Part shown: in pieces, positions 1 through 40,669 of the stretch
How positions within the stretch are numbered: position 1 is the first letter of the stretch
Layout: every line of letters starts with the position of its first letter
Assembly (NCBI GenBank): GCA_018304605.1
Contig: JAGVVU010000009.1
Location: 1-40,669, forward strand
Direction: 5' to 3'
DNA from: Candidatus Aenigmatarchaeota archaeon
Lineage (GTDB): Archaea > Aenigmatarchaeota > Aenigmatarchaeia > GW2011-AR5
DNA length: 40,669 bases
Made by a program: the position numbers and the translations under genes
Notes under the pieces: model-generated
The model's input: only the letters and a program-made list of their open reading frames with translations
Told to the model about the DNA's origin: nothing
Database searches by the model: none

Positions 1-1367
1 CACTATCGCTGGGTCACTGGCGCGGAAAACAGAACCCGGAATCAGCTTTATCTCCGCCGGGCGCGTGAGACCCTCAATCTCCTTCTTCTTGAGTTTTTCC
101 TCCTCTTCCTTTGTCCATTTCTCATAGTCCTCTATAAGCCTGTAGATGATGTCCGACTGGAGAATCTTGACGCCCTTGTCCTTTGCAAGCGTTTCGGAGT
201 CTTCCGCTATTGAGCTGTTGAATGCGATGAGAACCCTGTAGTTATTGTTCTTGTTGACTTCCGCCTTGATCACATCCTTCTTCGTCACGTTGCCTATCGT
301 AGCCTCGCGGACCGGATATTTCTTGAAAACGCTTATGAGAGCCTCCAGACTGCCCAGCGTATCAGCCTTGAGTATGAGACCTTCCTCGTCCGTTGTTATC
401 TCGACTTCTTCCATTTCCTTTTCGAGATCGTCCAGCAGCTTCTCCGCTTTCTCGAACGTCTTCGCAGTCCTTATTGGAGACCCTGCGGTAACTGCGTCAA
501 GGCCCGGCGCAACTATCTTCACGCCTGCGGCGGCATATACTTCGTTGACGCTCCTGAACTTCTTCTCCGTTCTCATGTCCCTCATCGGCTCTGGCAGCAT
601 GAGCGCGCGTATCTTTGCGATCATCGGGCTTCTTCCCCCGACCACGAGAAAGTCGTTCTTTGCTATCGACCCGTCGTAGATTATCGAGTCTATCGTCACT
701 CCAAGTCCGGTCACTTCCTTGACTTCCAGCACCATCCCTTCGGATTTGTCCGTGCTGACAAGCTGGTCTTTGAGGAACGTCTGGGCAAGGCCAAGGATAG
801 TGACGAGCAGGTCTGGTATGCCTTCGCCTGTTTTTGCAGAAATCGGCACCGCAGCGACAGTCGTCTTGAAGTCTGTCAGTAGAATTTTTGCTCGAACATG
901 CCTTTCACTTCATCGCTCTGCGCGGCAAAATTGTCAAGGAAGCACTCCCCGCCTGACCAGCCGCTGATGCGGTCTATCTTGTTGACGGCTATGATGAAAG
1001 GCGTCTTCGTCCCCTTGAGTATATCGATGCTCTCGATTGTCTGGGGCATGAGTCCCTCGTTTATGTCGACTACAAGCACTGCCAGGTCAGCTATCGACCC
1101 GCCTCTTTTCCTGAGCGTGGTGAACGCCTCGTGGCCCGGTGTGTCGATGAAGAGTATGCCGGGAACGGTTATATCAAATTTGAACTTGCTTATCAGGGCA
1201 GTGCACATTCCTTTTACGATATCAGAAGAAATCTCCGTTGTGCCTATTGCTTGCGTGATGCCTCCGCTCTCTTTGGCAGCAACAGCCGTTTGTCTGATTT
1301 TGTCTAGTATTGAAGTTTTTCCGTGATCGACATGTCCTAAAATTACAATTATTGGCTGACGAAGCAT
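1..1367 (-). CDS. infB: Translation initiation factor aIF5B/IF-2, 3' end beyond window; reading frame disrupted near 880
   Basis: MLRQPIIVILGHVDHGKTSILDKIRQT...DTPGHEAFTTLRKRG...NKIDR G-domain motifs; downstream minus-strand reading LTDFKTTVAAVPISAKTGEGIPDLLVT... continues in another frame to base 1. Confidence 0.93.
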
Positions 1368-1433
1368 AATTATCAACTCTTTTGTCTAAATTATCAACTC
1401 TTTTGTCTAAATTATCAACTCTTTTGTCTAAAA
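1368..1433. repeat. Three tandem copies of a 21-bp unit (ttatcaactcttttgtctaaa) immediately upstream of infB
   Basis: Direct reading of 1370-1433. Confidence 0.95.
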
Positions 1434-1485
1434 ACATACTTTATTTCATTCCCCCGACTTGAGAAAAATATTTGACTTAATTATT

Positions 1486-1561
1486 TATAGTGAATCCCGT
1501 ATGAAGGATTCATATATAGTGCACAAGGAAACTAATATATTCAGGTCCTTATAGAGCTATA
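1486..1561. repeat. TATAG palindrome array 1 (two modules)
   Basis: TATAGTGAATCC-cgtatgaa-GGATTCATATATA followed by TATAGTGCACAAGG...CCTTATAGAGCTATA. Confidence 0.8.
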
Positions 1562-1574
1562 AATGGCATGATAC

Positions 1575-2204
1575 TCATTCGTTCTCTACATGTTTTTCTA
1601 TTCCGTGAACTTCATGGAATTCGTGCTCTTTGTACGCTTCTTTCTTGCCAGCCAGTATCATGAGTATCCTAAGGAGCAGCACCAGAAGCACGAAGCCGAA
1701 GAGAGCCTGCCCGATCTGTCGGGACACAAAAGCCCCCTTCTCAATGATTGTGAAGTGTATCAATACAAGGAAAAATGCTATGTACCCCACGCGCTGAAGC
1801 TTTTTCCATTTCGCATAGCCCATCCTTGCAATTGCTTTGCCTGTAGAAGTGGCAGCCATGAGCGTGAATATGGCGAATGCTACTATGCCTGAAATCGTTG
1901 AATAGAGATTTTCCGGGTCTGCTATCGTGCCAAATGCGATTATCAGCACGCCGGCGACGTGTATGGCCGCGAAAAGAAACCCCCACAGACCGAGAGGCTT
2001 CCTGTGGCGGAGCATCGGAAGGAACGCATCCGGTTTCATCCTGCTGAGCGGCCCCAGGACAAAGCACAGACCGATGACAAATGTGGCTGCTATCGCAAAG
2101 CTGTTGCTGGCGACGCCGGGAGAGAGCGGCCTCGCCCTTATCGCGACAAAATAGAACAGAACGAGAAGGAAAATTATCACCGGAACAAAATGTATCTTTT
2201 TCAT
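1575..2204 (-). CDS. Ferric reductase-like transmembrane protein (MsrQ/YedZ-like heme-binding membrane subunit)
   Basis: Six-TM-like protein with RPLSPGVASNSFAIAATFVIGLCFVLGPLSRMKP...HRKPLGLWGFLFAAIHV, resembling ferric-reductase-like domains. Confidence 0.7.
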   Translation of the reverse strand: MKKIHFVPVIIFLLVLFYFVAIRARPLSPGVASNSFAIAATFVIGLCFVLGPLSRMKPDAFLPMLRHRKPLGLWGFLFAAIHVAGVLIIAFGTIADPENLYSTISGIVAFAIFTLMAATSTGKAIARMGYAKWKKLQRVGYIAFFLVLIHFTIIEKGAFVSRQIGQALFGFVLLVLLLRILMILAGKKEAYKEHEFHEVHGIEKHVENE

Positions 2205-2253
2205 CAGAATTATTTTGAATTCAGCAATAATAAAGAATTATAGCGGCGTTATT

Positions 2254-2766
2254 CTAAATAATAAGGGAAAGTCTGGCTGCCATTGAAGAGTTTCTGGGCG
2301 CCCAAAGGATGGCGTCTTTCGTCTCAAACTTCTCAAAATAATCACCGTCAGGAAAGTCCTTTCCATGGACATATATGAAAGGCCCGGAGCGCCTCGGATA
2401 ACTTACGGGAAATTTGGTTACCCAGTCCCAAGGGAGAAGCCTTACTTCCCTCTCAACAACATTCTTTTCTACGTTTGACCTTATTCTTCTTGGTCTTATC
2501 CGAAGGTCGTACAGGAGAAATGCAAAATAAAGCTCAATACCTGGATAACGTTCTGGGAATCCGACAACTTGGTAATTGTCAACAGCATAATTTTGGTGCC
2601 ATCTGGCATATCTTCCTTTTAGTTCTATGCCGGTTGTTTCATCAAGAAGGTCGATTCCAAGTTCGTCATTTATCGGAATATCAAGGACTTCGCCAAGCCA
2701 TTTTTTATGTTTCTGCTCGGAAATTGTGGTGAATCGTCTTGGATCCATTTGAAAGAAATAGTTCAA
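2254..2766 (-). CDS. Hypothetical protein, possibly PD-(D/E)xK nuclease-like
   Basis: Intact ORF; GIDLLDETTGIELKGRY resembles a D...ExK motif. Confidence 0.5.
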   Translation of the reverse strand: MNYFFQMDPRRFTTISEQKHKKWLGEVLDIPINDELGIDLLDETTGIELKGRYARWHQNYAVDNYQVVGFPERYPGIELYFAFLLYDLRIRPRRIRSNVEKNVVEREVRLLPWDWVTKFPVSYPRRSGPFIYVHGKDFPDGDYFEKFETKDAILWAPRNSSMAARLSLII

Positions 2767-2856
2767 GGGTATTAAAAGCGAGAGAAATTGGATTATGCCG
2801 GCTCATCATGACTCAGGGAGTTAACGGACTTAAATCAGCGATTCCAATGTTCTGCT

Positions 2857-3600
2857 ATGAAGAATATCAAGAGCTGGAAAAAAGAAGAGGCGGCAGCATT
2901 TGAGGGGTGGGATTTTTCTCATTTGAAAAACAGGACAGCCGAGGAGAAGCCGCCTTGGGATTACGCCGGCTTGGCAAGAAACCTGGTCAAAAATTCAGGA
3001 GCTGTGCTTGATATGGGAACCGGGGGCGGGGAGGTTTTTTCCTCGTTCGCGCCCTTCCGTAAGGCAGTTGCCACAGAGGGCTATCGCCCAAACTATTTGC
3101 TCGCAAGGAAAAGGCTCGGTCCGCTGGGCGTCAAGGTGGTGTATTTTGCGAATTCAACGACAAGAAAGCTCCCGTTCAAGAACGGGGAGTTCGACCTCGT
3201 CTTGAACAGGCATGATGCTTTCAACATCACTGAAATATTCAGAATTCTAGAAGATGGCGGCATATTTTTGACAGAGCAGGTTGGGAAAAATAATTTGACA
3301 GACTTGATGAGATTTTTCAATGCAAGACCGCAGTTCAACGTGGCCTCTTTCCAGCGCGTAAGGAAAGGGCTGAAAGGTGCGGGATTCAAAATAAGATTCG
3401 CTGAAAATTGGGAGGGCAAAATAGAATTCAAGGATGTGGGAGCAGTAGTTTATTTCCTCAAAAATATCCCTTGGGTCGTGAAAGACTTCAGCGTCGACAG
3501 GCACATGGAATATCTCTTAAAGTTGCAGAAAAAGCTTGAGAATGGCAAAAAGCTCGTTTTCAAAGAAAATAGCTACTTGATTCAGGCTGAAAAGCCATAA
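2857..3600 (+). CDS. Class I SAM-dependent methyltransferase
   Basis: SGAVLDMGTGGGEVFSSF motif I and FDLVLNRHDAFN. Confidence 0.85.
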   Translation: MKNIKSWKKEEAAAFEGWDFSHLKNRTAEEKPPWDYAGLARNLVKNSGAVLDMGTGGGEVFSSFAPFRKAVATEGYRPNYLLARKRLGPLGVKVVYFANSTTRKLPFKNGEFDLVLNRHDAFNITEIFRILEDGGIFLTEQVGKNNLTDLMRFFNARPQFNVASFQRVRKGLKGAGFKIRFAENWEGKIEFKDVGAVVYFLKNIPWVVKDFSVDRHMEYLLKLQKKLENGKKLVFKENSYLIQAEKP

Positions 3601-3623
3601 TAAAGATATGATTCGAATCACGT

Positions 3624-4246
3624 TCAGTGCTTAATGTTCTTCTCGACGACATCGATGATGATAGGAACCATTATGTCCGGTCCGCCGACCACTTCAATAT
3701 TTTGGACCATGCCTTTGTCTCCGTAGTATTCAAGTAGTGGCTGTGACTGGCGGACATACGTGTCCTGCCTGTCCTTTATCGTCTCGTAATTGTCATCCCT
3801 GCGAGCAGCGGCGGCAGGCGCAGCGAGCCCCGGTTTATGTCTGCGATGTTGTATATGTTCCCGCAGTTCTCGCAGATTCTTCTGGCTAGCGCCTTTTCGA
3901 TTATTATGTCCTCGTCAAGCTCGAAGTTGATTACTATGTCAATATCCGTCATCTCTTCCAGTGCTTTTGCCTGTTCCATCGTGCGAGGGAATCCGTCAAG
4001 AATGAAGCCTTTTTTAGCGTCGTCCTTCTCTATTCGCTCCTTGAACATCTTTATCGTGACGTCATCCGGCACGAGCTGCCCCTGCTTCATGTACTCGTTT
4101 GCAAGCTTTCCGAGAGGACTGCCCTCGGCCACATGCGTCCTGTACATGTCGCCAGTCGCGATATGAACGATGCCGAGCTTTGGCGCTATGCGCGATGCGT
4201 ATGTACCCTTGCCGCTCCCGGGCCTGCCAAAGAATATTATTCTCAT
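3624..4246 (-). CDS. adk: Adenylate kinase, zinc-lid type, frameshifted in the lid region (~3800-3820)
   Basis: MRIIFFGRPGSGKGTYASRIAPKLGIVHIATGDMYR...CENCGNIYN; after the shift RRDDNYETIKDRQDTYVRQSQPLLEYYGDKG...KNIKH*. Confidence 0.9.
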
Positions 4247-4311
4247 ACAAATCCTTTTTCTTGAAAAAAAAGTCTTTGTGAACCCAAAAAGAACCTGTGT
4301 TCCTAAAGACT
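4247..4311 (-). promoter_or_regulatory. Leader element shared with rpl30e: GUCUUU..GGAAC/GUUC..AAAGAC hairpin plus second U-rich hairpin before the start codon
   Basis: Near-identical block at 17803-17870. Confidence 0.6.
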
Positions 4312-4420
4312 TTAATTTCGTATTATTATTTTGGGCGTTTTTGCGAACGCCAGTGAGCCTCCATTTAATATGTTTTCTTTTCCAGTAGGGGTTTTCTCTT
4401 TTCAAAAGAAAAGGCTTAAA

Positions 4421-4747
4421 TTAGTCCGTAAGCTCGATTTCAATATTGACTTCGCGCGGAATCCGGATTCTTGTTATCTGCCTGAGGACACGGTCATTTG
4501 CGCCGACGTCCAGGATGCGTTTGTGGATCCTCATCTCCCACGTCTCCCAGTTGCCGCCTCCGCCTCCCCTGTGCATCCCGTCGCCGCACGGAGTCTTCAT
4601 GACTGGTATGCGAAGCCTCTTCGTGGGAAGCGGTATCGGTCCCGATACGCCCACGCCTAGTTTCTGCGCAACGTCCTTTATCTCGCAGCAAAGATCATCT
4701 AGCATCTTTGGGTCTTTGCCTGTCAGTTTTATCCGGGCTGTGTTCAT
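4421..4747 (-). CDS. rps10: 30S ribosomal protein S10 (uS10)
   Basis: ARIKLTGKDPKMLDDLCCEIKDVAQKLGVGVSGPIPLPTKRLRIP...WEMRIHKRILDV. Confidence 0.95.
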   Translation of the reverse strand: MNTARIKLTGKDPKMLDDLCCEIKDVAQKLGVGVSGPIPLPTKRLRIPVMKTPCGDGMHRGGGGGNWETWEMRIHKRILDVGANDRVLRQITRIRIPREVNIEIELTD

Positions 4748-4807
4748 ACAGCTATTTAGTCGAACTGAAAGTATAAAAGCATTGGCATTTTAATTATTTG
4801 TGATCGT

Positions 4808-5050
4808 ATGCCTACGCTAAGTCTGTGGAAAAACAGGGAGACGACTCTTGTAATTGGAAATGTGGAATATCACGGAAGAGTTGTGAAGGGAGACTATACG
4901 CAGGATAGGGGCTTCAAGACTGAAAACACTCCAGAAAGATTGGAGCCAGGCTATGTATTTCAGACAGATGGTGGTGAGGAGATCAGATTATACACTAATG
5001 GGTCGCCTCGAGTAATTGCCGTGGACAGGCGTTTAGTCCAGGTAGATTAG
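4808..5050 (+). CDS. Hypothetical protein
   Basis: Intact 80-aa ORF in a gap between minus-strand genes. Confidence 0.5.
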   Translation: MPTLSLWKNRETTLVIGNVEYHGRVVKGDYTQDRGFKTENTPERLEPGYVFQTDGGEEIRLYTNGSPRVIAVDRRLVQVD

Positions 5051-6525
5051 TCCCTGACTAGTTCGAGACCGGCAACACGGTTATCATCCAGGATGAAGCC
5101 TTTTCCGTTCGCGAAATTGCAGCTTTTTTCCAGTATACTGCTTGATGAGAACATCACAAAGCACGGATTGGTGTTTATGGAAATGTTGTATGCCCTTGAG
5201 ATTTTCTCGCTAAGCAGCAGCATGTAATTATGCTCGTACCTTCGCGGGGCGTTGCAGCCGTTGCCGAGCATGATTAAGTCGTCCGATTCGTAGATGACAG
5301 GAAATTCCCTGACAAAAGTCCTGTTCTGCGCCCACTCGGGCTCTGCTATGGAAGGAAAAAGGACGATTATATCGCCCTCCTCTACGCTCTTTCCGACAAG
5401 CTCCCTTCTCGGGAACGGCTCCGATGGCTGGCCAAGATAACTCATTATCGGCCATGCGTTTGTGAGCAGCCTGCAGTTGTCCAGGTTGTTTTGGCGCAGG
5501 ATATCGATTGAGTTTTGGTATTTTCCCCTCGACTCGTAGCCGCCATTCATCGAAAGGAAGTATCCCAAGTTCAGGGTCATGATGGCTATTACTACAATCG
5601 CTCCTAATCTCTTCCTTCCAATCCATTTCGCGCCTATTGAAGAGAAATAAGCCACAGGCAGCGCTATAGGGAAGAGATACCTCAGCTCCTTCGAGGGCGT
5701 TGAGACATATTGGTAAATTGACATTGCGAATATTATAATAAGAAGGACGCTCGCCTTTTCCCTGCAGAGAAACTTCATGGTTTTTGTTTCCTTGATTCTC
5801 CATTCTGAGATGGTTTTGTATAATCCTGCAACGAAGAGCGGCAGCAGGAATGATATTGCCGTTAGTATATGAACGATGCTCGCAGGCTGCGTGAAGTAAT
5901 GCCTGTACTTGAAGTTCAGCGCGTAGCTGTCGGCGAGCGAAGTGAGCATGTTACCGGTCGTCAAAAAGTTAAAGGCAAGCCAGAGGATTGCCGGGATCGC
6001 GAACAGTGCCAGCGCCGCCAGTATTTTTCTTGGATGTCTGTTCGAGAAAACAAGCGGCAAAAAGACCAGGAAATTGTACCTTGCAAGGCATGCGAGACCA
6101 AGGAACAGACCTGCTTTCGGGCTTTTCTCTAGAAGATAAACAAGGAACAGCCCAAGCAGCGCAAGTGAAAGAAGCTCGGCCCCGTTTATCATCCCGTAGA
6201 AGAGGACCATCGGCGAAAGCGAGAAAATGTAAAATATTTCCCTGCCTATCTTCATCCTGTCCGCGAGGCGGATGGTAGAATACAGGAAGAGCACAGACGC
6301 GAGTATTATGAAAATGTATTCGGAAATCGGGCTGGCTCCGAGCGCGTAAAGCATGAACGGCACGAGAGGCGGCCTGCTAATTTCATAATAGCTTCCCCCG
6401 TTCCAGTATTCGGCATTCGAAGCGTACGAAGCGAAATCCCATGATACGAATGAGTGCTGCCAGACGAAGAACAGTGTTGACAAGGCGAATGTTGCCGCAA
6501 GCAGCAATTCTTTCTTCCTTATCAT
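5047..6525 (-). CDS. Multi-TM glycosyltransferase of GT39/ArnT-like type
   Basis: 492 aa, many hydrophobic helices, early SWDFASYASNAEYWNGGSYYEISRPPLVPFMLYA typical of GT-C enzymes. Confidence 0.7.
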   Translation of the reverse strand: MIRKKELLLAATFALSTLFFVWQHSFVSWDFASYASNAEYWNGGSYYEISRPPLVPFMLYALGASPISEYIFIILASVLFLYSTIRLADRMKIGREIFYIFSLSPMVLFYGMINGAELLSLALLGLFLVYLLEKSPKAGLFLGLACLARYNFLVFLPLVFSNRHPRKILAALALFAIPAILWLAFNFLTTGNMLTSLADSYALNFKYRHYFTQPASIVHILTAISFLLPLFVAGLYKTISEWRIKETKTMKFLCREKASVLLIIIFAMSIYQYVSTPSKELRYLFPIALPVAYFSSIGAKWIGRKRLGAIVVIAIMTLNLGYFLSMNGGYESRGKYQNSIDILRQNNLDNCRLLTNAWPIMSYLGQPSEPFPRRELVGKSVEEGDIIVLFPSIAEPEWAQNRTFVREFPVIYESDDLIMLGNGCNAPRRYEHNYMLLLSEKISRAYNISINTNPCFVMFSSSSILEKSCNFANGKGFILDDNRVAGLELVRD

Positions 6526-6546
6526 GATAATAATTGAGCCTGAGAA

Positions 6547-6759
6547 TTATTTAGCTCCTTTTTTTAGTTGTCTGAAGTGCTCGCTGCTCAAATACTGGAT
6601 TTTTACAGAATCGTCATAAGGCGACCGTAGAACGGAGTCGATGGCATCCTCGGCCGAGAAAGGTTTTCTTTCTTCCATGTACATTTCGAGCTTTAGCCGC
6701 TCAGATTTGAAAAACGTGTCATGCCTTCTGCCCCACATGGACCATTTCATATTTGTCAC
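6547..6759 (-). CDS. Small hypothetical protein
   Basis: 70-aa ORF. Confidence 0.4.
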   Translation of the reverse strand: MTNMKWSMWGRRHDTFFKSERLKLEMYMEERKPFSAEDAIDSVLRSPYDDSVKIQYLSSEHFRQLKKGAK

Positions 6760-6875
6760 CCCAAATCAGAGTAAAAGAACTGTAAGTAGGCAAATTCGTT
6801 TAAAGAATAAAACAAGAACGAGGAATCCGTTCAGACTGCCGTCCTATGCAAATGCCCGCAAGCCGAATGAATTTG

Positions 6876-8141
6876 TTACACGACCACATCGATGCAGATT
6901 CCGGCAGCCACAGTCTGTCCCATGTCTCTTATTGCAAAGCGAGCCAGTTCAGGCATGTCAGACTGTTTCTCTATGATCAGCGGCTTCGTCGGCTTTATCT
7001 TTATTATTGCCGCGTCGCCTGTTTTCAGGTAGTCTGCATTTTCTGTGATGGCCGCTCCGGTCTTCGGGTCCATCTTCTTCACTATCTCAGTCACGGTGCA
7101 TGCCACTTGCGAAGTGTGCACGTGGAAGACAGGCGTGTACCCCTTGCTTATCACGGACGGGTGATTCAATACTATTATTTGTGCGGTGAATTCCTTTACG
7201 GGCTTTGCTGCATTTTGCGGGTGGCACGCCACATCGCCGCGCTTTATGTCGCCCTTGCCGACTCCTCTTACGTTGAAGCCGACATTGTCTCCAGGGAATG
7301 CCTCGTTTACCTGCTCGTGGTGCATTTCTATTGACTTGACCTCTCCCTGTGCGCCTGACGGGACGAAAACAAGCTTGTCGTTGACCTTCATCGTTCCTGT
7401 CTCAATCCTGCCCACAGGCACCGTGCCTACGCCGGTTATGCTGTACACGTCCTGTATCGGAAGTCGGAGCGGCTTTCCCGTGGCCTGCTCGGGGACCTTG
7501 AAAAGGTCGAGCGCTTCAACGAGCGTAGGACCCTTGTACCATCCCATGTGCTCTGATTTCTTAGCCACGTTGTCGCCGACATAACCTGATGTTGGCACAA
7601 ACTGCATCTCTTCTGTCTTGAATCCGATTCCCTTGAGAAGTTTGATCATTGCCTCTTTCGTCTCTGTGTACTTCTTCTCGTCGTAATTGACTGCGTCCAT
7701 CTTGTTGATTGCTACAATCATCTGGCCGACGCCCAGCACTTTTGCAAGATAAGCGTGCTCTTTCGTCTGCTCCTGGACTCCTTCCTTTGCGGAGCACACG
7801 AGGATTGCGCCGTCTGCCTGGCTCGTTCCAGTTATCATGTTCTTGACGAAGTCCCTGTGTCCGGGCGCGTCTATGATCGTGAAGTAGTATTTTGCAGTGT
7901 CGAATCTCTGGTGCATGATGTCTATGGTCACGCCTCTTTCTCTCTCTTCCTTCAGCCTGTCCATGATGAATGCGAATTCGAACGTCTCTTTTTTCAGCTC
8001 CTTCGCCAGATCTTTTAGCTTTCTCATCTGCTCGTCCCTGACGGCTCCTGTGTCGTAGAGCAGCCTGCCTACAAGAGTTGATTTTCCATGGTCGACGTGA
8101 CCAATCGTTACAAGATTCATGTGTGGTTTCTTTTCAGCCAT
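6876..8141 (-). CDS. tef1a: Elongation factor 1-alpha
   Basis: [32 protein letters not shown]...[25 protein letters not shown]...NKMD; start near 8141 preferred over the longer ORF. Confidence 0.98.
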
Positions 8142-8256
8142 TTTTCTGCACCTCATTCGTACAAGTATATTTTTTCATTGAGATTCTTTATTAAAAGAAG
8201 CTCACTTCTAAAACCTATAAACAAATCTTTTTAAAGGTTATTAATATCGTCTGCTT

Positions 8257-8796
8257 ATGGCACTGGCGCGATTGAAGAACGGAATATATTCGGTTAATGG
8301 CTGTCAGCCCGGTCCTTGCAGTAATCTTGTATTAGCCGTGCATCCTTACTATCAGTTCGACCCCGACAGCTTGGCATTCATGTCATCACCAAAGCTTTTT
8401 GATGAAAGCGTTGGAAGCTACATATATCTTGGGAGATTCGAGAGCCTTGCGAAAAAAGAAGATATGACTCTTGTTACATTCGAGGAGGCTGCCAGGATGA
8501 GCTTTACTGCGGAGCGTTACAGAAGGATAGGCAGACAGAATAATACATATTTTATAAAAACTATACAGGCCGGTCCTCAGCCGGCGGAAAATGAAGGAGG
8601 GCATCTTGTGGAAGTCCCGTGGAATGATGTCTTTGATTTTCTCAGGCTATTTGAGCCGGCTGATTCGACTCCAATTAGCTGCGTTGGTGGATATTACCGC
8701 GAAATTCCTTTTTTCAGCGGATGCTTAAATGATGCAGAATATGTCCTGAGAGAAGCAGGTTTGCCTGTGGAGGTCCTGAAAGAAATAACATTCTAG
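8257..8796 (+). CDS. Hypothetical protein
   Basis: Intact 179-aa ORF opposite in orientation to the str genes. Confidence 0.55.
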   Translation: MALARLKNGIYSVNGCQPGPCSNLVLAVHPYYQFDPDSLAFMSSPKLFDESVGSYIYLGRFESLAKKEDMTLVTFEEAARMSFTAERYRRIGRQNNTYFIKTIQAGPQPAENEGGHLVEVPWNDVFDFLRLFEPADSTPISCVGGYYREIPFFSGCLNDAEYVLREAGLPVEVLKEITF

Positions 8797-9146
8797 TGAA
8801 GGATTTTTTTCGCCTTCCTGACATCCTTCTTTATTTCTTTTGCCAGCTCGTTAGCAGAGCCGAACTTTTTTTCATCCCTGAGTTTCTTTACGATCTCGAC
8901 GCCGATGTTTTTTCCTGTTATGCTTCGCGAGAAGTTGAATATGTAGACTTCGAGCAATTTCGTTTTGCGGCCGAAGGTCGGCGCGTATCCTATGTTAGCC
9001 ACGCCCTTGTAGCGCCTGCCGGCGATGTCCACGCGAACTGCATAGACCCCGCTGAGCCTTCCGCTGTATTTCACGTTTGCCGTCGGAAAGCCGAGCTTCC
9101 TGCCGCGCCCCGCTCCTGATATCACTTTGCCTGAGATGATCTTCAT
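8793..9146 (-). CDS. Riboflavin kinase, bacterial RibF C-terminal-type flavokinase domain
   Basis: SGKVISGAGRGRKLGFPTANVKYSG...GVYAVRVDIAGRRYKGVANIGYAPTFG...LEVYIFNF. Confidence 0.88.
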   Translation of the reverse strand: MKIISGKVISGAGRGRKLGFPTANVKYSGRLSGVYAVRVDIAGRRYKGVANIGYAPTFGRKTKLLEVYIFNFSRSITGKNIGVEIVKKLRDEKKFGSANELAKEIKKDVRKAKKILH

Positions 9147-9215
9147 TGGGATATGCCCTTTTCACTACTATAGAATGGAGAATAAAAGCTTTTCTGTGAA
9201 GTAGTTTCGGTTTTT

Positions 9216-9839
9216 ATGTTGCCAAAAATTATTGCCGCGCTCGGGATTGCGGCTGTCATGGCAGGTCCTGCATCAGCGCAGGACAAGAAGATAGAGATGA
9301 CAGCTGAGGCTGTTGTGTCTGAAAACCGCCAGGAGTCATTCGTCAGGCCAAACATTTTCTACAGGATCGGCAACATGAAGGCTTACACGTTCTTTGAATT
9401 CTATCGCAGCGAGGAATATTTTGGCAAGACCATTATAGGAAAAGACATGTGGAAGGGCTTTGGGCCGACGGGTGAGTTGGTTGTCGGCTCCGATACCAGG
9501 AACAGGATTGGCGCTGGAGTGAAGTATTCGTTTGATGGCAAGAAGGCCGATTTTAGCTTAAAGTTCCTTCCGGCATGGTTTGACACGGGCGGGCATGAAG
9601 AGAGGGTGATGCTCGGATATTCGGGCAGCTTGGAACTCCCGCAGGATTTCGACGTTTCTGTTTTTGGAGAAATTGATGTGGATTCTCCACACGGGGCTGA
9701 ATGGGGTTACGGCGAGATATCGATAGGAAGGAATTTTGGCAAATTCAGACTCTCGTACAATCCGCTGCTGAAGAACAGGGATGATGGCATTTTGAAGCCG
9801 CGGATGGAGCACGCCGTCTGCGCAAGTTATAAGTTCTGA
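9216..9839 (+). CDS. Secreted hypothetical protein with beta-barrel-like features
   Basis: Signal peptide MLPKIIAALGIAAVMAGPASA|QD; alternating beta-strand-like segments; C-terminal ASYKF. Confidence 0.5.
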   Translation: MLPKIIAALGIAAVMAGPASAQDKKIEMTAEAVVSENRQESFVRPNIFYRIGNMKAYTFFEFYRSEEYFGKTIIGKDMWKGFGPTGELVVGSDTRNRIGAGVKYSFDGKKADFSLKFLPAWFDTGGHEERVMLGYSGSLELPQDFDVSVFGEIDVDSPHGAEWGYGEISIGRNFGKFRLSYNPLLKNRDDGILKPRMEHAVCASYKF

Positions 9840-10069
9840 ATATTCTGCATGAAAAACGGATATTCTCTTCTGTGCCTTATTGCAGACACCGTACCCGGAA
9901 ACGGCCTCCCGAGTTCTTCTGCGTGCCTGGCCTGGTAATCGACATCCAGTTCCTGTGCGCCCTGGAACTCCCTGTAGTCATCCATGACATCATGTGCTAC
10001 TTTGCCTGCAACATAGACAGCAGCGGCCCCGACCGCAACCCATTTTACAATGCTTGATGTTCTTGGCAT
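9827..10069 (-). CDS. Small membrane-associated hypothetical protein
   Basis: 80-aa ORF with N-terminal VKWVAVGAAAVYVAG. Confidence 0.5.
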   Translation of the reverse strand: MPRTSSIVKWVAVGAAAVYVAGKVAHDVMDDYREFQGAQELDVDYQARHAEELGRPFPGTVSAIRHRREYPFFMQNIQNL

Positions 10070-10114
10070 CTTTTCACCATGATTCTTTTCTATTGAAGAT
10101 TTTCAAAGAAAAGC

Positions 10115-12322
10115 TTAAATCTGCGGTATGTCCTTCGAAAGGCCTTTGCGCTCGCGAATCTTCTGTATCGTCGCTGTTTTCAGGTCTTCCGGGAGCCTCT
10201 CGAATCTCACGTCGACCAGCGAGTAGAAGCCCTTGCCCCCGGTTGCGGACTTCAGCTGTCCCTCAAACCCGAACATCTCAGCGACCGGCAGCTTTGACTG
10301 CACTATGGCCGCGCCCATCTCCGTCTTGACGTCGAGCACGGTGCCTCTCCTGTTCTGCACTTGGTTCATCGCGTTGCTCATGAGCTCTTCCGGAACGTCT
10401 ATTCTTATCACCTGGACGGGCTCGAGAAGCGTCGGCTTCGCCCTGAGAACTGCCTCTTTTATCGCGTCGCTCACAGCCGGCAGCACCTGCGCCGGTCCCC
10501 TGTGTATTGCATCTTCGTGCAGCTTCGCGTCTGTCAGCTTTATCTTTATGCCGGTGCACGGTTCGCCGCACAGCGGCCCATTGTCCATCACGCGCTCGAA
10601 CGCTTCCGTGACGAGCTCCATCGTCTCGCTCAGGTATTGTATGCCCTTTGTCACGTCGACAAGGCTGTTCCTGTTGAAAATGTCATATAGCTTTTTCGCC
10701 TCATCCCGGTCCATGCCCGCTTCCACGAGCTTTGGTATAAGCTCTTTCAGGTATTTCCTCACATTTTTCTCCTCTATCCTGCCGTCCGCGAGCGCCTCGT
10801 ACAATCCCGGTTCCATCGGCTCGACCTTCACGTAGAAGCGGTTGTGCTTGTTCGATGATTTCCCTTCCACCTCGGGACTTTCCAGCCTGACGGTTTCCCT
10901 GTATATGACTATGGGGGGCGACGTTGTCACATTCAGTCCCTTCTCCTTCAGGGGCCTTTCTATCTTGGCATCTATGTGAAGCTCGCCCAGTCCTGAAACG
11001 AGATATTCGCCCGTCTCCTCGTTTATCTTGATGGCGAGCGTCGGGTCTTCGCGGCTTATCTGCCTGAGAAACATTATCAGCTTCGGAAGGTCTTTCGGGT
11101 CCTTGCATTCTATCGACTTCGTGACGACAGGCTCGAACATGTGCTTTATCGCCTCGAACGGCTCTATCTCCCTTTCGGGATCGCAAAGCGTCTCGCCCGA
11201 GAATGTGTCGGTCAATCCCACTATCCCGACTATGTTGCCCGGGCTTATCTCGTCCATCTGCACGCGCTGCGGCCCTTTGTAGATGGAGACCTGCTGTATC
11301 CGTTTTGTCATGTGCTGGCTTACCAGGCGCACTTCCTGCCCCTTCCTGAGCGTGCCGGAGAATATTCTGCCCGTGGCAACAAGTCCTGCATGAGGATCAG
11401 GCACCACTTTTGTGATTATGATGGCAAGCGGCCCGTTCGGGTCCATAGCCAGCATGCTCTTTCCTATCTCGCTCTCAAGGGAGCCGTGCCAGACTTTTTC
11501 TATCCTGTATTTCTGCGCATCCGCCGGATTAGGCAGGTGCTTCACGACAGCATTGAGCAGGCCCCTGTGCAGCGGCGCCCGCCTCGAGAGCTCTTCATCA
11601 TTTCCGCTTGTCGTGTAGTCTATGATATCCTTGAATGTTATCCCTTCCTTTTTCATGTACGGGACGCTTATCGCCCATTTACGGTAGCCCGAGCCGAAAG
11701 CCACGGACCCATCGTCGACCTTTACCATGCATCCCTCTGCAAACTCTTTCTCGGCGTATTTCTGTATCAGCCTGTTTACCTGCGTGATGATGCCGACGAA
11801 TCTCTCCTGCATCTGTTCCGGAGTAAGCTTGAGCTCGCGTATCAATCTGTCCACCTTGTTGATGAAGAGGATTGGCTTGACGCGTTCGTGAAGGGCCTGC
11901 CTTACGACCGTCTCGGTCTGGGGCATCACGCCTTCGACCGCATCGGTAAGTATTACAGCACCGTCCACCGCCCTCATTGCCCGTGTGACGTCGCCTCCGA
12001 AGTCGACGTGGCCCGGCGTGTCGATGAGGTTGATGAGATAAGTTTCAGGATGGCTGACGCCTTTGGCGTCTGTCGTTTCGATATCATGGACCATGGACAC
12101 GTTTGCGGCGAATATTGTGATGCCTCTTTCCTGCTCCTGCTTGTCGAAGTCGGTGAACAGCTGCGTGCCTGCCAGCTGTTCGGACATCATGCCTGCCCCG
12201 GCTACCAGCGAATCAGTGAGAGTCGTCTTCCCATGGTCGATATGAGCGGCTATTGCGATATTCCTAATATGCTTCGGGTCCTTCATCAAATCCACAATTT
12301 CTTCAGATCGGTCTTTTGCCAT
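10115..12322 (-). CDS. fusA: Elongation factor aEF-2
   Basis: RNIAIAAHIDHGKTTLTDSLVAGAGMMS...DTPGHVDFGGDVTRAMRAVDGAVIL; full length 735 aa. Confidence 0.98.
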   Translation of the reverse strand: MAKDRSEEIVDLMKDPKHIRNIAIAAHIDHGKTTLTDSLVAGAGMMSEQLAGTQLFTDFDKQEQERGITIFAANVSMVHDIETTDAKGVSHPETYLINLIDTPGHVDFGGDVTRAMRAVDGAVILTDAVEGVMPQTETVVRQALHERVKPILFINKVDRLIRELKLTPEQMQERFVGIITQVNRLIQKYAEKEFAEGCMVKVDDGSVAFGSGYRKWAISVPYMKKEGITFKDIIDYTTSGNDEELSRRAPLHRGLLNAVVKHLPNPADAQKYRIEKVWHGSLESEIGKSMLAMDPNGPLAIIITKVVPDPHAGLVATGRIFSGTLRKGQEVRLVSQHMTKRIQQVSIYKGPQRVQMDEISPGNIVGIVGLTDTFSGETLCDPEREIEPFEAIKHMFEPVVTKSIECKDPKDLPKLIMFLRQISREDPTLAIKINEETGEYLVSGLGELHIDAKIERPLKEKGLNVTTSPPIVIYRETVRLESPEVEGKSSNKHNRFYVKVEPMEPGLYEALADGRIEEKNVRKYLKELIPKLVEAGMDRDEAKKLYDIFNRNSLVDVTKGIQYLSETMELVTEAFERVMDNGPLCGEPCTGIKIKLTDAKLHEDAIHRGPAQVLPAVSDAIKEAVLRAKPTLLEPVQVIRIDVPEELMSNAMNQVQNRRGTVLDVKTEMGAAIVQSKLPVAEMFGFEGQLKSATGGKGFYSLVDVRFERLPEDLKTATIQKIRERKGLSKDIPQI

Positions 12323-12521
12323 TTTTATCCCCCTTGATAATATTTTTTGGATTAGTTAATATAAAATGCAATTGCATAGAAAGCGGCAGCTATCCTGCGG
12401 CTTATTCATGAAATAAAAGAACAGCACCTTTCATATTTCTCATTGGTATATTGAAAGCAAAGGTTAAAATACGTTTTGTTTTCGGCTTATCTTTCTTAAG
12501 TTCATTTTACGTAGTATTCTT

Positions 12522-13217
12522 ATGGACGTAATCACCCAGCCGGAATTCATGGAATTGTACAAAAAAGGCGAACGAATATTTGAAAATAAATTCATGCAAT
12601 TTTTTGACGTTTCCAATATCGCGCTGGAAGGCATTGCATTCAAGAACTGCAATCTGTTTTTCTGCACGTTCAGGAACATTGTTTTAAAGAACGCCTCTTT
12701 CGAGAACTGCACGATATACAATGGCAGCTTCTATACAGGCAGCGCCGAAAATCTGATATTCGATAAATGCAGCATGGAGCTGACGCTTTTTGACAGTTTC
12801 CAGTTTTCGCGGACATCAATGAAAAAGTGCAGTATGCAATGGTGCGGGTTTCTTAATTCCAATGTCGCAAGCGTGGACATGTCCACATCCTCCCAGTTCA
12901 AGACAATTACTGATTTGTCCCAAGTGACTCCGGCTGACATAGATTACATAATATCGGTTGTCATGCAGAAAGTTGAGAGGCTGGATATGGATATGCGCCT
13001 GAAAGTCAAGGAAATAATAAGGGCGGATATTGAAAGGTACAAATTGGAGAATCCTGAGGAAAAGCAGGGCAAATATGGAACAGCTTCTTCAGATTCTGAC
13101 GCTCCGCTTACATACGGAGAAGTAAGGGGAGTTGTGGAATCATTTTTCTATGGCACGCAAAGTCCGTACAAAACAAAAAAGCATGCATACGAAACATCGG
13201 GCGCATATAAGAAATAA
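12522..13217 (+). CDS. Degenerate pentapeptide-repeat-like protein
   Basis: Runs such as IAFKNCNLFFCTFRNIVLKNASFENCTIYNGSF. Confidence 0.55.
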   Translation: MDVITQPEFMELYKKGERIFENKFMQFFDVSNIALEGIAFKNCNLFFCTFRNIVLKNASFENCTIYNGSFYTGSAENLIFDKCSMELTLFDSFQFSRTSMKKCSMQWCGFLNSNVASVDMSTSSQFKTITDLSQVTPADIDYIISVVMQKVERLDMDMRLKVKEIIRADIERYKLENPEEKQGKYGTASSDSDAPLTYGEVRGVVESFFYGTQSPYKTKKHAYETSGAYKK

Positions 13218-13250
13218 AAGCGTCCTCCTAAAGATATATCTAGAGAAACC

Positions 13251-13724
13251 ATGGGCAGAAAGAAGATAAGGCTTCCGCTGATTTTTGTAGTAATAATTCT
13301 GATTGCTTACGGCGTGAATTCTTATGTATCTGACATGTCGCTGTCCCAGAAAGAAGAGAGCTACGTGACAAAAGTGATAGACGGCGACACGGTCGTGATC
13401 GGGGGCGGCCAGCGTGTCCGCCTGCTGTCCATAGACACGCGGGAGCGCGGGGAGAACTGCTACAACGAAGCCAAGCAGAGGTTGGAGGAGCTTGTCCTGC
13501 TGAAGAATATTACGCTGGAGCGGGACAAAGAAGACAAGGACCGGTATGACAGGTTGCTCCGCTACATCTATGTCGGCGACGAGATGATAAATATCCAGAT
13601 GATAGAAGAAGGGCTTGCCGTGGCATACATCTACGAGCCGAACGTGAAATACCGCTCTGCGTTTCTTGAAGCCGAGACCGCAGCAAGAGACGAAGGCGGA
13701 TGCGTGTGGACGAATTTGCCTTAA
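13251..13724 (+). CDS. Thermonuclease/SNase-like nuclease with N-terminal membrane anchor
   Basis: VTKVIDGDTVVIGGGQRVRLLSIDTRERG...DKEDKDRYDRLLRYIYVGDEMIN...LAVAY. Confidence 0.92.
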   Translation: MGRKKIRLPLIFVVIILIAYGVNSYVSDMSLSQKEESYVTKVIDGDTVVIGGGQRVRLLSIDTRERGENCYNEAKQRLEELVLLKNITLERDKEDKDRYDRLLRYIYVGDEMINIQMIEEGLAVAYIYEPNVKYRSAFLEAETAARDEGGCVWTNLP

Positions 13725-13757
13725 TATACTTTATTCTACAACTAATCGCGTGATAAA

Positions 13758-14732
13758 ATGCCTGAAGGAAAATTCGGAAAATATTCTTACGAGCTGATAA
13801 AGCCGGAGCAGAAGGACAGGATCCTCAGGGACCTCACGAAAAAGTACCTGCACGACAGGAAGGCGAGCATCCACGGCATGTGCATCGAGCTGCTTACAGA
13901 CAGCAACGAGTTCAAGGAGATGTGGGAGGACAATTTCTTCCATATCAACGACGAGGTAAGGCCCCACGGCAGGATAGTGGCTGTCAGGGACGAGAACCCC
14001 GAGGTCCGCGTGCTGTACGAGCCGGCTTCCAAGACATGCTTCATAATAAACGCGGATTACTACGGCTGGGTCAAGAGCTTCGCTCTTGGGGTGGCAGCCG
14101 ACTTCCTCGAGGAATATGTTTCGATACACAGCCGCTTCTCCGTGCACGGGTCCTGCATCGATTTCTCCGGGCGGGGAATAGCGCTGATCGCGATGTCCGG
14201 GGCGGGCAAGACGACGCATTCCTTCGGGCTTCTCCTGCTGGACAAGGCAAAGCTCATCACGGACGACTGGTTCTTCGTCAAGCTCACCAAGGATGATGTG
14301 ATTGCATACGCTTCGGAACGCCAGAGCTATATAACTGACGACATAGGCAAGATCTGGAAGATCTTTGAGCCGCTGGTCAAGGATACCAAGCTGGACAAGA
14401 AGGGCAGAGGAATAGCAAATATAGAAAATGCCCTGGGCACTTTCAAGAAAAGAAGCCTGACGGTTGTCCAAAAGGTGCTCTTGATGAAGTCTGATCCGAA
14501 CGACAAGACAATACTGAAAAAGGTCTCTGTAGACGAGGCGATAGAGTATCTCGTCGCGAACAACTTCTGCAACCCGTACCAGATGGTGAAGGATGAACGC
14601 AAGCTGGCGCTACGCATAGAATTCTTCCGCGAGATGTTCAGGAACACGGAAGTCTACATGTTCAACAACAACAAGGAGCTGCCGATAGAGGAGACGCACG
14701 GCGCCCTGCGGGAGCTTGCAAAGGAATTGTAG
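13758..14732 (+). CDS. HPr-kinase/PEPCK-like P-loop protein
   Basis: GSCIDFSGRGIALIAMSGAGKTTHSFGLLLLDKAKLITDDWFFVKL. Confidence 0.6.
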   Translation: MPEGKFGKYSYELIKPEQKDRILRDLTKKYLHDRKASIHGMCIELLTDSNEFKEMWEDNFFHINDEVRPHGRIVAVRDENPEVRVLYEPASKTCFIINADYYGWVKSFALGVAADFLEEYVSIHSRFSVHGSCIDFSGRGIALIAMSGAGKTTHSFGLLLLDKAKLITDDWFFVKLTKDDVIAYASERQSYITDDIGKIWKIFEPLVKDTKLDKKGRGIANIENALGTFKKRSLTVVQKVLLMKSDPNDKTILKKVSVDEAIEYLVANNFCNPYQMVKDERKLALRIEFFREMFRNTEVYMFNNNKELPIEETHGALRELAKEL

Positions 14733-14759
14733 ATTTAAGCGTACGATATAATTTTTCTT

Positions 14760-15470
14760 ATGTTTCTCGACAGGCCGATTCTTGCCATTTTCGCGCATCC
14801 CGACGACGAATCTTTTATCGTTGGGGGCGCGCTGACATTTGCCGCGAGGAAAACACAGGTTAAGATTATTGTTGCAACACGCGGCGAGAAGGGAAAGCGC
14901 TACATTGATTATGAAATAGGGGACGAAAATCTTGCCGCGATGCGCAGAAGGGAGCTTGAGGATGCAGCAAAAGCTCTGGGCATCAAGGATTTCATTGTTT
15001 GGGATTACAAAGACGGGCAACTTGACCAGGCTGATGAGAAAGAAATCGTTGCCAGACTAGTTAATGAAATACGCGCTTTCAGCCCGGAGAGCGTTCTTAC
15101 ATTCGGCCCAGACGGTATGACAGCTCATCGCGACCATATCGCTATAGGGAAATTCGCAACGAAAGCTGTTGCGCAGCTCGGAAATGTGGAATTGTTTTGG
15201 GTTGCGAGGCCGAGGCATGTGATTGAAAGCAATAAGTGGCATCGAAATGGGGCCCAATATACAAAAGCTTCAGAAGTGCCTTACAATGACGATGAGTTGA
15301 TTCGCATAGATGTAAGCGATGTTATCGATTCCAAAGTGAAGGCTATTTCCTCCCACGCAAGCCAGGGACCCGGAAGATATCTGGCTTCTGGAATGAAAGA
15401 ACTTATCAGCTCCGAATACTTCTACAAAGTCAAAGAAGAAATTCTCAAGAGTTACAGATATAGTGAATGA
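14760..15470 (+). CDS. LmbE/PIG-L-like deacetylase
   Basis: ILAIFAHPDDESFIVGGALTFAA...FGPDGMTAHRDHIAIG. Confidence 0.92.
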   Translation: MFLDRPILAIFAHPDDESFIVGGALTFAARKTQVKIIVATRGEKGKRYIDYEIGDENLAAMRRRELEDAAKALGIKDFIVWDYKDGQLDQADEKEIVARLVNEIRAFSPESVLTFGPDGMTAHRDHIAIGKFATKAVAQLGNVELFWVARPRHVIESNKWHRNGAQYTKASEVPYNDDELIRIDVSDVIDSKVKAISSHASQGPGRYLASGMKELISSEYFYKVKEEILKSYRYSE

Positions 15471-15553
15471 CATAATATTTCATACAAAACTGATGCCATT
15501 CACATATAGCACTGACAAACTATTATGTACAACAACTTTTGTCAGATGCTATA
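15459..15553. repeat. TATAG palindrome array 2 (two modules)
   Basis: TATAGTGAATG...CATTCACATATA and TATAGCACTGACAAA...TTTGTCAGATGCTATA. Confidence 0.85.
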
Positions 15554-15554
15554 G

Positions 15555-16313
15555 TTACCTTGCGCCGCTTGCCTCGCGCTCTATGCGCTCTTTCTCTTTT
15601 ATCGCAAAACTATCGGCTGAATTCTTGTATGCCGCCATAAGCTCTTCTGCCAAGGCATCTGCCAGCGGCTTCTTCTTGTTGAAGGAGCGGCGATACGCTG
15701 ATTGCGCGAAGAAGCGGAGCGTCTTGTCGACGCGCCTTTGCGGCGCCGTTATCACTGATTCGCGGGCCATTATGCTGCCCAACTGATACGAGATGACTTC
15801 CTCGCGAAGGGCCGCGTTTTCTATCGCCTTCACCAAAACCTCGATAGGATTCTTGTTTTCCTTCTTCTCTATGATTTCCAGCGCCTTCTCGACTACGCCG
15901 ATGACATTGCTATAATTTCCGCCAAACTTGCCGGAAGTCAGCTTATGCTTCTTTCCGGTGTGCCCGGAAACGGACATTTTCAGCGCAAGCCGCTCAGTGA
16001 TGTGCATCCTTGACTTGTGGAACCTTCCGCGCTGCGTGCCGGCTGAGCGCGGCAGCATCTTCGGGTCAAGATTTATGTAGCCCCTGAGGCTCGGGTCGTT
16101 AACCGGGACGTTTGTGTCCCATCTGTTGAAAAGCTTTACAGTGAAAACGTGCTTTTCCCTTTTTCTGACGGGCTTTTGAGCCCTTTTCCTCGGTGCGCCG
16201 TATCTTGGCGGCATGCTCTTGCCGTATCTTGGAGGGCCCCTTCCTGCGTCTCTTTCCTCTTCTTCCATCCTTGTTCCTCGTCTTTCCATAATAATTACTC
16301 TTTGATTTTTCAA
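15555..16313 (-). CDS. rps7: 30S ribosomal protein S7 (uS7)
   Basis: VKLFNRWDTNVPVNDPSLRGYINL...ITERL...GHTGKKHK...NPIEVLVKAIENAALREEV...RRVDKTLR; true start probably at an internal Met. Confidence 0.92.
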   Translation of the reverse strand: MKNQRVIIMERRGTRMEEEERDAGRGPPRYGKSMPPRYGAPRKRAQKPVRKREKHVFTVKLFNRWDTNVPVNDPSLRGYINLDPKMLPRSAGTQRGRFHKSRMHITERLALKMSVSGHTGKKHKLTSGKFGGNYSNVIGVVEKALEIIEKKENKNPIEVLVKAIENAALREEVISYQLGSIMARESVITAPQRRVDKTLRFFAQSAYRRSFNKKKPLADALAEELMAAYKNSADSFAIKEKERIEREASGAR

Positions 16314-16385
16314 ACAAATATTTTCTTTTGGCTTAATGATTTTTCTTTAATATTCTTTTCCAAGATTTTCTTTCTAAGAAAAGCC

Positions 16386-16811
16386 TTACTTGAGCGACTT
16401 CTGCTTCTTTCCTGTCCTTATCGCTTCTAGCGAAACATCATTGACCTTGATCACCGCGTATTTCACGCCGCCCATGCTGCCGACGGAGCCGCCCTGGCTG
16501 CCGCCTATGCCCTCGATTACGACCTGGTCGTGCTCCGAGACGTGGTTGATCGCGCCTGTTCTCGGCACGTGCGCGGTCACCTGCTTTCCGTTCTTGATGA
16601 GCCTTACGCGCACGCACTTTATCAGGCCGGAGTGGGGCTGCTTTTGCTCCACGACTCGCTTCTCCAGCACGATGCCTTTTGCCTGTGGAGCGCCCTCCAT
16701 AGGGTCTTTTTTCTTCTTTATCTGCAGAACGCGATTCCTATATTTAATCTGCTTCCACTTGTATCTCTTCCTGTCCTTTTTCAGTTTCCTTGCTGCGAAT
16801 TCTCCTGCCAT
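16386..16811 (-). CDS. rps12: 30S ribosomal protein S12 (uS12)
   Basis: [28 protein letters not shown]...[49 protein letters not shown]. Confidence 0.96.
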
Positions 16812-16852
16812 TATCAATCCCTTTCTTTCAGACCCTGCCTTCAATATTATCT

Positions 16853-17016
16853 TAGATTCATTGAAAACTGCCATCTTCAGATGGCAGATGAAACACAATG
16901 AATCTGGGATCCCATCTTCCAACACAAGAATGAGCAAAGCTCATTCCGTGCAGGATGGCTCTTCGAGCCATCCTTGCAAACCCACGACTTTAGTCGTGGG
17001 ATATAAGGAAGATGTG
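16853..17016. repeat. Nested multi-hairpin element, copy A
   Basis: AGATTCATT(16854-16862)/AATGAATCT(16897-16905) enclosing one hairpin, then CATCTTCC(16913-16920)/GGAAGATG(17007-17014) enclosing three hairpins. Confidence 0.85.
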
Positions 17017-17140
17017 ATTTTACTTTCCTAATTTGAAAGATAAACTATAAAAGCGAATTTTTATCTTTGCGAATGCCAGTGAGCAAATTATAATAATTCT
17101 TTTTTGATTGAGATTTTTTCTTTTGAAGAAAAAAGCTCAC

Positions 17141-17545
17141 TTATTTCACCTTGAGTTCTTCCATGTCGAACAGCCGCTGCAGGAACTTGTTTATTATTTT
17201 TATGTTCTTTCCGCCCTTGCCTATCACCTTTGCCTTGTCGTTCGGCTTTATCTTGACGAATACAGTCTTCTCCTTCACGGAGAATTCCTGCACGCCCGGT
17301 ATTATGTTCTTTATGAACTCCTCAAGGCCCTCCGAATACTCGAAGACCTTTATGCTCTTCTTGAAGACACGCTCGGCGTTCTTTATCTTCGAGCCGTTCT
17401 TTCCGACGGTGGAGCCGTACTGTCCCTGCGCTATGACGAAGTATATCTCGTCACCCTCGCTTATCGCGTCAACGACAGAAGAACCAGTCAGATTCTGGAA
17501 TAGGCTTATTGACTGAATTGTATTCTGGTCAAGCGTTACTTTCAT
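17141..17545 (-). CDS. nusA: NusA-like KH-domain transcription factor
   Basis: IYFVIAQGQYGSTVGKNGSKIKNAERVFKKSIKVFEYS...NDKAKVIGKGGKNIKIINKFL. Confidence 0.93.
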   Translation of the reverse strand: MKVTLDQNTIQSISLFQNLTGSSVVDAISEGDEIYFVIAQGQYGSTVGKNGSKIKNAERVFKKSIKVFEYSEGLEEFIKNIIPGVQEFSVKEKTVFVKIKPNDKAKVIGKGGKNIKIINKFLQRLFDMEELKVK

Positions 17546-17556
17546 TGATTTTCCTC

Positions 17557-17802
17557 TTATTTTAGTTCTGCATAGATGTCCGAAAAGCCCACCATTGCCA
17601 CAGGAAAGGGCTTTCCAAGCTTGGTTCCAAGCTGCGTCTGGTCGCCCTCGAACACGTCTATCTTGACGTTCCCGAGCTTTGCTGTCGCGCTCTTTGGGCA
17701 GTTCTTCGCCACTATGACCTTCTTGATGGCGCCGCTCTTCACGCCCCTGCTTATTTCCTTCGCGCCTATTATCATTTTTGTGTCTTTCGATTTTGCAGCC
17801 AT
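17557..17802 (-). CDS. rpl30e: 50S ribosomal protein L30e (L7Ae/L30e fold)
   Basis: Position between rpoA2 and nusA; KEISRGVKSGAIKKVIVAKNCPKSATAKL...GTKLGKPFPVAMVGF. Confidence 0.9.
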   Translation of the reverse strand: MAAKSKDTKMIIGAKEISRGVKSGAIKKVIVAKNCPKSATAKLGNVKIDVFEGDQTQLGTKLGKPFPVAMVGFSDIYAELK

Positions 17803-17870
17803 ACAAATCCTTTTTCTTACGAAGAAAAAGTCTTTGTGAACCCAAAAAGAAATGATGTTCCTAAAGACCC
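17803..17870 (-). promoter_or_regulatory. Leader element shared with adk
   Basis: acaaatcctttttctt..aagtctttgtgaacccaaaaagaa..tgttcctaaagac also at 4247-4311. Confidence 0.6.
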
Positions 17871-17988
17871 GCCTTCGTGTATATTCTGTTTTATTTCATA
17901 TTTTATAATAATTTTCTTTTGGACCCAGAGACCCTCTTTAATAATTCTTTTCCGAGGTTTTCTTTCTAAGAAAAGCTCAAGAAAAGGC

Positions 17989-19116
17989 TCACTCTTTTAT
18001 TTTCCTCATCTTCTTCATCTTTTCCATATCAACGGCAAGCTGGACCATTCCGGTGCCCACAGGGGCGATTTGCCCGACAAGTATGTTCTCTATTATTCCC
18101 TCGAGCTTGTCCTTCTCGCCGTAGAAGGACGCGTTGACCAGATGCTTCTTCGTTTCCTCGAAGTTCGCTCTCGCGAGCACGCTGGCTTTTTTCCCCGACA
18201 CGCCGTATCTGCCTATGTCCTTTATCGTGCCGTCAAACGTCATCATGTCCGCAAGCAGCATGAGGTGCCTTACGTCCACGTCCAGTCCCTGCTCATCCAG
18301 CGTGTCTTTGGATTCGAGAAGTATCATGTTCCTCGCGGCTTCCACGCCGAGCACGTCATAGACCTGGTGAATGTCGTTCGTCTTCGTCCTCGCTATGTCG
18401 ATGCCATCCACTCGCAGCACTTTTTTCAGGTTGGTCCCGGTCGTTTGTATTATCCAGTCCTCGTCTTCCTTTATGACGACCACGTTGTCGATGCCCTTTA
18501 TTCCCGCCGTGTGGAGCTTCATGAGCTTGTTCTTTATCTTCCTGAGGTTCTTGACGTTGTCTTTTTTCGGCTTTATGCAGACGTTCTTGCCCCTGACCGT
18601 CGTGTCGCAATCCTTGATGTGCTTCTCGAGCAGCTCCTTCACCTCGTCCTTGTAGCCTTCTTTCTCGAGCTCCAGCTCTATCTGCATGTTGACAAGGTCG
18701 ATGGAGTCGTAAACTATTATGTCGCTCATCTTCAGCGATTTTATCTTGCCTGCTATCTCCTTCGCCTTTTCCTTGCTGTTGTACTCCTTGTTCAGGTAGA
18801 TTGTCATGTTCTTCTCGAACGTCTTCCTCGCATCGAATATCTCTATCAGCCTTGGCAGGCCATGCGTGACCTTGGACAGCCTGTCGCTTTGCGAAGCCAT
18901 CGTGTAAGAACGCATCGTCATTTGCGTCGCGGGCTCGGAGATGCTTTGCGCCGCAATGATCCCTATTGCCTCGCCCGGCTCGTACTTGTATTTCTCGATG
19001 GCTTTGACCAGCATGGCGAGCTTCTCTTCCTTCTGCTTTCCCGTTACGCCGTTCTTCTTGCAGTATTCCTCGAAGTCCCTCATGACTTTATTCGGCAATG
19101 CTAATATTTCTGGCAT
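17989..19116 (-). CDS. rpoA2: DNA-directed RNA polymerase subunit A''
   Basis: [27 protein letters not shown]...[16 protein letters not shown]. Confidence 0.97.
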
Positions 19117-19118
19117 AA

Positions 19119-19322
19119 TTATTCACCTTTTTTGACTAATTCAAATATAGGAAATTCTGCATTATCGTCCTTGGTTATTTCTCCTGTAAAAACCAAATAA
19201 TGAAGAACAGAATCCACGTCTGCATGAGGCGCATATGCTTTTATCCCGTCTCGCGTTCCAAAGCCTAAACTTAATGCTTCATATACCACGTCGATATCAC
19301 CTGACGAAAGGGTTATAGTCAT
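19119..19322 (-). CDS. Small hypothetical protein lodged between rpoA1 and rpoA2
   Basis: 67-aa ORF filling the gap between the polymerase genes. Confidence 0.6.
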
Positions 19323-19323
19323 A

Positions 19324-21813
19324 TTATTCTAGCACCTTCCCAACATCGACCTTGCCCGCATCGCTCTTTGCAGGATCGATGCCGTCCTCCCCTGCGATGA
19401 ACTGGATGATATGGTTCTTGCTGTCCCTGACCGTACCGTCATACTCCACCCTCAGGTCTTGCAACGCATTCACAAGCCTTCGTTCCATGTATCCGGAGTG
19501 CCTTGTGTGCAATGACTTGTCCATGAGGTTTTCCCTGGAGTTCATGGCGTCGAAGAAGAATTCGAAGGGATCGAGGCCCTTCTTGTAGCCATGGCTCACG
19601 AATCCGCACGCTTTCAGGCCCAGGTCGCCCGGCTTGAAGTGCGAAGTTGTCCTGTTCAGGAAGCCGCGATGGATACGCTCCCCTTCCAGAGCCTCCTGCC
19701 CCACGAAGGCGCACATCTGCGTGAGGTTGACGAAGCTGCCTCTTGCTCCCGTGACGGCCATCATGACGGATGAGTTCAGTGGAAGGTCCGCCTTGACTAT
19801 CTCCCCCGCCTCGTTTGACGCCATGCCTCCCATCTGAAGTATCTTGTTCTCGAATATCACGTTCCTCGTCAGTCCTACTGTACCCTCTATCTTTCCGGCG
19901 CTGAAGTCCTTTACCAGCTTCTCTGAATTTGTCTCGAATTCCTCCACGGCTTTTTCTATCTTCCTCTTTGCCTTCTCGGATATGTTGGTGTCAGCGACAG
20001 ATATGCTGAAGCCTTTCTTTGTCACTACGTCAAGGACGAGCCTCGTCATCCTGTCCAGGAATATTCGCGTGGTCTCGCTGCCGTATTTCCTCTCCATCGC
20101 GTCGATCAGCTTGCCCGTCTTTTCGCCCAGCGCATCGTCATCAATCACGCCTTTCTTGAGAACGCCGTTCTTTATTACAACCATTTCGTCGTCGAATCCG
20201 CTGCTGTAGACGGACGACTTGAATTCAAGATTGAGGTCCTTTGGAAGGAGCATGCTGAATATTTCTTTCCCTGTGTATTCCTCTTTCGCCTCGAAATCCT
20301 CTATGCCGACGGCGAAAAGCAGTTCTATCGCTTCTTTTCGCGAGAACTTGGCCTCCTTGCGGGTTAACATGTATGCGCCCGTCACGTGGTCGTGCTTCCC
20401 TGTTATTATCGGAGACCCGTACCTTGGCGACCTGATGTGCTTCTCGACGAGCATGAGCATCTCGGCCTCTGTCTGCGCCTCCTCTGTCTGCGGCACGTGC
20501 AGGTTCATCTCATCCCCGTCAAAGTCTGCGTTGTAAGGTATGGTCACCGCAAGATTTATGCGGAGCGTCTGGTAAGGCATGATGCGCGCGCGGTGCGCCA
20601 TCATCGACATCCTGTGCAGCGAAGGCTGCCTGTTCAGGAGCGTTATGTCATTGTCCATCATGTGCCTCTCGACAACGTAGCCGACGTCGAGCTCCCCCGA
20701 TATGTCCTTCTTGTTCTCGTCCGTGATTTTCTTCCTGATCCCGTCCGAGCGTAGAATATAATTGGCGCCGGGATGCACCTTCGAGCCGTTCAGCACGAGC
20801 CCTTTCAGCTCTGCGATGTTGTTCTTGGTGACCTTGATTTGCAGCGTGAGCTCCTTAGCTATGTCCATCGGCACGCCGACCTCGTTTATGGATATCCTTG
20901 GGTCAGGCGAGATGACGGTACGTGCCGAGAAGTTAACGCGCTTGCCGGACAGGTTTCCGCGGAATCGTCCTTCCTTCTTGCTCAGCCTCTGCATGAGCGT
21001 CTTCAATGCCCTTCCTGACCTGTGCCTTGCAGGAGGCAGCGTGGATATTTCGTTGCTCATCAATGTAGAAATATGATACTGCAGCAGCTCCCATATGTCC
21101 GCTATGATGAAGTCGGGCGCGCCTATCTCAAGATTCTTGCGCAGCCTTTCGTTTATCCTGACAACATCCACGAGCTTGTGCGTGAGGTCGTCCTCTGACC
21201 GCTCGCCGGTTTCCAGCGTTATCGACGGCCGCACGGTGACAGGCGGGACCGGAAGTATCGTGAGCACGAACCATTCGGGCCTACCGCCGCTTATCTTCAT
21301 GAGCTTGACGTCCTCGTCGGTCATTCTTTCCAGGCGCTGCCTGACTTCCTCGCTAGTTAGCTCGACTTTTCCTTCCCTGTACGAGGTCGGCTTCTGGAAT
21401 TCTATGTCCTTCTGCTTCTCGCCGCAATGAGGGCAGGTGCTTTTCTTTTTCTTGTATATCTCATTGAGGGGATTCTTCATCTCCTTCAATACTTCGTCAT
21501 CGACAAGAGGCTTCGAGCACTTCCTGCATATCGTTTTCAGCATCATGTATATTTTCTTTCCGTAGAGCGGGTGGACCACAGGCTTGATGAGCTCCAGATA
21601 TCCGAAATGGCCGAGGCATTGCCCTATCGTGCCGCCGCAGGTCCTGCATCGCAGCCCGGGGTCCACGACGCCAAGATGCAAGTCAGTCAGCCCGCCGTCT
21701 ATAGGGTATCCGTCCGGGTCGTACAGCTCGGCATGCTCTATCTTGATCGCCGACATCTCCTTGATGAGCTTCGGCGACATGAATCCGAATTCGATGCTTT
21801 TTATTGATGTCAT
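19324..21813 (-). CDS. rpoA1: DNA-directed RNA polymerase subunit A'
   Basis: RFRGNLSGKRVNFSARTVISPDPRISINEVGVP...NADFDGDEMNLHVPQ. Confidence 0.98.
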   Translation of the reverse strand: MTSIKSIEFGFMSPKLIKEMSAIKIEHAELYDPDGYPIDGGLTDLHLGVVDPGLRCRTCGGTIGQCLGHFGYLELIKPVVHPLYGKKIYMMLKTICRKCSKPLVDDEVLKEMKNPLNEIYKKKKSTCPHCGEKQKDIEFQKPTSYREGKVELTSEEVRQRLERMTDEDVKLMKISGGRPEWFVLTILPVPPVTVRPSITLETGERSEDDLTHKLVDVVRINERLRKNLEIGAPDFIIADIWELLQYHISTLMSNEISTLPPARHRSGRALKTLMQRLSKKEGRFRGNLSGKRVNFSARTVISPDPRISINEVGVPMDIAKELTLQIKVTKNNIAELKGLVLNGSKVHPGANYILRSDGIRKKITDENKKDISGELDVGYVVERHMMDNDITLLNRQPSLHRMSMMAHRARIMPYQTLRINLAVTIPYNADFDGDEMNLHVPQTEEAQTEAEMLMLVEKHIRSPRYGSPIITGKHDHVTGAYMLTRKEAKFSRKEAIELLFAVGIEDFEAKEEYTGKEIFSMLLPKDLNLEFKSSVYSSGFDDEMVVIKNGVLKKGVIDDDALGEKTGKLIDAMERKYGSETTRIFLDRMTRLVLDVVTKKGFSISVADTNISEKAKRKIEKAVEEFETNSEKLVKDFSAGKIEGTVGLTRNVIFENKILQMGGMASNEAGEIVKADLPLNSSVMMAVTGARGSFVNLTQMCAFVGQEALEGERIHRGFLNRTTSHFKPGDLGLKACGFVSHGYKKGLDPFEFFFDAMNSRENLMDKSLHTRHSGYMERRLVNALQDLRVEYDGTVRDSKNHIIQFIAGEDGIDPAKSDAGKVDVGKVLE

Positions 21814-21818
21814 GATTA

Positions 21819-24800
21819 TCACTCTTCAACGTTCACCTTCGGGTACATTCCAAGGCATTTCAATTCATCAAGCATCAGCTTGAAGGCATAGCTCATTTCT
21901 ACTTCTATTATCTTGCTCTTCTTGCACACCGCGCAGAACTTCTTCCCTTTAGTGAAGTCCTCCATCGCGACGAGTCCGCACTTGTCGCATATCGGGATCT
22001 TGTACTTGTCGCTGCTGAAACGTTCCTTGAGCAGCAGCGCGGCGCCATGCGCGATCAGGCAGTCCTTCTCCATCTCCCCCAGTCTCAGTCCGCCCTGCTT
22101 CGCGCGGCCTGCCGTCGGCTGCTTTGTCAGCAGCGTTACAGGACCTCTTGCCCTGGACTGTATCTTGTTGGCGACCATGTGGTGAAGTTTTTGATAGTAA
22201 CAAGGCCCGACGAGTATCCTCGCCTCGAGCATCCTGCCCGTTGTTCCGTCGCACATCGCCTCTTTGCCGTCGTCCCTGAATCCTGATTTCTTCAGCATGT
22301 CCCTTATGTTCTCCTCGCTCACTTCGGCGAACACCGACGAGTCGACTTCGTTCCCTGTGAGTGATGTTACCTTCGAGGCTATTATCTCCAGCAACTGTCC
22401 CAGTGTCATCCTGCTCGGTATTGCGTGAGGATTGATGATTATGTCAGGCGTTATGCCTGTGCAGGTGAAAGGCAGGTCTTCTTCAGGCACGATCAATGCA
22501 ACGACGCCCTTTTGTCCGTGTCGCGAAGCGAACTTGTCGCCCAGCTCTGGGATTCTGTCGCTGCGCACGTTTATCTTCACCAGCTTGTTGCCGCTAATGG
22601 TTTCCGTGATTATGACATTGTCGACTATTCCTTCCTCGCCGTGCCGTATCGTCTCGCTCGTTTCTCGCCTGTTCTCTGTCTCGACCATGAAACTCTCCAC
22701 AGGTCCAAAGAAACGCAAAGGCGAGACCTTTCCTATGAGCACGTCTCCAGACTCCACAGGCGTCTCGCGGTTCACTATCCCGTCCGCGCCGAGATTCGCG
22801 TACGCTTCTTCCGTCCTGTAGCCGTTCACTGACTTGTCCGGTATCTTTATCTCGTCCTTTTCTATTCCCCAGTATTTCTTCTCTTCCGTGGCATAACTTC
22901 TGAAGAATACCGATCTCCCAAAACCCCTCTCGAGCGTTGCCTTGTTGAAGACTATGCCGTCTTCCATGTTGTAGCCGTTGAAGCTCATTATCGCGATGGT
23001 TATGTTCTGTCCCTGCGGATGATTGTCCATGTCGGACTCGTGACCTACCACGGTGTTGACGAGCGGGACCTGCGGATATATCAGAACGTCCGATTTCGTG
23101 TCCGTTCTCATCAGGTAGTTTGTCGCGAAGATGCCCAGCGATTGCCCGGACATCTTGGCGCCGAAGTTTACACGATCCCCCCTGTTGTGCGCGGCAAACG
23201 GCACCAGCGAGGCTGAAAGCCCGAGAATGACGCCAGGGTCCACTTCCATGTGCGTGTGCTCCTTTGTTATGCTCTCCTTGTTGATCGCAACGTAAGAATT
23301 ATTTTCCTCTTCGGCGTCCAGGTACTCTATGACGCCCTGCTTTATCAGGTCCTGCCATTTGATCTCCGCCGCCTCCAGCCCCCCCACGTGCTTTTCTGTC
23401 AGCAGCGACTTTCCGTTCTCTACGACTATCATAGGCCTCTGGAGCCTGCCCGAGTCCGTGTTGATGTGGATCTCGTCGAACCCGTGGGAATAGACTATGC
23501 TTATCTGCGGGTCGATATGCCCGCTCCTTCGCTTTTGCCTCAGCTTCTGGATGAACTCGTCGGGCTTGGCCGACCTCCCCGCGATTTCCCCGTTGATGAA
23601 TACGATGGTTCCTTCCTCGCCCACTTCCTTCTTCACGAATTCCCTTATGTTGTCGATGTCCTTGCTCGTTTCCGTTATCGCCGCGAAGAGCGCAAGGTAC
23701 TTGCGCAGGCCTATGTTGACTCCTTCGGGCGTCTCTTCCGCGCAAAGCCTTCCCCAGTGCGTGGCATGCAGAGCCCTCGCCTCGAAGTGCTCCTGGGAAG
23801 CGGACAGCGGAGAGATCACGTTTCTCAGATGGGCAATTGTTCTTACGTGGTTCGTCCGTTCAAGGCGCTGGCAGACACCCGTGCGCCCGCCAATCCACTG
23901 GCCGGTCGCCATGTGGGATATTATTCTCTTCGTGAGGTAGTCGCTCTCGACGATCGATTTTATCGAAGGCATCTTGCCTCTCTTCACGAGCTTCTGGTAG
24001 GAATAGATTATTCTGGAAACCAGCCCGTACTTGCCCAGCAATATTGACCTGAAAAGTATCTCGAGGAAGTCTGAGACCATGCGGAGCCTCTTGTTCTCGT
24101 AGTGGTCTATGTCCTGTTCCTTCGCGTCGTGCAGCCCGACCTTGAGTATTTTTTTGACGACCTGCGAAAGGTATAACGCCTTTTTCATCCTGTCGGCCTT
24201 CTTCTGTCCCAGGTGAGGGAGCAGGTACTTGTCCATGATGTCCGTTATGCGCTTGTCCCGGTACTCCTTCTGGGGTATCCTCAGCTTCTTGCCGATATAT
24301 TCTTTGGCATCTTCAGGGGTGTTGACCTCGAATTCGTAAAGATTGAAGTATATTTCCTGCCTCTCGGCATCTGTGGACGCGATCGCCTCTACGATCTCCT
24401 TGTCAGTCTCCATCCCCAGCGCGCGCAGCAGCACGACCACTGGCAGTTTCTTGAGGTTCGCAAATGATATGGCTATTGTCCCGCTTTTGCGCTCCAGCGT
24501 GTGCCTCTGGACGAAGCCCGATGATTCGCTGTTTATGCGGGCCGTCTCGTTTTCCCCTTTTATTTCTATTATTGGCCTGTTCGAAAGCACCTCTTCCACC
24601 ATGACTATTACCCTTTCCGTGCCGTTGATTATGAAATAGCCGCCCGGGTCGTGGATTTCAGCATGATAGGCAGGTCGCCGAGCTTGACCTCCTGGGGTTC
24701 CTGCTCGACTCCGTTGATGACAGGTACCATCTCTACAAAAATCGGTGAAGAATAAGTAAGGTCCCTTATGCGCGATTCAGTCGGCGTTATCGGCCTTGTG

Positions 24801-25023
24801 GCGCCGTCGGCTTCCTTGACTACGGGCTTCGGTATCCTGACCTTGCCCAGCTTTATGCGGAATTCGGCCAGTTCAGGCGTCTCCAGCTCTATCTCGCCGA
24901 TCTCGTCGATTATTTTCTGGACGCGCACGTCGATGAACTCGTCGAAGCTCTTGATCTGGTGGTCGACGAATCCGACGTCGTGCTTGAACGACTTCAGGAG
25001 CGTCTTGTAATCTCTTGTGTCCA
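21819..25023 (-). CDS. rpoB: DNA-directed RNA polymerase subunit B (unsplit), reading frame disrupted near 24640
   Basis: N-terminal piece MDTRDYKTLLKSFKHD...LGDLPIMLKS; C-terminal piece HDPGGYFIINGTERVIVMVEEVLSNRP...GDKFASRHGQKGV in another frame. Confidence 0.95.
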
Positions 25024-25162
25024 TTTTATCGACTCCGTGATGTAAGTGCCAGATTTTTATCCGCTTTTTGTAATATGTTTCTGTTACAAAGCTTTGCTTT
25101 GCGACACACATCGAGCAAGCTCGATGATGTTTTGATTGAAATTTTCTTTTCCAAAGAAAAGT

Positions 25163-25417
25163 TCATGCCACGACCCTGTAATAGTTGTACTCCTCTGCCA
25201 CCAGGGAGTTTCTTGTTATCTTGATGACATCGCCTTTCTTGCCCTGAAGGATTTTCACGACAGGATCGTCTTCCTTTATGCGCGGGAACTGCTTTGGAGA
25301 AACATTGAGGCTTTTCATGAGCTCCGCCTTCTCGTCGCCGCTGAGTATCTGGTGCTTCGGAACGAGATTGCTCTGGAAAATGTCTATGTCAGTTTCCTCT
25401 TTTTTCTTGGTTGCCAT
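25163..25417 (-). CDS. rpoH: DNA-directed RNA polymerase subunit H
   Basis: LVPKHQILSGDEKAELMKSLNVSPKQFPRIKEDDPVVKILQGKKGDVIKITRNS. Confidence 0.97.
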   Translation of the reverse strand: MATKKKEETDIDIFQSNLVPKHQILSGDEKAELMKSLNVSPKQFPRIKEDDPVVKILQGKKGDVIKITRNSLVAEEYNYYRVVA

Positions 25418-25472
25418 TCTTTTCACCATGAGCATATCAGAGTCGTCCCTCTGGACTCTAATTTTTTCTTTA

Positions 25473-25679
25473 TTATATAGAGTGAATCCTTGACTTTCTG
25501 AACCCCGAAACTGTCTTTTCAATCCTGTACATTGTTATTTCCTGAATGTGTGACAATGCTTCAGATTTTCTGAAAAATTCCCCTTCATCCCTGATAAGCA
25601 TTTTTTGCCTGTTTGTTACTATCTCGAACCAGCAGGCGTCATACCTTCCTAAATTATCGAACTGCAAAATACCAACCAT
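25473..25679 (-). CDS. Small hypothetical protein
   Basis: MVGILQFDNLGRYDACWFEIVTNRQKM...; upstream extension of the ORF runs into tRNA-Lys and is not credible. Confidence 0.5.
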   Translation of the reverse strand: MVGILQFDNLGRYDACWFEIVTNRQKMLIRDEGEFFRKSEALSHIQEITMYRIEKTVSGFRKSRIHSI

Positions 25680-25782
25680 TCGTCCACCGATTTTATAATA
25701 TTTTCTTCTTTCCGCCAGTGACTGACGCTTTAGCGTCTTTCTGCTTGGCTTTCTTCTTTTCCTAAAAGAAGAAAGGGTTAAA

Positions 25783-26005
25783 TGGGCCCGACGGGATTCG
25801 AACCCGCGACACCCGGCTGTCTCTGGATGACGCAAGCTGCATGACGCCTTTGGCGTCTCCTTGCCTTGCGTCCGGCTTTCTTCATCCTCGGTGCCGCATT
25901 TTTCCATGCTGTCACCATGGATGTAAAAGGCCGATGCTCTACCAGGATTCTCCAGCCTTTCTTCTGGCATTCTTTCCAAGAAAGGACTGTCTGAGCTACA
26001 GGCCC
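25783..26005 (-). tRNA. tRNA-Lys(UUU) with D-loop intron (~25945-25988) and anticodon-loop 37/38 intron (~25819-25923)
   Basis: Spliced: GGGCCTG TA GCTC AGACTGGTA GAGC A TCGGC CTTTTAA GCCGG GTGTC GCGGG TTCGAAT CCCGT CGGGCCC A. Confidence 0.9.
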
Positions 26006-26006
26006 G

Positions 26007-26201
26007 CGCCTCGGTCGGGATTTTCAGGCAATTTCTAGGTTCGCTGGCGTTCTTTTCCGCCGGCGCTTTTCTTATAGAAAAGGGCCGTTTGAACCCGAGT
26101 CAGCGGCGTGACAGGCCACTATGCTAGGCCAGTTCGCACACCTTTTCAGCTGCATTTTTGGTGCAGCTTTTTTCCAAAAAGGTGCTCTACACCACCGAGG
26201 C
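26007..26201 (-). tRNA. tRNA-Asp(GUC) with D-loop intron (~26131-26186) and T-loop intron (~26021-26087)
   Basis: GCCTCGG/CCGAGGC acceptor stem, GTGGC-CTGTCAC-GCCGC anticodon arm, TCGGG-TTCAAA..T-CCCGA split T arm, G73. Confidence 0.88.
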
Positions 26202-26344
26202 AAGTATGATCTAAGAAGGCTTCCCAGGAAAGTCTTCTGGCTAATTGTTAATGATTTAATGGAGATTTTACAGTCCTTCATCTGGTTTGTTAGTTTTCAA
26301 GAAAATTTGGGTAAATGTCACGCTTCCACCGGGTCAATATTAAT

Positions 26345-26462
26345 GGTAAGCGACGTATAAACTTTCCCAAGCTCTCGCTTAGTACTCATTGTATCGCTGG
26401 AGAGATTCACTTCCAAGTTCGAAATGGGTTTGGGTCTACCCTCTCCGCTATGGCCGCCAACC
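26345..26462 (-). rRNA. 5S ribosomal RNA
   Basis: GGTTGGCGGCCATAGCGGAGAGGGTAGACCCAAACCCATTTCGAACTTGGAAG...; 5' and 3' ends pair. Confidence 0.92.
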
Positions 26463-26521
26463 TCTCGTTATTTCGATAAAAAGAGATTTAAAGATTACAA
26501 TTTGCGCCGATTTGCGTATTT

Positions 26522-26749
26522 TTAACGAGAATGCATTTTGTATGCTATTTTGACCCCAGGATATGTGAGAAATGCTCTTGCGTCTGTGAAATTCCTGGGC
26601 TGTGAGTTCCAGTTTTCGTCAAACATTCTCTCTGTATAGCCGTGACTTGTGAATACCCGGCCAAAAGCGTACCCCGCTGCCAAATGAGGTGCCTCAACTA
26701 AAGCAGCTGTTCCCAAAGCAACCAAGGCACCTTTGACGAATCTGTTCAT
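26522..26749 (-). CDS. Small hypothetical membrane-associated protein
   Basis: 75-aa ORF, hydrophobic N-terminus. Confidence 0.45.
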   Translation of the reverse strand: MNRFVKGALVALGTAALVEAPHLAAGYAFGRVFTSHGYTERMFDENWNSQPRNFTDARAFLTYPGVKIAYKMHSR

Positions 26750-26882
26750 AATTATCCCTAAAATACTACAACCAACTTAAGGATTACTCCATATTTATAT
26801 GGTATACCTCCATGCACAGAAACCTATTTAAACTTTTGTTACTAAATAGAGGTTACAATACGGGTCAATTACGGTGTGTGTC

Positions 26883-27257
26883 ATGGTAAGCGATATTGTA
26901 AAGGATTTTGTAGGCAGTTTGTTTGTAGAAAGGGCCAAGGAACCAGGCCACGAAGGCGCCTTTGACAAGGGTGTTGCGGATTACTTCAGAGCCGGAAGCG
27001 GATTAAGGTATTCGCTTGATGAGGCACTGCCAACAGTTGTGAACGAGAGATTGCCGGAATTCGTAGGTCATGACGAATCGATTGATGTATTTAGATTAAG
27101 AGCATATTTTAGAGGGATAAATGCCTGCGTAGATCTTTCAAAACTGCATTCCGTTGGGGTCAAGTTTGAGGATGCAGAAACAGTTTATTTGGAAAAGGCG
27201 TTGGCAAGCATGAGAAGGCAGAAACCGCGTGATGGTGAATCAACGGAGTTGAGTTGA
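26883..27257 (+). CDS. Hypothetical protein
   Basis: Intact ORF, start at MVSDIVKDFVG. Confidence 0.5.
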   Translation: MVSDIVKDFVGSLFVERAKEPGHEGAFDKGVADYFRAGSGLRYSLDEALPTVVNERLPEFVGHDESIDVFRLRAYFRGINACVDLSKLHSVGVKFEDAETVYLEKALASMRRQKPRDGESTELS

Positions 27258-27259
27258 GC

Positions 27260-27466
27260 ATGAAAGTCAAATCAAGGATGTCAAGGGTAAAGGGATGGCT
27301 TACCCATGAGGACATAGAGCTTCTCGAGGAAGCCAGCAAGCGCCAGCTCAAGTACCCGAAGAATCCGGCAAAGAAATACAACTGCAAGTCGTGCAGCTAC
27401 ACGTGGCTTTATCATTCGCTGAGGTGCCCTGTTTGTTCTTCGGCTGAGACGGAGCAGATAAAGTAA
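27260..27466 (+). CDS. Small zinc-ribbon protein
   Basis: CKSCSYTWLYHSLRCPVC. Confidence 0.65.
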   Translation: MKVKSRMSRVKGWLTHEDIELLEEASKRQLKYPKNPAKKYNCKSCSYTWLYHSLRCPVCSSAETEQIK

Positions 27467-27518
27467 GAAATTCTGTTTTCATAAATTATTTTATTCCCGA
27501 ATTCCATAATTATTCTAT

Positions 27519-27629
27519 GAAGATGAGGACTATAGATAAAGGGCTCGTGCGCGAAATCATCCTTATCGGGCTTATAGTGTTTTTCATACTCTTCTTTCTT
27601 TTACTGCTGAATTACAGGCCGGTTTCTTG
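27519..27629 (+). CDS. Very small single-TM protein MKMRTIDKGLVREIILIGLIVFFILFFLLLLNYRPVS
   Basis: Manual translation. Confidence 0.4.
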
Positions 27630-27667
27630 AAGTTTTAAATATTAACAAAATGCCTATTGTATAATTC

Positions 27668-27821
27668 CCCCTGATAGCTCAACGGTAGAGCGCGCGGCTG
27701 TAGTTTTTTGCATCCAGGACAAAAGCATTGTCTTTGCAATTGACACCAGTATGTGCTCGGCAGTCACCGCGAGGTTCTGGGTTCAAATGAGAGATGGACT
27801 CTGAAAATCCCAGTCGGGGGA
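27668..27821 (+). tRNA. tRNA-Tyr(GUA) with 37/38 intron (~27704-27765) and ~20-nt T-loop intron (~27788-27807)
   Basis: CCCCTGA/TCGGGGG acceptor (C1-G72), CGCGG-CTGTAG..A-CCGCG, CTGGG-TTCAAA..T-CCCAG, A73. Confidence 0.88.
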
Positions 27822-27834
27822 TTATAGTGATAAT

Positions 27835-28017
27835 ATGAAAATAGAACTCGTCGACATTGTAGTGGCCGTTTTGGCAGTCTTCTTCCTGGCCGCATACTTC
27901 AGGCTTGGCACTGCGGCATTCTTGTACGTCGTAGTCCTGCTGGTTCTGGCCGAAGTTGTCGTGCTGCTCAGGTTCAAGAAGGAGCGCGAGGTCAAGCAGC
28001 CCGAATCGATGCCTTAA
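27835..28017 (+). CDS. Small membrane protein
   Basis: 60 aa, two hydrophobic segments, charged tail. Confidence 0.5.
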   Translation: MKIELVDIVVAVLAVFFLAAYFRLGTAAFLYVVVLLVLAEVVVLLRFKKEREVKQPESMP

Positions 28018-28100
28018 CCCTTTTCTTTTTGCAAAAGAAAAGCCAAAGTTGCACGACGCTAAAGCGTCAGTCACTGGCGGAAAAGAAAACATATTATCCT

Positions 28101-28430
28101 AGAATGCATTGAATACTGCGGTCTTTAGACCGCAGATGAAACTCAATGCATTCTGGATGCCATGTTCCCAGATACCCCATGGCTTTAGCCATGGGTTATA
28201 AGGAACATATCATCTTAGATTCATTGAAAACACACGGCTTTAGCCGTGTGATGTGGGAAAAGCTTTGCTTTTCCTGCACAGAAAGACTTTCAGTCTTTCT
28301 TGTGAAACATAATGAATCTGGGATCCCATCTTCCAACACAGGAAGGAACGAAGTTCCTTCCGTGCAGGATGGCTCTTTGAGCCATCCTTGCAAACCCACG
28401 ACTTTAGTCGTGGGATATAAGGAAGATGTG
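28101..28430. repeat. Nested multi-hairpin elements, copies B1 (28101-28208) and B2 (28215-28430)
   Basis: B1: AGAATGCATTGA/TCAATGCATTCT and ATGTTCC/GGAACAT; B2: AGATTCATT/AATGAATCT and CATCTTCC/GGAAGATG, each enclosing hairpins. Confidence 0.88.
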
Positions 28431-28499
28431 ATTGTGGGCTCACTGACGTTCGCAGGGCAGAGCGAACCAAAATTATAATAGGTTCTTTTTCCCTTACAT

Positions 28500-28550
28500 G
28501 CAGAAACGCAGTTTCTGCTGCACAGCAAGAGCTTGACTCTTGCTTGTGAG
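28500..28550. repeat. Two additional tandem hairpins after element B2
   Basis: GCAGAAAC-GCA-GTTTCTGC and GCAAGAG-CTTGA-CTCTTGC. Confidence 0.8.
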
Positions 28551-28670
28551 GATTTTTCTCCGTTCAAAGAAAGAGACTTATAGCATTTCTCAATAATAAT
28601 GGAACTTCTATTAAGAAATTCTATATGGAAAGAACACCATAATATGCTCCAAAATTAATGTTCTTTGCTA

Positions 28671-28832
28671 TTAGTTGTTTTCATTAGAATTGTTGACGTA
28701 TTCCAGGATGCTTTTCGTCAATCCGACCTTTCCTATCTTCTGCTTGCACGCGAAGCATATCCATCTGTTGCCGACCCTGTCCACCAGCCGGTTCCTTTTG
28801 CATTCAACACATTTTGAGATGGAGATTTTCAT
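28671..28832 (-). CDS. Small zinc-finger protein
   Basis: MKISISKCVECKRNRLVDRVGNRWICFACKQKIGKVGL. Confidence 0.6.
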   Translation of the reverse strand: MKISISKCVECKRNRLVDRVGNRWICFACKQKIGKVGLTKSILEYVNNSNENN

Positions 28833-29033
28833 TATTATGAATTGATTTTCCGCGTTAATAAAGATTTTTTGCAAAGATCTTGCATTCCTTTGTGTTTCTA
28901 TATGGAATGCGGGATGTTCAAGGACTACAAAATTTGCGATAGTCCTTGACATTCCAGAATTTTTCGCGTTTTTTAGACGGAAAAATCTTTCAATAAACCG
29001 GGAGGATTGCAAAAAAAGCCGGCTTTTGGCGGT

Positions 29034-30458
29034 TTATTTCTTCCTTTTCAGGACGCCTTTCTTTTCGCCGTAGTTTTCAGTCTCGATGCCTATGCTCGTG
29101 TAGGGGGACCTGATTTCCATCTCTTTCTTGCCCCTGTGGAAGCTGACGGAAGCCTGCGGCAGCCTAATCCTGCCATGGACGCCGAAGACAGGCATTATCT
29201 TGTATGAGAGAATACGCTCCTCGTTCTTGTGTATGTCCTTTATCTTCCAGACCAGCTCTGTTCCAGCCGCCGTTTTTTTTCTCGCAGGCTTCGGCCCCTC
29301 GCCTTCCTTTATTTCGAAGACCGAAGGCACGAAATCCTTTACCGTGGCATTCTCCACCTTCTTGCCTGTGGAGTTGGCTATTTCCACGCCGACTGTGAAT
29401 TCCTCGCCTTCCTCGATGAATTTCTTCTCAAGTATGAATTTTTTCACCTTGATTATCCTGACCTTGAAGAAGAATACCCAGCCTGCTATCAGGATGACTA
29501 TGATGAAGAGGAACAGCGGCGAATAGTCGACCCTGAACGCCATTGTCCTTGACTCGCCGGGCTTTATGTCCTTGAGCAGCCAGGCGAACTCGCTGCCTTT
29601 CATCGTAGTGGGCTGCTCGCCTGAATAGAAAGCCGCGTCAAGCCCGGAAAGCGTTTCCGTGAGCAGTGCATCGTCCTCGCTGTTGCCTATGTTGGTGACT
29701 GTCGTTGATTTCTTGTATCCGAACACGAGTGGCTCCTTCTTGCTCTCCTTGGCAAACTGGGCCTGGCTGAGCACTGTGAACGTCCTCGTCTTTTCACTGG
29801 TCTCGCCTTCCGCGCTCACCATGGTCAGTATCGTGTACAAGCCCGATTCGGAGCGGGGTGGCAGGGTGAATGTATAAGTGAAATTCTTTGTCTCGCCCGA
29901 ATCCAGACTGTCGATGTTCTGCTCGAATTCAATCAGCTTGGAGGAGGGCGCGCTGATGGAGGATGTCACCCTTATGTTTTGCACGGTCCTCGCCTTGTAG
30001 TTCTTGATCGTGGTCAAGATCACGATCTGGCTCGTCGGCGTGAAGTTTCCCGAGATTATGACCCTTTCGACGTCAACGATGTCCAGCTTGTTGATATTTA
30101 TGAATATGAATTTTTTCTGGGTCTCCCCCGAGATGAGCGACTCTGCCAGCAGGCTGATCCTGTATACGCTCGGCTGGGTGTCTGCCGAAGGGGTCACGAA
30201 GATGCGGAGGTCCTTCGTCTCGTCACCGTTGAGCCTGATGCGTGTGGTGTCCTGCGTTATCCAGGGTTTAGGGTCAAGTATGGTGAACTGTATGTCCTCG
30301 GGTATCCCGCTGTCGACCCTGATGTCTATCTGCCTGGAGCTGCCTATGGCGACGTTTATGGTTTCGTCAGGCACCGTAACGATGAATGCGAAAGAGGGCG
30401 CACTGAGCAGCAATATCGCCATGACGAAGAAAGCGTATTTCGTTCTCACTAGTAACAA
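29034..30458 (-). CDS. Secreted/membrane protein with Ig-like (NEW3/CARDB/DUF11-type) domains and internal TM
   Basis: Signal-peptide-like N-terminus, repeated beta-sandwich-like stretches, LFLFIIVILIAGWVFFFKV. Confidence 0.65.
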   Translation of the reverse strand: MLLVRTKYAFFVMAILLLSAPSFAFIVTVPDETINVAIGSSRQIDIRVDSGIPEDIQFTILDPKPWITQDTTRIRLNGDETKDLRIFVTPSADTQPSVYRISLLAESLISGETQKKFIFININKLDIVDVERVIISGNFTPTSQIVILTTIKNYKARTVQNIRVTSSISAPSSKLIEFEQNIDSLDSGETKNFTYTFTLPPRSESGLYTILTMVSAEGETSEKTRTFTVLSQAQFAKESKKEPLVFGYKKSTTVTNIGNSEDDALLTETLSGLDAAFYSGEQPTTMKGSEFAWLLKDIKPGESRTMAFRVDYSPLFLFIIVILIAGWVFFFKVRIIKVKKFILEKKFIEEGEEFTVGVEIANSTGKKVENATVKDFVPSVFEIKEGEGPKPARKKTAAGTELVWKIKDIHKNEERILSYKIMPVFGVHGRIRLPQASVSFHRGKKEMEIRSPYTSIGIETENYGEKKGVLKRKK

Positions 30459-30533
30459 CCTTATAATTCTATTCTGCGCCTCGCTATATAAGCATTACGA
30501 ACGTGATTTTCGCGTGATTTGGAAGAAATAGCC

Positions 30534-30803
30534 CTATTCTGTCTCCAAAAGGTCCCTGAATTCGGGATGTTTTCGTACGAATTCGTCGACGTATTCGTTG
30601 GATGAAGTTATTTTGAGCCCGTTTTTCCTGGCATGCTCGAAAGCCGCAGTGCAAAGCTCATCAGCAACTTGGCCGTTTGGCGCGGTCAGGAAATGCAAAT
30701 TCAGGCAGTCGTTTATCATCGTATAGGCAAGCAGGCACTCTTCCCCTTCCGCTTCTGTCCAGAATTTCTGCCCCATGTCGTCGTGCTCTATGTTAAGATG
30801 CAT
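30534..30803 (-). CDS. Hypothetical protein
   Basis: 89-aa ORF. Confidence 0.45.
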   Translation of the reverse strand: MHLNIEHDDMGQKFWTEAEGEECLLAYTMINDCLNLHFLTAPNGQVADELCTAAFEHARKNGLKITSSNEYVDEFVRKHPEFRDLLETE

Positions 30804-30860
30804 TTTTACCCATAGAAGAGTATATTAATAACTTAAATAAGTTCTCGAAAACATCTGCCC

Positions 30861-31223
30861 ATGGGCAAGCGTTATCTGACTATTGAAGAATCTGCTCAGG
30901 TATGGCCGCACATGAAATGGATGGCTCCATTACCTGGTGATTCCCAAGAACGTGTTGCGGTATGGGCAACTACTCACACTGATCCGGATTTACGTGCTAG
31001 AGCTCTTGAAGTTCTGGAAGAACGAGGCTACAAAGGAGTTGAACAGCGAGATGGTATATTATTTCTGGGACTTCCTCTATACCTTTCACGAGCATTTTTA
31101 GAAGCTGTTGAAGAAATAGCTTACCGTCTGAATCCAGGTACACGTCCAGAAAAACCCATCTTTCAATCGCTCTCTGACAATGAAATTCCTGACGTGTATG
31201 TGGCATTGCCAACAAAAAACTAA
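30861..31223 (+). CDS. Hypothetical protein
   Basis: 120-aa intact ORF. Confidence 0.5.
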   Translation: MGKRYLTIEESAQVWPHMKWMAPLPGDSQERVAVWATTHTDPDLRARALEVLEERGYKGVEQRDGILFLGLPLYLSRAFLEAVEEIAYRLNPGTRPEKPIFQSLSDNEIPDVYVALPTKN

Positions 31224-31226
31224 GAT

Positions 31227-31544
31227 TTAAGGCGCGATCCTTTTGCCGGTTTCGAGGTCGATGACAGCGATGACCTTTGGAGTGCAGGTCTTCGCCGCAT
31301 TCATGATGAGGTGCGGCTCCGTCGTCTCTATGTCCTTGAAGAACACGCCCTTCTGAAGCCCTTCCCCCTCCTTGCTGTCGACAAGTATTGCTTTGAACTC
31401 GTCGTCCAATTTGAAATCATACGGGTCCGAGAGCAGGCAGTGTCCTGAGGACAGGCAGCCTTTCTTGTTGTAGATTATCCTGAGCTTGAATGTCTTGTGC
31501 GCCGCCCGCTCGTGCTCGTATGTCTTGTCCATTATCTGCGACAT
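31227..31544 (-). CDS. Ferredoxin-like single-cluster protein
   Basis: KGCLSSGHCLLSDP...AAKTCTPKVIAVIDLETGKRIAP. Confidence 0.6.
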   Translation of the reverse strand: MSQIMDKTYEHERAAHKTFKLRIIYNKKGCLSSGHCLLSDPYDFKLDDEFKAILVDSKEGEGLQKGVFFKDIETTEPHLIMNAAKTCTPKVIAVIDLETGKRIAP

Positions 31545-31577
31545 AAATATCTGCTAAGTATAGAGGCAAAGACGATT

Positions 31578-31672
31578 TATAGTTGACCCAGAAAAGAATC
31601 TGGACATGTTCTGGGTCAACTTATAGCGCTCAAGTAAGTATAATATCCAAATTATTTACTTGGAGCACTATA
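31578..31672. repeat. TATAG palindrome array 3 (two modules)
   Basis: GTTGACCCAGAA..TTCTGGGTCAAC and AGCGCTCAAGTAA..TTACTTGGAGCACT with TATAG/CTATA flanks. Confidence 0.88.
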
Positions 31673-32491
31673 AACCTTCCTTATTTTCGCCACGAAAAAT
31701 CCGCCTGTATTGTTATGGAACGGGTATATGCGCATGCATCTCTCGAGCCGTGGATCGTACTCTTTGCCTTCCCATGAAGTCAGTCCGTTTGCGTGGTTTA
31801 TCTCAACATCAATTCCGTCCAATTCTGCATCTTTGTTCTTTTTCAGCAAAGTATCAATTACATCTTCGTTTTCCTCGGGCCCGAAGGTGCACGTTGAATA
31901 GACGAGCGTCCCGCCTTTTTTCAATATTTCAAATGCATGCAGTACAAGTTTTTTTTGCTTCTTCGCCAGCAGTTTGATTCGTTTTTCCGACCAGTGCTCG
32001 AAGATCTTGTCGCGCTTGTTCACCATTCCTTCGCCGCTGCACGGCGCATCGAGCAGGATTTTGTCAAACTCGCCATCGATCTTGCGCCCGGACTTGTTGA
32101 TCACGTCAGCGCTAAGTCCGTACTTGTTCACTACCCAGCTAAGGCGCTTTACCCTGAACCTGCTTATGTCATTGGCAGTGATATGCGCCTCGTTGTGCGT
32201 CATGAAGGAAAGGATGAACGTCTTTGTTCCGGGCGCGGCGCACATGTCAAGTATCTTGTCGCCGCTCCTTGGTTCTAGCGCAAGACACGGCACGAGCGAT
32301 ACGGGGTCAAAGATGAATGCATCTTTCCTGTCAAAATCATCAGGAACATAATATGCACACCCACACCACGGGACTTTTTCCAGGCTCATGGGTTTTCTGG
32401 AAAGCATGCACTTTCTTGTTCTGCCCTCGTAGATATTCGCATTCATCCCGAGCTTTTGCAAGCTCTGCCCGAGTTTCTCTGGTATTCGCAT
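31652..32491 (-). CDS. NSUN/NOL1-type RNA m5C methyltransferase
   Basis: MCAAPGTKTFILSFM...LLDAPCSGEGMVNK...YSTCTFGPEENEDVI. Confidence 0.92.
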   Translation of the reverse strand: MRIPEKLGQSLQKLGMNANIYEGRTRKCMLSRKPMSLEKVPWCGCAYYVPDDFDRKDAFIFDPVSLVPCLALEPRSGDKILDMCAAPGTKTFILSFMTHNEAHITANDISRFRVKRLSWVVNKYGLSADVINKSGRKIDGEFDKILLDAPCSGEGMVNKRDKIFEHWSEKRIKLLAKKQKKLVLHAFEILKKGGTLVYSTCTFGPEENEDVIDTLLKKNKDAELDGIDVEINHANGLTSWEGKEYDPRLERCMRIYPFHNNTGGFFVAKIRKVYSAPSK

Positions 32492-32520
32492 GCTGGTATT
32501 TTTACGGGAAAATTAAAGAA

Positions 32521-32772
32521 CTAGCGTTTGTTTTCTTTTATCCACTTGTCTATCTTGTCTTCAGGCGTCCTTCCGAATTCCATGCTGACGCCCGCCGCGC
32601 ACATGTCAGTCTTGAAAGTCTCTATTATTTCGACGTCATTTTTGTTTTTGGCGAGGTCTTCGTCGTCGAAAATGTCGTAGCGTCCTGCATGCGCTCCCTT
32701 GGTCCATTTTATCTTGTGCCAGGTCCTCTTCTGGACAGAGCCTTCGTGAAGCGCGTGCATATCGTCTGTCAT
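32521..32772 (-). CDS. Hypothetical protein
   Basis: 83-aa ORF. Confidence 0.45.
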   Translation of the reverse strand: MTDDMHALHEGSVQKRTWHKIKWTKGAHAGRYDIFDDEDLAKNKNDVEIIETFKTDMCAAGVSMEFGRTPEDKIDKWIKENKR

Positions 32773-32820
32773 AGGAAGAAGTAGCCAGGAAATGCTTAAT
32801 AGACTACTGGCCGTCTGGAT

Positions 32821-33128
32821 TATAGCTGACCAACTTAATATTCAAGTATTACACAAGTTGGTCACATATAGTAAACCAAGTTATAATATCCGGGTTATTT
32901 ACTGGGTTAACTATAACTATAAACACGCTAGTGAAATCGGAAATATATGGATGATGGATTTAGCGACCAGACACATTGCTATAGGTTTCACGTAGGTAAA
33001 GATCTTGATCATTTTGATTTCCCCGGATCAGTTATAGCTCTACAAGGAAACAATCTGGATATATTACTTCCTTGTGAGCTATCTGTGAACCCACAAACAT
33101 GTCCGGATTCTTTTGTGGGTTCACTATA
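32821..33128. repeat. TATAG palindrome array 4 (at least four clear modules plus a degenerate middle)
   Basis: Modules 32821-32870, 32867-32915, 33033-33083, 33080-33128. Confidence 0.85.
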
Positions 33129-33172
33129 AGGCAAGAACTGTCTAGGAGATAATTTCTTTCAGATAAGGGGAC

Positions 33173-33406
33173 TTACCACAAGTCCGTGAGCGTGACCTTC
33201 ATTTCCGTCTGGTTGTCGTGGATTATCTTCAGCCTGACGGCGTTCATGAACGGCTTGTAGTCGTTTTTCCCGATAATTTTCATCGCTTTTTCTTTCAGGA
33301 CATCTATGTCGATTATTTCCGCCTCTATCATGCCCGCTGTTATCCAGTCGTACCCCCCGAACATTGCATTCGCGGGACCCCATACCTGAACTAGCACGGA
33401 ATGCAT
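33173..33406 (-). CDS. Hypothetical protein
   Basis: 77-aa ORF. Confidence 0.4.
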   Translation of the reverse strand: MHSVLVQVWGPANAMFGGYDWITAGMIEAEIIDIDVLKEKAMKIIGKNDYKPFMNAVRLKIIHDNQTEMKVTLTDLW

Positions 33407-33427
33407 GGGAACAATTATGCTGCAAGT

Positions 33428-33754
33428 CTAAAATAGCCTTAAATTAGCCGAGAGCTTGTTGAGTTTTTCAGGCTCCTCGGGACCGACGACCAGGGCAGTC
33501 TGCATCGGGTCCATGTTGTTCTTGTCGTTGGTGGCAAGAAAGTGCTTGAGCCCGAATTTCTCTGCGTTGTACCATATGCCCCAGAGCGTCTGGATGTCTA
33601 TGACCTGGACCGGCACTGTTTCGACGCTGCCCATCTTTTTCTTGCCGAACATGCCTATCTGCCCGGATGCGCCCAGGATTGCAGAAGATGTCACTTTTAT
33701 AAGTTGGGAGGGGTCCTTCTCGAGCCCGTTCACGAATATCACTGCCATTTTCAT
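33428..33754 (-). CDS. Hypothetical protein
   Basis: MKMAVIFVNGLEKDPSQLIKVTSSAILG... Confidence 0.5.
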   Translation of the reverse strand: MKMAVIFVNGLEKDPSQLIKVTSSAILGASGQIGMFGKKKMGSVETVPVQVIDIQTLWGIWYNAEKFGLKHFLATNDKNNMDPMQTALVVGPEEPEKLNKLSANLRLF

Positions 33755-33804
33755 GGGAATAAATTGATGAATAGAATTAAAAAGACGCGGCTGGCTGCAT
33801 GCAG

Positions 33805-34137
33805 TTAGAACTTGAAAACCAGCCTTAGCCCCGCCAGTGCGAAGCTCCAGAAAAGCAGCAGGCCAAAAACGACTGCGTACGGCTTTATTGCCTCCTTCCA
33901 AGTCTGTTCCTTGAGCATGTTCGCCACGAAAAAAATGATTGTCAGCAGCGAAAAGCCCGCGACGCTGCCGATGAACATAGAGAGAACCTGGTCCTGGACG
34001 TCTGAGGTCGTAAAAACGAAAATTCCGGTCAGCACCACAAGTATTGGGAGTACTACCTTCTTCTTCAGGCGGTTGACTTTCCTGTGTGTCCTCTTAATGT
34101 CCTGCTTGGCTTCAGAAAGATTTTCCTTGATTTCCAT
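33805..34137 (-). CDS. Small membrane protein with basic N-terminal coil
   Basis: Three hydrophobic segments after KQDIKRTHRKVNRLKKK. Confidence 0.5.
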   Translation of the reverse strand: MEIKENLSEAKQDIKRTHRKVNRLKKKVVLPILVVLTGIFVFTTSDVQDQVLSMFIGSVAGFSLLTIIFFVANMLKEQTWKEAIKPYAVVFGLLLFWSFALAGLRLVFKF

Positions 34138-34266
34138 TTAGTCTTTCATCTCCTGGCAGAAGCTGCACGTCCAGTGGTCAAAGGAGCCCAGCGGCGTTTT
34201 AACAGGCCTCTTCTTCATCTTTCTCCCGCATATATTGCAGAACATCTCTTCTTCCTGGTCTTCCAT
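34138..34266 (-). CDS. Very small zinc-finger protein MEDQEEEMFCNICGRKMKKRPVKTPLGSFDHWTCSFCQEMKD
   Basis: Manual translation; two CxxC. Confidence 0.5.
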   Translation of the reverse strand: MEDQEEEMFCNICGRKMKKRPVKTPLGSFDHWTCSFCQEMKD

Positions 34267-34271
34267 GATTA

Positions 34272-34509
34272 TCATCCTATATAGTGCGCTTTTTTCTCCC
34301 TGGATTTCCGTGGCATCGAGAGGCCAAGGACATCCGCCATGATTAATATGAAATCTGCATTATTTAGCCATTTGTCAAGCAGCTTCCTGGTAAAAAGGTC
34401 AGTCTGGTCTTCCGTAAGATTAAATTCCTTCGCAAGTTCTTTCCTGCCGCCCGCCCTGCTGGCAAAGCTCGTTGATGACTATCTTTTTCAATTCTAATAT
34501 GTCCGTCAT
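34272..34509 (-). CDS. Small helical hypothetical protein, possibly frameshifted near 34463
   Basis: MTDILELKKIVINEL / SFASRAGGRKELAKEFNLTEDQTDLFTRKLLDKWLNNADFILIMADVLGLSMPRKSREKKAHYIG in two frames. Confidence 0.45.
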
Positions 34510-34561
34510 TGATAAGCTATCCATTAACGATTCTTAAAGCCTTGTTTTCTATTCTTATCTG

Positions 34562-35419
34562 ATGGCAGAACCGAAAGGCTTCAATGAGCTGGTGAAGCTG
34601 GCAGCAAAAGAAAGGCCGGCAAAGCCGAAGAGCACAGGGGAGATTTGGAACAGGTTTCTTTTCATAGTTTTCATGGGCGGCAAGCGCAGCGAGCCCGAGA
34701 TAAATTTCCTGATCAAGATGCTTGGTCCGCTGCTGGACAAAGAATATGTCAGGAAGACCGACGGGGAGGATTGGAGAGAAGCTGTTGATAACGCGATAAA
34801 CGAGCGCCTGGCAAGGATAAAGGACGAGGACATACTTGTCATGCTGCAGGAGTTCCAGAAGGAGATCTTCAGGATAAGCGCCTCGATCAAGGGGGGGGCG
34901 CGATTTTTCGAGAAAAACAAAATGAGCCCGGAATTTCTGGATAAGATTCTCCAGAGCCGGGAGTCGACAAAAGAGTTCATAGAAGACCTGGTGAGTGACG
35001 AGGACGTCTCCAATATAAAGTACACAAAAGTCATAATCTGGCTGCACTCTCTCGGCTATGCGGATGACTTCTGCCCGCCGAGCTACCAGACGAAGAGCTT
35101 CATCAACGAGGTTTACGGCTACTATCAATTCTACGAGGACGACAAGTATTTCATGAAGAAGGTTGAGGAATTCTCAGAGGATGTGAAAAAGAAGACCAAA
35201 GCGACCGTGCGCGACATAGCGATGGCGATTTTTTATTATGTCACTCTAAAGAGCATGCTCCCGCAGCGCTCGCCTGAGAAGAAGAAGTTCACACCGGAGA
35301 CACTGATCAAGTTCCTGAAATCAAAAAAAATAACGCTGAAAGTGCTTTCAGAAAGGCTTGCAGATTTCGAAAAAAGGGAAGACCTGATGCAGAGCCTTTA
35401 CGGTTTCCTGCAGAAATGA
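34562..35419 (+). CDS. Hypothetical protein
   Basis: 285-aa intact ORF. Confidence 0.6.
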   Translation: MAEPKGFNELVKLAAKERPAKPKSTGEIWNRFLFIVFMGGKRSEPEINFLIKMLGPLLDKEYVRKTDGEDWREAVDNAINERLARIKDEDILVMLQEFQKEIFRISASIKGGARFFEKNKMSPEFLDKILQSRESTKEFIEDLVSDEDVSNIKYTKVIIWLHSLGYADDFCPPSYQTKSFINEVYGYYQFYEDDKYFMKKVEEFSEDVKKKTKATVRDIAMAIFYYVTLKSMLPQRSPEKKKFTPETLIKFLKSKKITLKVLSERLADFEKREDLMQSLYGFLQK

Positions 35420-35442
35420 TTGGCTTCAGGCATCATTGAACC

Positions 35443-35925
35443 TCAAATCCTGCAGGTCTTCCCGTGTTTCGCGTAGTAATCCTGGTGGTAATCCTCGGCA
35501 GCCCAGAATTTTGATGCTTTGATGATCTTGGTCGCGATCGGCTTTGAATGTTTTTTTTGTGCCTTCTCCTTTGACGCTTCAGCCATCCTCTTTTGCGCTG
35601 CTGTATGACAATATATTGCTGATCTGTACTGGCTTCCCACGTCAGGGCCCTGCCTGTTCACCTGTGTCGGGTCGTGGATCTTCCAGAATAATTCGAGCAG
35701 TTTTTCATAGGAAATTTTTTTCGGGTCGAACTCGACAAGCACTGCTTCGGCATGGCCGGTCTTGCCGCTGCAGACATCTTCGTAAGTCGGTTTCTCGAAA
35801 GAACCACCGGTATAGCCGACGATCGTCTTGACAACTCCTTTGGCATCCTTGAATGCAGCCTCAATGCCCCAGAAACAGCCGGCAGCGAAGGCTGCTTTCT
35901 CGGGCTTTGATTTAGATAAACCCAA
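35443..35925 (-). CDS. msrA: Peptide methionine sulfoxide reductase MsrA
   Basis: AAFAAGCFWGIEAAFKDAKGVVKTIVGYTGG...DPTQVNRQGPDVGSQYRSAIY. Confidence 0.96.
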   Translation of the reverse strand: MGLSKSKPEKAAFAAGCFWGIEAAFKDAKGVVKTIVGYTGGSFEKPTYEDVCSGKTGHAEAVLVEFDPKKISYEKLLELFWKIHDPTQVNRQGPDVGSQYRSAIYCHTAAQKRMAEASKEKAQKKHSKPIATKIIKASKFWAAEDYHQDYYAKHGKTCRI

Positions 35926-36541
35926 ATACATCACCTTTGTCAAATCGAACCTTCTTGTTTTTTGCAAAGTCATCCGCGCCGCGGTAACCTATCGGGCACA
36001 ATACGACGGATTTCAGACCGGATTTTTCCAGTTCCAGGATCTCGTCGAATTTTCCGCGCTCGAAGCCTTCCATGGGGCAGCAGTCTATTCGCTTCTGCGC
36101 ACAGGCAGCCATGAGCATGCCGAGCGCTATGCAGACCTGGCGGCTGGCCCACTCTTCCCGCTCCTCGTGGGACTTGGACTTCATGACTGCATTCATCCTG
36201 TCCTCGTATGCTTTCAGGGATTTTCTGGTAACGCCGCGCACCTTGATTATCGATTCTATGTATTTCCTGATGTATTTCCCGTCAATGTCAGTGCGCGCGC
36301 AAAGGACTATTAGGTGGGAAGCGTCGGTCACCTGTGCCTGGCCGCGCGCGCGAGGCCGCAGCTTTTCGCGAATCTTTTTGTCTGTTATGACGAGGAATTT
36401 CCACGGCTGCAGTCCGTATGATGACGGCGAGAGCCTCAGAACCTCAAGGAGTTCATCAAGGTCTTTTTTGGATACTTTTTTCTTCGGGTCGAATTTTTTC
36501 GTGGCGTACCGCCAGGTCAAGTCGTCGATTATTTTTGATTT
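35912..36541 (-). CDS. Nitroreductase-family protein
   Basis: WRYATKKFDPKKKVSKKDLDELLEVLRLSPSSYGLQPWKFLVITDK. Confidence 0.93.
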   Translation of the reverse strand, partial: KSKIIDDLTWRYATKKFDPKKKVSKKDLDELLEVLRLSPSSYGLQPWKFLVITDKKIREKLRPRARGQAQVTDASHLIVLCARTDIDGKYIRKYIESIIKVRGVTRKSLKAYEDRMNAVMKSKSHEEREEWASRQVCIALGMLMAACAQKRIDCCPMEGFERGKFDEILELEKSGLKSVVLCPIGYRGADDFAKNKKVRFDKGDVFGFI

Positions 36542-36603
36542 CATATTTACCACTCTATGCATAACAAAGAAATAAATATGGACTGCCTGTGAATAAACAG
36601 AGT

Positions 36604-37065
36604 TCAATCTTGTGAATTTATGATGACCCTATCGCCTATATGGGGCGTTTTCCAGGGGTATTTAGGAAATTGATCTGCAGATTCATATAATTCTACCCAA
36701 AAATCAGTAAGACTTTGGCTTTGCGGAGTTACATAAAGTGCACCGATTTTAACATCCGACCCTCTTTGCCTAAATTCTTGAGCTATGAAAGCAGGTCCGA
36801 TTCCTGTAGGAAGATCGTCTTCAACTATCAGGATTCTTTTGCCCGATATACTTCCTTGAACATCGTATGCTAAACGCCTACATTCTCCAATACGTTCTAT
36901 ATCTATTGGTCTGACATCCTTTATTCCAAAGTATTTGGCAACTATTGCGCCTGGAATTAGGCCGCCTAGCATAACAGGGCAGATTACATCTGGTCTGTAA
37001 GGCGCAGATTTTTCAGCCAGTGTCAGCATGTCCGCATGATATTGATTCCATGTCTTCATTTTCAT
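36604..37065 (-). CDS. Purine-type phosphoribosyltransferase
   Basis: PDVICPVMLGGLIPGAIVAKYFGIKDVRPIDIER...GKRILIVEDDLPTG. Confidence 0.85.
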   Translation of the reverse strand: MKMKTWNQYHADMLTLAEKSAPYRPDVICPVMLGGLIPGAIVAKYFGIKDVRPIDIERIGECRRLAYDVQGSISGKRILIVEDDLPTGIGPAFIAQEFRQRGSDVKIGALYVTPQSQSLTDFWVELYESADQFPKYPWKTPHIGDRVIINSQD

Positions 37066-37102
37066 TGGACTAGGATGAAGTAAAAATATTAAAAGAAATC
37101 AG

Positions 37103-37234
37103 AGCCCCGTTCGAGAGTCGAACTCGAGACCTCTTAAGGAGAAACGTGAAAACACGGTTTCTTTACCTTACCAAGGTTTAGCGACCAAATTCGAGCGAAA
37201 TTGGCTAGCGCTCTTCCAACTGAGCTAACGGAGC
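37103..37234 (-). tRNA. tRNA-Thr(GGU) with introns in both strands of the anticodon stem (~37177-37205 and ~37134-37163)
   Basis: Spliced: GCTCCGT TA GCTC AGTTGGAA GAGC G CTACC TTGGTAA GGTAG AGGTC TCGAG TTCGACT CTCGA ACGGGGC T. Confidence 0.85.
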
Positions 37235-38014
37235 ATTTTGCAGTATGAGTTTTCTATCATCATAGCTTAAAAACTGTTTACAGAAACCGTATTTTTTCCA
37301 TAGCTGTAATTTTATTAAATGTTTTGGACTCCTAAACCCAACTTCTTTAATCCACATGTTTAGATTTTCTCTGCCGTTTATATCAATCTTGATTCCATAA
37401 GTATATTTATTATTTCTTTTATCAAGATTTTTGGTATCACAGCAGGTATATTTTATTCCTATATTTTCTAGTATTTCTAAAATCTGAGTTTTTAGAATTC
37501 TATTAGTAGAAACAAATTCTCCTGTTATTTTAGGGTATTTTTCATGTCTAAAGACTAACGAGAAATCAGTGTCTACTATCCCTCCAAGGCATGATTTTTG
37601 AAACTCTAAGTCAGACTCCATTATAATTTTAGGGATTTGTATTCTGCCATTTTTACGCCCATTTGATAGACCAAGAGAATTAAGTTTGAAAGTTGTTATG
37701 GCTTTACTTTTTATGACTAGTTGAATTGTGTTCTTAGTTGATTCATAAGGCGATAAGCTCTTATTGTAGAGACTTTTGATGATAGGAATTAAAACTGTTT
37801 TATAGAAATCATACTCATTTTTAAGGTCTCCAGAATACGTGACCATATATAATGTTCCATCAATTCTTCTATAACATGAAATATGGCCATCACCAATATG
37901 CGTGCCAGTTTCATAACATAAGTCATTTGTTAAAATCTGAGGAGTTCTTATTCCAATCCTTATGTCATTTTGGCTAAATTCAACTTTAGAAATATCCAAT
38001 TCAATTGAACGCAT
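37205..38014 (-). CDS. LAGLIDADG-type homing endonuclease, 3' end overlapping tRNA-Thr
   Basis: ETGTHIGDGHISCYRR and SCLGGIVDTDFSLVFRHEKYP motifs; AT-rich relative to neighbours. Confidence 0.8.
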   Translation of the reverse strand: MRSIELDISKVEFSQNDIRIGIRTPQILTNDLCYETGTHIGDGHISCYRRIDGTLYMVTYSGDLKNEYDFYKTVLIPIIKSLYNKSLSPYESTKNTIQLVIKSKAITTFKLNSLGLSNGRKNGRIQIPKIIMESDLEFQKSCLGGIVDTDFSLVFRHEKYPKITGEFVSTNRILKTQILEILENIGIKYTCCDTKNLDKRNNKYTYGIKIDINGRENLNMWIKEVGFRSPKHLIKLQLWKKYGFCKQFLSYDDRKLILQNAPLAQLEER

Positions 38015-38066
38015 TGAGACAATAAGATAAAGAATCTATTAATTCTTTCTGTCACAACTTGAATCC

Positions 38067-38432
38067 ATGATAAAATACCATCACGCGCCGGACATCGAGG
38101 ATAGGGCAAAATCAATCGGCCAGAAAGTCGGCATAATGCATGATTTCTCGCGGATAAAATTCGTGCGAAGCACGGGCAGCCAGGCCACGCGCACGCTTGC
38201 CAGATGCCACGCTTTTCCGCGCGTGCTGCAGGCTGCGCTCGGCATGAAGGCGCATTATGTCATCGAAGTGATTTCAGAGCAGTTTGACAGGATGAGTGAG
38301 GAGCAGCAGACAAAGACTATAATACACGAGCTGATGCACATACCGAAATCGATGGGCGGCGGATTTCGCCACCACGATTATGTTTGCTCAAAAAATATAG
38401 AAAGGATGTACAGGATGCTGAGGGAGAATTGA
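38067..38432 (+). CDS. Putative zinc metallopeptidase
   Basis: TKTIIHELMHIPKSMGGGFRHHD (HExxH...). Confidence 0.7.
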   Translation: MIKYHHAPDIEDRAKSIGQKVGIMHDFSRIKFVRSTGSQATRTLARCHAFPRVLQAALGMKAHYVIEVISEQFDRMSEEQQTKTIIHELMHIPKSMGGGFRHHDYVCSKNIERMYRMLREN

Positions 38433-38671
38433 TGGGGATGAAACATGGACCTAGGCACGTAAGGAATATAAAGGAGTTGGAACGGCTGAAACCTTCTGAT
38501 GGAATCGTATACATTAACAGGCACAACGGCAGCGTAATATGCAGTGTCAATGACCCGTATCATAACTGGTTCGTCAATGTGCCACAATACGCCTTTGATG
38601 CTGTATCAAAAGGCGGCGCGGCAACTGTCGAAGAAATAAGAAATTATATCAGGGATCATCCGCAACCTTAA
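38432..38671 (+). CDS. Hypothetical protein
   Basis: MGMKHGPRHVRNIKELERLKPSDG... Confidence 0.5.
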   Translation: MGMKHGPRHVRNIKELERLKPSDGIVYINRHNGSVICSVNDPYHNWFVNVPQYAFDAVSKGGAATVEEIRNYIRDHPQP

Positions 38672-38673
38672 CC

Positions 38674-38979
38674 TTACTTTGCATTGTCCGCTTTCGCTTC
38701 CTTTTTCGCCGCGTCCTTCATCTTCGGCACGGTTATCTTGAGCTTGCATTTCTCGCAGTTTATGCTGAAGGGCCTTTTCCACGGCTGCTCCGAATAAGCA
38801 GAATGTCCGCACTCAGGGCATGTGTATTCCACCATTGCTGTTGTGCTGTTTGGTGGAACAAGGACGCGTATCTTGCCGCCCGGCTTTCCTGCTTTGCTCT
38901 TCACGTCACGCCATGTATGATAGCCGCATTCCTTTGGCTTAATATTATTCTTTACAACATAGTCCTGAATTTTTCCCAT
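38674..38979 (-). CDS. Zinc-ribbon protein
   Basis: YTCPECGHSAYSEQPWKRPFSINCEKC. Confidence 0.65.
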   Translation of the reverse strand: MGKIQDYVVKNNIKPKECGYHTWRDVKSKAGKPGGKIRVLVPPNSTTAMVEYTCPECGHSAYSEQPWKRPFSINCEKCKLKITVPKMKDAAKKEAKADNAK

Positions 38980-39028
38980 GATTATCACTTGTTACATTGA
39001 TGACTGATTATTTATACTTTTGTTTGCT

Positions 39029-39835
39029 TCATGCAACTTCACCGGCCAAAAACGCGAAAACACCGATGACGATGCCGATCAGCACGAGTTTGGAGCTGTA
39101 TTTCACCGGCACTGCCGCCGATGCGAGGAATGCTATGTCCGCCATCAGCACGAAGAACAGGTAGGTCATCCCGAGCAGACCAAGCAGGTAGGGAACGAAG
39201 CTGAATATGACGGCAACTGTCAGGAACACGTTCGCGATTATCCTCGCATTCGAGACTCCCAGCTTTATCGCCACGCTGTTCTCCTCATATCTTCTGTCAG
39301 CCAGTGAGCTGTCTATGTTTTTGTAGATTTCCCTTCCCGCGCCTGAAAGGAATGCAAAGAGAGCAAGCGGCAGCGCAGGCAGGTGATTTCCAGCAGCAAG
39401 CCCGCCGAAAAAGAAGGCTAAAGCTGCCAAGCCGCTGATGACCAGGTTTCCTATCAAGATCGTCCGCTTAAGCTGTGCAGAATAGACAATCAGCAGCCCT
39501 GAAGCGATGGCTGCCACGGCAAGTGTGTCAAAATTAATGAAATATGCGAGCGCGATGCCAGCGGCGAACAATATTCCCGACAAGGCAAGCGTTTTTCGCT
39601 TGCTTGCTTTCCCTCTTGCAAGCGGCCTGTCCGGCCTGTTAAGCTTGTCAGATTCCGCGTCGAAATAGTCATTTGCTGCAAAGCTGCCTGCCGCTATGAG
39701 AAAAGCAGACAGAATGGCCAGTATTGCGTTGAGTTCCGGAATGAGCGCAGAGCCGGCGATTAGCGTCCCAATCCAGACGGCTGCGGCCGCTATAATGCTC
39801 CTTTCCGGGCGTATTATCCGCATATACCCGATCAT
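39029..39835 (-). CDS. UbiA-family prenyltransferase (DGGGP-synthase-like)
   Basis: GSFAANDYFDAESDKLNRPDRPLARG plus multiple TM segments. Confidence 0.88.
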   Translation of the reverse strand: MIGYMRIIRPERSIIAAAAVWIGTLIAGSALIPELNAILAILSAFLIAAGSFAANDYFDAESDKLNRPDRPLARGKASKRKTLALSGILFAAGIALAYFINFDTLAVAAIASGLLIVYSAQLKRTILIGNLVISGLAALAFFFGGLAAGNHLPALPLALFAFLSGAGREIYKNIDSSLADRRYEENSVAIKLGVSNARIIANVFLTVAVIFSFVPYLLGLLGMTYLFFVLMADIAFLASAAVPVKYSSKLVLIGIVIGVFAFLAGEVA

Positions 39836-39868
39836 GCTAACAATTTGGTTCCCGTGCTTAAAAAAGTG

Positions 39869-40669
39869 CTAGGCAGCCAGTTCGGGATCGCGGCTGATCC
39901 GGTCGAAGAAATCAGATATATGACCGAATACATCTTCCATTTGCTTGTCTGTCGGCCGCTTGTAGAATTCATCCAAGTGCACCAGTTCAGTTTTCGCGCC
40001 GTTATTTTTCATCATCTCTGCCGCCTCTGTCGCATCCTTATAATCGACATGGCCATCGCTGGATGCGCAAAGGATTTGCGTGGGAGTCCGGTATTCTGGC
40101 GCGGATTTGATGGCATCGAACAACGACGAATCATCGTCTATCATTCTTATCAGATTAGCCTGATCCACCAGCGTGAAGACATGCAGTTCGGGTCTGCTGG
40201 CAAGGGTCACCGGCACTGCGAGAGCCCTCGCATACGGCGTCTTCGATATCGTGTAAAGGGCCTGATGCTCTCTTATGTATTTCCCGAGCCTTTCGGGCGG
40301 CTGCACAACGGCAACGGCGGCAAATCTTTTTTCCTTGTCAGTCAGCGCAGCCTTCAGGAGGCGTTCCCCGCCGAAGCTGTGACCGATGCCGAAAAAGCAC
40401 CTGAACTTGTTCCGGGGCTCTGATTTTCCTATCTCATTCCTCAGCCAGTCGATCGGGTAATAAACAGCGTCTATCATGGTGCTTTCAGTGAAGTGCCTGC
40501 CATCGTCCCAGTCTGATATGACAGCAAGCCTTCCGCTTTCAGCCGCGAGCTGGCCCATCCTTTCGTATGTTTTCGGAGGCCTTCCAAAGCCGGAGTACAT
40601 CGCGATGGCGTAATCACTGATAGAATCAGGAACGTAAAAGACAAGCCTCTGATGCCCGGGTTCTTTGAG
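39869..40669 (-). CDS. Alpha/beta-hydrolase-like protein, 5' end beyond window
   Basis: CFFGIGHSFGGERLLKAAL nucleophile elbow; frame open to window end. Confidence 0.65.
   Translation of the reverse strand, partial: LKEPGHQRLVFYVPDSISDYAIAMYSGFGRPPKTYERMGQLAAESGRLAVISDWDDGRHFTESTMIDAVYYPIDWLRNEIGKSEPRNKFRCFFGIGHSFGGERLLKAALTDKEKRFAAVAVVQPPERLGKYIREHQALYTISKTPYARALAVPVTLASRPELHVFTLVDQANLIRMIDDDSSLFDAIKSAPEYRTPTQILCASSDGHVDYKDATEAAEMMKNNGAKTELVHLDEFYKRPTDKQMEDVFGHISDFFDRISRDPELAA

Follow-up and report, generated by a model that had tools for sequence, protein, structure and literature searches.

Palindrome-associated transposable elements (PATEs) of Haloquadratum walsbyi are short, transposase-free elements with subterminal palindromes and no target duplication; core-deleted versions that consist only of the termini occur, and small mobile repeats (SMR-A) have inserted into the palindromes (PMC3119063). 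In the IS200/IS605 family, including IS608 and ISDra2, two direct top-strand hairpins each have a tetranucleotide 5' of the foot, short T-rich sites lie at both ends, and the element is joined 3' of its target, which is not duplicated (PMC5934647, PMC6006769). REP/BIME/REPIN sequences are hairpins scattered between genes, and a Y1 enzyme, TnpA-REP or RAYT, is believed to mobilize them in trans (PMC8266576, PMC6006769). Short, potentially mobile double-hairpin elements have been described from the intergenic DNA of fungal mitochondria (Allomyces and fission yeasts; PMC10085805).

The small genomes of DPANN archaea have a name for being streamlined, but the Aenigmatarchaeota family considered here is rich in palindromic mobile repeats, which have inserted even within the RNA polymerase/ribosomal operon. 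No account of such elements in Aenigmarchaeota was found among open papers. The window, that is, the whole 40,669-nt stretch analyzed (C42, a contig from an archaeal assembly of 972 kb with 82.6% completeness and 4% contamination), holds one of these repeats, copy A, in that operon. The PATEs are its closest counterparts in kind, since all of the PATE features listed above recur in the nested element: palindromes lie near both termini, terminal inverted repeats are lacking (only ATC/GAT is inverted at the ends), the target is not duplicated except possibly as a 2-bp AT, and the targeting oligonucleotide is retained on the left. It differs from PATEs in its outer stems, which reach to the centre, and in the massive covariation of its stems; full PATE membership hinges on a parent insertion sequence (IS) with the same ends, which was not found in the family. 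With IS200/IS605 the nested element shares direct hairpins, foot tetranucleotides, T-rich ends, and insertion 3' of the target, but it has no internal tnpA or tnpB, its target is T-N-A-T, and canonical IS200/IS605 ends have no outer stems around their hairpins. Like REP/REPIN sequences it consists of dispersed hairpins with a putative Y1 enzyme in trans, although its hairpins are direct rather than inverted, the foot is AAA instead of GTAG or GTGG, and the local TnpA does not score as a RAYT. The fungal elements are organellar, and enclosing outer stems were not described for them (PMC10085805).

Copy A and the hairpin elements of the window

Copy A occupies 16849 to 17018 (covariance-model score 89.7 bits, E 1e-16) on the plus strand, to which its parts, the copies B1 and B2, and the stand-alone twin hairpin described below are also assigned. 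It lies in the spacer between nusA and rps12, both on the minus strand (rps12 ATG at 16811, nusA stop at 17141). The sequence-only reading had placed a nested-hairpin element here, and folding agreed with it: as single-stranded DNA the copy reached -48 kcal/mol, against -17.8 kcal/mol in shuffles (z = -10.7). Each inner hairpin lies within an outer stem joining an element end to the centre; the ends thus pair with the centre and not with each other, as seen in the fold of copy A and in the covariation of the family. The left unit (16849 to 16910) is formed by an outer stem, ATCTTAGATTCATTG/CAATGAATCTGGGAT (16849 to 16863 with 16896 to 16910; covariation in 14 of 15 pairs), around inner hairpin 1, CTGCCATCTTCAGATGGCAG (16868 to 16887). 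In the right unit (16913 to 17014), recognized by covariation and folding, the outer stem CATCTTCC/GGAAGATG (16913 to 16920 with 17007 to 17014) surrounds an insert and inner hairpin 2, CCCACGACTTTAGTCGTGGG (16981 to 17000). Both inner hairpins are inverted repeats, preceded immediately by AAA (hairpin 1, in a guide-like position) or CAAA (hairpin 2), and almost every one of 83 copies has AAA directly 5' of the two feet. The left border is the target motif TTAT (16847 to 16850), directly 3' of which the element is inserted, and the right border is the terminal TGAT (17015 to 17018), the GAT of which pairs with the central ATC (16909 to 16911).

The near-identity of copy A to a second copy, B2, was confirmed (94% over 131 nt, with 28303 to 28433), as was the exchange of one hairpin with both arms changed, GAATGAGC-aaa-GCTCATTC at 16928 to 16946 in A and GGAAGGAAC-gaa-GTTCCTTCC at 28341 to 28361 in B2; such double changes turned out to be genome-wide. 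What the sequence-only reading had missed is that the exchanged hairpin is part of another element, inserted in the nested one. Because minimal nested copies read CCAACAAACCC, without the 52-nt twin hairpin, copy A is, by sequence comparison, a composite that carries a distinct twin-hairpin mobile element (16925 to 16976, with hairpins at 16928 to 16946 and 16952 to 16974) between duplicated CA dinucleotides at 16923 to 16924 and 16977 to 16978. The copy is accordingly 170 nt long with the insert and about 116 nt without it. B2 (28212 to 28432) contains two twin-hairpin inserts and lies in tandem with B1 (28096 to 28213; 113.7 bits), a nested element of another subfamily (ATCC...TCAT), the two sharing a terminal AT.

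The same twin hairpin occurs elsewhere flanked by TA or CA/TG, both alone and within other repeats, with zero occurrences in reversed-sequence or other-motif controls. A stand-alone copy lies at 28500 to 28544 (flank TG, centre CA), and further ones occur in a related genome, G003 (e.g., C1:34022 and C2:69916). Insertion duplicates TA or CA, as in empty GAGCTATCTGTG versus occupied GAGCTA-CAAG...CTTG-TATCTG. In all classifiable cases but one, the dinucleotide at the centre equals the flanking one read as its reverse complement (flank/centre/flank TA/TA/TA, CA/TG/CA, and TG/CA/TG), although the independent states behind this rule number just two, TA and CA/TG. At two other loci of the genome of copy A (L039, C36:10.7 kb; L040, C47:4.5 kb), hairpin pairs are inserted in the loop of inner hairpin 2 and resemble the SMR-A insertions into PATE palindromes.

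A third dispersed family, about 96 bp long (TTATAGCTC..GAGCTATCTGTGAACCC..GGGTTCACTATAA), has two covarying hairpins and TA at both ends and the centre; G003 has over 30 copies, and several more lie in the window (33026 to 33140, 31577 to 31673, and 1506 to 1565). All three families follow a common plan, in which one dinucleotide stands at both ends, its complement at the centre, and a hairpin unit on either side of the centre. We regard it as a speculative and rather unlikely extension that they form one class, in which a central guide would pair with both ends and the target and the enzyme, given that no Y1 transposase was detected in several element-rich genomes, might be other than the known Y1 type. 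At 1368 to 1432 of the window, a 21-bp unit (AATTATCAACTCTTTTGTCTA) is perfectly repeated in tandem, three times in all.

Distribution, exact junctions, and target

A search for further copies and target-site signatures, as suggested by the sequence-only reading, yielded both. BLAST returned 36 matches to the nested element in its own genome, and a covariance model made from 19 minimal copies gave 69 matches at no fewer than 36 loci. Among 11 other genomes of the family searched, nine had 3 to 64 covariance-model matches (64 in G011, 48 in G007, 33 in G003, and fewer in the others), and none were found in G001, of the same genus, or in G008. The element-bearing relatives are Candidatus Aenigmatarchaeota, including GW2011_AR5. 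Of eight order-level outgroups, seven had no covariance-model match and the eighth had a single weak one. The nested elements are about 116 to 182 nt long, too short to encode a transposase, and copies at separate sites in G011 are up to 100% identical. Two contigs of the assembly that holds copy A, C59 and C62, are 98 to 99% identical to contig C2 of G003, far above the identity of the other contigs (about 70 to 90%, mostly 75 to 80%), so that the two copies on them may be foreign to the bin; for the contigs, contamination or a recent transfer is probable.

Since intergenic regions at about 75 to 80% identity were too diverged for whole-genome alignment to be usable, empty sites were sought by joined-flank searches, with AT counted once. 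Joined flanks recreated uninterrupted sites at five independent and exact occupied/empty junctions. The copy at C36:3832 in the genome of copy A interrupts a MazG-like open reading frame (ORF) that is intact in its G003 orthologue; the occupied site G011:C4:309357 has an empty counterpart in G016, that at G007:C5:160691 has an empty paralogue, and the copy on contig C30 lies in another repeat with nine empty paralogues. The copy at G003:C1:397472 sits in a further dispersed repeat whose paralogues are empty. Other gene-breaking insertions affect a HAD-like gene, a racemase-like gene, and an ORF in G011. These results show that the nested element is dispersed and mobile and that insertion is exact, directly 3' of T-N-A-T, duplicating nothing beyond possibly AT.

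Of 78 copies, 76 have T at -2 in the left flank, so that the junction there reads T-N-A-T. Nearly every copy also terminates in T-N-A-T on the right, and AT is present at both ends of every copy. The right-terminal N pairs with a central ATN' in three states (ATC/TGAT, ATG/TCAT, and ATA/TTAT), with one exception in 74. Target-site duplication in the flanks was not above chance as a set, a 2-bp AT duplication being indistinguishable from zero. Two longer apparent duplications, of 8 bp (TACCACTT, in G017) and 6 bp, were likewise set aside as not above chance.

The sequence-only reading had held that absence of the element from this operon in close relatives with no sign of excision, together with lack of a transcript, would count against it. 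The first part was found: the nusA-rps12 spacer of same-genus G001 (L091) is 49 nt long and empty, which refutes a conserved operon function and fits a recent insertion. In other genera, G010 and G011, other hairpin elements unrelated to copy A fill this spacer (L092 and L093), and so the nusA-rps12 junction seems to be a repeated landing place. No match to rps12 or nusA was obtained in G003 or G006, although both assemblies comprise few contigs.

Covariation and competing explanations

In an alignment of 88 distinct copies fitted to the covariance model, with which an independent MAFFT alignment of 19 copies was concordant, double changes were observed in 39 of 41 pairs, and the covariation score was 0.519, compared with 0.163 in shuffled alignments and at most 0.09 when the pairing was slid. 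G.T combinations made up 1.5% of paired cells once the two invariant T.G pairs of the left foot were set aside. Wobble pairs are usually far commoner in structured RNAs. Strong covariation alone is no proof of RNA, and the near absence of G.U pairs tells DNA from RNA; near-pure Watson-Crick pairing combined with double changes therefore favours a DNA structure. The paired-arm change first noticed in copy A holds genome-wide, but it indicates DNA palindromes rather than an RNA function. We conclude that the fold matters as DNA, or that template switching keeps the palindromes perfect, or both.

A role in operon mRNAs as a structured RNA or a cis-regulatory element, such as attenuation between nusA and rps12 or processing there, would account for the strong covariation, the stable fold, and the intergenic position in a core operon, yet we consider it very improbable in view of the scarcity of wobble pairs, the empty spacer of G001, and host genes that are unrelated from copy to copy and sometimes broken by the insertion. 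Moreover, an Rfam search gave no match at the gathering score in this region and otherwise only 5S rRNA; the best match below threshold, a Rickettsia rpsL leader (E 0.75), was set aside as chance. Only slightly better placed, and still improbable, is spread without transposition, in which hairpin-primed template switching and gene conversion would create and homogenize the copies. Palindromes that stay perfect while their sequences alter, stems and hairpins swapped as modules, and inverted loops (13 CTAAAG versus 86 CTTTAG), which suggest that template switching does occur, speak for such a process, but clean, exact-ended insertions into unique coding sequence and other repeats, together with the fixed T-N-A-T target, do not fit it.

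If the nested element were a true miniature inverted-repeat transposable element (MITE), mobilized in double-stranded form by another transposase or recombinase that duplicates AT or uses it as a crossover core, this would explain why AT is found at either end of every copy and why tandem B1 and B2 share one, and it would suit the clear 2-bp TA or CA flanks of the twin hairpin and the element-rich genomes in which Y1 was not detected. We nevertheless judge this origin unlikely, although less so than the two preceding ones: the terminal inverted repeats by which such elements are recognized are absent beyond ATC/GAT, the N of the right terminus changes in step with the centre, and the hairpins are direct, their CTTYAG loops lying on the same strand in 104 cases versus 14 inverted. 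(The GC skew of G003 was too flat for element orientation to be read against replication.) Direct hairpins, the foot tetranucleotide, T-rich ends, and duplication-free insertion 3' of the target point instead to an IS200/IS605-type route. We consider it probable, with considerable room for doubt, that copy A belongs to the PATE-like mobile DNAs derived from IS200/IS605, being non-autonomous and moved through a single strand by a transposase in trans. On the best reading, the nested outer stems are what is new relative to PATEs, and the element is otherwise PATE-like.

Predicted movement and candidate transposases

In the IS200/IS605-derived route, a Y1 HUH transposase (TnpA) acting in trans would bind the folded top strand of single-stranded DNA; the centre and the A-rich tetranucleotides would serve as guides that bring the T-N-A-T sites of both ends into the active site, and the element would be excised and then joined 3' of a new T-N-A-T. 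After a change in one arm, Watson-Crick pairing would be restored because folding is needed for movement, because template switching copies the arm, or for both reasons. Copy A would later have gained the smaller twin-hairpin element in its right unit; its presence in the rpo/ribosomal operon would be a lineage-specific insertion, and any transcription of it passive. From its position the copy would be co-transcribed with the operon genes, as the sequence-only reading had predicted. The natural re-pairing between ends and centre makes guide-paired transposition of single-stranded DNA, the action of an enzyme in trans, and the upkeep of palindromes directly testable.

Candidate enzymes are patchily distributed. 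The genome of copy A has one TnpA, on contig C30, in which HLH and Tyr motifs are visible; its matches include IS200/IS605 transposases of solved structure and the IS200 model of NCBI, and it scores as IS200/IS605, not as RAYT. This TnpA was rejected as a parent IS, since the nested copy near it is a complete element that has inserted into a different repeat. A core-deleted, terminal-only copy of the element adjoins an IS200/IS605 TnpA gene that retains HLH and Tyr. Y1 transposases were also present in G002, G010, and G016, and G011 has C-terminal TnpA fragments at three contig ends, suggesting a multicopy IS lost in assembly. None was detected in element-rich G003, G006, and G007 (2 to 10 contigs, 87 to 90% complete), and the TnpA-bearing ISs of the family seem to prefer TTTAA over T-N-A-T, which is why the mobilizing enzyme is put forward as an inference. 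The hairpins of these ISs (CCACCG...CGGTGG) resemble inner hairpin 2 in some genomes, but their apparent target and ends differ from those of the element. An origin from TnpB or its reRNA was discarded, as no TnpB was found in the genome of copy A and TnpB is patchy in the family, not tracking the element. In G002, a TnpA 65% identical to that on C30 is encoded on contig C35 (L086), and a different nested hairpin (CATGAAAGTAG..CTACTTTCATG) lies upstream of it.

Follow-up and report, generated by a model that had tools for sequence, protein, structure and literature searches.

The window analysed here, a 40,669-nucleotide stretch of DNA from a Candidatus Aenigmatarchaeota archaeon, carries on its minus strand a tRNA-Asp(GUC) gene (26201-26007) and a tRNA-Lys(UUU) gene (26005-25783), which are separated by the single base 26006 and are both interrupted by insertions. 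These ends agree with those given in an earlier note made from the sequence alone. A 5S rRNA gene (26345-26461, minus strand; Rfam RF00001, 68.9 bits) is located directly upstream of tRNA-Asp. The tRNA-Asp gene, which was delimited by manual folding, RNAfold analysis of the mature form and synteny with relatives, contains two introns, while tRNA-Lys contains two introns and one extra insertion. The earlier count of two insertions per gene, four in total, thus stands for Asp and becomes three for Lys, or five altogether. Once the insertions are taken out, mature tRNAs of 75 nt (Asp) and 74 nt (Lys) are obtained; both are compatible with a cloverleaf, which, as had been claimed, forms only after their removal. 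RNAfold gives the cloverleaf of mature tRNA-Lys outright. In mature tRNA-Asp, every stem pairs by hand, and the minimum-energy fold from RNAfold rearranges the D and anticodon arms. The exons of both genes are intact.

ARAGORN at default settings detected no tRNA in the window, missing the Asp and Lys genes as well as the Tyr and Thr genes described below, and Rfam at the gathering score returned the 5S rRNA alone. In practice, default searches of this kind overlook all four tRNA genes of the window. A relaxed Rfam tRNA match at 26147-26076 (16.4 bits) was rejected as a false frame spanning the D-loop and T-loop introns of Asp. No group I intron core was found by Rfam in the window, nor at the locus with a relaxed threshold.

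Intron junctions were scored for the bulge-helix-bulge (BHB) layout, which consists of an outer exon helix, a central helix of 4 bp formed by the exon and the intron end, bulges of 3 nt (taken as cut after the second base) and an inner intron helix; significance was estimated by shuffling the intron letters in 20,000 trials per junction. BHB-like motifs, whose absence the earlier note had named as evidence against introns, are present at all four junctions and are better than chance, with between 0 and 56 of the 20,000 shuffles scoring as well. The T-loop intron of Asp, located at 59/60 (26087-26021, 67 nt), has a canonical motif with a 4-bp TTCA/TGAA central helix, the 5-bp T stem as its outer helix and a 3-bp inner helix (11 shuffles as good). 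The 37/38 intron of Lys (25923-25878, 46 nt) is likewise canonical, with a CTTT/GAAG central helix, an outer helix of 5 bp and an inner helix of 4 bp (20 shuffles). The motif of the Asp D-loop intron (26185-26133, 53 nt) is near-canonical and lacks an outer helix (0-1 bp); its central TGTA/TGCG helix is 4 bp and its inner helix 11 bp long, and none of the shuffles was as good. The D-loop intron of Lys (25990-25947, 44 nt) has a relaxed motif, GCTC/GAGA, with an inner helix of 5 bp and no outer helix (56 shuffles). The 3-nt bulges are accordingly combined with a 4/4-bp central helix at the two Asp junctions and at Lys 37/38, and with a 3/4-bp helix in the Lys D-loop. The lengths of ~44 nt for the Lys D-loop and ~67 nt for the Asp T-loop had been proposed before and are reproduced here. 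For the Asp D-loop, ~55 nt had been proposed, while the best BHB gives 53 nt. The 55-nt variant (26186-26132) retains three of the four central pairs and yields the exact D-loop of intronless relatives, so there is an uncertainty of one base at either end of this intron.

At position 37/38 of tRNA-Lys, a single insertion of ~105 nt had been suggested. The site held, and the insertion resolves into the conserved 46-nt intron and an extra 59-nt insertion (25877-25819) with AGCCGG duplicated at its flanks. Short 37/38 introns of a like kind, running from a boundary after CTTTTA through ..TGGTGACAGC.. to AGCCGG, occur in relatives G001, G007 and G010 (conservation was judged by reading the sequences of relatives; G numbers denote genomes, G000 being that of the window), and the 59-nt insertion was not seen in the relatives examined. 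Judging from the pairing potential, the 59 nt can leave in a second step at 37/38, for which there is a CTTT/AGAG motif with 4 central and 5 outer base pairs and a weak inner helix, or can leave together with the 46-nt unit as one 105-nt intron. Excision in one step is plausible, though the less likely of the two: the same 5′ site combined with a 3′ site between AGAGAC and AGCCGG gives a 4-bp central and a 5-bp outer helix without an inner helix, and the mature tRNA is identical by either route, yet the 46-nt unit has a canonical motif by itself, is the form present in relatives and is made in the minimum-energy fold. Retention of the 59 nt as a long variable arm of the mature tRNA was rejected, by inference only, since such an arm does not fit tRNA-Lys.

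The 59-nt insertion contains a palindrome, GACGCAAG...GACGCCAAAGGCGTC...CTTGCGTC (25872-25829, minus strand; local alignment score 58 against a shuffle maximum of 25), which we refer to as element 2. Its exact core recurs in the same genome at C21:1300 and 2325, in frame in open reading frames. The palindrome GACGCCAAAGGCGTC was also noticed in frame in protein genes at 12051-12070 of the window (minus strand) and in contig C2 of G003, as well as at the two C21 sites; the encoded peptide is xTDAKGVMQ, and the window site lies close to the N-terminal part of the EF-2 gene. As a short palindrome placed in frame within protein genes, and within an RNA gene too, element 2 is like the Rickettsia palindromic elements. 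Element 2 is archaeal, and the likeness is one of placement.

The earlier note regarded the configuration of tRNA-Asp, with introns in the D- and T-loops, as striking. The observation is confirmed, and the case is not an isolated one. A tRNA-Tyr(GUA) gene in the window (27668-27821, plus strand) has one intron at 59/60 (27788-27807) and another, positioned by hand, at 37/38 (27704-27765). A tRNA-Thr(GGU) gene (37234-37103, minus strand) has an intron in each strand of the anticodon stem (37206-37178 and 37163-37134), with 4/4-bp central helices and 5 and 1 of 20,000 shuffles as good. Elsewhere in the genome, Glu, Arg, Gly and Leu-type genes are also intron-bearing, many at non-canonical sites, and just 4 of the 23 tRNA genes recovered with an intact T-arm are of intronless length (71-75 nt). 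An open reading frame at 38014-37205 (minus strand) ends inside the tRNA-Thr gene; it may be a degenerate homing endonuclease, its LAGLIDADG-like match being weak (E 0.054).

The best matches of the rpoB gene are from Candidatus Aenigmatarchaeota (70-87% identity), a phylum in DPANN (NCBI kingdom Nanobdellati), which bears out the earlier proposal that the host lies outside Thermoproteales. The Asp/Lys locus is syntenic in many relatives, and its intron sets differ within the same family. In G001, there is an Asp D-loop and a Lys 37/38 intron only; G010 has an Asp D-loop intron and Lys introns in the D-stem and at 37/38; G011 and G016 have Asp 37/38 together with Lys 37/38 and T-loop introns; G009 and G014 have an Asp T-loop intron; G007 has Asp 37/38 and two introns in the anticodon arm of Lys; and G006 has Lys D-loop and anticodon-loop introns. 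The T-loop site of Asp is empty in G001 and G010, and an exact empty site for the Lys D-loop intron is present in G001, G011 and G016. The empty sites of G001 (GTTCAAATCCCG; CTCAGCCTGGTAGAGC) are identical to the predicted spliced products. Comparison with these relatives, which belong to the same genus or the same family, confirms the predicted boundaries of the Asp T-loop and Lys D-loop introns, up to shifts that are neutral for the product. Since intron sets differ and empty sites occur among relatives, the introns are gained and lost quickly.

A scan of this order for T-loop introns at position 59/60 gave 25 rows, two of which (L037 and L144) were dropped by hand as false. In the remaining 23, exon TTCA faces intron TGAA (10 cases), GGAA (5) or AGAA (1), and exon TTCG faces CGAA in 7/7. 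The predicted splice helix covaries with the exon in a compensatory manner, as BHB splicing predicts, in cases that are not fully independent, some of the introns being orthologous; the Fisher-type value of 1 in 245,157 ignores this shared ancestry and is not a strict probability. Long Asp or Lys introns of G016 (L018), G007 (L021) and G011 (L027) were seen to share a module of ~100 nt that contains a kink-turn-like GGTTGATAAGG...GGTTCTGACC. Besides 5S and tRNA, Rfam returned only sub-threshold matches for the long introns of these three genomes, so that a guide-RNA role for them is unsupported; no Rfam family fits the module.

The Asp T-loop intron matches many places outside tRNA genes in relatives. 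The 5′ half of the intron is filled by a copy of a short hairpin repeat, element 1 (26090-26049, minus strand). A covariance model with 11 pairs, R1, was trained on 12 copies selected for their intergenic position, and the Asp T-loop intron has its best score in the window (54.8 bits; E 7e-12 in the window and 1.7e-10 in the genome). The letters of the loop, tail and helix are all common to the intron and to intergenic element 1. By this agreement of sequence and structure, the intron is homologous to a dispersed intergenic hairpin repeat. The exact core pattern of the repeat has 10 matches, two of them overlapping, in its own genome and none in the control, and the outer helix covaries (none of 500 shuffles scored as high). 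At E ≤ 0.1, R1 finds at least 63 matches in G000, at least 68 in G002 and from at least 9 to at least 68 across six relatives, these counts being lower bounds, as 150 candidates were scored in each genome, and the E-values rough. Further matches fall within tRNA introns (T-loop, 37/38 and D-loop) of G002, G006, G009, G010, G011 and G016, all on the sense strand of the tRNA. Among 49 matches outside T-loops, which include some other tRNA introns, 24 are preceded by the stop codon of a sense open reading frame, and in about 16 of these 24 the stop overlaps the first bases of the element. Intergenic copies thus have a tendency to set in at the stop codon of the gene upstream, and in part they continue into ATATTA..GGCTCACTGGCGTTCGC. 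As for the other introns, that of the Asp D-loop is similar both to an intergenic element at G000:C46:44424 and to an intron in a Glu D-loop, and that of the Lys D-loop is similar to introns found in the D-loops of relatives. Further copies of element 1 outside tRNA genes of the window were noted at 4374-4421, 16352-16390 and 17944-17981, all on the minus strand.

No clear target-site duplication was seen at element 1, and no transposase could be tied to it. A Y1 transposase is encoded in G000, G002 and G010, with fragments in G011, and none was found in G001, G003 or G006. A link between this transposase and element 1 was not upheld, as the repeat-rich genomes G003 and G006 are without it.

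A single gene for the splicing endonuclease EndA was found in the genome (G000:C46:62348-62968); it encodes a one-unit protein of 207 aa that combines PF01974 and PF02778. Relative to the M. jannaschii enzyme, the alignment shows a Lys-rich 6-residue insertion before the active-site His. This loop, KKGPKSAKEHTKW, aligns without gaps with KKGKRSEREHSKW of N. equitans and is absent from M. jannaschii. Such loops have been linked to a broad substrate range (PMC12397907), and we suggest that the loop may be what allows relaxed motifs to be tolerated here. In all correctly aligned homologues (L199-L228, of which row L224 is in the wrong frame), the column of the M. jannaschii catalytic Lys156 is Ala, followed by Lys or Arg, and the Lys-rich loop beside it is conserved. 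Because Ala replaces the catalytic Lys, the activity of the predicted enzyme is not self-evident. RtcB is encoded in the genome as well (PF01139, E 3e-146). Two copies of it were observed (G000:C54:29137-31959 and C45:4842-7566), and in each of them profile position 50 is followed by an interruption of ~1.5 kb; the one at C54 lies in one long open frame, suggestive of inteins.

We consider it very likely that these are functional aenigmatarchaeal tRNA genes with protein-spliced BHB introns, several of which derive from dispersed hairpin repeats. The mature folds, the BHB motifs, the empty sites, the covariation of the splice helix, the EndA and RtcB genes and the homology between the Asp T-loop intron and the repeat carry this reading; the mismatch and lack of an outer helix in the Lys D-loop motif and the Ala at the EndA Lys156 column count against it, as do the failure to tie a target-site duplication or transposase to element 1 and the incompleteness of the genome. 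The pre-tRNA would be transcribed with all introns, each bulge would be cut by the single-gene EndA with its N. equitans-like loop next to the active-site His, and the exons would be joined by RtcB; splicing probably takes place in the cell. Several introns would have arisen when short hairpin repeats came to lie in a tRNA gene where the exon pairs with the intron end; an insertion of this kind would be tolerated because the pairing allows it to be spliced out.

That tRNA-Asp and tRNA-Lys are decaying pseudogenes invaded by repeats is very improbable. Several insertions per gene would be in keeping with decay, as would the AGCCGG duplication in Lys, by which 59 nt are left without a fully canonical removal motif; against this, the exons are intact, all stems pair, the splice motifs are maintained and many relatives have the locus in synteny. 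Intact Asp or Lys genes elsewhere, which the earlier note had named as a sign of pseudogenes, were not found: pattern searches together with the loci, a partial tRNA inventory of an incomplete MAG (82.6% complete), revealed no second copy of either gene, so the two are not obvious pseudogenes. A more serious alternative, which we take to have a real though lesser chance of being right, accepts the introns and ascribes their likeness to intergenic hairpins to a shared RNA function, such as that of a 3′-end processing or protein-binding hairpin, or to gene conversion among tRNA introns, rather than to mobile insertion. The intergenic copies are on the sense strand, right after stop codons, like a 3′-UTR element; the hairpin is a conserved structure, because its outer helix covaries; and no mobilising enzyme is linked to it. 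Such an origin accounts less readily for the sharing of loop, tail and helix letters alike at 54.8 bits, for presence and absence at single loci with intron-free sites in sister genomes, and for the presence of the repeat in all three kinds of site, the T-loop, the anticodon loop and the D-loop. Under the preferred reading, in which several introns derive from dispersed repeats, element 1 would be mobile and the direction would be from repeat to tRNA gene rather than the reverse.

Multiple non-canonical BHB introns (Sugahara 2008) and intron transposition (Fujishima 2010) are established in Thermoproteales tRNAs, as cited in PMC4033280 and PMC4090602; the earlier note had likewise called multi-intron tRNAs well established in that group. 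The locus described here resembles them in having several introns per tRNA, non-canonical positions and similar introns across different tRNAs. The reviews describe sequence sharing between tRNA introns (PMC4033280, PMC4090602), the transposition mechanism being called unknown in one of them (PMC4090602). Here, in contrast, the phylum is a different one, Aenigmatarchaeota, and the sequence that the introns share is found between genes as a dispersed repeat, too. Multi-intron tRNAs with non-canonical BHB introns are also known in ARMAN, Korarchaeota and N. equitans (PMC4033280) and in Asgard archaea (PMC11291895), where Atabeyarchaeia and Freyarchaeia have multiple, often non-canonical introns in over half of their tRNA genes; that lineage is unrelated, and no repeat origin is described in the available text. 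ARMAN (Micrarchaeum), with tRNA introns and an epsilon-2 endonuclease (PMC12397907), is likewise ultrasmall and combines relaxed introns with a specific loop adjoining the active site, whereas the EndA found here, at ~207 aa, is one unit encoded by one gene; its loop is N. equitans-like, and Ala occupies the column of the catalytic Lys. The Lys-rich insertion before the active-site His is shared, by sequence alignment only, with EndA of the Crenarchaea-specific-loop (CSL) type; unlike that type, no second (beta) subunit gene was found in G000, G006, G009 and G011, which gave one match each, in a search that a strongly diverged subunit could escape. In Caldiarchaeum tRNA-Thr, intron gain is tied to mobile DNA, with presence and absence between close genomes, as here, yet the element is 1.8 kb long and carries a recombinase gene (PMC3293823), whereas element 1 is a ~40-nt hairpin repeat without coding capacity. 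In its many dispersed copies of a short palindrome, element 1 is similar to REP/MITE-like mobile palindromic repeats.

We found no paper on multi-intron tRNAs in Aenigmatarchaeota and no precedent for homology between a tRNA intron and a dispersed intergenic hairpin repeat. The class of introns is thus known, and their occurrence in Aenigmatarchaeota and the intron/intergenic-repeat homology are new within the literature searched. The observations extend heavily interrupted tRNA genes to this phylum, where they occur alongside a single-gene EndA whose loop is N. equitans-like and whose catalytic Lys column is altered. Tentatively, an archaeal counterpart of introners can be envisaged, in which a short dispersed hairpin repeat would insert in tRNA genes and, since it pairs with the exons on either side, could be spliced as a BHB intron from the outset; intergenic repeats would then be a continual source of tRNA introns. 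Since the source sequence is visible outside tRNA genes of the same genome and sister species offer both occupied and empty sites, intron gain becomes directly testable. The finding bears on how archaeal tRNA introns arise and hints at the origin of new ones.

Follow-up and report, generated by a model that had tools for sequence, protein, structure and literature searches.

Double-hairpin elements that insert at TA in an order of Aenigmatarchaeota are probable MITEs of the IS630/Tc1-mariner type

The window (the whole 40,669-nucleotide stretch analysed here) comes from a Candidatus Aenigmatarchaeota MAG with a 972-kb assembly, and its genes are of archaeal type (EF-2-like, Rpb2). The segment 32821-33128 contains two complete copies of a ~98 bp element, A and B, each made of two hairpins, with 115 bp of unrelated DNA between them. 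Element A (32820..32916; R1 covariance model E 6.7e-11) is assigned to the minus strand, chosen so that its type II hairpin reads first, matching B. From sequence and fold, its type I hairpin (32820..32866, minus strand) has TATAG at the outer and CACA at the inner end, with stem TGACCAACTT/AAGTTGGTCA, and its type II hairpin (32867..32916, minus strand) has TATAG at both ends. Element B (33032..33129, plus strand; R1 E 1.2e-17) comprises a type II hairpin with a bulged T (33032..33082, plus strand; TATAGCTC[T]ACAAGGAA...TTCCTTGTGAGCTAT) and a type I hairpin with the outer end CTATAA (33083..33129, plus strand; GTGAACCCACAAA...TTTGTGGGTTCAC). Both elements start with TTATAG and finish with CTATAA. 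When they were folded as single-stranded DNA, z values of -4.9 (A) and -9.3 (B) were obtained, and 0 of 200 shuffled sequences folded as well. The first-pass annotation had described strong hairpins with TATAG/CTATA ends, which is correct, and its four clear modules are two elements of two hairpins each. It had also placed a degenerate centre within one long array. The DNA between A and B (32918-33031) has no R1 match, and its folding (z = +0.75) does not exceed that of shuffled sequence; 32821-33128 is therefore not one long array.

A third complete copy lies at 31577..31673 on the minus strand (R1 E 2.1e-14; DNA fold z -8.7). This is the neighbouring array to which the modules had been likened, and it belongs to the same family, R1 finding all three copies (E 1e-17 to 7e-11). 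Two weak, probably decayed copies were matched on the minus strand at 1485..1562 (E 5.3e-4) and 15458..15554 (E 2.5e-4). Elements were intergenic in the cases looked at, and a copy on host contig C26 starts directly after a stop codon. The 31577-31673 copy overlaps the final 22 nt and stop codon of an RsmB/F-like gene (31652-32491; ORF, Pfam). This methyltransferase gene takes its final codons and stop codon from the element (31652-31673); in the relative G001 it ends a few codons earlier. Another repeated hairpin set occupies 16854-16974 and 28101-28388 of the window and consists of AGATTCATTG...CAATGAATCT, a nested hairpin and then ccgtgcAGGATGGCTC/GAGCCATCCTtgcaaacc; related sequence is found in a loop at locus L030 and beside an element at L039.

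An element combines two hairpins in opposite orientations: type II, with TATAG at each end and often one bulged T, and type I, whose outer end is TATAG and whose inner end is CACA. Across 29 distinct elements, 93.4% of cells in the stem pairs (n = 23) were paired, compared with 81.3 ± 0.9% after shuffling, which leaves relatedness in place, and at most 45% in slid controls, which also keep it. Two-sided changes were seen in 12 stem pairs, with few G-U intermediates. Pairing above the controls and two-sided changes together indicate that the stems vary by compensated substitutions. Unrelated but complementary stems had earlier been set against conserved loops; complementarity with compensation stands, but the contrast was overstated. 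Column entropies, computed from 44-45 distinct copies, are similar in stem and loop, the loops being about as variable as the stems. TATAG is invariant, stem changes are confined to a handful of compensated positions, and in the loop a variable centre is flanked by two conserved islands (about ARAATC..GGAYAT). Loops had been noted in both orientations, and the two hairpins within an element are indeed inverted relatives; the mean best ungapped loop match was 8.4 inverted, 7.3 direct and 7.1 shuffled, which is a modest signal.

The GG motif lies exactly 24 letters from TATAG in 40 of 44 modules of type II and in 44 of 45 of type I; its distance to the inner arm varies. Fixed outer and drifting inner spacing is as expected of a terminal repeat that is recognised from the end of the DNA, and would not be expected of a loop merely centred in a symmetric hairpin. 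The ends form a terminal inverted repeat: TATAG...CTATA is accompanied by an inner motif, also inverted and at a constant spacing, and the stretch between the two differs from one end to the other.

Covariation of this kind could have a mutational origin. Quasipalindrome correction acts on long near-perfect arms; template switching between arms could be the main cause of stem covariation without selection, and the scarcity of G-U intermediates is consistent with this. However, B-type type II stems hold the bulged T at one fixed position across 25 distinct arm pairs while neighbouring pairs change, and repeated copying should tend to erase a bulge. Because the bulge position is fixed, arm copying alone is disfavoured as the keeper of complementarity, and we regard template switching as a possible but doubtful main cause. 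It addresses the covariation only and is compatible with the elements being MITEs.

In the host genome, A and B match ~36 separate places. Copies of B on contigs 43 and 47 are 100% and 99% identical, respectively, and copies of A are 93-97% identical on other host contigs and 94-95% identical in G007, G002 and G003. The elements are thus short (~98 bp), gene-less, multi-copy and dispersed among unrelated flanks, as MITEs are. Scanned with R1, the host and its relatives showed the family in 21 of the 31 genomes sampled from the order. Matches per genome numbered 54 in the host, 47 in G003, 44 in G005, 101 in G007, 66 in G020 and 55 in G030, values that are upper bounds because one element can match on both strands. 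No match fell outside the order among 145 genomes of the phylum, all 20 genomes with a match belonging to it. A pattern search of a named genome collection (host records excluded) returned almost only Candidatus Aenigmatarchaeota MAGs, including archaeon GW2011_AR5, and kinship with these genomes places the host; there was no match among viral contigs; pattern matches in Thermodesulfobacterium and Micrarchaeota have no hairpins and were taken as chance. On host contigs C15, C39 and C41 (L033, L028, L035), element flanks look identical to those in archaeon GW2011_AR5 (L067, L072, L055), whereas identity to that genome is no more than about 70-83% on contig C26. Judged from these contig differences, the host bin may be a mixture of two populations.

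Orthologous sites in G001, G002 and G003 lack the elements, and their intergenic sequence is highly diverged. Empty and filled sites could be compared in G007, where a sister two-hairpin family, C, has dozens of near-identical copies, many of them intact. Other C copies are interrupted by A/B-type elements at two TA sites, singly or together. At the first, TTAA becomes TTA[TAG...CTA]TAA with two different elements; at the second, CATAAC becomes CATA[TAG...CTA]TAAC. Where one and the same interrupted C recurs, its copies may stem from a single insertion, so that about three independent events are represented. We conclude that A/B-type elements insert at TA and duplicate it, the element being about 94 bp between the duplicated TA (TA-[TAG ... 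CTA]-TA). Conversely, the loops of A-type hairpins contain C elements, with a TATA overlap. The small mobile palindrome family suspected at the outset is thus borne out by dispersed copies, one of them 100% identical, by nested empty and filled sites with TA duplication and by a sister family linked to IS630.

Other DNA enters the elements as well. A separate family of ~52-bp cassettes, with two tight hairpins, 8-9 bp variable stems and loops of about 3 nt, occupies the TA-rich junction of the main hairpins or a loop (L019, L028, L029, L033, L035, L049, L057, L066, L068, L175); TA is duplicated relative to single-TA junctions, not at TATA junctions. Two different IS110-family elements lie inside double-hairpin elements (L121 705-2031, G015:C21; L048 1501-1744, G015:C72; L122 1501-2088, G020:C62), landing at the mid-junction or in the stems; that of G015 occupies the same mid-junction (CATATAG) in two different double-hairpin elements. 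IS110 was rejected as the parent, since it was found in 2 of 40 genomes and is located inside elements.

These results bear on whether the hairpins act as RNA, either as a conserved structured RNA or as processing or stability sites in transcripts. Covarying stems, stable folds and an intergenic location in the cases looked at would suit such a role. The copies are nevertheless dispersed among unrelated flanks, duplicate TA and nest in one another; their fixed spacing runs from the DNA end instead of lying symmetrically about the loop, and their near-inverted layout is similar on either strand. The hairpins have no Rfam match above the gathering score, 5S rRNA being the only such family in the window. 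Sequence inspection showed no T-run 3' of the hairpins, CTATAA being followed by varied flanks, in agreement with the earlier view that they are not simple terminators. Nothing was found in support of RNA processing sites, which had also been proposed, and we consider an RNA role very improbable.

A connection to a known transposon came from family C. In G020, an IS630-type element (L123/L128/L129/L168/L170) encodes a DDE_3 transposase with helix-turn-helix domains, and both of its ends start with TATAGATAACTGC. The end sequence TATAGATAAYTGC bounds C two-hairpin elements and 49-bp one-hairpin elements; it occurs 57 times in G007, against 0 for a reversed-pattern control, also in G014, G020, G005 and G021, and once in the host genome. 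C carries the IS630 end TATAGATAACTGC and part of its inner motif. Of the 17 positions past the shared 13-mer, 11-15 are the same in the best C copies and the IS ends, and the mean over all 16 ends tested was 9.2, compared with 5.5 for shuffled sequence. The shared 13-mer and the extended likeness of the ends make it very probable that C is an IS630-derived MITE. Hairpins adjoin two of the IS630 ends in G020. The 49-bp one-hairpin elements at L164 (G014:C26) and L166 (G007:C1), TATAGATAACTGC...GCAGTTATCTATA, look like two overlapping IS630 ends alone.

The first-pass annotation had named a match to a known IS or MITE end family as grounds for refuting its view; family C shows such a match to IS630 ends, and for the window's own A/B family the likeness is partial. 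A/B elements have TATAG, the TA target and the layout in common with the IS630 end, but the inner motif is similar, not identical, and lies at 24 instead of about 20 letters. A search of the relatives' transposase loci found no autonomous parent with A/B-type ends, and the IS630 loci of G005, G014 and G021 have no A/B-like hairpin ends; by eye, TAGTAYYATGACAA seems to terminate the G005 IS630, and TATAGTCAATGAC possibly terminates the G021 IS630 on its right side. A parent split among half-elements was also rejected, no transposase lying between halves in the stretches read. DDE_3 genes were found in only 4 of 40 relatives, and none was found in the host, G003 or G007 despite many element copies, in assemblies that are 77-90% complete.

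A transposase that works on single strands deserves consideration here. An HUH/Y1 enzyme, like those of REP/RAYT and IS200/IS605, would read folded hairpins and so select complementary stems and a fixed bulge; the strong covariation and the constant bulged T of B-type stems are consistent with this. In addition, a Y1 (IS200-like) gene (G000:C30:32678-33040; L092) lies about 120 bp downstream of host element L030. By eye, however, this gene is preceded by a separate hairpin of its own. Y1 genes were found in 11 of 40 genomes, and there was no Y1 match in G003, G005 or G007 despite 47, 44 and 101 model matches, in assemblies that are incomplete. Furthermore, TA is duplicated at insertion, whereas, to our knowledge, IS200/IS605 elements make no target duplication. 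Movement by an HUH/Y1 enzyme is, in our judgment, improbable.

On balance, we think it probable that the elements are MITEs mobilised in trans by a transposase of the IS630/Tc1-mariner type and that each hairpin is a terminal repeat whose outer arm is mirrored. Judged by sequence comparison, the A/B family of the window is most likely mobilised by an IS630-type enzyme. Such an enzyme would cut at the TATAG ends and insert the element at TA. The terminal inverted repeat that it is predicted to bind comprises the outer arm and loop motif, that is, TATAG, a lineage-specific outer stretch and, at a constant distance, approximately RAATCYGGAYAT. The inner arm would mirror the outer stretch, and the module would thus resemble two overlapping transposon ends. 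A one-hairpin unit would be two such overlapping ends, and two units joined at a TA would give the common two-hairpin element, which probably arose in this way. The junction would stay a favoured TA-rich target for additional units, and the persistence of the elements could be explained without any host function.

One point against the MITE interpretation is that a terminal repeat alone needs no complementary inner arm. Either both arms are usable as ends, or an extruded hairpin is recognised, or one arm is copied to the other. The second option would imply that DPANN archaea have a group of TA-inserting DDE-type transposons with ends read as extruded hairpins, not as linear double-stranded repeats, which we consider unlikely. 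If it were true, selection would act on arm complementarity and the fixed bulge, not on arm sequence, and end sequences would be free to drift between lineages.

The IS630/Tc1-mariner element of G020 resembles the elements in its TA target, its TATAG end and an inner motif like the loop motif; unlike them, it has a transposase gene and an end that no mirrored arm turns into a hairpin, and this end is identical only to that of C. In BOX elements of Streptococcus pneumoniae, which are modular repeats too, the number of middle modules varies and secondary structure is strong. The elements are likewise modular and structured, but the hosts are unrelated, and the modules here have TATAG/CTATA boundaries and TA as their insertion site. 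IS110 elements land in REPs, as they do in the elements described here. Aligned copies have TATAG/CTATA ends and lack a REP-type GTAG/CGTC tag at the hairpin foot; this absence, the duplicated TA and the lack of consistent co-occurrence with Y1 set them apart from REP/RAYT. REP/BIME sequences with RAYT (Y1) are likewise described as many small extragenic palindromes in inverted pairs (PMC2817692, PMC3733652). Among published systems, RUP of pneumococcus comes closest, a mostly intergenic 107 bp MITE with about 100 copies, a TA target and a link to IS630-Spn1 (PMC2229807); it shares the size of about 100 bp, the absence of genes, the TA target and the tie to IS630 through terminal repeats. RUP is tied to IS630 directly, whereas here it is the sister family C, not A/B, that is tied to it by end sequence, and PMC2229807 describes no two-hairpin architecture with covarying stems. 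MITEs have been reported from several archaea (PMC10969869). The literature searched, a scope lying mostly outside subscription journals, yielded no report of MITEs in DPANN and no papers on GW2011_AR5.

The double-hairpin elements belong to a known kind of mobile DNA, of which they are a variant apparently undescribed in the literature searched. They contribute insertions by the dozen to genomes of ~1 Mb in an archaeal order with small genomes, where they nest in each other and are landed in by IS110. With their covarying ends, they provide a natural test between a DDE transposase that selects DNA hairpin structure and palindromes kept perfect by mutation alone.
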